From contig NC_025260.1 of NCBI RefSeq assembly GCF_000740895.1, positions 2,646,001 to 2,710,000 on the forward strand: 64,000 nt of DNA. The letters are read 5' to 3'. The notes beneath the pieces are model-generated. The model saw nothing but the letters and a program-made list of their open reading frames with translations, was not told the origin of the DNA and did no database searches. Source of the stretch: Theileria orientalis strain Shintoku. Taxonomy: Eukaryota; Apicomplexa; Aconoidasida; Piroplasmida; Theileriidae. The translations under genes and the position numbers were made by a program. Every line of letters begins with the position of its first letter. Position 1 is the stretch's first letter. Shown piece after piece: positions 1 to 64,000 of this stretch.

Positions 1-590
1 TGAGGGCGCACACGGTCTCGTACTCGATCAACCTGAAGAGGGATCTGTTCGACGTGCTCGCACGCTTCAACAACGACATGCTGCAGCTGTTCCTGCGCTT
101 CGTCTCGGGGAGGTCGCGGCTGCCGCACCCGAACTCGGACTGGTGCCTGCGCCTGGAGTACGACAACAAGGGAGTAAGTGATAGCTAGTGCCCATGTATC
201 AGTTGCTGTTAGTTATGGCAGCTGTATTAGTTTAGCAGTTACTGTTAGTTATTGTTCCTCTATTTGTAGCGTATTGTTTAGCGTTGATTATGGTAATGGG
301 ATTGTATAATAGTTAATGTTAATTGTTACTGGGATGACATAATAGTTAATATTAATGGTTACTGTAGCAATATCTATAACTACGTAGCGAGAATATTAAT
401 GTGACTTTAGGACGTGGGAGCCGACTCGAGACTGCCGACCTCAGCAACCTGCAGCTTCAGGCTGCTGATGCCCAAGTACTCATCACTGGACGTGATGCAC
501 AGGAGACTCATCTACGCAATCGAAAACTGTATTGCAATAGACCTGGACGCACACGTAATACACGACGAAATGCAACTGTCAATCAACTAA
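1..590 (+). CDS. HECT-type E3 ubiquitin ligase, C-terminal end (5' partial)
   Basis: The gene enters from the left edge in frame from base 3. Exon 1 runs to 173, a GT...AG intron covers 174-410, and the last exon is 411-590 (TAA), joined in phase 0. The product ends with the C-lobe of a HECT domain: a segment reading FLRFVSGRSRLP, then LPTSATCSF, with the catalytic cysteine encoded at 450-452. The conserved tail around MPKYSSLDVMHRRL follows. In this family the cysteine forms a thioester with ubiquitin before transfer to substrate. Only about 117 residues are visible, so substrate-binding domains and the exact type cannot be judged. The intron, 237 nt, is long for this window and holds a 33-bp duplication. 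Confidence 0.93.
298..363 (+). repeat. 33-bp imperfect tandem duplication inside the HECT intron
   Basis: Two adjacent 33-bp units (298-330 and 331-363) start with GGGAT and end with GTTACT. They share the core ATAATAGTTAATRTTAAT. They account for about a quarter of the intron. Confidence 0.75.
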
Positions 591-725
591 ATAAACAATG
601 TAAAGTATAAGTACACAAACCGTAATGTTATAAGTATTGCTTGGCTTGTGTGTGACTGTGGATCGATAGATGATGAATGTGTATGTGTGTATATGTGCGT
701 AAACGGGTAGGAGTAGCGTACAAAA

Positions 726-1509
726 TCAAAGGAAACCCTTGGGTTTCAACTTGCTCTTGCTGCGAGCGGCAGGAGAAGCTGTGATGTGTCGACCGAAGAT
801 GAAGAAGGACCAGTCGCCGTAGTCTAAACGAAACACACTGGAGTTCTTTAAAATAAACTTGACCCTAGAAGTGGAATCGACGATGTCGAAGCCCTAAAAA
901 GAAGATGAAAGGTAAATAGACAAAATAGTAAGAAAAATAAAAAAAAGTTAAAATAAAAAATACGTTCTGAGTTTCACGAAGAATGACACCGACAGTGCCA
1001 ACGTAACTGGCGCAGTTGGATCGGACGACCTCGACCAGAGAACCCTGAAGATCAAGCATGGCGACGAGTTTCGAGGCGTTTAGGTGAGTTTTGGGGGAGC
1101 CGAGAACCTTGCGAGCGTACTCGAGCCAGAGAGAGTTGAACTCGAGAGCATGCTCGTAGGGAACACGGCGAACGCGGAAAAGGCCGAGCCTCTTGGCAGT
1201 GGTGTTGCTAAGGCCGCTGAATTTGCTGCAAGGAACGCGGACGGTGTAGTCGACCTGGTTTACGTCGAGCAGAAGGCTGGTCTGCTCGGGTGGAGGGTTG
1301 TTCAAGTGCAAAACCTTGCCCTCGACGCGCGCCTTCCACAGACTGAGAAACTCGCCGGACCTCTTGGCCAAGAGAGTCAGGGCATCCGAGTGTTTGAGGG
1401 CCCTGGGAGGGTCGTAGAGGGGCTGGTAGAGAGACCGGTCCCCCTTGGACTGATCGGCGCTCCGAGCGTCAGACCCGGAGCCGCTGCTGCTCCGCTTCCT
1501 CTTAACCAT
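726..1509 (-). CDS. POP4: RNase P/MRP protein subunit POP4 (Rpp29 family)
   Basis: The start ATG is at 1507-1509. Exon 1 runs down to 964, a 70-nt intron covers 894-963, and exon 2 runs to the stop at 726, giving 237 residues. The N-terminus is a basic, Ser-rich nuclear-type tail. The Rpp29 Sm-like core follows, from about residue 150: LVAMLDLQGSLVEVV, then SYVGTVGVILRETQN. After the splice come FILKNSSVFRLDYGDWSFFIFG and the basic tail SKSKLKPKGFL, close to the usual Rpp29 end. The family binds the RNA of RNase P and RNase MRP in tRNA and rRNA processing. If the intron were retained the reading would end in a hydrophobic run, so splicing is the better model. It is convergent with the HECT gene. 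Confidence 0.92.
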
Positions 1510-1678
1510 TATAATTTAACCATTTTAAAATTTATAGACTGAAAAACAAACAAATATTAATATATACAGAGTGGACATGGAAGGCTGTGTAATGCCCACA
1601 CACTGGAGTGGAAGTGAGATAATAAAGTACCAAAATAGACTAAAAGAGTAGCAAATTAAAGTTTACGAAGCACAGCGA

Positions 1679-3787
1679 CTACTGTTTCTGGTTGTTGCCC
1701 GGAGGACCCTTCTGCAGTTGGTGAGGATGCATGACCGGGGGATAGGGCCCAGGCTGCGAGTAGCGCTGCGAGGGCGAATAGGCCCCCTCGGGATGCATCG
1801 GCATCATGTGCTGAAAGTGCTGCTTCTGCTGCTGTTGCTGCTGCTGCTGAAACTGCTGCTGTTGAATGAGCCTCTGGGCCATGTGCTGCTGAAGCACCCT
1901 GGGGGTCACCTGAGGGTGGTACATCTGCTGGGCGAACTGGGGGTACATATGCGGCTGATAGGCGTGAGGACTGGCGCCTCCGCCGGCCGGGGCCTTCATC
2001 TGGTACATCTGCTTCATCTGCTGGCCCTGCTGCGCCAGGCTCTGCATCATCATCCGCTGGCGAGCGGCCTGGAGCATCGCCTCCTGGTTGCCGTCGTCGT
2101 GCAAGGCCTGGACGTTCTGAATGTTCGACAAGTTGGTAACGGTGGTAACGGGAGGCACATTTGTCATTTGCTGCAGCTGCGCCATCGGCTGCTTCGCCTT
2201 TGGGAACGACTTCGCCATGATCGAGTGCGGCATCTGGTACACGGGGGCGTGCTCTGAGGTTTCGGAAAAAGTCTCGTCCTTGACCTTGCTCTGCCCGTAC
2301 GACGAAATTGAGGGTTCAACTGAGTGATTAGTGAGCTGTTGCCAGTGTTCCAGCTCACTTCTCAGGCTTTCGACCTTGTTCACAATATTGATCATAATGG
2401 CAGCATCGCCTCTAACAATGCTAAAAGGAATTAGGAGATAGAAAAAATAGATCATTTAGCAAAATGTGAGATAATACTATGAAAAATAATATGAATAGTA
2501 ATAATGCGGAGAGCACACGTACCAGTATAGCTCGTTTGAAGCCTGGGAAGATACCGCTGGCGGCGATATGTTCAACTCGCTAAGCATCTCATCAACTGAG
2601 TCGTTATGGTGTTGAGTCAGCTGTGATTTGTAAAAGTTGAGGAAAGAGCTTGCGAGGTAAACGGGACTCGATTGGAATTGGTCCAGCTTTGGTGTCGGAA
2701 TTACCTCGCTGTCGTTCATGTTAAACTTGCGCTTGAGCTTCTTCAGATCTGTTCTCTTCTTCTCCTCGGACTTCAAAAGCGCCTCTGCGTTCTTTATTTC
2801 GTTCAGCAGCTGGGTTTCTGCTTCGCGCTGCTCTGGCGTTATTCTGTAACTCCTCTCGAGCATCTGCCTCCGCTCTCTATCATGCTCACAGTTGTATGTA
2901 AACTTAACCAGGGGATGCCTCGCCGACTCCTCCTTGAGCGAAAGAACCACGGGGTGGTTCGGGTTTCCGTGCTTCATGATCTCGTTTTTGATTTTCTCCT
3001 CGAACAAGAACTCAACGATTCTCTTGGTCACTGTGTAGTATCGCTGCTTAAGCTTCTCGAGTGACACGTCCTTGCGCCACTTAAAGGAGTCGTGAATCGC
3101 GATGAACCTGAGTTCGAACATTTCGCACAGGTCAAAGAGCAGATCTGTTTCGTCCTTCGTCCACGTCGGATCCAGGTCCTAACAATTTGTGATATGCTGA
3201 GACGTACCGCAAGGTGGAAAAGGTAAAAGTCATCGGAATAGCGATATATTTTTACGGATGGGTTGACCCTGGCAAACGAGTACGAGTCCAGCACTGATTC
3301 CTCCTCCTCCACTCTAGCTAATGTGCAGGTTGAATCGTCATCAACGTTTTTCGATATTTTATTCCTCGCATATTTCCTCTGCCTCTTTACTAGAGAAAGG
3401 TACTCGGAGCCCTTTTCAAAGTGCCTCCAGTGCTTTAGAACAAGGCCATCCGACCTGGCTGGGTTTCTGAATGAACACATCCTCCATATGTGCCGTTTAT
3501 CGTCGACACTGACCTTAAGTTGCTTAGAATCGGCTGAGGAAGTAGGGCCCTGTGAAGCAATAACTTAATAGTGCTAATTACATATACTAACGATAGTAAA
3601 ATAAATCAAAGTGTGAATATCTAAATGTGTAAACTAAGAAACATAATAATATAAATTACAGATTAATGTGTACAAAAGTTGCATATAAAAATTATATTAG
3701 GGTCGCTCTAACCTTGATTAAAATACGATAAGAAGTAGGGATAGAAGGTATTTCCTTTTCCTTGTCTTTTGAAAACTTCTTATCCAT
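1679..3787 (-). CDS. SWC4: SWC4/DMAP1-like chromatin remodelling protein
   Basis: Four exons: 3713-3787, 3208-3549, 2523-3178 and 1679-2420, separated by introns of 163, 29 and 102 nt, for 604 residues. The core matches SWC4/DMAP1: WRMCSFRNPARSDGLVLKHW, then DLDPTWTKDETDLLFDLCEM (SANT/Myb-like), then the FIAIHDSFKW segment. The family belongs to SWR1/NuA4-type complexes that deposit H2A.Z and acetylate histones. The last exon is rich in Gln and Met, with a poly-Gln run near residues 543-556, and resembles an activation or scaffold tail. Exon 1 is the least certain part, because it rests on splice signals rather than strong homology. The neighbouring minus-strand gene, POP4, is separate. Confidence 0.9.
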
Positions 3788-4219
3788 TTAAATTAGAACA
3801 TGAAAACAATATGATAGTACAGTGTAAGATAAGTTAGCTAAAATAGGTGAACTGGATCGTAAAAAATATATACATCCCAAATCAATATAATAGGACCGAA
3901 AACAAAGCTAAACAAGGCCAAAAATACTTATTTTAGATTAAATGCTGTGGGGTCTTAACGTAATAAGAAATGAAGAATCCTTCGTCACAAATAAGATCAT
4001 TTTACATAATTTATTAACTATTATTTCAATTCTCGTAGGTCGTAGCTTGTAACTTAGTAACACTCAGCTCGACTTTCAGTATATAGTGATCACAATCCAT
4101 TCATTCATTAAACACGGATCCTATGCTATGCTCCTAGGATAAAAAATAAACTTGTACCATATTCAGGAGAGTTGAATTTATAATTTTGAACTAATCGGAG
4201 ATTGTTAGAAGATATAAAA
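3788..4219. promoter_or_regulatory. Shared upstream region of two divergent genes
   Basis: AT-rich stretch between the starts of SWC4 (minus) and the CDP-alcohol phosphotransferase (plus). It must carry both promoters. No coding signal and no convincing motif were seen. An ATGTGTAA element at 3625-3632 lies just outside, in SWC4 intron 1. Confidence 0.4.
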
Positions 4220-5613
4220 ATGTTGTGTTGCTGTAATAGAATCTTATCGGAGTCGGAGCTTAACCGACTGAAGGAATACACCTTCAAGCCAGGAAACTTC
4301 ACGTTCCTAGATAGAGTGATGATGCGGTTGCTATGGGAGCCAGTAGTGAGAGTGCTGCCAACAGTAAGTGAGGAAAAATAATTAACACATTTAGTGGTTC
4401 AGCCCAAACCTGCTGACGCTGTTAGGAGGACTGTGCGTATTCATAATGAACTTCTTCGTCTTCTACTACGTTCCTAATTTCAGAGCATCTTCAGTGCCAA
4501 AGTGGACGTCACTGATAAGCTCAATCCTGGTATTCGCATACACAGTAAGTAAGAGTTAATTGACAAGTAATAGACACTGGACGGCATCGACGGGATGCAA
4601 GCAAGGAAGCTGAAACTGGAATCGCCAATGGGACAGCTGCTGGACCACGGAACGGACGGCCTGGTGTCCTCGTTCTTCTGCTACTTCACCTTCCTGGTGA
4701 GTCCAAGCGGATACTCAATGGTCAACGCACTGGTGAGTTACAAGAAAAATAAGAGGCCTTAGATCACAGTCTCAGCACTGATCAACTCGTCAGCAGTGAA
4801 CTGGAGAGAGGAGGACTTCGGAACGTTCTCGTACACAAACAGTTTCTTCATTTTCGGAGTGTCAGAGCCACTCTTAGCGGTAAGTGGGCAGCATTAAAGA
4901 AATCTTAGGTGGTGAGTATCCTGTTTGTAAACTACTTCTACCCGAACTTTTGGCTCTCGCCAATGGCAAAAACGTTGCACAAGTACAAGTCGATGAGAGT
5001 AGTACTCAAGTATGTGCCGAAGAACCTGTCGTGGTTCACAGCATTCTTGTACTTCGCACTGGCATTGTAAGTTAAGACTTTTTAATGGACACGTAGATCA
5101 TTTTACACGTTCGTAGGATTCCCGTACGAGATGTACAAGAGTAACAAAAACGTAAAAAACCTGATTAGTAAGTTTGAGCATGATAAAAGAAAAATAGGGC
5201 TCGCACTGTACCTGACCTTTAACTGCGTGTTGCCACCAATGCTTACACTGTCGCTGCCGCAGAAATTACACGGACTGTACTCAATCTTCGTGTCGTCAAT
5301 CGGAGGCATGGGAGTGATATTCATCATCATTTCGAACCTGCGAAAGAGGAAGCACAGGCTCTTCTACCCGGAGTTCCTGTTCCACTACCTGTTGGTCTTC
5401 ACAGGCTACTCGCTGGTCCTGGCCCGTAAACTATTCGGACTTAAGTACGACAAAATAGTATTCAACAGCATATGTTTCGAAAGAACACTGCTCTGCCTGA
5501 CAGTGGCCGGAATTCTACTTGGACTGCTCAAAGCCGTGCGTGTATTCTACGAGATCAAAACACATCTGAGTTTGCCATTTTTCACAACCAAGAGACCAAA
5601 TAAGAGGTCGTGA
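4220..5613 (+). CDS. CDP-alcohol phosphotransferase (choline/ethanolamine phosphotransferase)
   Basis: Six exons: 4220-4363, 4395-4544, 4574-4732, 4763-4879, 4909-5066 and 5097-5613. All five introns are 29-31 nt. The product has 414 residues. It carries the family signature DG-x2-AR-x8-G-x3-D-x3-D, starting at DGMQAR in exon 3, whose Asp residues bind metal and the CDP-alcohol. Several hydrophobic helices surround it. The enzyme makes the last step of the Kennedy pathway: diacylglycerol plus CDP-ethanolamine or CDP-choline gives PE or PC, normally in the ER. The C-terminus is basic (TTKRPNKRS). Choline versus ethanolamine preference cannot be read from the sequence. With the PSD at 58892 it suggests two routes to PE. 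Confidence 0.95.
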
Positions 5614-5978
5614 GTAACACACTAAAACAAACGTAAATGGTAGTAAAGAATTTGTAGTGTATATTAGATAGATTTGAAAATGTGTAACTGGTGGGATTGG
5701 TGAGAGCGGAATAGATTAAGTAGAAATAAAAGTGAAAATAATAATATACATTATGTATTTTTATGGATAAAGTGTATAGGAGTTGAATTGGTTAAGTAAA
5801 ATAAAAAAAAAGTGACAGTGTTGTAGTGTAAGAATGATGTTGTAGAAGTTCCAATAATAATTTGTTAAGAGTGCATAACACCTGTAATATTATTTATTTT
5901 AATTAATTGTATTATAATTTGATAAATTGTAGAATTGAGTCTTGTAAATATATAAATAAAGTATAATGATACAACAAA
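5614..5978. other. Intergenic, AT-rich
   Basis: Separates two genes on the plus strand. It contains one ATGTGTAA element at 5680-5687. No ORF or RNA gene was recognised. Confidence 0.4.
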
Positions 5979-8355
5979 ATGTACTATATATTATTTGTAT
6001 GTATTCTTGCACTTGACTTTGTCTGTTCCCATGTGGAACATAATTCTGAATGTGTCTCCTTGAACATCGTTAGGAGAAGGCCTGACCGGATTTTAATTTT
6101 ACGTCAGAACTTCTATAATATTGACACTTTAGTTTATACAGCTAAGGATGGATACATAAATGAAGTTATTGACGACCGGGGTATTATATGGAAGAATGAT
6201 AGGGGCAGGTTGAAATTGAGCAAAGTGATTAAATTTAGAAAGGAATCAAAATTACTCCATGTACATTATATATCAGCTGATAACCTTTCTTATGTAAAAT
6301 ACTTTTATCGCACTGGGAGAGTTTGGAATGAAATCAATTCTGAACGGTTCTATCTCGAGTTTGATCTTCATAGGTCCGAAGCCTCAGTCGTTTCATACTA
6401 CACAATATACTTAAGACGAAATAACGACGAAAAAAGGGCCAGAGTTAATAAATCGAAAAAACTAAAATTTGCGGCTTATGGCCCAAATTACGGTTATCGC
6501 ATTAATAAAGTCTGTGACGTGAGTTTGGGGATAATGTGTTTTAAGAGTGTTTGGTATTCGAAAGAAGATGAGCATTGTTTGTTCACTTCGGTACACAATA
6601 GGGATAAACCTGATTTGGCCTACCTCGTTATTTCCGATTCAGGAAACGTGGTTGAAAAGTTTTATCATAAACCTCCTGGTGTTTTTAAGTCATGGAAACC
6701 TATTGATAAAACTGAATACTACAGCAAGTTGAAAGAACGGGATCTTGATTTAGATAAGTTTGACAATACAGTTCAATTGGATTTAAATAACATTGATTCC
6801 GACAAGTTTTATTCTAGTGAATTCGGTTATAGACGTTCAACCATCGCAGCATATCCTAAGCCAGGTTTTAGAATGACTAGAGTTAGTTATGCTAATATGA
6901 TCATTTGGGAATCTGGCAAATCTGATGTGTATTCCTATTGCGCAAACATGTTTTCAGACAATGAGGAACCAAAACTGTGTTATGTTCTAGTTAGTGAAGG
7001 AAATGAACGTAGAATCGAGTACTTCCTTAATAACAATAACACATGGTATAAAATAGATAAAAAAAGATTTTATCATCTGTTGGCCAAAAAGGATGATCCT
7101 AGATACACTCATCGTTACGAGGGTATTGACGAGGAAGGCAATCGTAACATAGAAATGAGTTATTTTACCAATAAACAGGGACTCATGGTTAAAACATATA
7201 GATCAATGGTCCCTAATCACAAGGGAGTTATTTTGCTGATCCATGGTTTTGCCATGCACTTCCTGTCGACATTTATGAAATACAACATGGACTGGAACTA
7301 TCAAAACTTCGGTTTTGCCACTCATCCTTATATAGTCTGTCCAGATGTAAACTTCTTTTATAACTATAGTAGATTTAATTATGATCGATACAAACACATC
7401 TTCGAATATAACTTCTACGATAAACAATACCCCTCTAATTTAATCCAAATGTTTGAGTATTCAGGTAGTATGCTTGAATGCTTAAACAATATGGGTTATA
7501 GTGTGTATGGAATGGATTTCCAGTCTAACGGGTTCTCAGAGTCAGTAGATAGCATAAAATCCCACTTCACCAGATACACGGACTTAATCAAAGATGTAAC
7601 GCAGTTTGTATATATTATCAAGCGTCAGAAATTCACTGATACGAGCCAAGTGTGGACCGAAAGAGTGAACTCGATAGGTATAAAGTTTAACGAAAAGTTC
7701 ATGATATTCGGGTATTCACTGGGCTCCAACGTGTCATTCAGAGCGATAGAAGAGTTTAACAGACAACACGACCTGAAAGAGAAACTGGCAGATGCGTTCA
7801 TATCGCTATCGGGAATGTTCGACCTCGCAAGTAACATAAAGGACTTATATCACAGGGCATACCTAGGGCTCTTCCCCCTGTTTGCAGCCTTTGCGCCGAG
7901 GTATGAAAACAGGTATCAGCAGTACCCTAACTACGGCCAGAGATACAACTTCACAATGTACTTGAACGTAAGTGTACCCAGAAATAAAAATCTTCAGGAC
8001 GACAGGTACGGACCGCACTTCTGCAGCTGGAGGACGCTGAAGTCTCTGTACCTTGCCTGCTGGGCATCAAAGAGAAACGCCAAACATTACCCAAAAAATA
8101 TGCCAACGCTGTTCATCCACTCCTCTGAAGACTACAAGTGTAACATAAAGGTGAGTTTAAGATGAATGTTAAGGTCGTGTTCAGGGCGTGAGAAAGATTG
8201 AGGCCAGGCTGGGATTTAACGCAAGCGTCGTGGAAATGCCGGGGAGAGACCATCACACATTTGAAACGGATTTCCTGGACCCAATATCGAAGAACTTGGC
8301 AGAATGGCTGGCCACGACAGTGGGAAGAGAAACAATCGTAATACACTCCAAATGA
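5979..8355 (+). CDS. Secreted FAINT-like protein fused to an alpha/beta hydrolase
   Basis: Two exons, 5979-8150 and 8185-8355 (34-nt intron), 780 residues. A signal peptide (YYILFVCILALDFVCS) is followed by about 390 residues of FAINT-like repeats. These show short beta-strand blocks ending in patterns such as IIWKND, KYFYRTGRVWNEI, SVWYSKED and MIIWES. From residue 416 the fold changes to an alpha/beta hydrolase: GVILLIHGF (oxyanion region), GYSLGS with nucleophile Ser580, a probable acid at Asp718 (HSSEDYK) and catalytic His at 747 or 748 (GRDHHTF). The hydrolase half resembles the serine aminopeptidase S33 / monoglyceride-lipase-like group, which is expanded as lysophospholipase-like PST proteins in Plasmodium. 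The substrate is unknown. All three catalytic positions are present, so activity is plausible. The fusion is unusual. Confidence 0.8.
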
Positions 8356-9062
8356 ATGTAGTACAAACCTATCAGGGTTTAAATGTAAATGTGCGATAGT
8401 CATATCCACGGTTTAATTAGAATCCATAAACTTGGTAAAATTAGACTAATTGTGTCCACTGGTTAATTATTTGAATCAAATAGCCTAAACTAGAAATAAA
8501 ATTGGGAAGATTCCCCGAAAGTAGGAATGTCTACAGGAGAAGGTTTAAGCCATTAAAACGAACAAAAGAGCAATCTTCCTCAACATTGACAGAGCAAAAA
8601 TTAAAATATTGACAAAACTGAGCAGATAAAAGAAACATACGACAACGAAATGAAAATTTAATAATGGAATTAGTAATATATTTAAATTTGTAAAGAGGTA
8701 ACATTACATTGAAATTTAGAATTAAAATGTAGAAAGTTGCCTTAAATCAATATAAATTTTAAGAATATTGGTAAGAGAAACGAATGAGTGATACGATTAA
8801 TTTTATATTCATGAACACGGCCCTACACGCACATCCAAGTAAAGTGCACTTGTTTAAATCCTTATGGATTTGTTTATGTAAAATATTAGTAATGTATAAT
8901 TTGTAGTTTAGTTTGTATGTATCAGTATTGGAATGTGTATTGGAATTAAATAGCATTTCAAACACATTCAGACACTCTAGTGGAGCCAGAGAAATAAAAT
9001 TCCTCACTGTAATTTAAAACTGTAAAATAGTTTGTAAAATATAAAATAATGTGTATTTAAGT
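8356..9062. other. Intergenic, AT-rich, no gene seen
   Basis: About 700 bp before the B-box gene. An 82-codon minus-strand frame at 8759-9007 has no recognisable features and is probably chance. No tRNA or strong repeat was found. Confidence 0.4.
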
Positions 9063-11399
9063 ATGGTTGGAGTTGTGTCTGACACAATCGGATTGTCGAA
9101 GCTGAATTTAGACACAAACGTTAATGGGCAAGAGTTACCCTTTTTTTTCAACAACCCGGATGAGACCGGGACTAAAGTGCCGCAACTCACTGAGGCGGTA
9201 ATCCACTCGTTTGGAAAAATTTTGGACATTTTTGAGGAGCCACTCAAGTTGCGAGATCCAGAGTTCGATCACTCTCACTCGGCGCCATGTGAAAAGTCAG
9301 CGTCCTCCAAGGAGAACACCGTGAAACCAGAGTTAGGTGAAAATGGATTTAGGAAGCCACTATTTAATCTGGAATACCTGGGGAAGAGGACGAGGCAGTA
9401 CTACGACAAGCTGGAATCACACCAGGTGCCGCCGCCGATCGAAGTGAACAGCGAGATGCTGAAAGTGTCGGCGTCGCCGTGCCCGGAGAACATACACCTG
9501 TGCGGAAAGTGTTTTGTGTCCCTGGCCTCGGTTCGCTGCGACACATGCATGGTCTACTTCTGCGGCTTGTGCGCGAACAACGTGCACTCTGACGTTCTGC
9601 GCAAGTCCCACACACTGTTCACAACCAAGGGCGACAGGCCAGCCCATTTCGTGACAGGCGTTGATGAGGGCGTGGACCTGAGCATATCCCTAAACAAGCA
9701 GGCAAGCTACCCCGAGTACGAGTGGTGCGAGTCGCACCCGAAACAGGAGGTGAAGTACGCCTGCGTGACGTGCCACTTCACGCCAGTGTGCGGGCTCTGC
9801 GCATCGGAAGTCCACAAGGCGCCTGGCAGCAACCACAAGGTCATCGAGATAGAGCTCGCTGTGACTGAAGTGAAGGAGTTTTTGAATGATTGCCTGTCGG
9901 GGCTGGTGGATCGGCATAATGGACTCTCGCCGGTCCTCCCGGAGCTCGACCAACTGTCCCACATGGCCGAATTGTCAGTGAGCTCTTCAACTCGTTCCCT
10001 GAGGTGCGCGCTGCAGGGCGTGTTCGACGCACTTAAGACGAAGCAGATGATGATTGACGGAGAAATAAACATCCTTCAGCAACTGGGCTCCAGCAACCTG
10101 AATCGCCTCTCGAACGTGAGCACCAACTACAACAAATACCTCCTGAGCAAGATTGAGCAGCTCAAGAGGTTGTCGAACCTGAAGGACCCTGGCCTGGCGC
10201 TGAACTTGTACGTAGAGTTGCGCCAGGGCTTTGAGCAGCTGCTGTACCACTACGAGGACATTCCGGACCTTGCGCTTGAAATCCCGCACTGGCAACTGAA
10301 CACAGGGAACCTTCCGAACCTCTTGGCAGACGTGGAGTACAGGATAAACAGCAGGTCCGAAGAGCTGAACGACCTGTGCACCCTGATAGTAGAGCAGGCG
10401 AACACCGCAGGCTCTTCGGTGGAGTACGTGCTGAGTTCAGACTTCACGTACGACGATGAGCCAGAGCTCTTCGCAGTCGAGCATCCGGTGGAAGAAGATC
10501 CCACTGACATGACCGAGCTGAGGGGAGTGTTCACAAGAAAGGACTATGTGCACAGAATCCCCTGCAAAAGGGCCGTCACGCTGAGGGAGCACTTCCTGTA
10601 CGTCTACACCTCTGACTCCCACTTCGAAGGCTCGTCAGTGGAGTCCAAAATTGATTTGAGTGCAGTGACAGTCAAGTCCTTAGACGAGGAGGAACTGACT
10701 GAAGTTGCGAAGCTAGTTAGAATAGGCTCGCCGAACGGGTTTGAACTAATTGAGAGAAAGGGAGGCAAGATGAGGTTCTGGATTTTCACGACTGAATCCA
10801 GGAACCTGGCGCTGTTATGGACCTCGAAACTGAAGAAGATAGCGTCTGAACACTTCAAGATTAACCTTTCCCACTTTAACATCGACAAGAACTTCGTGCT
10901 CCCAGTACCGCCAAAACTACCTCAGCAATTTAAGACAAACAAGATGCACGAGAACGAAGCAGTGAGAGCAGGGGCGTTGAGATTGAACTTCCCTCAGGAC
11001 AGAAACCAGACGCAGTACGTGGAGCCGACGCCGGACTTCAAGCACATATCAGAGGCGCTGAGAAACATAAGGGACAACTCCTCACTGCTGTACGACAAAT
11101 GTTTTTCAAAGAGGAACGAACTATCGCCAAAAAATGTAGAACCCATGAAAAACAAATTGGAACTAGTAGAAAGCTCAGAACACAATGCAGAGCTGCCCGA
11201 TACAGCGTCGGAGCATTCAAGTATAATATCGGCAGGAAGATACGAGCTGCCGACCCCGAGAATCGAAGAAAGGGTAATAAGCATCAAGAGGGAGCCACTG
11301 TCATTCAGATGTGTGGACCTTCCAGAGTTTGAATACTCACCTAAGATAACCTCACCAAAATCGATTCATAAATACTTCGAAGAGATCTCTAAAAGCTAA
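9063..11399 (+). CDS. B-box zinc finger protein with PH-like domain
   Basis: Single exon, 778 residues, using the first ATG at 9063. An in-frame GTG at 9051 is not a likely start. Two B-box-type zinc-binding modules lie at about residues 145-190 (LCGKC...RCDTCMVYFCGLCANNVH) and 218-265 (WCESHP...YACVTCHFTPVCGLCASEVH). No RING domain precedes them. A helical region follows at about 270-450. A probable pleckstrin-homology-like domain spans about 485-600, from ELRGVFTRKDYVHR to LLWTSKLKKIASEH. The C-terminus is Ser/Glu-rich and probably disordered. B-box proteins usually act as protein-interaction scaffolds, and a PH domain would suggest membrane or phosphoinositide binding. The specific role is unknown. 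Confidence 0.82.
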   Translation: MVGVVSDTIGLSKLNLDTNVNGQELPFFFNNPDETGTKVPQLTEAVIHSFGKILDIFEEPLKLRDPEFDHSHSAPCEKSASSKENTVKPELGENGFRKPLFNLEYLGKRTRQYYDKLESHQVPPPIEVNSEMLKVSASPCPENIHLCGKCFVSLASVRCDTCMVYFCGLCANNVHSDVLRKSHTLFTTKGDRPAHFVTGVDEGVDLSISLNKQASYPEYEWCESHPKQEVKYACVTCHFTPVCGLCASEVHKAPGSNHKVIEIELAVTEVKEFLNDCLSGLVDRHNGLSPVLPELDQLSHMAELSVSSSTRSLRCALQGVFDALKTKQMMIDGEINILQQLGSSNLNRLSNVSTNYNKYLLSKIEQLKRLSNLKDPGLALNLYVELRQGFEQLLYHYEDIPDLALEIPHWQLNTGNLPNLLADVEYRINSRSEELNDLCTLIVEQANTAGSSVEYVLSSDFTYDDEPELFAVEHPVEEDPTDMTELRGVFTRKDYVHRIPCKRAVTLREHFLYVYTSDSHFEGSSVESKIDLSAVTVKSLDEEELTEVAKLVRIGSPNGFELIERKGGKMRFWIFTTESRNLALLWTSKLKKIASEHFKINLSHFNIDKNFVLPVPPKLPQQFKTNKMHENEAVRAGALRLNFPQDRNQTQYVEPTPDFKHISEALRNIRDNSSLLYDKCFSKRNELSPKNVEPMKNKLELVESSEHNAELPDTASEHSSIISAGRYELPTPRIEERVISIKREPLSFRCVDLPEFEYSPKITSPKSIHKYFEEISKS

Positions 11400-11459
11400 T
11401 TTTTGTACTACATAAGTATTTTAATATTTGTTTCACATATATGAGAGTAAATATGACTA

Positions 11460-13844
11460 ATGATTTTTAAAACGCTGCATCTAGCCTACAAGGGGAAGAA
11501 TCTTCCGATAGGGAGGACAGTTTTCAGGAAGGTTCTGACAAAAGGAAAGAGCCAGAGGTCGCCAGAGATACTTCTGCCGCCATATATCGCAATCAGTGTA
11601 AGAATCCCCGAAGAAATTAATATTATTGAAGGAACTGCGCTTGATGCTGAACACGGACTATATATCGTGCTTTAGACTGTCGAACGTGTCAGTTGCAAGA
11701 AATAAGTACGTTTGGAAGGATTCTTGCGGAAGAATATTTGAAAATGTGTAAGTTTGTGAGTTTGGAATGAAGTGTGTGTAGAAATAAGAGAAATGTAATA
11801 ATACCGTATGAAAACGCAGCCTACGTGAGTAAATACTACGGATTTAAGCCAATAAAAATAAATCCGGAGCCGAACACAGAAGAAGTGAGTTAAATGTGAG
11901 AAGTGAAATAGGTGTAGGTGCCCAGAAGCAAAGACGCAATCCCAGTAGTGTCAGTGATAGGACATAACGACCACGGAAAGACGACATTAATAGAAAAATT
12001 GGCAGGTGAGTGCACAGTAAAAGAAAAGGAATCCAGGTCAAAGTGTTTTGGAAGGAGAAAAGGCAGTGAAGACCCAGCACCTGGTGGCAATAACAGTTAA
12101 GGGCGATGATGAGTTTTTAGCAACGTTCATAGACACACCAGGAGACCTTATATTCGACGTAATCAGAGGAAGAGCAATACACCTGGCAGACCTGGCACTG
12201 GTGGTAGTGTCGTCAGAAGGAGCGGAGCTGAGGACGAGAGACGTAATACTGCAAGCAGACAAGTTCAACGTGCCAGTGATATTCTGCATAAACAAGATAG
12301 ATTTGGACTACAGCAACGTGGAACTGGTAAAGTCGGAGTTGATGTGGCAATGCAGTCAGATGTATGAATCGGGACTAATAAGCAGAGACTTCAGAAGTGA
12401 AATAGAAGGATTGGTGCCAGTAAGCGCACGGAAAGGAACGAACATAGATGAGTTGAAGAATAAAATAAGAACTTCAGTGGGAGAAAAACTGCCAATAAAC
12501 GAAGTAAAAATGGAACACCTGGGAGGAGAGGACATAAGAAGGTACGAAAAGTACATCAGAAGAGCAAACAGCCTGGTGTCCTCAGGGTTCCCGCCGAAAG
12601 GAGTGGGATTCATACTGGAAATGGCGAAATCGCACACACACGGAATAGTACTGACAGTGGTAGTGAGGAGCGGAGTGATAGTGGAAGGAAATTACTTTGT
12701 AGCAGGAACAGCATACGGAAGAATAACAGGAATATACGAAACTAGTGAGAGAATAAAAGTAAACGAGAAGATGGGAAGCGTAAAGGTGGGAAGGTCAGTA
12801 TGCATAACAGGGCTGAGGAGCCTGGAGGGCACGAGCGTCGACGACCTAATGCTAATATTGCCACAGCACGAAGCGTTCAGACTAAGCCAGTACAGAAAAC
12901 AAGTGCAGCTCTTAAAGTCGTCGCAAACGAAGGGAGTGGAGTTGAAGACACCATGGGCAGTATCACTTCAAGTAAGCAGCAGCAATAATGATAAAATTAT
13001 AGGAAAAAGAGTCAATATACACAACAGAAGAAGGGGGACATCAGATGCAACTAGTGGAGTCAAAGTTGGAAGGTAAGAGTATGGATGAGGAAGATGGAAA
13101 CATTGGTGTTGATGCCACAGAAGTAAAAGAAGGCGTGGACAGTGAACAGAGTGTAGATCAGATGGAAGAGTAAGTAGCACTTGAGTACAAATAATAATAT
13201 TTAAGCCCAAATGGCAATATAGACACCTAATTAAACGCATATAGTCGATTAAACGTAAACACGAAAAACATTGACATAAATATACCAGGCACATGACCTC
13301 AATATACCTGAAGCCGTTGGAAGACGGAGACGAGTGGTCAACCAGATCAAGAGAACATAACGAGAAGTTGAATGAAAGGTGGAAAGAAAAGTATAAAATG
13401 GAAGTTAAAATGGAAAATGAAGCAAGTATTGGAAGTAATAGTAGTAAAAGAACAGAGGAAATATGTGAAAAGATAGCGAGTGAAAGTATAGGAAGGCCAG
13501 TAGTGCCGGTGATAATGAGAGCAAATTACCTAGGAACATTCGACTCAATACTCGACGGATTCGAGTTGCTGGAAAGAGAATACGAAGTGAGAATATCACT
13601 GGTGCACGGAGGAATAGGACCAATCGTGCCTAACGACATAGTGCAGGCGGAGATAGGAAACAAGTTCGCCTTCTGCCCAGTGTACGCGTTCCAAGTGCCA
13701 GTACACCACGACGCAGCGAAGCACGCAATAATAAACAGGGTGGTGGTGAAGAGTTTCAACCTGTACTCAGACCTGCTTGAGGACGTGAAGAGCAGATGCA
13801 TAAAAACACTGCAAAGGGCGTCGAGCAGGAGCGTTAGACAGTGA
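11460..13844 (+). CDS. Organellar translation initiation factor IF-2
   Basis: Seven exons: 11460-11597, 11632-11747, 11782-11884, 11918-12005, 12037-12971, 13003-13169 and 13289-13844. Five introns are 31-34 nt and the last is 119 nt. The product has 700 residues. GTPase motifs: G1 GHNDHGKT, G3 DTPGD (Asp185 where the family has catalytic His), G4 NKID and G5 SARKG. Domain 2 follows, then the IF-2-specific C-terminal part in the last exon (VPVIMRANYLGTFDSILDGF, VHGGIGPI). Bacterial-type IF-2 brings fMet-tRNA to the small ribosomal subunit, so this one should serve the mitochondrion or apicoplast. The N-terminus has no clear signal peptide. The last exon looks like a separate gene until it is spliced in. 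Confidence 0.9.
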
Positions 13845-13914
13845 AAACACCAGTGCAACCAGTCGGCGCAGTGAGAATAAGAAGTGAGAGTGCAAACAGG
13901 TCTGTGTAACGGTA

Positions 13915-14096
13915 ACGACTGTAACATATTAATGTACATATTGTGATATCGGTTGCAACATATTAATGTACATGTGAGTATCAGTAGCTGTTGCAATATA
14001 TTAATGTACATGTGAGTATCAGTAGCTGTTGCAATATATTAATGTACATGTGAGTATCAGTAGCTGTTGCAATATATTAATGTACATGTGAGTGTG
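13915..14096 (+). repeat. 38-bp tandem repeat, about four copies plus a diverged first copy
   Basis: Units begin at 13953, 13991, 14029 and 14067 with exact 38-bp spacing. Each contains TATTAATGTACATGTGAG followed by TATCAGTAGCTG. A diverged copy precedes at about 13915-13952, and the last unit is cut short. The array fills the gap between the convergent IF-2 and CWC25 genes. There are no spacers between units. Confidence 0.95.
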
Positions 14097-14132
14097 TAAG
14101 TGTTCAGGGCTAGTGAGTTTGCGAAGCTGGTG

Positions 14133-15276
14133 CTAAATGTTATCATTGAACGGATCCTGCTGTTTGGAGGCCTTGCGACGAATAAGGCCGGCCATGTCAG
14201 CAGAGTCGAAGGCCTGGCGCTTTACGGTGGAAATGTAGTCCCGCTTGGCAGTCGACTGGCTCTTCTCAAGAACGCTCTCAATTAGGTCTAGCTTTGCGAT
14301 ATTCTCAATCTTCTCACGGATGTGGGAGGACCCCTCACGCCTCATCTCCTCGAGGAGCGAGGCCTCGTCCTTGTGGACGGAAGTCGACTCGAGTCGGTCC
14401 ATTTCCCTGGCCCTGGCCTCCTCCTCACGCCTCTTGGCAGTAGCCAGAATCTCGTCAGGAGGGCAGATGTCGTCGTTGACGCCGAAGGCATACTTGAGAG
14501 GGTCGTACTTCCTAGGAACCTCAGGACCCTTCTTCCTCTTAGGCTGGGGCTCAGGAGATGGCGACCTGCGCTTACGGGACCCGCGCTCGTCAGGGCTGGG
14601 CGAGCGGTCCCTTCTGCGATGCCGGTGCGTGTCCTCCTTTTCATGTTTGTGGCCGGTGGATCGAGAGTGTCTGTCCCGGTCCCTGTCTCTGTCCCCGTCC
14701 CTGTGATCTCTGCGGTGAGACTCCCTGTGGCGTTCTTCAGAGCGCCTGGAGTGCCGCTCTGACCTGCGCTCCCTGGAGCTGCGATGGCGGCCCTCGCGAT
14801 GCTTCTCCCTTGAACTCCGGCGAGTTTCTGATTGTTTCTTGTCAGAGTGCCTGGACAACTCCTTCCGCCTCTTATCAAAATTGCTCGCAATGGCCGCGTA
14901 CTTGTCAATAACCTGTTTCTGCTGCATTTCGAGCTTCTTAATGATGAAGAGAGGGTCCTCACGGAACTTGTTCAGGGTCTGTTCGTACACTCGGTTAGAG
15001 GATTCGTCCTTCAGAAGGGACCCGAGCTTAGAGTCCTCAAGTTCGCTGGTTTTCTGGAGTTCACCCCGAGCGCCAGGAATACTTTCACCAAGAAGATAGG
15101 ATTCCTAAAAATAAAATGTAAATGTTAGAAAATAAACGTACGAGTTTGCTCTCATTGGTTTGCTGAGCTGTGGGATCGTTATATAGCCACTCGAGGCCCT
15201 CAGCCTCAATTTTGGCAGAAGAGGACCACTGCTGGTTATTGCTCTTTAAAATGCCTTCCTTTGTCAAATCACCCAT
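14133..15276 (-). CDS. CWC25: Pre-mRNA splicing factor CWC25-like
   Basis: Exon 1 is 15142-15276, the intron is 15105-15141 (37 nt), and exon 2 is 14133-15104, for 368 residues. The conserved parts are EAEGLEWLYNDPT, then ESYLLGE across the splice, then NKFREDPLFIIKKLE, all typical of CWC25. The middle is an Arg/Ser and Arg/Asp/His-rich low-complexity tract, and the C-terminus is conserved. CWC25 binds the activated spliceosome and promotes the first transesterification. The N-terminal KSWHP...KVWKAEQ block usual in the family is missing or unrecognisable. That may be divergence or an exon not found. Confidence 0.85.
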
Positions 15277-15451
15277 TTTAAAAAGTGGTAGCTAAAATAA
15301 TCTGAGTGATTTATATAAAATTCGAAAGCTGGTGTACATTTATAAATAAAAATAAAGTGACGGTATCCCACCAAATCAGTTACCATTATTGTACATATAT
15401 GTTATTATTTTTTAAATATTTTTAGTTTATTGTATTAATATGTTTTTATAA

Positions 15452-17246
15452 ATGATTTTGTTCAGAAATTTTTTTAAAAGAGTTAAAATTAAGCTTTTAA
15501 TAGTTCCAATTGTTAAATTGTCTTCTTCAACCGTTTTTTGTGAAAATTACAAAAAAAATACATCTCAAGTTAGTGGTAAAATCTCTTTTAATTTATAAAC
15601 TTTATGTTTAGAATGTTTATTTGTTCGGATCGAAGACATCTCTGCCAGAAGGATCGACAACACATCCGTTATTCGAAGGTATGTGTGGAATCTTTTCTGA
15701 ATTGAACTTATAATTAGGGGAAAATAAGTGGAGAATAGTTGGTTTTGGGCCTCGCTTTGGAGTGGCCCTGGATAAATGGAATCATGTGTACCTTTGGGGA
15801 AGCTCTAAAGACCAAAATGGTATAAATAAAATCTATTAATGGAATTATAGATTATATAAAGCCGTTTTTGTTATGTAAAATAAGTGGAGTAGTGGATTGT
15901 CAAGTGAGTTTAAAGAAATGTTAAGTAAATACAGTGTTCAAACAATGAAATATTCTTCTTGAAAAATGACGGAACAGGTAGTGAAGGAGTTTGATCAAAA
16001 TGATGTGTTTAGTTTGGACAGCTAAAGGAGTAGATAAACTGTTGGATAATCGAAGAGAAGCAAGTTTAGAAAAACTGAACCAATTTCCGAGCACATTATT
16101 ATTCAATGAACCTAAGATTGTTAAAATGAGCATTGGCCAAAAACACTCAGCATTTATATCAGATGACGGGTCCCTGTGTAAGTTGAGTGGGAAAATTAAA
16201 TGGGCTGATAGACTGTTCTGGAAATAACGAGTACGGACAGTGTGGAAGCAAACCAATGAATGTGACAACAGAAAGCACATTTTTAGTATACTCAAAGGAC
16301 GAGAAGAAAGAAGATATAGTGCCACTAAGAAAGGTAAAGCTTAAATGATAATGATTAATGTAGGTGGAATTTAAGGAAAAGGTAAAAATAAAGGACGCAG
16401 TATGCGGTGCAACACACACATTATGCGTCGACACACAAAACAATATTTACTCGTAAGAAAGGAGATTAATCGGTGAAAAATAGGTTTGGAGACGACTCGT
16501 CAATACAATTGTTCTTTGGAGATAGCAGAGGAAGATCAAATAAATTCCATAGAGATTACGCAGGATTCTTCAAGGACAAAGGTAAGAGTAACTCTGATAA
16601 AAGGCGGTTTTAGACTACGGTGTAACATCCCCAATAGTATATGGGCAGAAAGAAAGGTGAGAAGAGTAATAAGAAAAGTAAATGAAACAAATAAATAGGC
16701 ACCTACAATACGTGCCAGTGAAAGTTAATAACTTGGGATTCTTGGATAAGTACCAACAAATAATTAAGGATTCCAAGGTGAAACTAGCAGCTGGGGACGG
16801 GTTTACAGTTATTTCAATACAACCGGATGACGAGAGGTAAATTAAAAGGGGAAAAAATGAAATTGTAGAGGGAATGAATCAGTAATTTTGTCAAGCGGAA
16901 ATAACACATTGGGGCAGTGCGGAACCTTAGATACAACAACATACGTGGCAAAGAAGGTTAAGCTGCCAGATAAATCAAACTGCGAAGAAATAACGTGTGG
17001 AAAGGCACACTGTATGGTGCTGACAAAGAGTAATAAAGTATGGGCTTGGGGAAACAATCAAGAAGATCAAATATATCCAATGAGTAAGAAGATAAAAACA
17101 AAGAGGAAAATAAATAAATTTTAGAAAAAAATATCGTCCACACGCCGGAATCAGTGAAAGTCACACACACGGGGGAGGGTTCCCAGGAACCAAGAGTAGA
17201 GTATATAAAGTGCTCATACAACAATAGCGTGATAATAACTAGCTAA
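15452..17246 (+). CDS. RCC1-repeat protein
   Basis: Thirteen exons, rebuilt from 12 introns of 30-43 nt, 457 residues. Repeats of the RCC1 beta-propeller are clear: VYLFGS near the start, HVYLWGSSKDQNG, CSGNNEYGQCGS, LSSGNNTLGQCGT and VWAWGNNQEDQ. The N-terminus is short, hydrophobic and basic (MILFRNFFKRVKIKLLIVP), and could be a mitochondrial or ER targeting sequence. Family members act as Ran exchange factors or as organellar scaffolds (RCC1L type). The function here is open. The stop is at 17244-17246. The longest single open segment covers only a fraction of the protein, so annotation without splicing would break it into pieces. Confidence 0.85.
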
Positions 17247-17297
17247 TGTAATAGCAAAAAGTGAGTATACACCAGACAGAAAAAATAAAAAGAATAT

Positions 17298-17370
17298 AGC
17301 CTCCTAGGGGGCTCGAACCCCTGACCACCAGATTAAAAGTCTGGCGCTCTACCGACTGAGCTAAAGAGGC
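17298..17370 (-). tRNA. tRNA-Lys (anticodon UUU)
   Basis: On the minus strand the acceptor stem is GCCTCTT paired with AGGAGGC. The D arm is GCTCAGTCGGTAGAGC, the anticodon loop is CTTTTAA, and the T arm contains GGTTCGAGCCCC. It has no intron. It lies between RCC1 and LplA. Confidence 0.97.
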
Positions 17371-17472
17371 TCTGACCAGTGCCTGATATTGATTTTTACA
17401 CTGGTTACAAGCACAAGAAAAGATGGATTAAGAGATGTTGTATGATTGTTGTGTATGTATATTAAAAATAAA

Positions 17473-18852
17473 ATGAGTCTTCTACGGAATCTTGTAAAAA
17501 AGCAATTCACCACAATGTCAATGGGAGTATACAAAAATATATCTGTTGTGTTTTCGAAGGAGACGGACATATACTTTAACCTGTCCCTAGAAAACTACCT
17601 TCTGTCAACGTACGGGAGCGGAAGGACGAGTAAATTCGGCCCAAACTCCCCACTGCTGTACCTGTGGAGAAATTCGCCATGTGTAATAGTAGGAAGGAAC
17701 CAGAACGTATGGTCCGAGTGTAACCTGGAAAATATCAAGGAAGATGTGAAGATAGTACGCAGGTTCACAGGAGGAGGAGCAGTGTACCAAGTAGGTTGAA
17801 AAGAAGACAAATGTGTAAATCCAGGACCTGGGAAACACGTGCTTCACCTTCATATCAGATTCGAAAAACTACAACTTCCAAAATAACTCGGAACTAATAT
17901 GCGCAGCAGTATCGAAGCTAATAGGTAAAGGAAAAGAAGATATGAAGACGAGTAGGACAAAAATGTGAGCCGACGGGAAGAAACGACCTATGTGTGAACG
18001 GCCTGAAGGTTAGTGAAAAGGATTGACGACAGACGCAGTTCTCAGGAGCAGCATTCAAAGTGTTGCCAAACGCAGCACTGCATCACGGTAAAGTCGAGGC
18101 CCAGAATGAATGAGCGTAGGAACTCTGCTGATCAACATCAACAAGGGGTCGCTGGAAAAGTACCTGACACCCGAAAAGTCGAAACTGGCAGTAGGTGCTG
18201 AAAATAAACAAATTTCACAGAAACATAACGTGAAAAGCGTAGAGGCAAGAGTGACGAACCTGGCCCAGTTCAAGCCGGACGTGACTCACAGCGAGGTAGA
18301 GTGACTGGTGACTAATGAATACCAGGTGTGGAACGCTATCGTGCAGGAAGCAATGGACTTTTACGGAGTTAAAGAGAAGGAGGTAGGATCAGGGACGCGA
18401 AAGGCTTCTTTAGGTGTACGAAGTAGACTACAGCTCAGAGTTTTGCAAAGAAAGCTCATTCAAGGACTGCTACGACAAGTTGACAGTAAGTGCATGGGCA
18501 GTAAAATAAACGGCAGGACAAACAGTGGATCTTCGGAAAGAGGCTTATGGACCCGAAAACGTACAAAAACAGGTTCGACTTCGGAAGCGTGGAGTTCTGC
18601 CTGGACGTGAAGGAGGACACGGTGGAAAACGTGTACATCTACTCGGACATGCTGAACGCAGACCTGATCGACTACATGAACGGAAAATTCAACGAAGGAC
18701 CGTTTAAAATGAATGCAGAAGAGTTCAAAAAAAAATTCGAGGAGTGCGGTAAGTACGCTTAGGAAATGAAAAGTGCAGAGTGCCCGAACGGGGGAGAAGC
18801 AATCGAGCAAATAAAAAGTTGGTTGCTGAACCAGCTGAGTAACAAAGAGTAG
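17473..18852 (+). CDS. Lipoate-protein ligase A (LplA)
   Basis: Ten exons with nine introns of 30-40 nt, 363 residues. An in-frame upstream ATG at 17455 would add six residues. Conserved blocks in order: LYLWRNSPCVIVGRNQN, RRFTGGGAVYQDLGN, GRNDLCVNGLKFSGAAF, LHHGTLLININ, and the SVEARVTNL segment. A C-terminal accessory domain follows. LplA activates scavenged lipoate with ATP and attaches it to lysines of 2-oxoacid dehydrogenases and glycine-cleavage H protein. Apicomplexan mitochondria rely on salvaged lipoate, so mitochondrial location is likely; the basic N-terminus (MSLLRNLVKKQF) fits. One apparent early stop at the end of the accessory domain is removed by the last 30-nt intron. Confidence 0.93.
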
Positions 18853-18905
18853 ATAGTAATGTAGTATGTGAGCGATAAGTGATAAATTAAAATTTACAAG
18901 AGAAG

Positions 18906-19823
18906 CTACGAGAAGTAGTCGGTGGAGTCAATAATCTCAATCTTCTTGCCGACGAAGCTCCGAGTGGAGGCGCGGAGCGACTCCAATTGGTCGTTGAACC
19001 GGTGAGGAACCCAGAAGATGGTAGGCTGCGTGGAGGTGGCAATGAAGTTTTTCATGTTTTCATAGTGGTCCTTCAACTTTATGCGCTAAAAAGAGGTTAT
19101 ATCAAATAAGTAGATAGAAATAAGTAGTAGGCAACAAGTAACCAAAAATTGGTAAACAGATATAAGTAAATACCATTAGCTGAGTTTGCTTCTCAGATAA
19201 GTTGAGCTCTAGGGCCTCCAGCTTTTGCTTACTGGTGTTGTATTGTTCCTAAATAGACGTGAAAATAGAAAGGTGTGAGTGCGTACCTCTATGTCCTTGG
19301 CAAGGATGGAAGATTGCTTTTTCTGGCGTTCTTCCAGCTTGTTGTCGATAAGTTTATCCTTTTCCAAGTGTTTAACGGCCTGAAAAGGGTTAAAGAGAGC
19401 AAACCTACACTTTCGTCGTCCTTCTCCTTGACGAGAGCGTCCTTGGCCTTCTGCAAATAGCCGAAAAGGCCAACCTTCATGAGTCGCTTGTGCCTGTGAA
19501 CAGTTTCGGTGTCCTCCTCCACTCTAGGACGCTTTTCAGGCTCATAATCCTTGAAGTCCTCAGAATCCTAAAGCGATGGTAAAAAATCCTTTTAAACTAA
19601 AAAGTACCTTAGGTTTTCTCCTTGATTCGATGGAAGATTGATTTAAAACCTTGGAAGATAGCAGAACATTGGAATCGCCCTCTGTAGAAACAATGTGAGA
19701 TAAAATAAGCTAACCATTGAAGTTGCTCATCTGATTACTTAATCGCTTCAGCAGTAGGTTCAATGATTTCCGTTCCTGGACCAACGAACGGATTTCATTT
19801 TGTAAAGTCACATGATCAGTCAT
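18906..19823 (-). CDS. Pinin/SDK/MemA-domain protein
   Basis: Six exons with introns of 33, 40, 29, 38 and 88 nt, 229 residues. The N-terminus is a short coiled coil. The pinin domain follows: HRHKRLMKVGLFGYLQKAKD, then long charged helices rich in Lys and Glu, then the closing PTIFWVPHRF motif that pairs with the family's 'LFYIPGR' segment. Pinin is linked to the exon-junction complex and alternative splicing in animals. The protein is much shorter than human pinin and lacks an RS tail, so it may be a minimal version. It shares the block with CWC25, another splicing gene. Confidence 0.8.
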
Positions 19824-19883
19824 TAAAATTAAAAAATGAATAAATATGAAAAAAAAATGTAAAGATTAGAGGTGGGGAGTTAG

Positions 19884-21036
19884 CTAAAGAGTTTTCAGAA
19901 TCTGCCAGTCAAACTCGGAAAATGATTGGAAATTTAGTTCATTTTCGTCATCCGACGTGCAAATGGTGATAGTGTGTTCAGGTTTTGCTTCCATTGTTTC
20001 CCAGTTAGGGGACTTCTGAGGGTGGTGCCAGCTGAAATCCTTTATGGAATCCTGGGATTCTAGAAAATCTCCGCTTAAATCAGACATCTGAGAAAAGATT
20101 AGTGTGAATTAAACCACTGTGATACCTTCAAATGGTCTTCGAACCCCTCGTAAGTGAGATGATTGGTGGAAAATGAAAGATTCTTCGACCTAAGGAATAA
20201 TTAAGCTGATTTTTACAAAAAAAGGTTAAGATCATAAATGAACTTAAAACCTACATCTCAATAATTGGAGGTGTGACAGTATTTGTAAAAAATTTAACGT
20301 TTTTGGAGTTGGAAACCCTCAACTGCCTTGAACAAGTTATGATCACGGAGTCGGAAACGTTATCCAGCATAACGGAACTGTTTGCGATACTGAGCCTGAA
20401 AAATGTGAAAAAACGAAAATCTTACCAAATAATGCAGTTTTTTACGTTGTATATGAATGATGAGTCGGCAACATTGATCAATATAATGTCGGAATTTTGC
20501 TACACACAAGTATGTGCACACCTAAAACTTACGGCGTTTTCTATGTTCACGTATCCCAGCTTCCCAGAGTTTAAAAAACGAAAGATCCTGCAAGTTTAAA
20601 ATGAAAGCAAAGCACAAACCTTTTATCGTTTATGTTTTTTATGATGCAATTTTCATCATAAACAAGTTCAGGGCGTCCCAGAGGTGAATGAGTAGGCTCC
20701 TGAGGTTCATCAGCCTTGGGTTCAGAAAATTTAACCGGCTTGCCTCTCAAGGACTTGAATGAGAACTTGTTTGTGTTTGAGTTCCGTTGATTTTTATCAT
20801 TTAAAATGGTTAAAGCGGCGTTTAGGGTCTGTATACGTGTTATGTGTAAATAAAAGTACCTTATACATGGAAGGGTTAGGCTGACCAGGGTAACTGGAAG
20901 AAAATAATTCCTTAATTAAGTTTTCGGATTTGAATATTAAATCGCGTATTTCAGAATCGGATTCAGCAGTTTTTGACTTAACCAACAATGACTGGGCATA
21001 GTCTAAATTTTCACAGCCTTCCAGATCATAATCCAT
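19884..21036 (-). CDS. TBCC: Tubulin-binding cofactor C-like protein
   Basis: Seven exons with six introns of 30-65 nt, 307 residues. An N-terminal helical part precedes the TBCC/CAP-like beta-helix. That domain shows IILINVADSSF, then CSRQLRVSNSKNV, with the Arg expected to act as the GTPase-activating finger, then TPPIIEMSKNLSF. The end matches the family 'DFxW...SPNW' motif (IKDFSWHHPQKSPNW). Cofactor C stimulates GTP hydrolysis by beta-tubulin in the cofactor D/E complex and so releases native tubulin dimers. In the QQLR motif the first Gln is Arg here, but the key Arg is kept. An RP2-like protein is the main alternative. Confidence 0.87.
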
Positions 21037-21343
21037 AATTAAAGATAAATAGAAAACTATAGTAGAGATAAAAAATGATTAAAAAATAATTTTATAAATT
21101 TGATTAAAAGAGCGCAAGACGATGTCGATCAAAGAACAAAGTAACTATAAGAATAGACCATAATTTAAAAACACAGACAAATTTACATTAATTTAAATAA
21201 TTTCATTTTATTAATAAATAGTAAATGTGTGATAAATTATTTACAATAAAATAAAAATAGCACCACGGCGTATGTACTTAAAATTTATTTTGAACATAAG
21301 AAGTTAATCGGTTGTAAATGTAGAATATCAGTAAAAGGGAACA
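21037..21343. promoter_or_regulatory. Shared upstream region of TBCC (minus) and p24 (plus)
   Basis: A very AT-rich divergent spacer with no recognised coding or RNA element. Confidence 0.4.
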
Positions 21344-22090
21344 ATGTGTTCCTCAATTAAAGGCTCTTATATATACATATTTGCTGTACTCCTCCTTTCT
21401 AGTACAACAAAAATATACGGGATAAGCGTGACCCTCACGCCCAAGGAAACACGCTGTTTCGTTTCAAACGCTGCAGTAGGAGATAAAATTATCGGGTATG
21501 CGCAGATAAGTAAAGAAAAATGACAAATATTGTAGTTCCGTAGGCCTAGTTCCAGCAGATGCCGTCGTGCAAATAAACCTATTCAAAGTCGAAAACAATC
21601 TAGTAACGGCGAGGCTGGATAGACCAGTAAAGGGTTTGGACTTCGCAAATATAAATTACGACGTGAGTGGAAAGTGGAAGCTAAAAGAAATTAAAATATT
21701 CAGGTCGCCGAAAACGGTTTCTACTCACTCTGCCTGTCAAATGAGCACTCAGACCTGGTCACATTCGTAGTATCGTTCAGAGTAGAGACCGTGACGAACA
21801 AGGGAATGTCATCGCTATCGACAGTGGAGGATATGAAGGGAGTAATAACATACGCGGACCGCCTGTTGACAACGGTAAGTTTTATCGAGTAACGACAACC
21901 ATAGACGAGAGAGATCATGGAGAGAATGGAAGCGTACAGCACGAGGGAGTACCTGCTGTCGAAAGTCATCAACAGGATGAACTCTAGAATAGTTACCTGG
22001 TCGCTGATCCAGATGGTAGTAGTAATAGGATTGTGCTGCTACCAAATATATCACATAAGCTCCTTCTTCGAAGTAAAGAGTTTTGTATAA
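21344..22090 (+). CDS. p24/emp24 family cargo receptor
   Basis: Four exons with introns of 40, 41 and 30 nt, 211 residues. A signal peptide (YIYIFAVLLLSSTTKIYG) leads into a GOLD domain with two cysteines (ETRCFVSN and FYSLCLSN). A coiled-coil stretch and one membrane helix (VVVIGLCCYQIYHI) follow, then the short cytosolic tail SSFFEVKSFV with the paired Phe typical of COPII binding. The family moves cargo, including GPI-anchored proteins, between ER and Golgi. That suits a parasite with many secreted and GPI-type proteins. No Lys-based COPI signal ends the tail. Confidence 0.92.
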
Positions 22091-22219
22091 TTCAACTAAA
22101 AACTCAAAAGTAATTTTTATACACGAAACATACACATACACAAGTACAGCAATATTATGTGTACACAGACGTGAGAGTAAGACGTAAGCACATACACAAA
22201 CGGGAGTAATGGTGATACA

Positions 22220-23498
22220 TTAAAAGTCCTCATCGAACTTGATCTCAGTAGTAGTGACGACCTCGTTCTGAATGGGCTTGCTCTGCTGCTGTTTCTGGAT
22301 GCTCAAATCGACCCTCGGGGGACTAAGCCAGTCAACGTCGTAGTCAGGATTAAAGAGAGGTTTGTACCCAGAAACTGATAAAACGTTATTCGCAGAATGC
22401 TCAATGTAGGCCTGGAGATGGTCTGAAGTATGATTAGTCAGCCGTATAAACAAATGGTTAAGAAGTAAGAGATAGGGTAAGTAAATGAAAAAGTAAAATA
22501 AGTATATAGAAAAAAGAGCATTTGGGAAAAAAAAGAATAAATGGCGAAAATGATAAAAGGAAAAAGTAAGGGGAAACAAACCTTTACTGAGGTCCATAAA
22601 ATCTAGGGGAAGAGCATTGCAACAAAATTCAAATTCTAGTCGAGTGGCCTCCCTAACGAGGTCGAAAACCTCGGACTCAAGCATCTTGTACTCGAGAAGA
22701 AGGAACACGCAGTGAGCGAACCTGACATGAATGTGTCGGTCAGTTTTCATAGCATCGAGAGCAGATGTGTGAGTGGGAACATGTCTATCTTTGACAAGAA
22801 AGTCTCTGAGAACAGAGAAGGAACAGCTGAACAGAAGCTTGGAAATGACGCAAAGCAGAATGCGCCTGAAAAAACTCCTCGACCCCTTGCAAAGAGTCTG
22901 AAGCCAGGAGATCTTATCAGAGCCCTAAAGTAAGATGAGTCGACGCGCACGTACGGAAAGCATATCCAAGCCGCGTCCCAAATTTTGGAACATAGAGCCG
23001 ACAGTTTCACTGTGAATGTTCTCGTCAGTAAGCTGAAACCCGTAGAAGGCCCTGGCCTCAGCAGCCTGAACGTCACTCAAAAGATCCAAAGTGATATCGG
23101 CAGGACGACAAAAGAAGCTATTATCCCTAAAAAGTGTCTGTAAAATAAAAAAAAAAGTACAGCATCACGTGATACGATAAAAGCCTGTTTAAGCAATCTA
23201 AAAGGGGCGCAGTCAAAGAATCCAAGGAACTCTTGTCCTCAGAAAAAATAAAATCCTCGGCAGCCCAAAAGTTGTTTTCAACTTCTTTATACATAGCCTA
23301 AAAAGAATTAAAGTAAAGAAAGAATAAAAGTACCCAGAAGGTGTCGTACTCGACAGGAAACATAACCTACACATGTCAAATTAAAAAATAAAAACAAATT
23401 ACCCATCGGTTTTTATTCTCTTTTAACAAGGATTCGCGGTCTTGAACAGCCTCAAGGCCGGAGTTAGGTAAAAAGCTATAAGTCCTCACAGCGGACAT
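22220..23498 (-). CDS. Divergent ribonucleotide reductase small subunit (R4-like)
   Basis: Multi-exon, 327 residues, start at 23498. Homology to class I R2 is clear: RWVMFPVEYDTFWAMYK, FWAAED, EARAFYGFQLTDENIHSE, a SKLLFSCSF helix, and an acidic C-terminus FDEDF like the R2 tail that docks on R1. Key residues are changed. Compared with mouse R2, D139 is Ile60, radical Y177 is Val131, E233 is Ser174 and E267 is Arg209. E170, H173 and H270 positions are kept (Glu124, His127, His212). It therefore cannot build a normal diiron-tyrosyl site. Plasmodium has a comparable second small subunit, R4. A role as a structural partner of a true R2 is inferred. No true R2 lies in the window. Confidence 0.85.
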
Positions 23499-24054
23499 AT
23501 GGAGAAAAATTAAACACAAACTGAAAGAATTAACAGAATTTAAAAGAATATCGATTATATATTGTATAACCGATTTCTAGGGCAAAATGTTTTACAAAAT
23601 AACAAATAAAGCAAATGTGAAATCAAAATAGGGCGACATAAATGTTGGACGCGGAAGTGTAGTTGCCAACAATAAATTTAATTCTAAACACTGGTTTCAG
23701 GTGTTATTTTTAAACCTTAAATATTTTATGATTGGATCCTCTAGATAGCAATAATATTTCACAAATGTGTTTGAGCCCATTTGAACAAATTTTAAATTGT
23801 ACCGACATTCTTTAATTCGAGAATGAAGTGGCCCATTTGTGTATCCTAAAATCACAGTGTTAACGGTAATTATTAACGTTTTTGATTTGACCGAAGAATC
23901 CGAAATCGTCAGATTCTACAGCTGAGATTCTAACTGATAACTATTTTAGCTGTTATTTTAAAGGGTAAAGCGTACGATTACTGTGAAATGTATGATAACA
24001 TAAATATATTCTAAATGTAGTTTAAGTTTACGAAGTAACACAGGATTTATAAAA
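23499..24054. promoter_or_regulatory. Divergent spacer between the R2-like gene and the 1127-residue gene
   Basis: About 550 bp, AT-rich, with runs of A and T. It must hold both promoters. No RNA gene, coding frame or strong repeat was found. Confidence 0.4.
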
Positions 24055-27000
24055 ATGTGTAATTACACGACGTTTTTAACATATATTTTAAATAAAAACG
24101 AATCTGTGGATTTGATAGAACACAGAAGAGGGCTGGAAAAAAACCATAAAACACTTGAAATGGGCCTAAAAACACTCTCGTACCTGTTGTGTGTTAAATC
24201 GGAAGAAGAGCCCCCGGAGAGAAATCACGCTTACCAAATCTGTGAGTATTTTAACGGAGACCCGCCTCAAAGGATAGTAAATCTGCTGAGTGGCCTGGAA
24301 GAAAAGAAAGTGGAAGAGGTGGTACTGGAGGTGGCAAAGTTGCTGGAGGCGAACGCAGGAGTGGGACTGCAGCCAATACTGTCGAAGCTGCACTTTGAAG
24401 TGAATCCCAAGGAGTTCTACTCGAGAACAGTGGTGCTGCTGTTGAATTTGACAGTAGCAGCACACAGAAGGTTCAGAAACTCGTTTGGATCGGAGGAAAA
24501 CCTGAGGTTCACGGAGGAGGACAGAAGAAGTTTCGAAAGCGTGCAGGAATGGAAGGAGGAAGTGTTTGGAAATAACGTGACATTTACACTGTGTAAGCTG
24601 ACGCTAGCAATGTGTGTGTTTGGAACAGATGAAGCGGGACTCTTTGAGAGCTACAATGACCTGCCGGGAGGGTTGCTGAGCCTGTTCCCGAATGACCTGT
24701 GGATATACGTGCTGGGATCGTACCCGGTGCTGTGCTTCGACAGCACGTACCTGCTCTCAATAAAGGCACGAGGAAAGTACGTGACAGTGATATCGGACCA
24801 GTGTTACGAGCTGATACAGAATCTGGTGGCGTGCCAGAACTTTAACATATACCTGTACGACCAAATGGAAAATTTCGGCACCGACGTGGACCACACAGTT
24901 AACGTGCTGGTGATGAGTAACTGGATAGACTACCTGTACAAGTACGCGCAGAGTAAAGTGGCAATGTGCAACAACAAGGACAGGACGCAGTGCAAGATAG
25001 TGAGGAGCTGGCTGTCTAAGCTGCTGAGTAACAAGCTGGTGCTGACGATGATCGAAGCAGTGTTCAAATACAACAGCAACATGTGCATCAACACGCTGGT
25101 GAAGCTGGCGGAAGTTAACGATAGCATAGTGTTCCTGCAGCATATGCTCTTCAAGAGGGAAATGAGGGATAACGTGAGGCTGGGGATCCTGAGCAGGCTG
25201 AACCTGAGTATAATAGCGAAGGACGCACTGAGCACGGCGAGCATAATGAACTACCTGATCAGAGGACTAAAGACGGCAGAAAAGGGAGACTACTACAGAA
25301 TATGGAAAAGGTACCTGAAGGACTACGCTAACGTGGAGCACAACAGAGGAGTGGTGGACGGGTTGCTGGAGCAAATGATGGACTACCTGGTTAACGAAAA
25401 GTACGAGCACCTGGAGTTCCCGCCGGAAGTGTTCAGGTCGGACGTGAGGAGAGTAGATGTGAAGGAGAAGAAGTTCATGGAGGAGAGAATGGAGGCGCTG
25501 AAGCTGAGAAACATGCTGAGGAGGCTGGTGGAGGTGCTAGGCTTCGAAAAACACAGAAGTAAGCTGGTGAGGAGCATAGAGGAGGGGTACGAAACGGCGA
25601 AGAAGAGTAAGCACAGCAACGAGGACCTGGCGAAAATAGAGTTCGCAATGTACCTGATCTACGCACTTAAGATGGAGGCGAAGTACGGGAACATATACGA
25701 GATGAGCGTTAACAACGGATACATGCTCTTCTACAAGTACCTGAGAGCAATAGAAGGGTACGTGGGAAGTGAGAGTGAGAGTGAGAGTTGGATGAATGAG
25801 GAAGGAGAAGTAGCAACCCCGGACCTGGAAGAGGAGTACCACAGTTACCTGGTGTACTACTACACAAACAGAATAATAGAGCAGAATAACAAGGAAGTCA
25901 TATTCTTCCTTAACAATTTCGTGTCAGCGAAAGAAGGGGGAGAAGGGCCGAGGCGATACAGAAACGCGAAGACAGTGACGCACGCATTGGAGTCGCTGGC
26001 ATCGAAGTACGTGGACAGGCTGGTGCAAAACGTGCTGGACCAGTTCCAAGACTCGGCAGGAAACAACTCGAGCACGCTGAGACTGTACCTGAAGCAGGCG
26101 TCGCTGTACGTGAGAGTGTACGAGTTCCTGCACAAGAATAAGGCGACCCAGGATATGGCTAGAGAGTTCGGGACCGGGGAAGAGGCGTCGAGCAGCGGCG
26201 AGGCAGTGAGCAGGTACATAAAGCAGTACAGCAAGGTGGTGCCGAAGGCAATGGGAATACTGATAAAACAGCCACACCTGTTGCTTAAGTACCCGGAGCT
26301 GCTTAAAGTGCCGCTGGCACACAGAACGAAGGACCTCCTCAAAATACTGGACTTCAGCAGAGAGTTGACGGGAGTAGCCCTGGAAGTGCTGCTAAACAGC
26401 TTCAAGTACCTGGGAGAAGAGTACGTGAAGCCGGTGAAAGAGTTCGTGGTAGACCTATCGGAGAAAATGACGTCGGAGGGAGAGTGGAGCCTATCGCATG
26501 TGGCGCTGTTTGAGAAGCTGGTAAGACTGGTGACAAAAATGGTCGCCTCCAAAAAGTACCTTAACGGACTAATGAGCGAAGAACAAGGGTCGGAATCGCT
26601 TAAGAAGACAATAGTCGTGGCAAACAGGCTGGCAACAGAGGAATCACGACTGAGAATAGCAACAAATAAGATGAACATAGCAATAGTGGACACGTTGCTG
26701 AGTCTGAGAGGAGTAGGAGAAAAAGGAGAGGAAAGGAGGGAACTGAGGACACAAGAGTTCGCAACAAAGGAGCTGGAGCAGCTGCTGACGAGCCAGTGCG
26801 GAAAGTTCGAGATCCTGGACGAGAAGAGGGAAAGCAGACTGGCGCTGGGAGCACTGAGCGTGCTGGACCTGCAAATATATCAATCATTCAAGCAAATATT
26901 CGAAGAAAAAAGAAAGATAAGAAAAGTTAAGAGGAACGTAAATAAGGAAAAGAAGGAAACGGAACAGGAAAGTAGTAAGGAAAATGGTTCAGGAATAAAT

Positions 27001-27438
27001 AAGGACGGTAACACATTAGCCAATATGGTCAACGGTACATTATCCAGCAAAGACAGTGGTACAGGAATAAATAAGGAAAATGGGTCAAAAGTAGACCAAA
27101 CCTATAAAATAGGAAATGTAGAGGAAAGAAAAAGGAAAAGGGAAAGCGAGGAAAAGGGACTGTTCGAAAACCACCTGATACACTGGAACCTGGTGACCGA
27201 AGAGTGTATGGACGCACTGGAGTTCATAGCGAAGATGTACATGGGATTCCAGTACCTGCCGCAAACGAAGCTGCTGCTAATATCAGAGTACTTCTTCTTC
27301 CACGGAGCGACGATGACGAACATGGAAAGCAGAGAGATAAAGAGAAGACTTCTGTCAGGAAACAACACGGTGAAGTGGGAAGCGTCAACGTTCATATACG
27401 AGTTTAACAAGGCGAAACAGAAGAAGGCATACACATGA
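24055..27438 (+). CDS. Large intronless protein of unknown function, probably helical repeats
   Basis: One uninterrupted frame of 1127 codons. I do not recognise the family. The sequence is dominated by amphipathic helices rich in Leu, Lys and Glu, in a spacing that suggests a HEAT/ARM-type solenoid, with no signal peptide and no membrane helix. A low-complexity Lys/Glu/Asn/Gly insert lies at about residues 955-1030 (KEKKETEQESSKENG and following repeats). Candidates include a nuclear transport, ribosome-assembly or mRNA-decay scaffold, but nothing specific supports one. It is unusual here in having no introns over 3.4 kb. The start ATG is part of an ATGTGTAA element, so a downstream Met is possible. 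Confidence 0.75.
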   Translation: MCNYTTFLTYILNKNESVDLIEHRRGLEKNHKTLEMGLKTLSYLLCVKSEEEPPERNHAYQICEYFNGDPPQRIVNLLSGLEEKKVEEVVLEVAKLLEANAGVGLQPILSKLHFEVNPKEFYSRTVVLLLNLTVAAHRRFRNSFGSEENLRFTEEDRRSFESVQEWKEEVFGNNVTFTLCKLTLAMCVFGTDEAGLFESYNDLPGGLLSLFPNDLWIYVLGSYPVLCFDSTYLLSIKARGKYVTVISDQCYELIQNLVACQNFNIYLYDQMENFGTDVDHTVNVLVMSNWIDYLYKYAQSKVAMCNNKDRTQCKIVRSWLSKLLSNKLVLTMIEAVFKYNSNMCINTLVKLAEVNDSIVFLQHMLFKREMRDNVRLGILSRLNLSIIAKDALSTASIMNYLIRGLKTAEKGDYYRIWKRYLKDYANVEHNRGVVDGLLEQMMDYLVNEKYEHLEFPPEVFRSDVRRVDVKEKKFMEERMEALKLRNMLRRLVEVLGFEKHRSKLVRSIEEGYETAKKSKHSNEDLAKIEFAMYLIYALKMEAKYGNIYEMSVNNGYMLFYKYLRAIEGYVGSESESESWMNEEGEVATPDLEEEYHSYLVYYYTNRIIEQNNKEVIFFLNNFVSAKEGGEGPRRYRNAKTVTHALESLASKYVDRLVQNVLDQFQDSAGNNSSTLRLYLKQASLYVRVYEFLHKNKATQDMAREFGTGEEASSSGEAVSRYIKQYSKVVPKAMGILIKQPHLLLKYPELLKVPLAHRTKDLLKILDFSRELTGVALEVLLNSFKYLGEEYVKPVKEFVVDLSEKMTSEGEWSLSHVALFEKLVRLVTKMVASKKYLNGLMSEEQGSESLKKTIVVANRLATEESRLRIATNKMNIAIVDTLLSLRGVGEKGEERRELRTQEFATKELEQLLTSQCGKFEILDEKRESRLALGALSVLDLQIYQSFKQIFEEKRKIRKVKRNVNKEKKETEQESSKENGSGINKDGNTLANMVNGTLSSKDSGTGINKENGSKVDQTYKIGNVEERKRKRESEEKGLFENHLIHWNLVTEECMDALEFIAKMYMGFQYLPQTKLLLISEYFFFHGATMTNMESREIKRRLLSGNNTVKWEASTFIYEFNKAKQKKAYT

Positions 27439-27562
27439 GAAAAGAAGTAGCTACACCCCCATGGAAAATTAAAAGCTACACATTAGTGTAAAATAAGTGG
27501 AAAATAAATGTAAATAAAAGTAAATATACAAACATAGGTAAAATATAAAGTATTATGATAAA

Positions 27563-28387
27563 ATGAAGGTAGTTTTGGGACTAGTACTGGTGTCAACAGC
27601 AATATCAGGATTGACAGGGACAGCTGAAGGGGATTCCGAACAAAAAAACATAGTTGAGACGAAGATAACAGAAAGCTTCAAGGACATGTACGCACACCTG
27701 GGATACGTGTCACACTACATAGGGAAAAGAGCCTCGGAAATAGCAGAAAATCATAAAATCAACGAAAAGGTATTAAAAAGAATACAGGAGCTGAGTAGCA
27801 GGAATTGCGCAATACTGGGACTGAAGGATAGAGAACAAATACCGTACCTGAAGAGCACTCGGGAGCTGAACGAAAAATACAAGGAAGGAAAGGAAGAAAC
27901 GTACAGGGACCTGAAGAAGGTGGAGTCGGACATAGGAAAGGCACTGAGAAACATATCAGAAATGGTAAAAATATGGAAAAGACACTTCGAAGGGAGAACC
28001 GAGTCTTCAGACTGGAAAAGGGAACTGGCGAGAAACGAGTACGTGTACCCACTGCTGTTCAACGACTACCTGCTCATATTCTACGAAATAGCAGGAAAGA
28101 TAGTGGAAGCGTACAAAGTGGAGCCGAGAGAAGCAGACGGAGAAGAAATGTACGCCAAAGGAATATTCCTGGAGGGCCTCAAAGCGGAAAGCAGGAGGAA
28201 AGGCTTCGTGTCGGCGAAGGAAGACATGGAGTTCGCGGACCTGACGAAATCAACGTTCGTGCCTAACACATTGCTGCTGGAACGAGTATTCTACGACATG
28301 GAAAGACAAATACCGGAGTGCTCAGACCAAATGGAAACAGTGATGTCAGTATTCCACAAATACAAAAGAAATATGGAACTGATGTAA
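27563..28387 (+). CDS. Secreted protein of unknown function
   Basis: Single exon, 274 residues. A clean signal peptide (VVLGLVLVSTAISGLTGTA) is followed by a highly charged, mainly helical protein. It has few cysteines (RNCAIL and PECSDQ), which may form one disulfide. There is no membrane segment or GPI-like tail and no FAINT pattern. It lies 125 bp after the large unknown gene and precedes a second secreted unknown in the same direction, so the pair may be a small family. No homologue is known to me. Confidence 0.75.
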   Translation: MKVVLGLVLVSTAISGLTGTAEGDSEQKNIVETKITESFKDMYAHLGYVSHYIGKRASEIAENHKINEKVLKRIQELSSRNCAILGLKDREQIPYLKSTRELNEKYKEGKEETYRDLKKVESDIGKALRNISEMVKIWKRHFEGRTESSDWKRELARNEYVYPLLFNDYLLIFYEIAGKIVEAYKVEPREADGEEMYAKGIFLEGLKAESRRKGFVSAKEDMEFADLTKSTFVPNTLLLERVFYDMERQIPECSDQMETVMSVFHKYKRNMELM

Positions 28388-28689
28388 AATAATGTAATAG
28401 TAGAATTAAGTAAACGGGAATTGAAATAGTAGTTAGTATGCGTGTATCAATGTGTGTAAGGAAAGTAGTTTTACACTGAAAAAAAAATTGAAATGAAGAT
28501 AAGGAGAAAGGTAAAGAAATAGATAGCCGTGGGGTGTTGAGAAGAGGAAGCGAAAAGCTGAAAATAATTATTATAATAAGACCATAGGAAATGCAGATTA
28601 GTATTTGTGTAAAATATAATTGAAAGATAGGTAAAAGTAAAATAATTGTGTAAAATAGAAGAATACTAAAAAGAAATCGGAGCAAGAAA

Positions 28690-29649
28690 ATGAGATTCTC
28701 AGTTGTAAGTGTGGCAATATGCCTACACATTGTGACATTAGTCGAGTCAGTAGATGAAGACACGGAATCTGATTCGTTCCAAGAAAGGAATTCGGAAGAT
28801 AAGGAGCTGGATCACCTAGGGCTGTTGAACTTGTTGGACGTAGAAAATATTACAAAGCTGTCAAGCAAAAATTATGAACAGAAGCTCATAGCAACAGAGT
28901 TCTCATTCATAGTAAACCTAGGAGTAAAAGTGGAAGGAATACTGCAATCATACCAAAAGTTAATTGAGGAAAATTTAGAAGAAGCGTACGATGAAATAGA
29001 AAACGAAATGGATCCATTAATGTACGACTTTGGAGTTAAATTGAAGGAATATTTGGATATTCTGAACCTGAAGCTTGAAGAAATGGAAGAACAAGGAGAA
29101 GAGTACGAATCAAAAGTAGAAGAACCAAGGTCATTTTTGAATACAAAATCAATAAAAGAGTCATTGGAAATGGTTAAAAAGGTGTACAATATAGTAAACG
29201 AAAAAATAGTAATAAGCTGTGTAGACAAGGAAGTGAAAAGAAACCTACTGTGGACAGTGAAAAATAAAATGGTACTGTTCTCATTGGGAGTAAAGATAAT
29301 ATTCCTGAAAATGGTTAACAATTACGCAAGAGCATGTAAAATAAGAGAAAGATTCTCAGAAACAGGAATAAACTACCTGATGGTGTTTGATAGAGGAATC
29401 AACGAAAGAATCAAGGACCCGAAGAAGGAAGGAAGAATAATCTACTTCAACAGCTTCATAGAAAACTACGAAAGCGCAACGGAAGAGTTAATCCAGAGAG
29501 TAATATCACAAATAAAAGAGAACGAACTGATGCTGAAGCTGAAAGAAAAAACACACAAAAACTTTGAAATGATGCACAGAGACTTGGAAGAACAAATAAA
29601 ACCAATACTAGGACTGAGCGGAGCAGTAATGAAAAATGTAAGAATATGA
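28690..29649 (+). CDS. Secreted protein of unknown function
   Basis: Single exon, 319 residues, about 300 bp (AT-rich, no other gene) after the previous gene. The N-terminus MRFSVVSVAICLHIVTLVES is a signal peptide. An acidic segment and long Glu/Lys-rich helices with coiled-coil character follow (EEMEEQGEEYESKVEE and others). A short hydrophobic stretch, VLFSLGVKIIFLKMV, is not long enough to be a sure membrane helix. Weak resemblance to the preceding gene in size and layout suggests an old tandem duplication, but I could not align them with confidence. Confidence 0.75.
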   Translation: MRFSVVSVAICLHIVTLVESVDEDTESDSFQERNSEDKELDHLGLLNLLDVENITKLSSKNYEQKLIATEFSFIVNLGVKVEGILQSYQKLIEENLEEAYDEIENEMDPLMYDFGVKLKEYLDILNLKLEEMEEQGEEYESKVEEPRSFLNTKSIKESLEMVKKVYNIVNEKIVISCVDKEVKRNLLWTVKNKMVLFSLGVKIIFLKMVNNYARACKIRERFSETGINYLMVFDRGINERIKDPKKEGRIIYFNSFIENYESATEELIQRVISQIKENELMLKLKEKTHKNFEMMHRDLEEQIKPILGLSGAVMKNVRI

Positions 29650-30072
29650 AAGAGTTTGAAAAGTAAATTGGAAGAAAAAGGAAAAAAAACAAAAATAACA
29701 ATAATGTAGTATACATAGTACACATTAGAGTAAAAACAAGTAGATAGTTAAGTAAGGAAATGGAAAAAGTAAATATTAATAAAATAAGTGCATAAAATAA
29801 AGGAATAATGAAAGAAGAAATGGGGAATCTGGAAAGTGAGAAGCTCAACAAGCGTAAAGGAAATCAGTAAGAAACAAGTTTGTAATAGTGTGTAAACGCT
29901 GAAATAATTTCAGACCACAATAAATGTGATGTATAATACACACTAGGGAACATAGGTAGATAGAATAGTTGCATAAATGATCGATTATTATTTGTAGAAT
30001 CGAAGGCCATCAAAGGCCAATAAAAAATAAAATAAAGCAAGATAAACCGTTTAAAGTGAGCCAAGAGAGGAC
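29650..30072. other. Intergenic, AT-rich
   Basis: Holds a probable promoter for the sphingomyelinase-like gene. Small frames on the minus strand look random. No RNA gene was seen. Confidence 0.4.
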
Positions 30073-31085
30073 ATGGTGGCAATTGGGGCCCAAAAAGAAG
30101 ACAGTGTGTGTGTAATGAGCTATAACATACAGTCGATACCAACAACAATAGTGCCCAGCACAAACCTGGGATCGAGAAAAAAAGTTCTGCCAGAATATAT
30201 TAAAAAGATAGTAGATAAGTACTCAGTGAAAATACTGATACTGCAGGAACTCTTTGATAAATCGCTGTACAGTGAAGTAAAAAAGGCACTGGAAGACGTA
30301 CTTCCATACTCAACAGGAGTAATAGGAGTGAAGAAGGAGTACACAAACTGGACGAGCTCCATGGACTGCTCACAAATGCCAATCAGACTGATGAACGGAG
30401 GAACGTGCATGTTCTCAAAGTACAAAATAGTGGAAAAGCACCAGATGGTCTTCAGAAACTCAAGAAACACATGCTCACTGGCAGCGAAAGGAGCGTGTCT
30501 GGCAGTGCTGAGCAAAGGAGATAAGCTGATCAACGTGATAGGAACGCACCTGCAGGCGTACGAAGGGCCGAGCATGGAAATCAGGAAGATGCAGTACCTG
30601 GAAATCCTTATCTGGCTGGAAAAACTGTTCAGCAAGAAGGTGGAGTCGCCGCACTACTACGCAGTGAGCAGAGAAAACAAAATAGTGTTGGCAGGAGACT
30701 TAAACACGTGCTGCGTTAACCACAAGCCGGACTTCGACATCATGCTCTCGCAGAGCAGAATGAGCAGCTTCGTGCGCTTCGAGCTGACGATGACGAAGGA
30801 GAACATGGACCCGACCTACTGCACGCACACCAACGACTACTGCAAACTCTGTAAGTTTACGCGCAAATGAAACTTTCAGCGAACTCGGAGGAAATCTCGC
30901 ACATCTATGACTACATCTTCGTGGGACCTGAGGTGAAGGTGCTGCAGCCGCAGAGGAGCGTGCGCGACAGGCTGAAGACGCCGGTGCTCGTGAGGAGGTT
31001 CTACCTGCACTGCATAGGCACGGCGAAGAGGAAGGTCTACAACCCGAGCGACCACTTCCCAATCTACGCAGTGCTGGACGTGTAG
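30073..31085 (+). CDS. Neutral sphingomyelinase-like phosphodiesterase (EEP fold)
   Basis: Two exons, 30073-30850 and 30880-31085 (29-nt intron), 327 residues. Motifs of the DNase I/sphingomyelinase superfamily appear in order: SYNIQSI, ILQELFD (metal-binding Glu), KGACLAVL, NVIGTHLQAYEG, the GDLNTC block (Asp/Asn pair), YDYIFVG and PSDHFPIYAVLDV with the catalytic Asp-His. The GTHLQA box is typical of bacterial-type and Plasmodium sphingomyelinases. The enzyme would split sphingomyelin to ceramide and phosphocholine, using host-derived lipid. No signal peptide or membrane helix is present, so location is unclear. Another EEP phosphodiesterase remains possible. Confidence 0.88.
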
Positions 31086-31244
31086 GGGCGCAGCCCCTGG
31101 AACTGAGGCCTGAGAGCCCGTTAAATGTGCATTCACCGTGTGGCCACAGGGCACCAGCCTTAGTATTGAATAAACGAGCGATGTACGAGGAAAAGTGCAC
31201 GCGGACATACAAGTGTGTGGAGCCGTGTATAGAGAGTGTAGAGA

Positions 31245-34200
31245 TTAGGTGTGAATGGCCAGGTGCACGTCGAGGCTGACGTCCTCGTTGGCGAAGTGGT
31301 CGACGGGAAGAGCCTCGCCCAGGTCGGCCATCTGCTCCCAGCGCTCAATGTTCTTCTTGAGCTGGACTATGCAGACGTCGTACACGCGGTTTGAGCAGTG
31401 CACGCGCGAGAGCGAACGCCGGTTCCCGTACTCGTCGTAGTCCAGGTCGTCCACGTTTAGGGCGTGGTGGGAGTCGATGTTGCCGGTCACGAGCTCGACG
31501 AAGTGGAAGCTGTCCGAGTCCTGGTTGTTCGGCATCGCGTCCTCGCCCGCATGGCCGGAGGCATCCACGTCGTTGTGGTCGTAGGCCCTGGAGGACTCGC
31601 TCAGCTCGCCCGAGAGCAGCAAAGGCTTAGCCTTATGCGAGTTTGGATGGTCTAAGGGAAGAGAGTTAGAGTAATTTATGTTCATGTGACAGTAATTTGA
31701 TGTAAATTAAGTAAGGTTGGGTACATGGAAGTAGCTAGAGTAGTGTACATGGCATTAGTAAGAGTAGTTAGTGTAGTGCATGGTAGGTAAGGTTATATAA
31801 ATAAACTAGTGCAAGTAGCAGTAAATAAACTCACGTGGTATTTTGGACAGCTCCTCGTAGAGGGGAGCAACTACGAGACTTAGGAAGCCACTCTGGGCCT
31901 TGGGGACGTCCCTGTGCCTCGTGGAGTCGCAGAGGGCACTCACAGGAAGGTCAAGACTCTTCTCCAGATCACCCTGGGAGTAAAACTCGCACAGGAGGCG
32001 CTGGGCCCACTCATAACTGAGGTCCCAGGTTATGCAGGTGGACCCCAAATCGGACGCCTTTATCAGCATCTTACAGATGCTCCAGAGCTCGTCGCCAACA
32101 TTGAAGTCACGTGAGATCCTCTTCAGCCTACAAGAATTATAAGAGTTGAGCGTTAGTATTTTATGCTTTTGTAGTTTAAGTGTTAGTAGCTTGTGTGCTT
32201 AGTTTAAGTGTGTAGCTTGGCTGTGTGTAGCTTATGTGTGCAATTAATGTGTATTGAAGCTAAATGGCGAGAAGGACGCGTACCTGAAGCGTGAAATTGA
32301 CTCGAAGTGGTCCTCCATGTCAGTTGCGAGTATGAGGTCGATGATCCTCCGACGCACCTGCCGCAGCTCGTCCCGCTTGAGGAAGCTGAAGATGTTGCAC
32401 TCCTCCATCTTCAGCACCTTGAAGGTAAGGCAGGAGTGGAAATTCTCTAAAACCGCCTTGTCGTTGAATAAATTTGCGATATCGTGGCCTGAGTTCACGA
32501 AGAAGGAGTTGGTCTTTCCGGGGTGGCCTATGTCGTGGCACATTGCGGCGACCACGAGAATGGCCCTGTCCAGGGCCGACATCTGCTCGTAGACGCCGAC
32601 GAAGTTTGCGAGGCAGCAGAGCTTCTGGGCCACGAAAATGCCGTGCATACAGTTGTGGTACGAGACGTCTCTGTACAGCCCTTCCACCACGCTCAGGAAG
32701 TTAAGCATGGTGGTCTGCGGCACGCCGTGCTGGGCCTGGAAATCCTGCAGCAGGGAGTACGCCAGCGATATAAAGGGCTGTTTGGCCTCCCTGAAGTGGC
32801 CTAAGATGCTGAAGTTCCAGTCGTTCAGAAGCTGGAACAGGTTCACGGTGCTTTCGACCTTCGTAACCGTGCCCAGGTACTGGCTGAATCTGATGTCACA
32901 AGACACAGAATAGCGGTTCGAATCCGACAGTCTAACAAACTTTGACTCGGCAGATTCTAAAAATTTCATATTCACACTCCACGTAGCTACGACTAAAACG
33001 TGTCAAAACTATTCTAACTGTGGCCAATAACTATTCTAACTGTCGCTAAAACTAACGTGGCGTAGTGGATGTAGCCGGCTCAAAATAACTGGAAATGTAC
33101 GTCTCCACGATGTCTGCCTCGTCTCCGAGGCTCTTGTATATCTGCGAGTGCGGAATGTAGTACAGGTTTGGGTTATTCGTCAACTGGTTCATGCAGGTCT
33201 TCATTGCCTTGCACATGTGATTCAGGGATCCTGTGATCTCGGGAAACATGTTGCCGGCTGCGTCGATTGTGCGATTGGCGATTTTGATGCACCTCCTCAT
33301 GGTGATAAGCATATACTCTGCGGGCGTGAACGACTTGTCTGGACTCTTTGCCTCTGCGATGTCCCTCTCGAGCACATCGATCTTCCTCGTGGTGCTCAGC
33401 CAGTTATAAAAGGATACTCTCGTCTGGAGCTCTGAACTATAACTGCCGAAATACAACGTCAAGATGATCAAAATGAACGTAAACACTCTCAGCACCCTAA
33501 AAATATGAATGAGATCCGAGCAAAGTTGCGTGTGAGGAGCTAATAATTAAATATAACAACTTACACGAAAACCCAGGGGATAATGAGCGATCCACAATTG
33601 GGTTTATATAAAACGGATATCGAGAATATGGTGACGAACTGAAGGTGAATCAACCAAGTCTTGGACGTTCTAAATCAAAGTAAGCGTCGAGTAAACATAC
33701 CTCGTGGGTATAAACGAATCAACCACTGCAATCAGTAAGATGCTGTAAAAGTAAGTCAACGCCTTTATGCCCTCCCTGGGAGTAATTACGTCACGGGCGG
33801 GTACATCTGAGGGAATGTTCTCAATAACGTAAGACGATAAAAGCAACCAACATCCCCAAATGAAGTTAATCTATGAATAGTTAATAGTGAGCCGTTAAAT
33901 ATGAGTATAAAGGTACCAGTCCTAGAGACAAGTAGCAAAGTTTCTCGGTCAAACTGCGAAACCTCTTGTAAAGGCCAATCAGAGGAAACAAGGCCAGAAC
34001 TGAAGTAACGGCCATTGTCACGTGGAACAAAACTAAGATATAGTATTTGCCCTTCCACAGCCCTAAATACACCAAATGTGTGTTAATTAATCATTTTATA
34101 ATATATAATAAGAGTTAAGTATGTACATATTGTACCTGATTTTTTAAAGACGATTGCACACAGCGGCCACAAAGTGAGAGTCATAACTAGGATCAAAAGG

Positions 34201-34699
34201 GAAACAAACGGCATCCTTCTCAACATCCACTCGTTTAAATTGAGAGAAAACAACATTTCCATTGAAAAACTGTTAAACTTGAGAGGAAATTTCGACATCT
34301 CGTGGAGGCCAGGGGAGTTGCCGAAATAACTGCCCTTGGAATCTTTGGAATTAATACGATTCAAAGAGGAACCTAAATACCAATGAATGTAGAGTGAATT
34401 AGTGTAAAAATTATTTTTAAAAAGGAAAATTGACTGAAAATGTGTATTGACATACGTCTATGCTCAATATAATGCAAAATCTCCGAATTCAAAAGCTCTG
34501 CATTAGAATGATTAGTAAAATTCTCGGGACCCTTGAACCTGTACCCGAATATTCCTATATCGGTAGAACCCAAAACATGTATGTTGGTACTGCGGGGTTC
34601 CGAGGAATCGGCTCTATGAATTCCCCGTTTCTGAAATTTGTCCCCTTCACAACTGTCGGAAGCAATAGAATCATTGATTTCTAGTACGGAATCCGACAT
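31245..34699 (-). CDS. Cyclic nucleotide phosphodiesterase with six membrane helices
   Basis: Start at 34699; about ten exons. The clearest are 33057-33496, 32284-32956, 31835-32127 and 31245-31651, with introns of 100, 156 and 183 nt between them. The N-terminal third has six hydrophobic helices, among them PFVSLLILVMTLTLWPL, YYILVLFHVTMAVTSVL, NFIWGCWLLLSSYVI and FTFILIILTLYFGS. The catalytic domain has the metal-binding signatures YHNCMHG, HDIGHPG and LATDMEDHF. The C-terminus is acidic. Plasmodium PDEs share the layout of six helices plus a catalytic domain and hydrolyse cGMP (or cAMP) at membranes, controlling invasion and egress through PKG. cGMP preference is inferred. Upstream exon borders are less sure than the catalytic part. 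Confidence 0.88.
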
Positions 34700-35586
34700 T
34701 CCGAATAATGTACAGGAAGAATACAGGAAGAATAAGTGACAAGATGCTATAAAACGGTGTCTAATAAAAACTTCATTCGTGATTTATAAAAAAAATGAGA
34801 TAACATTTTATATATCATCGTATATAAACAAATTGGTTAAAATGCCCTAAAGTGAATATAATACAAATAATATCGACTGAGTCAAGAAAAAATGTGTGGA
34901 GCAAAAAATTAATAAAATACAAAATGTCAAAACGTAAAATATAGTATAATTAATAAATATAAAAGGAATATAAAATAAAAAGATAATGAGAACAAATAAA
35001 TAAATATGTGTTAACCAATATATAATGTGTAACATAATAAAGAAGGATATGTACTAAAAAAGAATGATATAAATCAATACATTGAAAAATGAATAAGAAA
35101 TTTATGTAATTTAAGTAAATATTCTAATGGAAGTAGAAGAATTGAAAGGAATAAGGAGAAAAATGGACAAATAGATTAAGATCATGAGTACGATTTCAAA
35201 TTCTCAAAAAGAAGAAATGAATCTCGTGAGACATAACTATGAAGGTGTGTAAAAGAAAGATAAAGAATAGACTAAAAAAAGATACAGGAATTGACGGGTT
35301 GAACCATGATGGGGTGATATTGATAATTTTTTTGTAGATCTTATCAATATATGCACTGTATCTTTTAAGCATCTTCTACAGTAATATATATAGTTTGTCA
35401 ACGTAGGCTTTAAATTTTTCAATGTACTGTATATGAATATACGATTCTAGAGTCTATTATATGTATTCATAATTAGTCGAACTCTATGGTTTCACAATTC
35501 ATGGAATTATGTGTTAAGTATATCTAATATATATTGGGAATTCCCGTATATCTTGGTGCATAATTTATCGGTTCTTTATTGCAAAG
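34700..35586. promoter_or_regulatory. Long divergent spacer between the PDE and the RRM-WW-RRM gene
   Basis: About 890 bp, very AT-rich, with ATGTGTAA at 35025-35032. A perfect 10-bp palindrome, GGGAATTCCC, lies at 35536-35545, about 40 bp before the next start codon. No coding frame was recognised. Confidence 0.45.
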
Positions 35587-36535
35587 ATGACAGATTCAGC
35601 AACCCCGTCAGTCAACGCTAAGCTGTTTGTTGGATCTGTACCTACGAATGTTACCGAGGTATTTATAGTTCGTATGTATTTATATAATATCTGTAGGAAC
35701 AACTCAAGTCAGAACTATCTAAATACGGACAATTAGTATCCCTGTTTTATATGCCTGACCAGACGAAGCAAAATAATGGCTGGGCATTCGTAACATTTGA
35801 AACTAACGAAAACGCATCAGATGCAATAGACGCCTTAAACGGAAAAGTAGTATTCGATGTATGTTTCATGGCAGAAAAGTAGATAGTACATAAAAACAAT
35901 AATTCATTGATAATTAGGGCTCTAGTCAAGGATTGGAAGTGGTGTACGCATCGCAGCGTAATATGGCAGAAACGCAGCCACAGCCACAACCCCCAAAACC
36001 ACAACCAAGCAGTTCACCACTGTGGCAGCAGTTTACAACAGCAGAAGGAGTGCCGTACTACTACAACGTAAGAACAGGTCAAACGCAGTGGCAGAAACCA
36101 GTGGAATTCACGAGCACGAGCGCCACAAGAACAGCAGGAGGAGGCTCGTCATTCGGACCGCCGGGAGCGAACCTATTCGTGTTCCACGTCCCAGCAAACT
36201 GGAACGACATAGACCTGATAGAGCACTTCAAGCACTTCGGAAACGTAATAAGCGCGAGAGTGCAGAGAGACTCAGCAGGAAGAAATAGAGGCTTCGGATT
36301 CATATCGTACGATAACCCGCAGAGCGCAGTCGTAGCAATAAAAAATATGAACGGGTTCAGCGTGGGAGGAAAGTACCTGAAGGTACAGCTGAAAAAGGGA
36401 GAGGAGCATTATATGCACTCAGACCAGTACCAAGTGCAGCCATACGGCTCGCAGAGCCAGTACGGCTCGTCGCACGTGCAGTCAGGAAGCAGCACACTGA
36501 CGCCGAAGTACCAAATGCATTACAACCCATACTGA
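35587..36535 (+). CDS. RNA-binding protein with RRM-WW-RRM layout
   Basis: Three exons with introns of 38 and 59 nt, 283 residues. The first RRM spans about residues 10-95 (KLFVGSVPTNVTE as RNP2, NGWAFVTFET as RNP1). A WW domain follows at about 115-150 (LWQQFTTAEGVPYYYNVRTGQTQWQKP). The second RRM, about 175-250, has NLFVFHVPANW and RGFGFISYDN. The C-terminus is rich in Gln, Ser and Tyr. The RRMs resemble CELF/Bruno-type proteins, which act in splicing and mRNA translation or decay. A WW domain between two RRMs is uncommon; it would bind proline-rich partners such as splicing factors. Confidence 0.9.
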
Positions 36536-36767
36536 TATCAAGTCAAGGGATCATAAAAATTTTATGATCCAGCCCCTGCAATGCCTAAAGGCCTTAATGC
36601 AATTGACTCCACATATAAGTACATTTAGATAAAAGATAATTTGTGTGTGTAGATATATAAAAGTGAAAGAAAAAACTAAAGTAAATAATAAAAATGTGTG
36701 TAATCCTATGAATATATGTCAAGTGTACAAGTGTATCAAAAATATATAGTAAAGGGTGAAACAAAAT

Positions 36768-38474
36768 TTAAAGTAATTTCCTCAAATTGCTAGTGAGTTG
36801 AGAAAGACCGATAGCAGTTAAAAAGTTAATGGCGAACCTGATGTTCTTGGGATGATCAGTAGGAAACATGCCCTCGAGGTGAGGAAGAAGGTCCTCGTCG
36901 TAAAAGCGGCGACAAAGCACGTCAGCGCCCATGTTCTGAGAAAGGTCCTGAAGAAGAATCTTGATGAAGATCCTGGCGCTGGAAGTGGTGTCCTCCTCAG
37001 TGAGCCGAATGACGGAAAGAACGGTCCAGGGAATGGCCTCGGAGTGCAAAAGGTGCGAAAAGAACTTGCCAACGTTGCGAAGCTTCGAAGTCTCGAGTCG
37101 GTGAATGAGGCTGTACTGCCTGGAGAAGCACTCCTGAAAGCAGCTGCAGTACACGGGCCTGATCTTGCACAGGCGCTCGGCCTGGAGCGCGTAGAACTGC
37201 TGAAAGGTCCGCTCCATGGCGCAGCAGTCGATGAGCATGGTGCACACCTCGACCTCCCTGCCCTCCTCGATGTTGAGCTTGAGCAGTTTGTGGACGCACT
37301 CCTCGTAGTTCAGGGACGACATGATGCACAGGTAGAGCGTCTTCCTCAGGTTGATTAAGTCCTGCTCAGTGGAGTCGGTGATCCTAACGAGGTCCTTGCC
37401 GGCCTTCTTGTCAGACTCCTCGTCCTCACTGTCATCGGAGGAGGCCTCGGAGTCCTCGCTGGTGTCGCTGCCGGCGTCCTCAATGCCCAGCAGAGAGTTC
37501 TTTATCCCCTCCCATTTGGCGTTCTCGGCTCTGTAGACCTCGGGAGTGACAGGTTGGAAAATGTTCAGGTGCTCCTGAGCGGCGATGGAGCCGTCCAGGA
37601 AGTCTATGTCGTGGGTAAACTGGTCGCCCTCCTCGACCAAGTCGAGTTCCTCAGTGGTGGGCGGGTACTCCTCGAACTTTTTGCGTCTGACGTCCCAAAG
37701 CTTCTCAATTGTGTACTGCGTCTTCTTATCAACGCTACCTGACTGTAGAATTGATCTCAGTCGCTCAAAAATTGCGTCCAGCCCCTCCTTGCACGAGTCC
37801 AGTAAGAAAGCTCCAACCTCCTTAATGAAGTTGACTGAAAGCTCCACTGAGTCGTCAGTAGGGTTCTCGAGTAAAATCATCAGAAGTTGCAACGCCATAA
37901 CGTCCTGGGCGACCTTCTGGTTCACCAAGTGGGCAATACACTTCACACAGGACTGGCATACTATGCGATCGTTCCTCTTGTATGCGCGGCGAAACTGAAG
38001 TATGACTCTGGACAGCACGAGCTCCCCGACTTCGGGGAACTTGGAGTTGACGACTGCCAAAAACGAGGCGTAGATGGGAGTGAACCCTGGTGAGGCCATC
38101 TGGGCTCGAATCCAGGTCCTGGCGAATAAGCCACGACCCCGAATCAGGTTACATTCGAGCAATTCACAAATCAATTCCGCAATGTTTGTTAGGGTCAGCT
38201 TGTTTACAATGCTGTTGATGCGCTTCTTCAATTTTTCCCACTCCTGGCGCTGGTACTCCACGGAATCGTCCTCTTCAATTTCACGTTGGAGTCTCTGGAG
38301 CTTGAAAGGAGGGATGTAAACACCTCCAGTTCTACTTAAACCAACATTGATATTTTTTCCATTCTTACTTGGTGAATGTGGTCTCTTTTTCAAGGACTCA
38401 GTAACTTTTTCACCAAGATTCTCAGTGGGAGCATCACTCGACTGAGCGACGGGAGATTTGGCTCTTGATTTCAT
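36768..38474 (-). CDS. CWC22: Pre-mRNA splicing factor CWC22
   Basis: One intronless frame, 568 residues. The MIF4G domain covers about residues 85-270, including LIRGRGLFARTWIRAQMASP and NQKVAQDVMALQLLMILLE. An acidic Ser/Asp/Glu linker follows (SDTSEDSEASSDDSEDEESD). The MA3 domain runs from about residue 360 (LRKTLYLCIMSSLNYEECVHKLLK) to near the end (HPKNIRFAINFLTAIGL). CWC22 recruits eIF4A3 to the spliceosome for exon-junction-complex loading and is also needed for splicing. Length and order match the family. With CWC25 and the pinin-like gene, three splicing-complex genes lie in this window. Confidence 0.96.
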   Translation of the reverse strand: MKSRAKSPVAQSSDAPTENLGEKVTESLKKRPHSPSKNGKNINVGLSRTGGVYIPPFKLQRLQREIEEDDSVEYQRQEWEKLKKRINSIVNKLTLTNIAELICELLECNLIRGRGLFARTWIRAQMASPGFTPIYASFLAVVNSKFPEVGELVLSRVILQFRRAYKRNDRIVCQSCVKCIAHLVNQKVAQDVMALQLLMILLENPTDDSVELSVNFIKEVGAFLLDSCKEGLDAIFERLRSILQSGSVDKKTQYTIEKLWDVRRKKFEEYPPTTEELDLVEEGDQFTHDIDFLDGSIAAQEHLNIFQPVTPEVYRAENAKWEGIKNSLLGIEDAGSDTSEDSEASSDDSEDEESDKKAGKDLVRITDSTEQDLINLRKTLYLCIMSSLNYEECVHKLLKLNIEEGREVEVCTMLIDCCAMERTFQQFYALQAERLCKIRPVYCSCFQECFSRQYSLIHRLETSKLRNVGKFFSHLLHSEAIPWTVLSVIRLTEEDTTSSARIFIKILLQDLSQNMGADVLCRRFYDEDLLPHLEGMFPTDHPKNIRFAINFLTAIGLSQLTSNLRKLL

Positions 38475-38722
38475 TATAATTTAATCTATATGATTTAAAA
38501 AATAATTAAAATTAAATTATCATTTTAAGTGAAAAAAAATCTGATTTCAAAAGTATATAATCCTCATATTTAGTTGTGGGAACAAGTGAATAAATTATGT
38601 ATAAAAATTGAATCAAATAAAAAATTACGAAATAAAGTTATATATCGATGTGATACAAAGTAGAAAAATAAAAAATTATCAGAAGAAAAATTACACATTT
38701 GAAGAACGATAAAACCGTATGC

Positions 38723-39212
38723 TCAACAAAAATGTTGAAAATTATTATTTACTGCGATTAGCATTTTTCCACCGATTCCCATATTAATACAATCTCTATG
38801 ACTCACAACGCCAACAGAAGTCTGTAGAATCCACAAACCGGTGTTGAATTTAGTTCTGGATTTAAGTTCGTGAGGAGTAACCCAAATGTCCCTACTGGGT
38901 TTTGATATTACCCTTATGTTGCGTATAACCTATATGTGTATTTATTGTCAAGGATGTGTTATAAATACTTACAGGAGCACCCTTGTAATGTTTCAAAAGA
39001 ATGTTGATCCTGTCTCCATGAACAGAATAGCCCCTAATATAACCTTCTTTTAATAGAAGTTGTAGTATTTGCACATTTAAAACGTGATACCTACACCACT
39101 GGTTCTGTGCATCAGTTTTAAGAAGGGGAACGATCATCTCACAAGCCCTCTGCATTGTACAGAGGACGAGATATATAACAAACAAAAATATATCTAGATA
39201 TACATTTAACAA
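38723..39212 (-). CDS. Bacterial-type ribosomal protein uS8, organellar
   Basis: Exon 1 is 38973-39212, the intron is 38930-38972 (43 nt), and exon 2 is 38723-38929; 148 residues from the first ATG, or 129 from the Met encoded at 39155. The conserved uS8 parts are MIVPLLKT, LLKEGYIRGYSVHGDRI, VISKPSRDIW and TSVGVVSHRDCINMGIGGKML. The first ATG gives a hydrophobic leader (NVYLDIFLFVIYLVLC), which could be a signal or organellar presequence. Because apicomplexan plastids usually encode their own S8, the mitochondrial ribosome is the more likely home, though the leader could argue for the plastid. Confidence 0.85.
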
Positions 39213-39808
39213 TTATCACAATGTGTAATTTTTCCTAACTAATATGTCTACTGTGTAACGCAGAAAAATATAACATTTAAACATTATTGTTGGGGGAGTA
39301 GTACAGAAATAAACAAGTACATATAACTCTGTAATGCTATACATAATAAAACTGTAACATAAAATATCCTATATCACTAGATTATAAGACTTTGGATTTA
39401 AATTATAATTTTTGTTTGGCTCAAGATATATCGGTAATTTAAGAGTAAAGTAAATGTACAATAAATCAAAGGTATAGTCGATTGAACATTTGATTGTTAA
39501 AGCTGAGATAATTTTAAAGTACGATTATTAGGATATCTAGTAATTGAAATTTATTTGTAAACCCTAAAATTTTCTCTGGATTAGTTTTCTGATCTAAGTT
39601 CAACAGTGAATATTTGGCTAACTTTCTTTCAGTTTATTGTAACATAACACTGAATAAATTGTATACAAAGAATTCAAATGTATTAATAAGTATAATTTAA
39701 GTACCGTATAGGTGAAAGGTAAAGATCAATACAGCAACGACGATTAGAGCAAATAAGTAAAAACACTCAACAAATTTCACTAAAGTATAAATAAACAAAA
39801 ATATCGCA
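39213..39808. promoter_or_regulatory. Divergent spacer between uS8 and Rab11
   Basis: About 600 bp, AT-rich, with ATGTGTAA at 39221-39228 just upstream of uS8. No gene was seen. Confidence 0.4.
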
Positions 39809-40447
39809 ATGGCGCTTGAACACAACTACGATTATTTATTTAAAATAGTGCTCATCGGAGATTCTAACGTAGGAAAATCAAACCTGTTGGACCGCTTTGT
39901 AAAAGGAAACTTTAAGCTGGACTCCAAAAGTACAATAGGAGTGGAGTTTGCAACGAAAAACGTGACGCTGAAGAACGGCAAAACAGCAAAGGCACAAATA
40001 TGGGACACAGCAGGACAGGAGCGTTACAGAGCAATAACATCAGCATACTACAGAGGAGCAAGAGGAGCAATAGTTGTATACGATATAGCATCAAAGCAGT
40101 CATTTTACAACGTCTCACGCTGGCTAACAGAGCTTAACGAGTATGGAGACCCAAACATGATCATTGCACTGGTGGGAAACAAAAGCGACCTGACGCACCT
40201 GAGAGAAGTGTCCTCAGAGGACGGAGAAAGGTACGCACACAGCAACAACCTGATGTTCTTTGAAACGTCTTGCCTGAACAACGAAAACATAGATACAGCA
40301 TTCACGGAGCTGCTCAGCTCAATTTGCGAAAACCACGAAAAGTTCGGAGACACGGCACACGGAGAGCAGACAAACCAAATACCGAAAGCAGTAGTGTCAC
40401 TGTCAAAGCAGAAAAAGCTAAAGAAGAAGCTAGCAAAGTGTTGCTGA
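39809..40447 (+). CDS. RAB11: Small GTPase Rab11
   Basis: Single exon, 212 residues. GTP-binding motifs: GDSNVGKS at residues 17-24, the switch I Thr in [20 protein letters not shown] and [26 protein letters not shown] is the Rab11 signature. The C-terminus is basic and ends in CC, the site for geranylgeranylation. Rab11 controls recycling-endosome and Golgi-derived vesicles; in apicomplexans it acts in daughter-cell membrane assembly and inner membrane complex formation. Whether it is the A or B form cannot be settled, but the CC ending favours the A form. Confidence 0.95.
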
Positions 40448-41036
40448 CCGTAAATTTTTAATTTAATTAAATATTTATTTTACGTGTTACACATTAAGTG
40501 GTAACCTGAGTGACCATAGTAAACGAATAAGTGTGGAAGTGTTAAATAAAGATGTGTAAAAATAAAATAAAATAAAAAATAAAAATATAGATGTGTCTAA
40601 TAGAATGTAAATGTTGTTTTAATAGTATGTATATAAAATTAGGAAGAATGATGAGGAATGATAGAAAAAGAAACACATAGAAACAAATGATAAAATGTAA
40701 AAGTTGAATTGGTAGATTCTAAAGTAAATAATAAATAAAAAGGTTTTATTCAAAAAAAACGTTGTTTATAGTTAAAAAATATGATTCTTAGGAATAGTGT
40801 GTAAGCAAAAAGTGGGAAAATGGAATCATAATCAAAATCCGAAAACGGGTTATGAAAACAGCTAGAAATAAGTCTAATTTTAGAATTAGACAATTTGTAG
40901 TCGGTTGCTATTTTTCTATTTTTAGATATGCAATTAGGTGCATGTTCACCAATGCACATGTGTAGGTACTCCGAAAATGGTACGGAAGTCGGGATAACAA
41001 AGGAAGGTTAAGATTTAATTAAACGTGATTTAAAAA
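40448..41036. other. Intergenic, AT-rich
   Basis: Plus-strand spacer with A-rich runs, including AAAATAAAATAAAATAAAA near 40560, and ATGTGTAA at 40552-40559. Small frames look random. Confidence 0.4.
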
Positions 41037-42052
41037 ATGGGTAAGGTAGATGAATCTAGCCCAAGATTTGACGAAATTGTAAGAACGGTGAGTAGCCAAG
41101 CGGCATGTGGGTACAAACCAGATTCCGCAAGGAAAGTAGTCTATGATTCCCAACTTAGAAACGATCACGCTCAAGCGGCGAAGGAAGTAGTCATGAAAAG
41201 AATAATTAAGAGCGGATCGATAGGAAATGAAGGAAGATTAGACCACCTGTACGGGATCAACGAGATCCTGTCAAAGGATCTATCACCAGTTAGGGTAATA
41301 AGAATAGATAAGAGAAGGTCGAATCAATCAGTAAATAGAAACAGCAGCCAAGAAGGTCACAGGGTCATAAGAAGAGGAATGAGTGATAATGTGACCGGAA
41401 TGAGCTACAACAGTAATTTGAAGCTGGTGAGGCAAAGTAGCCAAAGTTCAAACAAAAGCCGCAAGGAATCCAATAGGCCAATTTACGGGCACGTGTATTT
41501 GAACATTTACGACCTGGAAAACGTGAATAAATTTGTTAACATAATCGCAAATACTATTGGGGCGGCAGCCTATCACGCAGGGGTAGAGATATATGGATGT
41601 GAATACAACTTCGGGTACACATCGTCTGGGGGAACCGGAGTGATGCAATCGTTCCCGAGGCACCACGCATCGCACGTTTATCGCAAGTCGCTGGACCTGG
41701 GAAGGACGAGGTTCAGCCCTGAGGAAGTGAAGCAAATAGTAGAAAGCCTAAAAAAGGATTGGCCAGGCAAACAGTACAACATCTTGAAGAGGTAAGTTCA
41801 GAAATGACTATTTAAGAAATAAAAACAACCTTGCACCGCAACAAATTCATCAAACGACGTAGGAATTGCCTAAATTTCGCAGACGAGCTGTGCGTGCGAC
41901 TGGAAGTCGGAAAGATCCCAGAGTGGGTAATGGGCCTCCAGAACAAGATTAACTGGACGCGCAAGAGCCTGAACAAGGGAGCAGCTAAGCTCAAGGTAAG
42001 TCAAAGCTTCTAATCCCTTAGAATATTTTAGGAATATAGCCGAAGATCATGA
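41037..42052 (+). CDS. PPPDE (DeSI-type) isopeptidase
   Basis: Three exons with introns of 71 and 36 nt, 302 residues. The first ~145 residues are basic, Ser/Arg-rich and probably disordered. The PPPDE domain starts at [13 protein letters not shown]. The catalytic His lies in [11 protein letters not shown] and the Cys in [10 protein letters not shown], which is created across the first splice. The motif [11 protein letters not shown] sits between them. PPPDE enzymes are papain-like thiol isopeptidases that remove SUMO or ubiquitin. Both catalytic residues are present, so the enzyme should be active. The N-terminal extension is unusual and may direct location. The end (KEYSRRS) depends on the last splice; without it the protein would end a few residues earlier. 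Confidence 0.88.
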
Positions 42053-42138
42053 ACTAAAAGCCAAACAAATTAAGCCTAATCCTACTATAAAATTAAATAT
42101 ACATCTTAAACAATCTTAAAATACAGCCAGCTTTAAAC

Positions 42139-43649
42139 CTAGTTATAGTCGACAGTCTCGACATTGCCCTCCTGATATAACCCATTGCGAGCAGCCTGGC
42201 GATTCTCAGAGGGAGATCTGCTGTTATCCTCAGCCTCAAAAGTGTCGTTATTGTATCTGTAAAGGTGTAAGATTAAGAATCGAGAGTGAATAGTAAGTCT
42301 ATAGTAGAAAGTAACCTGTCGTTCTCGTCGTTTTGCGTCTCGTGGTTAACTGGGGAGTCGTTCGAGTAAAGGTCGTCGTTGGGTTCCTCGACCAGCAAAG
42401 TCTCATTGTTATAACCAATGGTTTTGAGGAACTCACTGACTGGCACATGAATCAACTCCAACTTATTAACGTCAATCTTCTTCCCGTTCAAGTCCTTGAG
42501 GGCGTTTTGAACAGACTCATCGTTAGTAAATTCTATTAATCCGAACCTCTTGTTGCCCTTGATAATAATCGAAGCATAGTTAACCTCACCAGCCTGCCTG
42601 GCAAAATCCTTCAAATCCTGCCAACTAACACTTTGGTCCAAGTTGGTGACCGTAATCTGGTATCCGGGCTTCGGTTCCCTGGCCGAGAGCTTTTTCTGCT
42701 GTTCAATGTGCGGCTGTACCTTAAGCCATGACCCCCAAATCAGCTTATTGTGCATCTCGCGTATTGCGGTCTCAGCGTCCTTGGAACGGACGAAGTCGAC
42801 AAACGCGAACTTCCTGCGGAAGTCGATTCTGTTAATGGGCCCGAATGATGAAAATTTTGCTGTAAGCTCGTCCTGGGTAACCTCGCCGGACAAATTGCCT
42901 ATAAAAACCTTTGTTTTGTGGTACCTAGAGGGCAGAGCCGCTGTGCGACGAACAGGCCCGGTCCTCCTGGCGTCTAACTCGTAGCCTTGAACCTCAGTTC
43001 TACGAACGGGAGGTTGACGGGGAGGTGGAGCCCTGCGGTCATATGGGCCCGGCCTCTCCCTGTACACCCTTCGTTCGGCGGGAAACTTGTCGAACTCTGA
43101 CACGTTGCGTGAAGGCTGTTGATAGTTACGATGGGGATGGGCGCTGTAGTCACGATAGCGGTTAAAATCGCGGGAACCGGCCCCGGGGTACTCACGACTG
43201 GCAATATAGTCACGAGAATTGTGAAACTCTCTAGAGCTGTGGAAGTCGCGTGGTCCGTGGTAATCTCTGCTATTGGAATGATAGTCCCAGGTGGGCGGGT
43301 GATAATCGCGGGAATTGTTGTAATCTCTGGAATTGGAAGGGTAGTCACGGGTGTTGGGGTACTCCCTGACGTTGTTGTAGTCCTTCGAGTTCGGATAGCT
43401 GCGGTGAACATCGCGGTTGTTTGGATACTCGCGATGGTTCAAGTCCCTGCCCTGAACGAAGTCGCGCTGGTTAAAATCGCGAGCGTTGTAGTTGTCTTTA
43501 GGGTCCCTACCTGAACTGTAGCCATAATCACGGTACCGAGAGGGCGAGTTATATCTAACTCCCCTGATATCAACCTCGTCGCGTCTGTTGTAATTTTGAC
43601 GGGGAGTGAAAGGTCTTTCAGGACCAGATCTTGTTGTTCTGGGCCTCAT
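42139..43649 (-). CDS. RNA-binding protein with two RRMs and RD/YH repeats
   Basis: Two exons, with an intron near 42260-42315. The N-terminal ~200 residues are a low-complexity tract of short repeats such as NSRDYH, PNTRDY and GPRDFH, rich in Arg, Asp, Tyr and Asn. The first RRM follows (KVFIGNLSGEVTQDEL, KFAFVDFVRS), then a second (ITVTNLDQSVSWQDL, KRFGLIEFTND). The C-terminus is acidic and Asn-rich. It looks like an SR-type splicing protein in which the RS region has been replaced by Arg-Asp-Tyr repeats. Such tracts often drive phase separation. The exact orthologue is not clear. Confidence 0.87.
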
Positions 43650-43963
43650 ATTTAAATTAAAAAATATTAAAAAACAAGTTAATTAAAAATATAAGTGATT
43701 GCCAAAGGTATTGAAACGGTACCAACAAACAAAACGTGTAATATAAACAAAAAGGTATAAATCAATCTAAAAATAACAAGAAAATAAACGGCCAAGCCCC
43801 ATCGGAAATGCATGGGGGAGTAAAAGTAAATTAGGTGCCAAAAGTAACAAAAATATAAAAAAATAATAAAAAATTGAAATTAAAGATATGAGTGCGATCG
43901 TTCCGACACCAATTTTGCAAATGAAATTGAAAAAATGCATTCATATAACTTCGTGTGTACAGG
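43650..43963. other. Intergenic, AT-rich
   Basis: Upstream of the RRM gene and downstream of the small coiled-coil gene, both on the minus strand. No gene was seen. Confidence 0.4.
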
Positions 43964-44622
43964 TCAGATCTTGGCTTCCATATCTTCCAGATTCAATAAT
44001 TGATTGTCTATCGACCTTCTAAGCCTTTTAACCTATATGTGTTTGTATATGCAGGTATATTAGATTTAATACCTCCTCAATTTTATCCATCTTGTATGCG
44101 ATCTCCTTATTCGTTTTTTTAATATCATTCAACAGTGTATTTATTTCAGAAACCACTTTCATAAAACGTTCAACATTTTTTACACTGGATACGTCGGTCA
44201 TACTTGGCAAATAGTCCTTGTTCCCGTCCTTTACCTTGCGATTAAAAGCGTCAACAATAATTAACTTTATGGATTCAGTCAAAAGTTCCTCGAAATTCTG
44301 CTCGCGTGCCACTTCAGAGAATGTTGCCTGTAAAACGTTGTTAAAATTTAAAACACACCAGCAACTCCTCCCTTAGTTTAAACAGCGACTCTAAGGCCTC
44401 ATTGGTGATTTCAGAGTCGTTGCTTTCTAAAATAAGCTGTAAAACGCGCTTTAGGCTATATAATTTATTATTGTTGTTATTGTTTAAGGCATCTCTATTT
44501 GAGTGAGTGCTGGAGTACTCATGTGCAATTGAAGTGGTTAACAATTTCTCATTGTAGCCAAAAGAATAATCGCCAGACTCTGAAAATAAGCCATTCCACA
44601 CACAGGGTAGTTCGTCCAGCAT
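43964..44622 (-). CDS. Small coiled-coil protein of unknown function
   Basis: Three exons with introns of 31 and 40 nt, 195 residues. The sum is a multiple of three, which supports the model. The sequence has an Asn run (six Asn) near residue 50 and helices with coiled-coil character at the C-terminal half (NTLLNDIKKTNKEIAYKMDKIEE). No signal peptide or enzyme motif is seen. It could be a small complex subunit, for example of the kinetochore or a vesicle tether, but this is only a guess from shape. Confidence 0.65.
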
Positions 44623-44775
44623 ATTGGTATAAAAATAAAAATAATATATTAATTTTGAAAATAATTACTCAACATCAGATATGTGGGTTGAGAAGTTGTA
44701 GAATTTATAATTCGGCTGTAAATCCAATACATAAGCGAATGGTGTGTATTTTAAAACAAATTGGATGATTAAAAA

Positions 44776-45656
44776 TTAGGTAAAGGCGATATGTGTGTTT
44801 ACGAATTCCCCAAATAACACAGGCTGACGTACAAATCTATGAGATGAAAATAAAGTGTGAAGGCTCTGGTCCAAGTTGCAATCCATTGGTATTAAAAGCT
44901 CAAAAGTGCTATTAATCTTCTTTTTCATGAATAAATAGTTCAATTTGTTCTCCTCAATATGCACAGAAAATAAAATCTTGTTGAACTTTGCACAGTCCAT
45001 ATATAGCTGTTTTATGATACTCGCCCTCTCATTTGGCACCTTAAAACCCACATTCCAGTTTAACTCGTAGTATTTGGGATTGGTGAAATCCCATCTGCTA
45101 GAGTTTAGGGTAACCTACAGGTAAAAAATGTAATGAATTTCCATGCTACCTTCAAGTCGTTCAGCTTAAAAAATGCCTTGCTGGCCTCATCGATGGAATT
45201 ATAAACCTGAGTGATGTTTTGATATTCACTCAGCGGATTGAAGTGATGGTCATCTGCGAATAATTAGTGTATTAGTAACACACCTGGGTGGAGAAACATA
45301 CAAGAAGGCCTCTCCCCAATAGGGTAGTAAAAAATGTCTATCTTCTCAGGCTCATAAGTAACAGGAAAGATGGAAGTGTTATAAAAGCAAATGGTAGTCT
45401 TGAAGTTGCCTCCAGTGATAACGGAACCGTCATTATTTGATAAAATGTGCCACGTGTTGACGTTATCCTGTGGAATCTTTAAAGATACATGTATATAAGG
45501 TTGGGAATAGTATAGCCCAGCCAATGATCCTAAATTAAATGTTATGTGATAATTTTATATGAATAATAAAATACCTGATGATAATACAGTTAATACTAAA
45601 ACGATGTGTACAAAAATTAAAATTCTAGCAAAGAAAAATTTGTCCTTTTTGGACAT
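44776..45656 (-). CDS. Membrane-anchored or secreted protein of unknown function
   Basis: Four exons with introns of 45, 30 and 35 nt, 256 residues. The N-terminus has three Lys/Asp residues and then a hydrophobic helix (ILIFVHIVLVLTVLSSG), so it is a signal anchor or signal peptide. The lumenal part is mostly beta-strand with possible N-glycosylation sites (NTSIF, NITQV, NSSRW). No FAINT signature was convincing. It resembles a type II membrane protein of the secretory route. Family unknown to me. Confidence 0.68.
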
Positions 45657-45983
45657 TTTTAAACAAAAGAATCATTTATATATTTATTAAAAACATTTTA
45701 CAAATTTTAAATTATGATAATATACATTTAATGGTTAAATAACATGAAGTATTTTAATCAATGATAAAAAAATGTGTGGATCGAAATAATACTAATAATT
45801 AATTGTACTATAATCATTATACAATAATAAAGAAAATAAACTGCAATGTGTAAAAATAACAAGAATATAAAAGGAATGTTAACAGTAAATATATGGTGTA
45901 GTTGATCTGGGAATTCATGACCTTACACATAAGAATTATAAAGAATCTTTAATAAAATATGATTAAATTTAGTAATTTCGGGA
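45657..45983. promoter_or_regulatory. Divergent spacer
   Basis: AT-rich region between a minus-strand gene and the carrier gene, with ATGTGTAA at 45845-45852 and its complement at 45923-45930. Confidence 0.4.
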
Positions 45984-47175
45984 ATGAATCATTATGAGAG
46001 GTTGAAGGAACAATTGAAGAAGATTAACGTAAAAAAGAAGGAGAAAAAGAGAGTAACAGATACGAGATTACATCTAACGCAGTATATATCCCATGTTATA
46101 CCACTATCATCGCAAAGGTTAATACTGTCGCCATTCAATAGATCAGCTTTGCTGGCACAAATAGGATGTGACAGCTTCAAGACCGTGTTTAACATAAAGA
46201 ATCCAACGCCCCTCGACATACTAAAAGGTACAAAGTAACTTAGATTAAATACCGTAAACACGTAGTTAAGAGGATTAATTAATAAGTCCAGGCTCATATG
46301 AAAGGTTTGGGTTCGTAAATCTGTGGAAGGGAACGACATCGCACATACTATCAGGAGTAATATTCCCAGGATTCTACATATTGTCGAAATGGATGTCAAA
46401 TCTGACGTACATACCTCACGGAGATAAGAGAAGAAACGAGTATCTGAAAAGATACCTGGAGTCGCTGTCAATATGCGGAGTTTCGCACGTGTTCAGTTAC
46501 CCATTTGACACAGGGTACACGAGACTGGCGTCAAATTATAAAAATAATAGTAAAGTGGGAGCATATTTGAAAGATACATGGAAAAATAGAGGTAAATTAA
46601 ATGGTGATAAAGAGGATATATAGGAATAAAAAATATGTACGCCGGGTTCTCACTGTGTTTGGTGTCAACAGCAACACACCTGTTGATAACAATACCCCTG
46701 GACCAAAATATGCAATACAGGGTAATAAAAAGCATCAACGAGGAAATAGCGAAAAATCCAATACTAAATTCAAACATAAAGGCAATAAAACCAAAAGGTA
46801 AGAGGAAGTTTGTTCACAAGCAACGTAGAGCTGAAGCCTGTGGAGTTGTTCCCATTTAACCTGATATTCGCAACGATTTCATCATTCATATCGAGGACAG
46901 TAACGTACCCAATAAACACACTAAAGTAAGGAGACGGCTTAATGAAAAACATGTAGAGTCAAGTACCAGTACCACACGTATAGAGAAAACTGCGACTACA
47001 AGAGCTTTATGTCAACGCTGAAGGTAAGCGAAGCAAATAAACAAGTTTTTAGAGGAACAATGGACTCACGCTGAAGAGACTGTACTCAGGATTCGGAATG
47101 AAGTGTTGCCTGTTTCTACCAGAGTGCCTGTTGTACGGCACACTATACTCAGCAGTTGTAAGATTCTTGTCATAA
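45984..47175 (+). CDS. Divergent mitochondrial carrier family protein
   Basis: Six exons with introns of 64, 32, 31, 31 and 29 nt, 334 residues. The second carrier repeat has the usual signature SYPFDTGYTRLAS. The third has TYPINTLKVKY, where the acidic residue is Asn. The first repeat (ILSPFNRSALLAQ) lacks the acidic residue. The element NLWKGTTSHILSGVIFPGF is typical of the family. Such proteins exchange metabolites across the inner mitochondrial membrane. The loss of two acidic signature residues would weaken the salt-bridge network that closes the channel, so this may be a specialised or non-transporting carrier, as in MTCH or Ugo1 type proteins. Confidence 0.82.
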
Positions 47176-47298
47176 TGTAAAGTAGTAAATGTAGCTAATT
47201 TATAAAGTATTTGTATTTGAGTAGCTTATATGTTTATATAAGGGTGTTATTGGCGTATTTTGAGGCAAATAATGACTGTTTGTTTACACAGTTGAAAA

Positions 47299-48430
47299 AT
47301 GTTTGGGAGGGGTTTGTATGTAAGAACCTCTGTGAGATTCATCAACATATTCCACACATTCACAAGACCAAAGGATAAATTACAAAATATAGGACCACAA
47401 AAGCAATTGTACCCAGGTTCAGCATCAGCACAAAGCAATGTGACAAAAATATGGGATGGAATAAAAGATAAGTTATTTAAAGACGAAGTAAGTTTTAAAA
47501 ATATATAGATAGTAACGAATAGGTGAAGTTAAAAGGGTTATTGAATTATTATATATAGGAGGACCCAGATAAACAGACGGAAAAATTTTTCCAATACTCA
47601 GTGGAAAAGTTAATGGAATCTCCAGGAAAATTTACATTTCAGAGCTTTCAGAAGTACCTAGAGGTAAAATGATAAGAAAGGAAGTTGAAACGCTAAATTT
47701 TTAGCATTTGTGTACAAAGTTGAAGGTAATTGGCAAGAAGGCACTGCCTGAGGACAAAATCACAGGAATATTACTGCAGTTGAGAAACCACTGTAAGAAT
47801 AATAGATATGGGTGCGATTGAGTAAAATAAGAAATAGACATGAGTTTTGAGCTGTTTTTAAAACAGTGTGTAACATGGATATGTAGATAGGATAATGTCA
47901 ATGTTGACGAAGCAGGAGTTGGAGTCCGATAGTCACACAGTGTTTACACACGAGACGAAGGTGCTTATATCAGAAGCACTGGGAGTGAGTTTGTCAAAAA
48001 ATAGATGGATGCAGCTCACAGTGAAAGACGTTGACGAAATGCTTTTGTACCACGACACGTGTAAGACGGATAGAACGTGGTACTTCAGAAGACTAGTGCT
48101 GGGTAGGCTGACAGTGAGTTGACACGATGTAGGAAGAACATTGCCGACGAGTTACAAGGAGAGAGAGTATCTGTCGTATCAGAGGCCAGCAAGTAAGTGA
48201 CCACACCAAATTAGTGATGCAGTGAGGCTATCGCAGCAAATATACCCGAAGGTGGAGTCCCTGGAGAGCATCCAGATCAAGAAGACGTACGACGAAATGC
48301 ACTACAAGAAGATAAGGTGAGTGAGGCGGCAAATAGAAGCAGCAGGCACAAAACGTGGCCGTGGTACCGCCACAGGACGTCAGGCCACGACTACTGGAGA
48401 ACGAGGCCGTACACAAAGTGGAGAAAGTAA
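47299..48430 (+). CDS. Mitochondrial protein with SRP54 M-domain-like segment
   Basis: Seven exons with introns of 71, 41, 94, 30, 30 and 29 nt, 278 residues. The N-terminus is basic and lacks acids (MFGRGLYVRTSVRFINIFHTF), like a mitochondrial presequence. The middle resembles the M domain of SRP54/Ffh: FTFQSFQKYLEHL as helix 1, then SMLTKQELES, then FTHETKVLISEALGVS before a last helix (KDVDEMLLYH). There is no NG GTPase domain. The C-terminal 60 residues are rich in Arg, Trp and Tyr. The M-domain resemblance is pattern-based, not computed. If real, the protein could bind signal-like helices or rRNA in the mitochondrial ribosome. Confidence 0.7.
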
Positions 48431-48439
48431 ATCGACAGA

Positions 48440-48710
48440 CAGACTGAAACATATATATGATAACACAATACACGTACATGATAGAGCACGGATGTGTGTG
48501 TTTACAAACAAGTATATATAAACACATACTAACTTGTATATATACGTGTGCGTATACATAAGTGTATATACACGAGTATATGTACTAGTGTATATAGAGG
48601 TATATGTGTGTACCAACTTAAGTATATATATACATATAGTGACATACATACAAACATATATTGTTGTATACATATGTATATAGCAATTACAGTATAAGAG
48701 AACATATAAA
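48440..48710. repeat. TATATAC/GTGTATA low-complexity tract
   Basis: A degenerate alternating purine-pyrimidine stretch rich in TATATAC, GTGTATA and ACATA between two convergent genes. It generates several false open frames on the minus strand made of Tyr, Ile, Thr and His. Confidence 0.85.
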
Positions 48711-50423
48711 TCATATTAGCTGATTTACGTGTATGGGACTGTATGAAAATTGAATTATGTTGTCCAAACAGTCAAAAGAAGGGTTGGATACCATATTGCC
48801 GGATAAACTTGGCCGTAGTCTGGAGATAATGTCACAGGATAGCCTAGGGGCAATTGGCATAAGAAAAAGACCAAGGTGAAACAGAAGAGAACAGGCAGTC
48901 CAAGCAGTAGTGATAAACTCTTTTGAGTGAGAGTCGATTAGCCAAAACTGCTTGTCCTCAATAAACTTATTGATTTCATAAGACAGGTCAATGAGAACCT
49001 GAATATACTTGTCAAAGCGAAAAGACTTGACGTGGTAGTCCAAGTGTGTGCGATAAGTGCTAAATCTGTCAAAAAGAGAGCTGGTTAAGTGGTCATTTGC
49101 AAGATCACTGAGGTCAAAAAAGGGAGAATTGATGGTTTCAATCCCGCTCAGGCTAATGACCGAAGTGATCCTGTGGCACGTATTTGCAAACTTGTTGCGA
49201 ATGATGTTGTGGGAAGTCTCGAAAATGGAGGAATCAAACTCAAAGTCGCTGCTAAAGTCGCCAAGGTTCATCAAGGCAAGTCTGCAGACGTCACTGCTTT
49301 GGGGGGGAGGGAGGGCGGGAACTGAGTTGTTGAGGGACTTGGAAATCTTGTCGCCGCGTGAAAGAAGCCAGCCATGAGATATGAACCTACAAGGCAGCTC
49401 CAAACCAAGAGACATAAGCATAGCGGGCCACAGGAGAGCGTGGAAGCTCAAGATATCCTTGCCCAAGACGTGAATAAGCCTCAAATTGTCAGGCACGTAG
49501 CCACTATCGCCTAGTTTTAAGTGGCTTAAGTACCCAAGTAGAGCGTCAAACCAAACATAAATGGTCTCACCCTGAGCAACCTCAACGCCCCAATCGCAAC
49601 TGGACCGGGTGATTGCAACATCGTTCAAGTCAGAACCCAAAATGTTATTTACCTCATTTAACCGGTGTGCAGGCAGTATCGCACCCGGGTTCCGGGAAAA
49701 AAAGTTCTTTATTCGATCTTTCCACTTATTCAGCCTGAAAAAATAAGCAGGCTCCTCGACAAACTCAACATCAAACCCTAGCGGCGACTTTCCACTGACC
49801 AGCTTAGACTTGGTGTAGTAGCAGTCCTCAGCGGGAGAGAAGTATCCCTGGTGCAAGCCCCTGTAAATATCGTCAGACTGTAACAAAATGTCAAATGTGC
49901 GCTTGACCCTATTTTTGTGCTCATCTTCGGAAGTGTGTACCAAAATATCGGGACTAATATCATAGCAGCCGTAGACATCCAAAAACTTATTCCTCATGGA
50001 TACAACGTAATCCTTAGGGGAACAACCTAGTTTAGTGGAGGAAGATTTTATCTTTGAACCGTGTTCATCAGTGCCAACCAGCAGTTTAACGTCGTAGCCC
50101 TTTAAAACCAAATACCGTTTCAACACATCAGAAGCCACCAGTGTGTACACATGGCCCAAATGTGGTTCTCCATTAAGATAAAAAAGGGGAGAAGTGATTA
50201 AATATTTATCTTTGTGTGTATGTTCTTCATTTTTAGAAAATAAATTGACAAGTGATCCAGATTTATGGTTGCGATGATCAGAAAATGATGTCAAAAATGA
50301 TAAAGGAGCATTTAGTGAGCCGCGGGTCTTAAGACAAAGGGAATTAACAATTATCAGTGAATAAAAACAAAAAATTACTATTTTATTTATCCGAATTTTT
50401 ACAATGTGTAATGGAATCCACAT
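48711..50423 (-). CDS. Methionyl-tRNA synthetase, organellar
   Basis: Single exon, 570 residues. A hydrophobic leader (IVIFCFYSLIIVNSLCL) precedes a basic, Ser-rich stretch, matching a bipartite apicoplast signal. The class I signature is HLGH at residues 88-91, and the KMSKS equivalent is KISKS. Other landmarks are VGTDEHG, YVWFDALLGY and HGWLL. There is no zinc-knuckle domain and no C-terminal dimer domain. The layout fits a bacterial or organellar MetRS rather than the cytosolic type. It charges initiator and elongator tRNA-Met in the plastid or mitochondrion. Confidence 0.93.
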   Translation of the reverse strand: MWIPLHIVKIRINKIVIFCFYSLIIVNSLCLKTRGSLNAPLSFLTSFSDHRNHKSGSLVNLFSKNEEHTHKDKYLITSPLFYLNGEPHLGHVYTLVASDVLKRYLVLKGYDVKLLVGTDEHGSKIKSSSTKLGCSPKDYVVSMRNKFLDVYGCYDISPDILVHTSEDEHKNRVKRTFDILLQSDDIYRGLHQGYFSPAEDCYYTKSKLVSGKSPLGFDVEFVEEPAYFFRLNKWKDRIKNFFSRNPGAILPAHRLNEVNNILGSDLNDVAITRSSCDWGVEVAQGETIYVWFDALLGYLSHLKLGDSGYVPDNLRLIHVLGKDILSFHALLWPAMLMSLGLELPCRFISHGWLLSRGDKISKSLNNSVPALPPPQSSDVCRLALMNLGDFSSDFEFDSSIFETSHNIIRNKFANTCHRITSVISLSGIETINSPFFDLSDLANDHLTSSLFDRFSTYRTHLDYHVKSFRFDKYIQVLIDLSYEINKFIEDKQFWLIDSHSKEFITTAWTACSLLFHLGLFLMPIAPRLSCDIISRLRPSLSGNMVSNPSFDCLDNIIQFSYSPIHVNQLI

Positions 50424-50731
50424 TCAAAATTTACAAATTCAGATAATATTGTACATAAAAATATATTTCAACATGAAAAATGAATACATTTAGTATTTAA
50501 AGGTAGAATAAGAATTAAAATAATTTATAATTATAATTGAAACAAAAATAAAACAATAATATGAATTAATTTAAAATATTATTGTGATTATTATCATCTA
50601 GTAATAATGAGGCAAAATAATTCATAAATTTATAATTTTATACAAATATGAATTAATTTTTGTAGATTTTTAAATGTTTTTAAAATATTGTCTATATTAA
50701 TGTTAATTATGTGTCTTTAAAACATTATACA
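50424..50731. promoter_or_regulatory. Divergent spacer between MetRS and UTP25
   Basis: Very AT-rich. An ATGTGTAA element at 50404-50411 overlaps the MetRS N-terminus. No coding frame was seen. Confidence 0.4.
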
Positions 50732-52759
50732 ATGTCGCCTCCCAGGGATGGAGAAGAATCGAATCTTGATAAACTTATTAAAGTAATTGACAGTAAAGAA
50801 TATAACAAAAGGAGAAAATTATTGGATTCCTCTGAAATTCCTGAAGAAAACGTTTTAAATTATGATATTTTGAACGAAGATGAGGACGACTATGAGAGTG
50901 AACTGCCTCTACAATATACGGAAAATATAAAGGAAAAGGATCAGTATAATAGTTATAACGAAGACTACGAAAAGTATATAAACGAAAATAAGCCAGATGG
51001 AACGGAAATAACGTTTAACAACCCACTGTTTGCATCATATAAACTTAGGCAGAGCACACCCCTGCTAAAGTATCTGATGAAACTGGAAGATGTGCCGGAC
51101 CCGATTACACACATGGAAAAGTATCACACCGCGAAGCCAATAGCTAAGAGACTCCAGAATTTGATGAAAAATAAGAAGAATAAAGACGATGTACCGACAC
51201 TGAAAGCAAATTTAAAATATTTATACGAATGCCTAAACACATACGTGGATGTGTTCTACGTAAACAGTAGAGTGTCAGCGCTCAACTCAGTGAGATTCGT
51301 GTACTCACTACATATCGCAAACCATATAGCAAAAAGTGCAGAAAAAAAAAAGGAAACCGGAGAGGAGGAAAGGTGCGAGGGGTTTACAAGACCAAAAGTG
51401 TTGATAATATGTGGACTTAAGTGTATAGCAAAGGAAGTGATAGATAACATGCTGAAGCTGATACCGGGCTCAAAATCGGTAAAGTAAATGTGAAATGAAA
51501 AAATGTGTAGAATAAAAATCTGGAGAGGTTCAGGTCGGACTTCTCACTGCCGGAGGAAGACATAAAGGACCAGGTTGAAGGATTTATGAAGACGAAAAAG
51601 CCAGTAGATTTCGTGAAAACATTCAGCGGAAACCAGGAAGACGCGTTTAAAATGGGAATCAGGTACGACGGAGGACTGTTGCACCTGTACTCGCCGTTCT
51701 ACTCAAGCGACGTTATAGTGGCATCGCCGCTGGGTCTGAGACCACTATTGTCAAACAAGGTAAGTTGGAGAAAAGTTAAAAAGAGTAGGAGCCAGACTAC
51801 GACTTCCTATCGTCAATAGAAGTGGTGATAGCAGATAGAGTGGACATAATTAAATTCCAAAACTGGAGACTATTCACAGACCTGATGAAGGTAGGAAGGC
51901 CCTTACCATAAAGGCAATGTAGGTGATCAACAGACCACTGATGAAATGGAGAGACGGAGACATAAATAAGATAAGAATTAGCGCAATAGACGGCCAGGTC
52001 GAAGAATACAGGCAAAGCGTGTTCATATCGACATCGAAAAACGTAGTGTTCAACTCGATCTTCAAGAACCTAAAAAACAGGAGAGGAGGACTGAAGCTGC
52101 TAACACCAAGTAAATCGGACTACGTGCTCCTGGCGTCGAAATTTAAAATACAGCAAATGTTCATCAAAGTGCCATGCACAGACGTGAAGACCTCGAGAGA
52201 AGTAAGTTGAGAAGAGGGAAAGTAAAAAAAACGTAGGACTGCCTGGACTACTTCATGGAAAACATGATCCCAAACCTAGACGAAATCAAGGGAGTGCTAA
52301 TAGTAATACAGGACTATACGCAATATTTCAGGTGAGAAGAAGAAAAATAGTGAAATTTAGGCTGGCAAAAAGACTAAAACACGCAAACCTGGAGTTCATG
52401 GCGTGCCACGAGTCAAACACGGCAAAACACATGAAAATGGCGAGGCAGAAGTTCAGCACAGGTGAGAAGGAAAAAATAAAGAGGAAGTAGGAGAAGTGCC
52501 GATACTGGTGACGACATACAGACTGCTGTTTTTCAAAAGGTACATACTGAAGGGATCCTCGAAGATATTCCTAATACAGCCGCCGGAATACGCACAGCTG
52601 TACAAGGATTTCGTAAAAATGGCAGAAACAAATAGAAGTAACACGATAGTGAGCTACTATACCAAGTACGATGGCATGTTGATGGAGACAATAGTGGGAA
52701 CGCAAAGAGTTGCGAAACTGATGGAAGCACCAGATACAAAAATAACTCAATATCATTGA
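50732..52759 (+). CDS. UTP25: U3 snoRNP-associated protein UTP25 (DEF homologue)
   Basis: Seven exons with introns of 32, 29, 32, 35, 29 and 29 nt, 613 residues. The true start is the ATG at 50732; a GTG at 50711 is not used. The N-terminus is acidic and charged. The family core starts near YECLNTYVDVFY and includes PKVLIICGLKCIAKE, the signature FSGNQEDAFKMGI, SSDVIVASPLGL, and VVIADRVDIIKFQNW. The late block PILVTTYRLLFFKRY is typical. The fold is a degenerate DEAD-box helicase without ATPase motifs. It takes part in 18S rRNA maturation within the small-subunit processome. Confidence 0.93.
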
Positions 52760-52993
52760 AATCTGTAATAAAATAAAATACACAAATAAGTAAATAAAAA
52801 ATTGAGGAAAGTAGTATATTTTAGATCAGGAGTGGTGCTACCCAAAATAGTATAACAAAAATAGATAACTCTAGATTAAAATAAAAATAAAAGAGAATTT
52901 AAATAATATAAAGTGTATATGAATGATCAGTAGTACCGATTTGAAAAAATAAAGTTGAAAGTTGTGAAAGGAGGACAAAACATCAAGGCATCA

Positions 52994-54003
52994 ATGATGG
53001 CATACTCAACACATTATCGCACGAGTTATTACGATTCATACTACTACTGTCACATATGTAGCGCAAAAAGGGCAAGCAGCGAAATAGAACATACAGATTC
53101 AGGAGACCTGAAGTGTATGTCATGCCACCAAACAGGATTCGTGGAAAAGGTAAGTGAATGGACCGAAATAACGCAAATAGGTGAGCGGAGGAACATTGAA
53201 CCCGCCAGGCGCACCTCGCACACACCGAAGAAGACAAACACGAGAATCAGGGCAGAGGAGAGTGCCGGCAGGAGAGAATATAAACGACCCCTTCGCATCG
53301 GTGTTCGGAGTGCCCCTAAACACCTTCTTCCAAAACGTTTTCAGCGGCCCTCTCGCATTCCCAATGGTGTCGACGGACCCGAACGTGCCATCTACCCTGA
53401 GGTTCGAAGAGGATTTCAATAACTTCTTCGGACACACGCTATCGTCCTTCTTTAACGAAGGAACGAGGAGCCAGCAGCGGCAGCCAGGACAGAGAGAAAG
53501 AGGAAGAAACATAAGCTTCTCAAGACTATTCAACTCACTGATAGCAAACCCTATGGACCAGCAGGCAATGAATCAAATACTCCAGTTCGTAATGGAAAAT
53601 GACCCAAACAGTTACGGATCACCCCCGGCAGCAAAAAAAGTAGTAGAAGCACTAAAAGTAGTAGAACTAACGACGGAAAAAGCAAGTAAGTTATAAAAAT
53701 AGATAACGAAATGCAGAGGAGTACGAAACATGTACAATATGCACTGAGGACTTCAAGGAGGGAGACAAGATACACCTCCTGACTGACGACAAGGAGAAGT
53801 GCGGCCACGCCTTCCACGTGGACTGCATCATCCCGTGGCTGAAGCAGCACAACTCCTGCCCGGTCTGCAGATTCGAGCTCCCGACGGACGACGACAACTA
53901 CAACAGGCAGAGGGATTACCTGATGTCGAGGATCGTGGAGGAGGTGCGGAGGAACGCAGGCCCGCAGGCAAATCAGCCAACGAATAACGAAACAAACACG
54001 TAA
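52994..54003 (+). CDS. RING-H2 E3 ubiquitin ligase with N-terminal zinc ribbon
   Basis: Three exons with two introns of 31 nt, 315 residues. The upstream TTG at 52955 is not a start. An N-terminal zinc ribbon is formed by YYCHICSAKR and LKCMSCHQTGFVEKV, like the BZF domain of RNF115/RNF126. A disordered Arg/Gln/Pro region follows. A RING-H2 domain follows in the last exon: ETCTICTEDF, then CGHAFHVDCIIPWLKQHNSCPVC. The pairing of ribbon and RING-H2 matches the RNF126 group, which marks mislocalised or misfolded secretory proteins with BAG6 in animals. That role is an inference from family. The end is TNNETNT. Confidence 0.9.
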
Positions 54004-54065
54004 AATAATATCCTTTTACAAATAGTATGTACTAGACAGCGCAGTGTGTGACGAGCGGGGCAAAA

Positions 54066-54137
54066 GGGCTGTTCCGGGAATCGAACCCGGGGCCTCTCGC
54101 ACCCAAAGCGAGAATCATACCACTAGACCAAACAGCC
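54066..54137 (-). tRNA. tRNA-Pro (anticodon UGG)
   Basis: The minus-strand acceptor stem GGCTGTT pairs with AACAGCC. The anticodon stem CTCGC/GCGAG encloses TTTGGGT. The T arm is CCGGGTTCGATTCCCGG. It has no intron. Confidence 0.96.
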
Positions 54138-54262
54138 TATAAAGAAAAGTGGAATTATAAGATAATATTTGTTTCAAAATAAAAAAGAAATAAAAAATAA
54201 ACTTGAAAATAAAAAATAAATATAAAATTAATAAAAAAATTGGATAATATGTAGGGATGACA

Positions 54263-54754
54263 TTAATTGTTCAATTTGTGGTGATGTAATTTAGCAAGGC
54301 TCTTCCAAGCCCAAACGAAGAATTCAGGATGCCGTTTGATGACTCGAGAACCGGATTCCTCAGAAATGACCTAAGGAAAGATGAAAAGGGGAAAAATAAA
54401 AAAATACAAGTACACATCCGTCATTAATCAAGTTATCGACGAGCTTCTCGTAAATTACCTTGAGTTTATCATAACTGTAAGAGTTCTAAAAATAAATAAT
54501 GAAAAATGGAGGGGGGAATTACATCATTAACGAATTTCCCAGGGTTCTCGAGATACCTGAATGAGGATGTATGTGAGTGTATTAAAAAAAAATTAAGTAA
54601 TAAATATGAGTTAACCGAACCAGGAAACGATCGTTTTTTCATTGCAGGACTCTCCTTGGCATTTTTGAAGTAGGTATTTGCCAACGTAATAGGCGAAATG
54701 GACATAGGAGTTGTATTCGACCACAAGATTCTTGTGTAAATCAAGCGTACTCAT
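54263..54754 (-). CDS. Small protein of unknown function
   Basis: Four exons with introns of 64, 37 and 43 nt, 115 residues. The frames fit only with these splices, and the longest unspliced frame here (54469-54744) is out of register. The protein has a Tyr-rich start (YNSYVHFAYYVGKYLLQKC) and a helical, basic C-terminus (RHPEFFVWAWKSLAKLHHHKL). No known domain was recognised. It lies between two tRNA-Pro genes. Confidence 0.6.
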
Positions 54755-54932
54755 AATGCCATTGTTAAAAAAGTGTGGATGAAAGTGTGATCAAATTAAT
54801 ATTAAAAGTAACACCATAAATGTAATGTAATAAAATACCCATATCTCAAATAATGATGGAAGGTGAAAGCAGTAAAAACGATATTAGCGTTGATACAAAT
54901 GTATTTTAAATAACTAAAGATTTTTATTAAAT

Positions 54933-55004
54933 GGGCTGCTCCGGGAATTGAACCCGGGACCTCTCGCACCCGAAGCGAGAATCATACCACTAGACTAAGC
55001 AGCC
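54933..55004 (-). tRNA. tRNA-Pro (anticodon CGG)
   Basis: The minus-strand acceptor stem GGCTGCT pairs with AGCAGCC. The anticodon stem CTCGC/GCGAG encloses TTCGGGT. The T arm is CCGGGTTCAATTCCCGG. Confidence 0.96.
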
Positions 55005-55268
55005 TCCGACTCAGGCCGCAATTATAGGTTTATGATAAGTAACAAATAAATAATTCAATTTTAATCAATATGTTAAGATATGCTGATTATTAAGATTTTT
55101 GAAAATGTTGATTAAATCAAATCTAATAAATGACAAAATATATGTGTCTACAAAGAACACCAAATATTAAGATTTAGAATAACCTTTATATGGTTAAGAA
55201 TTCAAATATTAGAGTTGATCTAAATTGTAACTAAAATGATATAAACTAAAATTTGGGACTCCCGACTA

Positions 55269-55340
55269 GGTTGCTTGGTCTAGTGGTATGATTCTCGCTT
55301 AGGGTGCGAGAGGTCCCGGGTTCAATTCCCGGAGCAACCC
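55269..55340 (+). tRNA. tRNA-Pro (anticodon AGG)
   Basis: The plus-strand acceptor stem GGTTGCT pairs with AGCAACC. The anticodon stem CTCGC/GCGAG encloses TTAGGGT. The T arm is identical to the CGG gene. About 265 bp of AT-rich sequence without another gene separates it from the CGG gene. Confidence 0.96.
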
Positions 55341-55432
55341 TTTTGAGATATATTTCATTAATTGATAAATTGTTAAAGTATTTTTATAATTATATAACAT
55401 AGTGGTTTATGAAATAGAATGAGTGTGTACTT

Positions 55433-56310
55433 ATGCAGAAACAACAGGAGCTTGACAGAGAGAGTGTCCAAATGCTATTGGCATTCGGATCGGACCAAAT
55501 ACAAGTATTTTTATAAAAATTTTAAAAAAGGCGTAGAAGGCTGGAATATTGCTACAACTTCACGCAGTAACAATAGCATCAGGACAGTCAATATTGCACA
55601 AGTTTTACGTGTCACATAACCTAAAGGAATATAATATAAAAGTAAGTATAAGAGATATTATAAAAATAATGTAGCCTACATCAGCAGCTTGTTGTTTTTT
55701 AGCATGTAAATTGGAGGAGAACCACAGGAAGTTGGAGCAAGTGGCCAAAATATTTGAATTTTTGAGATACTACGAAGATGAAAGTAAATCATACAAGTAC
55801 TCGTCAGAGAACGAGAACGTAAGCGTTAAGAGTAAATATAGTAAAGTAGATCCTGAAAAAGGAAATTCTGAGAATAGAGAGGGAAATACTGGTAGGATTC
55901 GCATTCAGGCTCGACAAGATCATGGTACTGCCACATAGATACATACTCCAGTACACGTACGCACTGTTCCGAAACTTGGACAAGTACACATCGCACAGCG
56001 TGGATAAGCTGGCACAGAGAGCCTGGGGGTACCTGAACGACAGGTAAGCAATAGAAGAAATAACAAACCAGTATGAGGACGTCACTGTGTTGCGAAATCA
56101 GGCCAGGAGTAATCGCAGCAGGGTGTATATACCTATCGGCCACGTCGCTGGGAATACCACTGAAAAAGGTGGGTTGGAGTTGCCAAAAATAATGAGTAGG
56201 AAACCGAGTGGTTTCAAGTATTTGAAGCAACCTGGGAAGAAATAATAAAAGTGTGTAAAGAAATGGATAGACTTTACGCAATGGGAAAGCCAAAATACAT
56301 AGAAGTATAG
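55433..56310 (+). CDS. Cyclin L-like protein
   Basis: Six exons with introns of 32, 33, 31, 28 and 31 nt, 240 residues, the sum being a multiple of three. The cyclin box shows KAGILLQLHAVTIASGQ, HKFYVSHNLKEY, FLACKLEE, IEREILVGFAFRLD, VLPHRYIL and RPGVIAAGCIYLSA. The pattern, including the late MRTSLCCEIRPG segment, suits cyclin L or K of the transcription/splicing kinases. It would pair with a CDK11/CRK-type kinase to phosphorylate RNA polymerase II or splicing factors. There is no RS tail as in animal cyclin L. A 5' exon before 55433 cannot be ruled out. The 28-nt intron is the shortest seen here. Confidence 0.85.
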
Positions 56311-56422
56311 GCCCCGGAAAGGGGAGAAAAGTAAATAAAAGTGTAATATAAAAAAATTAAAGTTACAAGTTAAATCAGAGCTGCATTAGTGAGTTTATTA
56401 AACTTCATTCGAGCAATCGACC

Positions 56423-56947
56423 TCAGTGAACGTGAGTGAAAACTAAAGCTGGAATAATTATGGTACAAAGAAGGCTGGGAACGGAGTAGGATCCTGCCTT
56501 CTTCTTCCCGGTGGCCTTCGCAGGGTCCCTGGCCTGAGTTTCCTTGGGAGTGAACTCGTCCATCAGAGTGCGATAAGTAACAGGGTTTATCTCCTTCCAC
56601 AAGTCACCGTCCCGGGAGTAATACTTGTGCTCAGCAGATTTCCCCTTCTCCAAAAATAAATGAAGAAGTTTCCCCTGTCCAGTTTCAGGGTAGAGAATGG
56701 CGCCAGTGCATTCCGCAGCCCCGCCTTTCCAGATTTCGCGAGACCCGTCCACCACCTTCGTGATCCTGTTTTTCAGCGTAGGATTAAACTTTCGACACGC
56801 CAGCCCGTCGATGTAATATATCTTTATATTTATACGTTGTGTGCCTTCGCTGGAAGCACTGGGTGATAAATCTAAAATCAAGTTATCACATTCACAGAAA
56901 AACAAGTTTAACACAAATATAAGTAATATTTGGCCTATCCTAGCCAT
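56423..56947 (-). CDS. Secreted FAINT-domain protein, possible GPI anchor
   Basis: Single exon, 174 residues. A signal peptide (IGQILLIFVLNLFFCECD) precedes one FAINT-type domain. This has the usual run INIKIYYIDGLACRKF, EIWKGG, LLHLFLEKG and KYYSRDGDLWKEI. A Lys/Ala-rich linker leads to a hydrophobic C-terminal tail (SVPSLLCTIIIPALVFTHVH), which may be a GPI-attachment signal. FAINT proteins of Theileria are exported to the host-cell compartment or parasite surface. Specific role unknown. Confidence 0.82.
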   Translation of the reverse strand: MARIGQILLIFVLNLFFCECDNLILDLSPSASSEGTQRINIKIYYIDGLACRKFNPTLKNRITKVVDGSREIWKGGAAECTGAILYPETGQGKLLHLFLEKGKSAEHKYYSRDGDLWKEINPVTYRTLMDEFTPKETQARDPAKATGKKKAGSYSVPSLLCTIIIPALVFTHVH

Positions 56948-57799
56948 AATTTAATGTACAAGTAGCATTATAGGAAAATGTGTAAACCGGAAACGATGGG
57001 GAGGCCAAGTGTGTAGAATCCACAATCACTGAGGTGCGAAGATGGTGAATATGGCAAACAACATAAAAAATGTGTTAAAAACTGAATAAAAATGAGATGT
57101 GTAACTTGCCTTAAAAATTGGTGCAACGTTCAAAATATTAATGACAATAAAAGAGGTGGAGTAAGATGATAAGGAAAAACTTTAAACACATATACATTGA
57201 ATTTTAAAATCTGATAAAATAAAATTGGAGATTTTAAAAAACAAAATGATTTAAAATTTAGAAAAGATTCCCTGAAAATTATCAATAAAAGACGAGATAA
57301 ATAAATTGATCACAAAATAATAATTAATAGAAATACAATTAAGAAAATAGATTTATAGTTTAAATATGAGTTGTATCTGTGTTGTAATTAATATGGAAAA
57401 TTTATAATTTATAGGTTTAAAAATATTAAATTATTATATTGGTACAGTGAAGTTAAGGCGTTAAGTGATAAAACGTCGAGGCCCTAAACTCCGCGGGTTG
57501 GTGTATCCCATGTGAAAAACTGCATTGTTCGAAATCAATGAGTAGAATCCATTGTGTGAGTATGGCCAGAGAATTAACTACATTTGCGACAAAAAGATGT
57601 TAAAAACATTTCAAACGATCCAGTTTGAAAACCCAAAAGGTAAATGTTATTGAACAATTATATGGTACAAGGGTTTAAAGCTGATACAACGTGTAATGAA
57701 AGTTGTTGTGCGCCGATCATCGGGGTAGTGCAACTTCAAAAATTCCCAAAATGAAAATTAAATAAATTTAACCTTCAATCAAAGTGGAAATGTTTTGAG
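56948..57799. other. Intergenic spacer holding a GC-richer segment (possible structured RNA)
   Basis: Most is AT-rich, with ATGTGTAA at 56978-56985 and 57097-57104. Between about 57440 and 57750 the composition is more balanced and hairpins can be drawn, for example AAGTTG near 57700 with CAACTT near 57731, enclosing CCGATCATCGG. No tRNA, snRNA or coding frame was recognised. Confidence 0.35.
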
Positions 57800-58306
57800 T
57801 TATGTTATCCCATGAAGAGATGATAATAGACTGATTAATAAAGCCAAGTGTGTAGATAGAGATAGAAACGAGCCCTTCTTCCTTTTAAACAACCCCAAGA
57901 ATCCACGGCTCGATCTTTTATTTAAAGCGTCTTTAAAATCTGAGTATGTAATGGGTGTCCAGGTGGAAATCGTGTTCATGAAATACAAATTCCACTCCTC
58001 ATCGGGCTTAACAACTTTCATGTAAATTAGAAAAGGCTTATCGTTACTCTTATAAACGTCAACCTGAAGACATTGCTGTTTATAAGAAAGCCTTTGCCAT
58101 ATGAAATTGTAGTCCTGAATTACCCGTGCGATTATAAAGCTCCTTTTGGGGGTATATCTGATAAACTCCTCTCCCTCATCCTTAATCGGCTCCATCCTGA
58201 ACATTTCATCGTCTAGATTCTTAGAAATGTCCAATGTTTGAGCCATTTTCTCGGCCCTGCATTCCAAAGTTAACAACGCTATTATCAGGGTTGCAACACA
58301 CTGCAT
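57800..58306 (-). CDS. Secreted FAINT-like protein with hydrophobic C-terminus
   Basis: Single exon, 168 residues. Signal peptide: MQCVATLIIALLTLECRA. The middle resembles a single degenerate FAINT unit: QVDVYKSNDKPFLIYMKVV, EWNLYFMNTISTWTPIT, then SDFKDAL. The C-terminus is basic (KRKKG) and then hydrophobic (LALLISLLSSLHGIT), which could be a GPI signal or tail anchor. It has the same layout as the gene at 56423, so the two may be related surface proteins. Function unknown. Confidence 0.75.
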   Translation of the reverse strand: MQCVATLIIALLTLECRAEKMAQTLDISKNLDDEMFRMEPIKDEGEEFIRYTPKRSFIIARVIQDYNFIWQRLSYKQQCLQVDVYKSNDKPFLIYMKVVKPDEEWNLYFMNTISTWTPITYSDFKDALNKRSSRGFLGLFKRKKGSFLSLSTHLALLISLLSSLHGIT

Positions 58307-58891
58307 TATTTAAAGCTTGTTAAAAGGCTCTCATTTAGTCATACAAAACTAAAAAATATAAATAAAACATTAATAAAAAATATTACTAATGTGTACAAAT
58401 ACAAATGAAGTTTGTGCAGATGTTAAAAGTGTGTTAATATGATTCTTAAAGGTGGGGATAAAATATTAAAAAAAGGTAATAATAGAGAAAGCAAAATAAG
58501 AATATAAATTATAAATGTACTTATGTGTTAAACGAAAATAAAAAGGACAAAAAAACATGGATAATAAAATCCCCAAATACTAATTTAAATAATCAAGTAG
58601 TTTTAAAGTAAAAAATAAAGATACACATTATTTATTTATATATAATGGTTATGTGTATGTTTAAAGAGTAATTTGAAGAAAGGTATAATGTCCGAAGTAA
58701 TTAATGATCTATGCAAGAAGCCAATATTTACATAAGACAAAAAAATAAGAATATGTACATGAATATAAGTTTATAACATTCGTTATGATAATTTTTTATA
58801 AGTACTTGTGAAAAAAAATTAAAAATTAAAGCCCGAATCCATATAATTTTGTGGTGTGACGAGGCGTTAATTACAGTATATATTTTTCGAA
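58307..58891. promoter_or_regulatory. Divergent spacer upstream of the PSD gene
   Basis: AT-rich, about 585 bp, with poly-A tracts. A 75-codon minus-strand frame at 58728-58955 overlaps the PSD start and looks accidental. Confidence 0.4.
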
Positions 58892-59575
58892 ATGCGTCAT
58901 TTTCCCATCTCAAAACACGGACTGGGTTATATCGGAGTACCATTGTTCTTATCATTATTATCGTTCGCCTTTTCAGAATATTTAGCCTTCTTTTTTATAT
59001 TTCTGACAATATTGGTAACATATTTTTTCCGTGACCCTAAAAGATTAGTCCCCGATAATGATTCTCTGGTACTCAGCCCAGCCGATGGAGTCGTAACCTC
59101 AGTGGAAGTTGTAGATTCACCTTTAGCAGATGGAACAAGACTAAACAGAGTCTCAGTATTTCTCAATGTTCTAAACGTACACGTTAACCGCTCGCCGGTT
59201 ACAGGAGTAGTCAAATCTGTAAAATATAAACCTGGAGAATTCCTCAACGCCTTGAAGGAGGAGTCCGTAGCCAGGAACGAAATGATACGCACCGTGTTTT
59301 TATCACAATACGGGAACTACACCCTCATCACAGAACAGTTGGCCGGTCTAATTGCAAAAAGAGCAGTTTGTGATCTCCAACCAGGAGACGAAGTCAAAGT
59401 AGGCTCGAGGATGGGAATGATTAAGTTCGGGAGCAGAGTGAACACATACTTTCCACTCGACGTAAAGCCTTTAGTAGTCAAAGGCCAGCCAGTGTCAGCA
59501 GGACAAACACTCTTCGCATACCTAGATCCAAAACTATCAGAAGGATCTCAAAACTTCAAATACGACAAGATTTAA
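58892..59575 (+). CDS. psd: Phosphatidylserine decarboxylase, compact bacterial type
   Basis: Single exon, 227 residues. Two short membrane helices near the N-terminus (YIGVPLFLSLLSFAF, LAFFFIFLTILVTYFF) lead into FRDPKRLVPDNDSLVLSPADGVV. Later come SVFLNVLNVHVNRSPVTG, KYKPGEFLNALKEESVARNE, and EQLAGLIAKRAVC. The self-cleavage site is KFGSR, with Gly180-Ser181 where the pyruvoyl group forms. This is the compact, alpha-proteobacterial or archaeal-like PSD class rather than the longer mitochondrial type with LGST. The enzyme converts phosphatidylserine to PE. It is intronless, unlike most neighbours. Confidence 0.9.
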   Translation: MRHFPISKHGLGYIGVPLFLSLLSFAFSEYLAFFFIFLTILVTYFFRDPKRLVPDNDSLVLSPADGVVTSVEVVDSPLADGTRLNRVSVFLNVLNVHVNRSPVTGVVKSVKYKPGEFLNALKEESVARNEMIRTVFLSQYGNYTLITEQLAGLIAKRAVCDLQPGDEVKVGSRMGMIKFGSRVNTYFPLDVKPLVVKGQPVSAGQTLFAYLDPKLSEGSQNFKYDKI

Positions 59576-59599
59576 CACAACCTTAATCTCCATTAAATT

Positions 59600-59785
59600 T
59601 AACAATATGTGTATAAACATAAGTATACATATATACATACACCCACGTATACACACACCTATACATATGTATGAAAATAGATACATAAACGTATACAAAC
59701 ATATACAAATGCTTCACCATATGGTAATATGTGTACCTTATAGGAACATATACATTTACAAATGTGTTTATATAGTAAATTACAA
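59600..59785. repeat. ATACATA/TATGTGT low-complexity tract
   Basis: Alternating purine-pyrimidine sequence with many TATACA, ACACAC and CATATG words, similar to the tract at 48440-48710. It lies between the convergent PSD and two-unit secreted genes. False frames of Tyr, His and Ile arise here. Confidence 0.8.
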
Positions 59786-60010
59786 TACAAATGTGTAAAC
59801 AAGGATAAAAAGGGAAACCACAAAACATGAATACAGTAAGTACAACATAAAAGACAGGAACATTGGTGTAGATAGAACATAGATGATACTAATGTTCAAG
59901 TAATCTAAAGAGTAAAAATGATGAAATGAATCACATTACAATCTGTAGATAACAGAAGCAAGTTCTTTTGCAAACTTAGTAATGGAAAATTAAACAGCGA
60001 TTGATCTATT

Positions 60011-61219
60011 TTATAACACTTTATTCCACTTTAGTTTAAGTCCCAAAACGGCTACGTGAGATGGAAGCTTGTCAAAAAGACCTTTGGCGAGCTCTAAGGG
60101 GACATGTTCATGAACGAAGTCTACAAAAGTAGAAGGAGCGGGAACGTGGTTGTGAGTAGGTACTTCAAATGGAAGTGCGGCTCCCGGGAACACATGAACC
60201 CTCTCAAAGCCATGATCTCCCTTGACAAATCCAGCAGCCCTGAACACAGTGTTTTCCAAACGGGGATGCCAAAACTCAAGATTGAGTGCAAACCAGGTCT
60301 TGCAGTCAGAAAATCCGAGCAGTTCAACGAGAGCCTCGCCTGGGAACTCAGGGAGCGTCAAGGGAACAAGTCTAGGTGTTGTAAGGCCTGGGGTAACAAG
60401 ACCTCCACTCAAATCAGCGCCCAATTTTGGCACCAGGTAAACAAATCTTAGCTGTTTGTGCTCTCCAACTGCAGGGCGATGAACAAAAGTGTGGAGAGCA
60501 TGAGAAGCGACCCTTTTGTCGAGTTTGTGATCACCTGGAGCAAGCTTGAGATTTTCCAAATTAAGAGGAGCTGCCGGAACAACAAGTTCGGCAGGTGGAA
60601 CCACTGGCTCAACCTTTTCGGGAGGTGGCAAGAACCCAGCGAGTGCCAGAGAAACTGGGTGAGAGGGGAGAAGATCCAGCAAATCTTCGACAAAGTAGTG
60701 TTTCATATAAAGCTTAACAAAATCAAAGAACGTGAGTCCTGGCAGAGGAGAAAGGACGTCAGGAAGGAGGGCGTGCCTTACCCACTCATCATCCTTCTTG
60801 ACGAAACCAGCGGCCTTGGCTGTGAGGTCTTCCAATCCTGGATGCCACAGGTGAACATTGAGAGCATACCACGTTTTACAATCAGAAAACGCGAATAATT
60901 CGACCAGTTCCTCACCCGGGAATGCGGGAACAGTGAAAGGAAGGACTTTGGAGGTGGTTAAGGCTGGAGTGGCCAGGCCACGGGTCAAATCGGCGCCAAC
61001 CTTGGGCTTCATAAAGAAAAATCTCAAAACCTCCACGTCGCCAGGCCCATGTCTGTGTCTAACTGTGCCATGAACCGTAGAAGCGACCCTGGCGTCAGCC
61101 AAGGGGTCCCCGGGACGGTGCTTAAGAACATCCTCCAAATTCAGGGGGGGAAGAGAAACCGGAGGGACCTCAGCAAATACAGCTGAAACTATATAAAAAA
61201 CAAAAACAAGTTTGTTCAT
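60011..61219 (-). CDS. Secreted protein of two duplicated ~185-residue units
   Basis: Single exon, 402 residues from the Met at 61219, where a signal peptide fits (NKLVFVFYIVSAVFA). An in-frame ATG at 61324 would add 35 residues and bury the signal. The mature protein is two copies of one unit, each opening with PLNLE. Shared landmarks are GADL, TPxLTT, LPxFPGE, FSDCKTWxALN, WHPxLE, AAGFVK, and LPSH near the end. Each unit holds one conserved Cys in SDCKTW. The units are about half identical by eye. It may be a very diverged FAINT-like beta fold, but I do not recognise a family. Confidence 0.8.
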   Translation of the reverse strand: MNKLVFVFYIVSAVFAEVPPVSLPPLNLEDVLKHRPGDPLADARVASTVHGTVRHRHGPGDVEVLRFFFMKPKVGADLTRGLATPALTTSKVLPFTVPAFPGEELVELFAFSDCKTWYALNVHLWHPGLEDLTAKAAGFVKKDDEWVRHALLPDVLSPLPGLTFFDFVKLYMKHYFVEDLLDLLPSHPVSLALAGFLPPPEKVEPVVPPAELVVPAAPLNLENLKLAPGDHKLDKRVASHALHTFVHRPAVGEHKQLRFVYLVPKLGADLSGGLVTPGLTTPRLVPLTLPEFPGEALVELLGFSDCKTWFALNLEFWHPRLENTVFRAAGFVKGDHGFERVHVFPGAALPFEVPTHNHVPAPSTFVDFVHEHVPLELAKGLFDKLPSHVAVLGLKLKWNKVL

Positions 61220-62095
61220 GACAAAGAAGACAAAATAATAACAACTAAAATACAAAGACAGTCCTGAAGGCGTCCGGAGGAGACTTATAGAGAAATGTGG
61301 GGATGGAAGAACGATAAATAACATAAGTGGTGTATATTTACCTCTTTCTAACCCTTACACAATCGCTTCTTGTTTGGAATACGACCCATTTCCCTATGTA
61401 ATTGACCTTTATTCCCTGTTAGACAAAAAAGTAACCTGGATAGTGGTCAAATTTGATTAAATTCATTGTTCAATTGAAACCCTCAATAACTTAATTTTTG
61501 ATGTGTTTAATCCCTCATTCCTAGCCTTCCCTGTTTTTGAAACTTCCATCTTTTTTCCTTTTTTAATTTTGTGCCTCCATTATCACATTTATTTAATCAA
61601 GCCATTATCGAAGTTCTCACCGACATTTTGAAACTTTATTAGCAATATCATTGATTGATTGATAAAAATATATGACTTTTTCATAATATATGTTAATGTT
61701 TACGTCCCACTACCAAGTTTGGATTCTATGACCTATTTTTATATCATTTATTATTTATAATTGTAGTTAACTGTTTTTTACTTCATATTAGTGTGTAGTA
61801 TTAACTTTTCTTTTTATTAAAAAATTATATTTTAACAGGTGTATCGATAAATCTGATTTACTAACATTCGATACATAACATATTTGCTTTATATAGTATT
61901 TGCGTAGATTTGTAAGATTAACAAGCTAAAATGATAAGCATTGAACCTGGTGTATGGATGTGTAAATACACATCTAAAAATGGTGCTTTGTATGAACTGA
62001 AAATAGATACTAATTTAAAGATTCTTAATAGACAATATAAATTAATAGATCACAAATTAAATATAATTAGAAAAATTTTGTATACAAAAAAACAA
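61220..62095. promoter_or_regulatory. Divergent spacer between two secreted-protein genes
   Basis: AT-rich, with T-rich and pyrimidine-rich runs near 61440-61580. An open frame upstream of 62096 (from 61931) joins the next gene but lacks a signal sequence at its start. No other gene was seen. Confidence 0.4.
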
Positions 62096-62479
62096 ATGAA
62101 AAAATCTGCATATGCCATTGTAGCTTTTCTGCTTTTATTAGCAGATAAATATGCAAAATGCCACATTGATGTAACAATAGACTTAAAAGTAAAATGTAGT
62201 AACAAACTCTGGGACTACGAACACCTAGGATACGCGTACGGCAATTATGATAGTTTCCTTTACCATCTGAAAGAGGGATATAAATGTTACAGAGTAACTT
62301 ACGGAAATACTGTAATTTGGAAGTCAGCTGGAAATGAAAGGGCAGATAGGGTAGTTCTCAGTGGTAGAGGATCACAAAGAAAAATGGTTGAAATAGATTT
62401 GGACGATGATACCGTAATTTATTATTTCAAACCAGGCCGATTTAGAACGTGGAAAAGATACATTAGTGATAATATATGA
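62096..62479 (+). CDS. Secreted single-FAINT-domain protein
   Basis: Single exon, 127 residues from the Met at 62096. That start gives a signal peptide (MKKSAYAIVAFLLLLADKYAKC). The open frame reaches back to an ATG at 61931, which would add 55 residues before the signal and seems less likely. The body matches a FAINT pattern: LKEGYKCYRVTYGNTVIWKSA, then DRVVLSG, then DTVIYYFKPGRFRTWKRYI. No anchor or C-terminal tail. Role unknown. Confidence 0.75.
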   Translation: MKKSAYAIVAFLLLLADKYAKCHIDVTIDLKVKCSNKLWDYEHLGYAYGNYDSFLYHLKEGYKCYRVTYGNTVIWKSAGNERADRVVLSGRGSQRKMVEIDLDDDTVIYYFKPGRFRTWKRYISDNI

Positions 62480-63000
62480 TCATAAAAACAAAGTGTGTAA
62501 GATAAACAAAAATTTTATCAGTAAACAAAGGTAAAAAATGTTAATTAAAACATTGTAAAACAAAACCAAGTTTCATAGTATATATAAAAACCATTTTAAT
62601 TTAATTTAATGAAAGCAAAGCGTAAAATCAATTTTATAATGTGATAAGGTAGACAAAGGGTACATAATAGTTAATATGATAATTTTTAGTAAATGAAGAA
62701 GAGCCCAAATAATATAATCATTCATTTAGTATTGTGTAACGGTAAATGGTGCGCTGGAAGGAGAAAAAATAAAAAATAATAAAGAAGTTAATGAACATGT
62801 GCCAAGAAAAGGAAGGTGATAAAGTGGTAATATCCATAAAAGGGGGAATTTTTACGAGATAAAAAAATTTAGAATAAACCCAAAGGGTAATAAGTAAGTT
62901 AAAATGAAGAATAAACTAATATAAACGACGTATCCGGGTCCCCATAGGTAAAAAATATTCAAACATGGAGTAACATTTAACTAAGGAGGTCTTGGCAGAT
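62480..63000. other. Intergenic, AT-rich
   Basis: About 520 bp between two genes in the same direction. No gene was recognised. Short GC-richer words near 62930 (ATCCGGGTCCCCATAGG) may be part of the next gene's leader. Confidence 0.4.
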
Positions 63001-64000
63001 ATGAAGAGGCCCTTGATTGTATTATTATTACTTTGTTATGGATATAAGATAGTGAAGTCTGAAGAGAATTCCTCAGTTGACTGTACTTTGTTTAAAGTTA
63101 GAACAGAAGATACCTCTGAAGATTGTGGATATAAAGACAATGACACCTCTAAATATAGTTATGAACTGAAAGGTTTATTCAAAAATCAACCACTTTATAC
63201 TTTTAATACTGGAGTGAAGCTTGTGGCACTTCTGTATAACGACGAATTTGTATGGAAACATACAAGTGCCCATGATTCATCTAAATTTCCCACCGAACTG
63301 GAAATAGATCCATATAACAAGACTCTGTGGGTTAAATATGGAGGAATGGACTTTGTAACTTTTAAGTTCGAGAATAACAAATGGAAACATTCCCAAGATC
63401 TTTCGTACGGTGATTGTAAAAGGGTCACAATACCAGATTACAGTGATCCTTCAGCAGCCAGTACACCAGCATCACCACCTGCTGAAGTAAAGGCTGAAGA
63501 AAAAGTAGAAGAAGTTGAAGCAGAGAAGGCCGAAGATGCAAAAGAAGAGGTGGCAGAAGTAGAAGTTAAGACTGAAGAGGCAGCAGAAACTGAAGCGAAG
63601 CCAGCTCACGAGGCAGATGAATCAGCCAAAGAGAAGACGGATGAGGCAGTAGAAGCTGAAAAAACAGAAGAAGTAGGAGAAAAGGCTGAATTAGATGCTG
63701 GAGAAGCAGAAGCCGGAAAAGATGCTACTGAAGCTGGGGGAGCTCGATCATTGGAGGGCACATCAGGAGAGTCGACGAAGGAAGAGAAAGGAGAACATCA
63801 GCTTGAATTTTTGGAAAGATCAAAAGTTACTGTTCACACATTAGATAACGATGGCAATAGCCACGAAATCGACACGACTCAATATACAGTGACTGAAGAA
63901 ACTGGTTTCCTTCAGGTAGACTTTTCGGATACAGCCAAGTTACACAAAGTAGACTACGATGGTGTGACAGTTTGGACGGATTCAACATACCCGTGCAATG
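63001..64000 (+). CDS. Secreted FAINT-type protein with Glu/Ala-rich spacer (3' partial)
   Basis: Open from the ATG at 63001 to the window edge, 333 codons so far. A signal peptide (RPLIVLLLLCYGYKIVKS) precedes a first FAINT domain at about residues 45-145 (LVALLYNDEFVWKHTS, TLWVKYGGMDFVTFKFENNKWKH). A long Glu/Ala/Lys-rich spacer, about residues 155-275, follows. A second FAINT domain begins near SKVTVHTLDNDGNSH and continues to the edge. Layout and spacer resemble exported Theileria proteins such as the SVSP group, although those are usually Gln/Pro-rich. Downstream domains are not visible. Confidence 0.8.
   Translation, partial: MKRPLIVLLLLCYGYKIVKSEENSSVDCTLFKVRTEDTSEDCGYKDNDTSKYSYELKGLFKNQPLYTFNTGVKLVALLYNDEFVWKHTSAHDSSKFPTELEIDPYNKTLWVKYGGMDFVTFKFENNKWKHSQDLSYGDCKRVTIPDYSDPSAASTPASPPAEVKAEEKVEEVEAEKAEDAKEEVAEVEVKTEEAAETEAKPAHEADESAKEKTDEAVEAEKTEEVGEKAELDAGEAEAGKDATEAGGARSLEGTSGESTKEEKGEHQLEFLERSKVTVHTLDNDGNSHEIDTTQYTVTEETGFLQVDFSDTAKLHKVDYDGVTVWTDSTYPCN

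What the first reader, a model, noticed from the sequence alone, without database searches (positions are those of the whole stretch)
5979..8355. FAINT-like domains fused to an intact alpha/beta hydrolase in one secreted protein
The first ~390 residues look like Theileria FAINT repeats, which have no known enzyme activity. The rest is a hydrolase with Ser580 (GYSLGS), a candidate Asp718 and His747/748 all present. FAINT proteins are exported to the host cell, so the fusion could deliver a lipase or esterase to the parasite surface or host compartment. The repeats and residues are read from sequence; the export and function are inference.
Basis: partly seen in the sequence, partly recalled or inferred. 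Interest (0 to 1): 0.75.

Follow-up and report, generated by a model that had tools for sequence, protein, structure and literature searches.

The report
Secreted FAINT-domain lipase-like enzyme in Theileria
A cattle blood parasite has a gene that joins a parasite-specific repeat module of unknown role to an intact-looking lipase-like enzyme in one probably secreted protein; it belongs to a small family, and a sister gene shares long, nearly identical stretches, mostly over the repeat module, but has a very different catalytic part.

Summary
It is not a lone fusion: the genome has seven PST-A-like loci, six with FAINT above the Pfam cut-off, all seven apparently keeping Ser, Asp and His. A T. 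parva homologue has FAINT and a truncated hydrolase part.
Unexpected: a sister gene 37 kb away is 99-100% identical, silent sites included, over most of the FAINT array and parts of the first third of the hydrolase domain. The signal peptide, two islands and the catalytic part (residues 513-780) are old and diverged. Recent gene conversion is the simplest cause.
Most likely a secreted lysophospholipase/monoglyceride-lipase-like enzyme at the parasite-host interface. Activity, substrate and export into the host cell are inference.

The parts
5979..8355 (+). whole gene, 780-aa protein (P0001)
   Evidence: both exon translations equal the database protein
5979..6029 (+). signal-peptide-like N-terminus, residues 1-17
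   Evidence: most hydrophobic 19-residue window of the protein, mean 1.96 at residue 1; cleavage site read by eye
6105..6266 (+). FAINT stretch 1, residues 43-96
   Evidence: Pfam PF04385, 22.0 bits, cut-off 20.7
6408..6629 (+). FAINT stretch 2, residues 144-217
   Evidence: Pfam PF04385, 20.7 bits, at the cut-off
6777..6995 (+). FAINT stretch 3, residues 267-339
   Evidence: Pfam PF04385, 34.0 bits; 34.9 bits in the genome search
7149..8150 (+). alpha/beta hydrolase domain, residues 391-724 (part in exon 1)
   Evidence: Hydrolase_4 44.5 bits; PST-A-like; model matches monoacylglycerol lipases
8151..8184 (+). 34-nt intron between the Asp and the His of the triad
   Evidence: GT...AG; exons equal the database protein
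8185..8355 (+). exon 2, residues 725-780 with the catalytic His
7242..7247 (+). HG motif next to the oxyanion hole, residues 422-423
   Evidence: aligned with PST-A and several bacterial rows; role recalled from the fold family
7716..7718 (+). Ser580, nucleophile in GYSLG
8130..8132 (+). Asp718, acid of the triad
8251..8253 (+). His747, base of the triad
6019..7517 (+). span nearly identical to the sister gene in blocks 6019-6358, 6462-7232, 7304-7429 and 7454-7517
   Evidence: identity runs and silent-site counts; one other copy found in the genome
6359..6461 (+). island 1, diverged from the sister gene; includes the first part of FAINT stretch 2
   Evidence: 45% nt identity over residues 131-165, dS not computable
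7233..7303 (+). island 2, diverged from the sister gene; covers the HG loop
   Evidence: 54% nt identity over residues 419-437, dS not computable
7518..8355 (+). catalytic part (residues 513-780), diverged from the sister gene
   Evidence: 95 of 250 aligned residues identical; 54% nt over the 155 aligned codons of exon 1

Best explanation
The gene encodes a secreted, soluble serine hydrolase: signal peptide, three FAINT units, then a monoacylglycerol-lipase-like alpha/beta hydrolase related to the Plasmodium PST-A (lysophospholipase) family. Ser580, Asp718 and His747 form the triad. The likely reaction is hydrolysis of an ester in a small lipid (lysophospholipid, monoglyceride or similar) after entry into the secretory pathway, so at the parasite surface or in the host cell. 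The FAINT array probably serves as binding or placing module. The gene is one of seven PST-A-like loci. Most of its FAINT array and parts of the first third of its hydrolase domain were recently homogenised with a sister gene by gene conversion, while the catalytic part stayed distinct. Shown: architecture, family, conserved triad residues, predicted fold, mosaic. Inferred: activity, substrate, location, role of FAINT.
Against: The PST-A cut-off (218.25 bits) is not reached by P0001 (142.4 bits) nor by any locus of this genome. The model is weak overall (mean pLDDT 51.3, pTM 0.47): of the 38 ten-residue blocks of residues 391-770 only 16 average 70 or more, and the block with His747 averages 64. 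The FAINT half has no confident model. phmmer with exon 1 alone found no hydrolase in the PDB. No expression or localisation data. The annotated T. parva protein stops before Asp and His.
Confidence: 0.65

Rival explanations
1. The hydrolase is a decoy or scaffold: the fold is kept but the protein acts as an antigen or binder, and catalysis is not used.
For: A T. orientalis 'putative lysophospholipase' with signal peptide and PF12146 is listed in a table of proteins with raised dN/dS in which FAINT proteins are frequent (PMC5921998, passages; which locus it is, is not known).
Against: Ser, Asp and His are kept in 7 of 7 loci, although five of the paralogues are only 28-37% identical to the window protein over the compared parts and the sister gene's catalytic part shares 95 of 250 residues.
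Confidence: 0.15
2. The enzyme acts inside the parasite's secretory system or on its own membrane (lipid recycling), with FAINT as a surface tether or retention module, and is never delivered to the host.
For: A T. annulata FAINT protein was found in the schizont only (PMC11237503, passage), and p104 is on the schizont surface (PMC8096294, passage).
Against: A Babesia protein with three FAINT domains is secreted into the erythrocyte cytoplasm (PMC5870374, passages). No second membrane segment is seen here, and the C-terminus shows no known retention tail (by eye).
Confidence: 0.3
3. The identity of blocks between the two sister genes is an assembly error rather than gene conversion.
For: Only one assembly could be read at DNA level; patches of 99-100% identity inside otherwise saturated genes are unusual.
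Against: Islands between the blocks remain distinct and the open frames are intact. The sister gene's block at residues 162-418 recurs in a separate T. orientalis record, P0005 (233 of 233 compared residues). The window gene's own block was not checked in a second assembly.
Confidence: 0.12

Closest known systems
PST-A lysophospholipase/esterase family of Plasmodium (TIGR01607; e.g. PfPARE)
   Same: Hydrolase domain with the same N-terminal motif, GxSxG, Asp and His in alignable places; multicopy; esterase activity shown for PfPARE (PMC5263872, passages).
   Different: Scores below the curated cut-off. Has FAINT and a signal-like N-terminus, both lacking in the Plasmodium protein P0007, and an insert at about residues 432-492 that is shorter in P0007 and absent from the seven bacterial rows.
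FAINT (PF04385/DUF529) secreted proteins of Theileria (SVSP, TashAT, p104)
   Same: Three FAINT stretches behind a signal-like N-terminus.
   Different: Carries an enzyme domain. In the passages I read on SVSP, TashAT, p104 and T. equi FAINT proteins, no enzyme was linked to FAINT.
Monoacylglycerol lipase (human MGLL, Rv0183)
   Different: 14-17% identity; the substrate cannot be inferred from the fold. That these are single-domain enzymes without FAINT is recalled.
FAINT-bearing spherical body protein 3-like of Babesia
   Same: Signal peptide and three FAINT domains (PMC5870374, abstract and passages).
   Different: The domain scheme given there has a cysteine-rich region and names no hydrolase.

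Membership tests
FAINT (PF04385) | Pfam gathering score 20.7 bits | tested here: met
   53.5 bits, 3 stretches; thirds 22.0, 20.7 and 34.0 bits
PST-A (TIGR01607) | curated cut-off 218.25 bits for the whole protein | tested here: not met
   142.4 bits; the Plasmodium protein P0007 scores 479.5. Called PST-A-like, not PST-A
PST-A (TIGR01607) | Ser, Asp and His of the triad in alignable places | tested here: met
   S580, D718 and H747 align with those of P0007-P0009
Hydrolase_4 (PF12146) | Pfam gathering score 27 bits | tested here: met
   45.8 bits, residues 500-749
alpha/beta hydrolase fold | fold match of the modelled domain | tested here: met
alpha/beta hydrolase fold | triad assembled in space | tested here: inconclusive
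monoacylglycerol lipase / lysophospholipase | activity on monoglycerides or lysophospholipids | not testable with these tools
   needs an enzyme assay
host-exported FAINT proteins | presence in the host cell | not testable with these tools
   needs localisation; only a signal-like N-terminus is seen
SVSP | Q/P-rich disordered region after the signal peptide and FAINT in the C-terminal region (PMC2657828, passages) | tested here: inconclusive
   by eye no Q/P-rich region, and FAINT is N-terminal here; but the same paper says a few SVSPs lack that region, so it does not define the family

The most novel reading that the evidence does not exclude
FAINT is a constant address or docking module: gene conversion keeps it nearly the same in two secreted lipases, while selection keeps their active-site loop and catalytic part different, so that one location is served by enzymes of different specificity. 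This would be a first functional clue to FAINT. (Odds lowered from 0.2 after rechecking, because the start of FAINT stretch 2 lies in a diverged island and parts of the first third of the hydrolase domain are homogenised too.)
Probability: 0.15. Interest if true: 0.8.

Novelty: new variant of a known kind. Interest (0 to 1): 0.58.

Why it matters
FAINT domains are abundant in Theileria (142 proteins in the Shintoku sequence according to a passage of PMC9323827), and several papers call their function unknown (passages). A family in which FAINT is fused to an apparently intact enzyme gives a handle: the reaction can be assayed, labelled with activity probes and localised, and the role of FAINT tested by comparing the enzyme with and without it. 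It also suggests that Theileria and Plasmodium both placed a related lipase stock in the secretory route, with a different N-terminal part (inference). How Theileria schizonts scavenge nutrients, lipids among them, is described as unexplored in PMC8096294 (passage).

Tried and rejected
Adding 7 of the 10 bacterial loci found by pattern raised the hydrolase core; FAINT stayed unmodelled. In Foldseek, long S9/DPP4-like peptidases also appear among the 50 rows shown, with TM-scores normalised to the target of 0.26-0.32, against 0.64-0.77 for the monoacylglycerol lipases. I do not read the FAINT array as a DPP4-like propeller (judgement, not tested on the FAINT part alone).

Homologue searches: the search with the hydrolase half and with the family profile brought no T. 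annulata, T. equi or Babesia protein. The first step is word-based and only three searches were allowed, so absence there is not shown. P0006 (T. parva) came up only.

'Serine aminopeptidase' (the Pfam/UniRef label) was rejected as function: the nearest curated and structural relatives are lysophospholipase- or monoglyceride-lipase-like.

Selective constraint on the protein as cause of the FAINT identity was rejected: among degenerate codons with the same amino acid, 109 of 109 (codons 14-126) and 243 of 243 (162-417) are the same codon, against 23 of 62 in codons 513-666. The segment borders were set after seeing the identity runs. The 'run' 7977-8147 is a gap (the sister gene's first open frame ends), not identity, and was dropped.

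The C1:1660 kb locus gave no FAINT hit for its whole frame nor for its first 257 residues, so I count 6 of 7.

One bacterial row, L053, lacks the nucleophile Ser at the aligned place; it was kept in the alignment.

Literature: ten searches of the held open-access library. The listings (titles, abstract starts; 15 of 23 papers shown, 20 of 724) showed no paper on a FAINT-hydrolase fusion. Of the cited papers I saw passages, not whole texts. In one further paper that I opened, PMC7561165 on Babesia bovis exported proteins, the terms FAINT, lipase and hydrolase did not occur.

Full report
The window lies on contig C1 (2,746,313 bases) of a 9.0-Mb, six-contig genome. The gene product equals a 'conserved hypothetical protein' of Theileria orientalis strain Shintoku, 780 residues, for which the database already lists FAINT and Hydrolase_4 domains. 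The fusion is therefore recorded by automatic annotation; the names shown are 'conserved hypothetical protein' and 'Serine aminopeptid...'.

Gene and residues. Exon 1 (5979-8150) and exon 2 (8185-8355), translated separately, equal residues 1-724 and 725-780 of that protein; the intron 8151-8184 is 34 nt. Ser580 sits in GYSLG, Asp718 in SSED and His747-748 in GRDHH. An alignment with three Plasmodium proteins and seven bacterial proteins (7 of the 10 loci) was used for comparison. There Ser580 and His747 fall in columns conserved in at least 90% of the rows that have a letter; one bacterial row, L053, has no Ser there. Asp718 faces an Asp in every row that has a letter (by eye). Of the five other Theileria proteins, four look incomplete: P0003, P0004 and P0005 lack the N-terminus, P0004 also the Asp, P0005 also the Ser and the Asp, and P0006 ends before Asp and His. 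Only P0002 and P0003 show all three residues.

Domains. Pfam FAINT is found three times (53.5 bits over the protein). Cut into thirds, each third reaches or touches the cut-off by itself. Hydrolase_4 scores 45.8 bits. The only NCBIfam match is PST-A, 142.4 bits and E 1.8e-41, below its cut-off of 218.25; a Plasmodium protein scores 479.5. The protein starts with a hydrophobic stretch (mean hydropathy 1.96), and outside the first residues no 19-residue window exceeds 1.37, which fits a secreted soluble protein. The cleavage site is read by eye.

A family, not a singleton. The genome has seven loci matching PST-A (15 match pieces, none over the curated cut-off): the window gene; C1:2612921-2615254 (-), the sister gene P0002; C3:297 kb (-); C3:1436 kb (+); C4:1609 kb (+); C1:1660 kb (-); and C4:1980 kb (-). 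Six of the seven carry FAINT above the Pfam cut-off; C1:1660 kb does not. At C4:1980 kb the FAINT frame and the main hydrolase frame are successive open frames, and the FAINT frame already contains what looks like the start of the hydrolase domain. Two further loci match Hydrolase_4 but not PST-A, one over and one below the Pfam cut-off; I did not examine them for FAINT. The serine motif GxSxG is seen in 7 of 7 (6 by pattern, the seventh as GLSMG). The Asp motif was found by pattern in 5 of 7 and read by eye in the other two; likewise His (5 of 7, two). In all seven the reading is interrupted between Asp and His, as it is in the window gene by its intron (by eye); only the window's splice was checked against a protein. 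The C4:1609 kb member ends in a hydrophobic segment followed by lysines and arginines, so at least one member may be membrane-anchored.

T. parva. P0006 (XP_766706.1) has a signal-like start, FAINT (29.6 bits) and a hydrolase part (PF12146 24.9 bits, below its cut-off of 27; PST-A 100.7 bits). It ends before Asp and His, so an intact T. parva enzyme is not shown.

The mosaic. The sister gene lies about 36.7 kb from the window gene on the opposite strand. BLASTN between the two regions joins only window 6013-7541, at 93.9%. Within it, nearly identical blocks lie at 6019-6358 (1 difference), 6462-7232 (2 differences), 7304-7429 and 7454-7517. Between the first and second block lies island 1 (6359-6461), between the second and third island 2 (7233-7303), at 45-54% identity. 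Beyond 7517 the aligned codons are 54% identical, and the flanks outside the gene 40-57% per 100 columns in a forced alignment. The longest run of identical codons is 134; 0 of 10,000 shuffles of the 666 codon columns reached it (maximum 45). Among degenerate codons coding the same residue, 109 of 109 and 243 of 243 are identical in codons 14-126 and 162-417, and 65 of 66 in 442-512, but 23 of 62 in 513-666, 5 of 12 and 5 of 14 in the islands, and 1 of 2 in codons 1-13 (borders set).

The blocks do not follow the domain borders exactly: island 1 takes in the first part of FAINT stretch 2, and the blocks reach into the hydrolase domain (residues 391-417 and, apart from a short gap between blocks, 443-512). 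Protein comparisons date the event. Over residues 162-418 the two Shintoku paralogues share 254 of 257 residues, while each shares 224-225 of 254-257 with P0003 and P0004, proteins of other T. orientalis records on contigs of other lengths. In residues 513-780 the sister gene shares 206 of 244 with P0003 and 141 of 198 with P0004, but 95 of 250 with the window gene; the window gene shares 111 of 251 with P0003. There the two paralogues are about as far from each other (0.38) as each is from T. parva (52 and 51 of 152, 0.34). So the duplication is old and the shared blocks are recent; ectopic gene conversion is the simplest cause. One other copy of the block was found in the genome by DNA. Island 2 lies on the HG loop next to the oxyanion hole, which invites, but does not prove, the idea that active-site differences are kept by selection; chance placement of tract ends would look the same.

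Mechanism. Proposed: secretion (inferred from sequence), FAINT array as binding module (guess), hydrolysis of a small ester lipid by the Ser-Asp-His triad (inferred from family and fold). From passages of papers: PfPARE, a PST-A member, is an active esterase with putative catalytic S179, D308 and H338 (PMC5263872). PST-A lysophospholipases are expanded to 28 copies in P. chabaudi, and for some of P. berghei and P. falciparum there is evidence of export to the red cell (PMC4242472). Several Pst-a proteins are listed as detected by activity probes (PMC9464883). For FAINT proteins the location varies: schizont only (PMC11237503), schizont surface (PMC8096294), erythrocyte cytoplasm in Babesia (PMC5870374).

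Novelty. The listings of ten literature searches (two of them cut short) showed no paper on FAINT fused to a hydrolase; most subscription papers and all bioRxiv preprints are outside that library. The nearest mention found is one T. orientalis 'putative lysophospholipase' with signal peptide and PF12146 in a dN/dS table (PMC5921998). I rate it a new variant of a known kind: known domains, a little-noticed multi-gene architecture, and an unusual mosaic.

Noticed in passing
C1:2612921-2615254 (L034, outside the window): Sister gene P0002: the annotated N-terminus differs from the genomic open frame, which begins with a signal-peptide-like stretch (MYY...VCSHVEH), so the public gene model may be wrong at its 5' end.
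   Followed up: partly
L037 4488-4832: The C4:1609 kb family member ends in a hydrophobic segment and a basic tail, so it may be a membrane-anchored FAINT-hydrolase.
   Followed up: no
L039 3057-6182 and 2208-3017: The C4:1980 kb member has a 1041-residue FAINT frame running into what looks like the start of the hydrolase domain; its HG motif reads GG.
   Followed up: partly
window 58025-58237 (-) and 62237-62395 (+): Two further FAINT matches near the right end of the window.
   Followed up: no
P0003, P0004, P0005, P0006: Gene models of relatives in other T. orientalis records and T. parva look incomplete (missing start, serine block, Asp block or last exons).
   Followed up: partly
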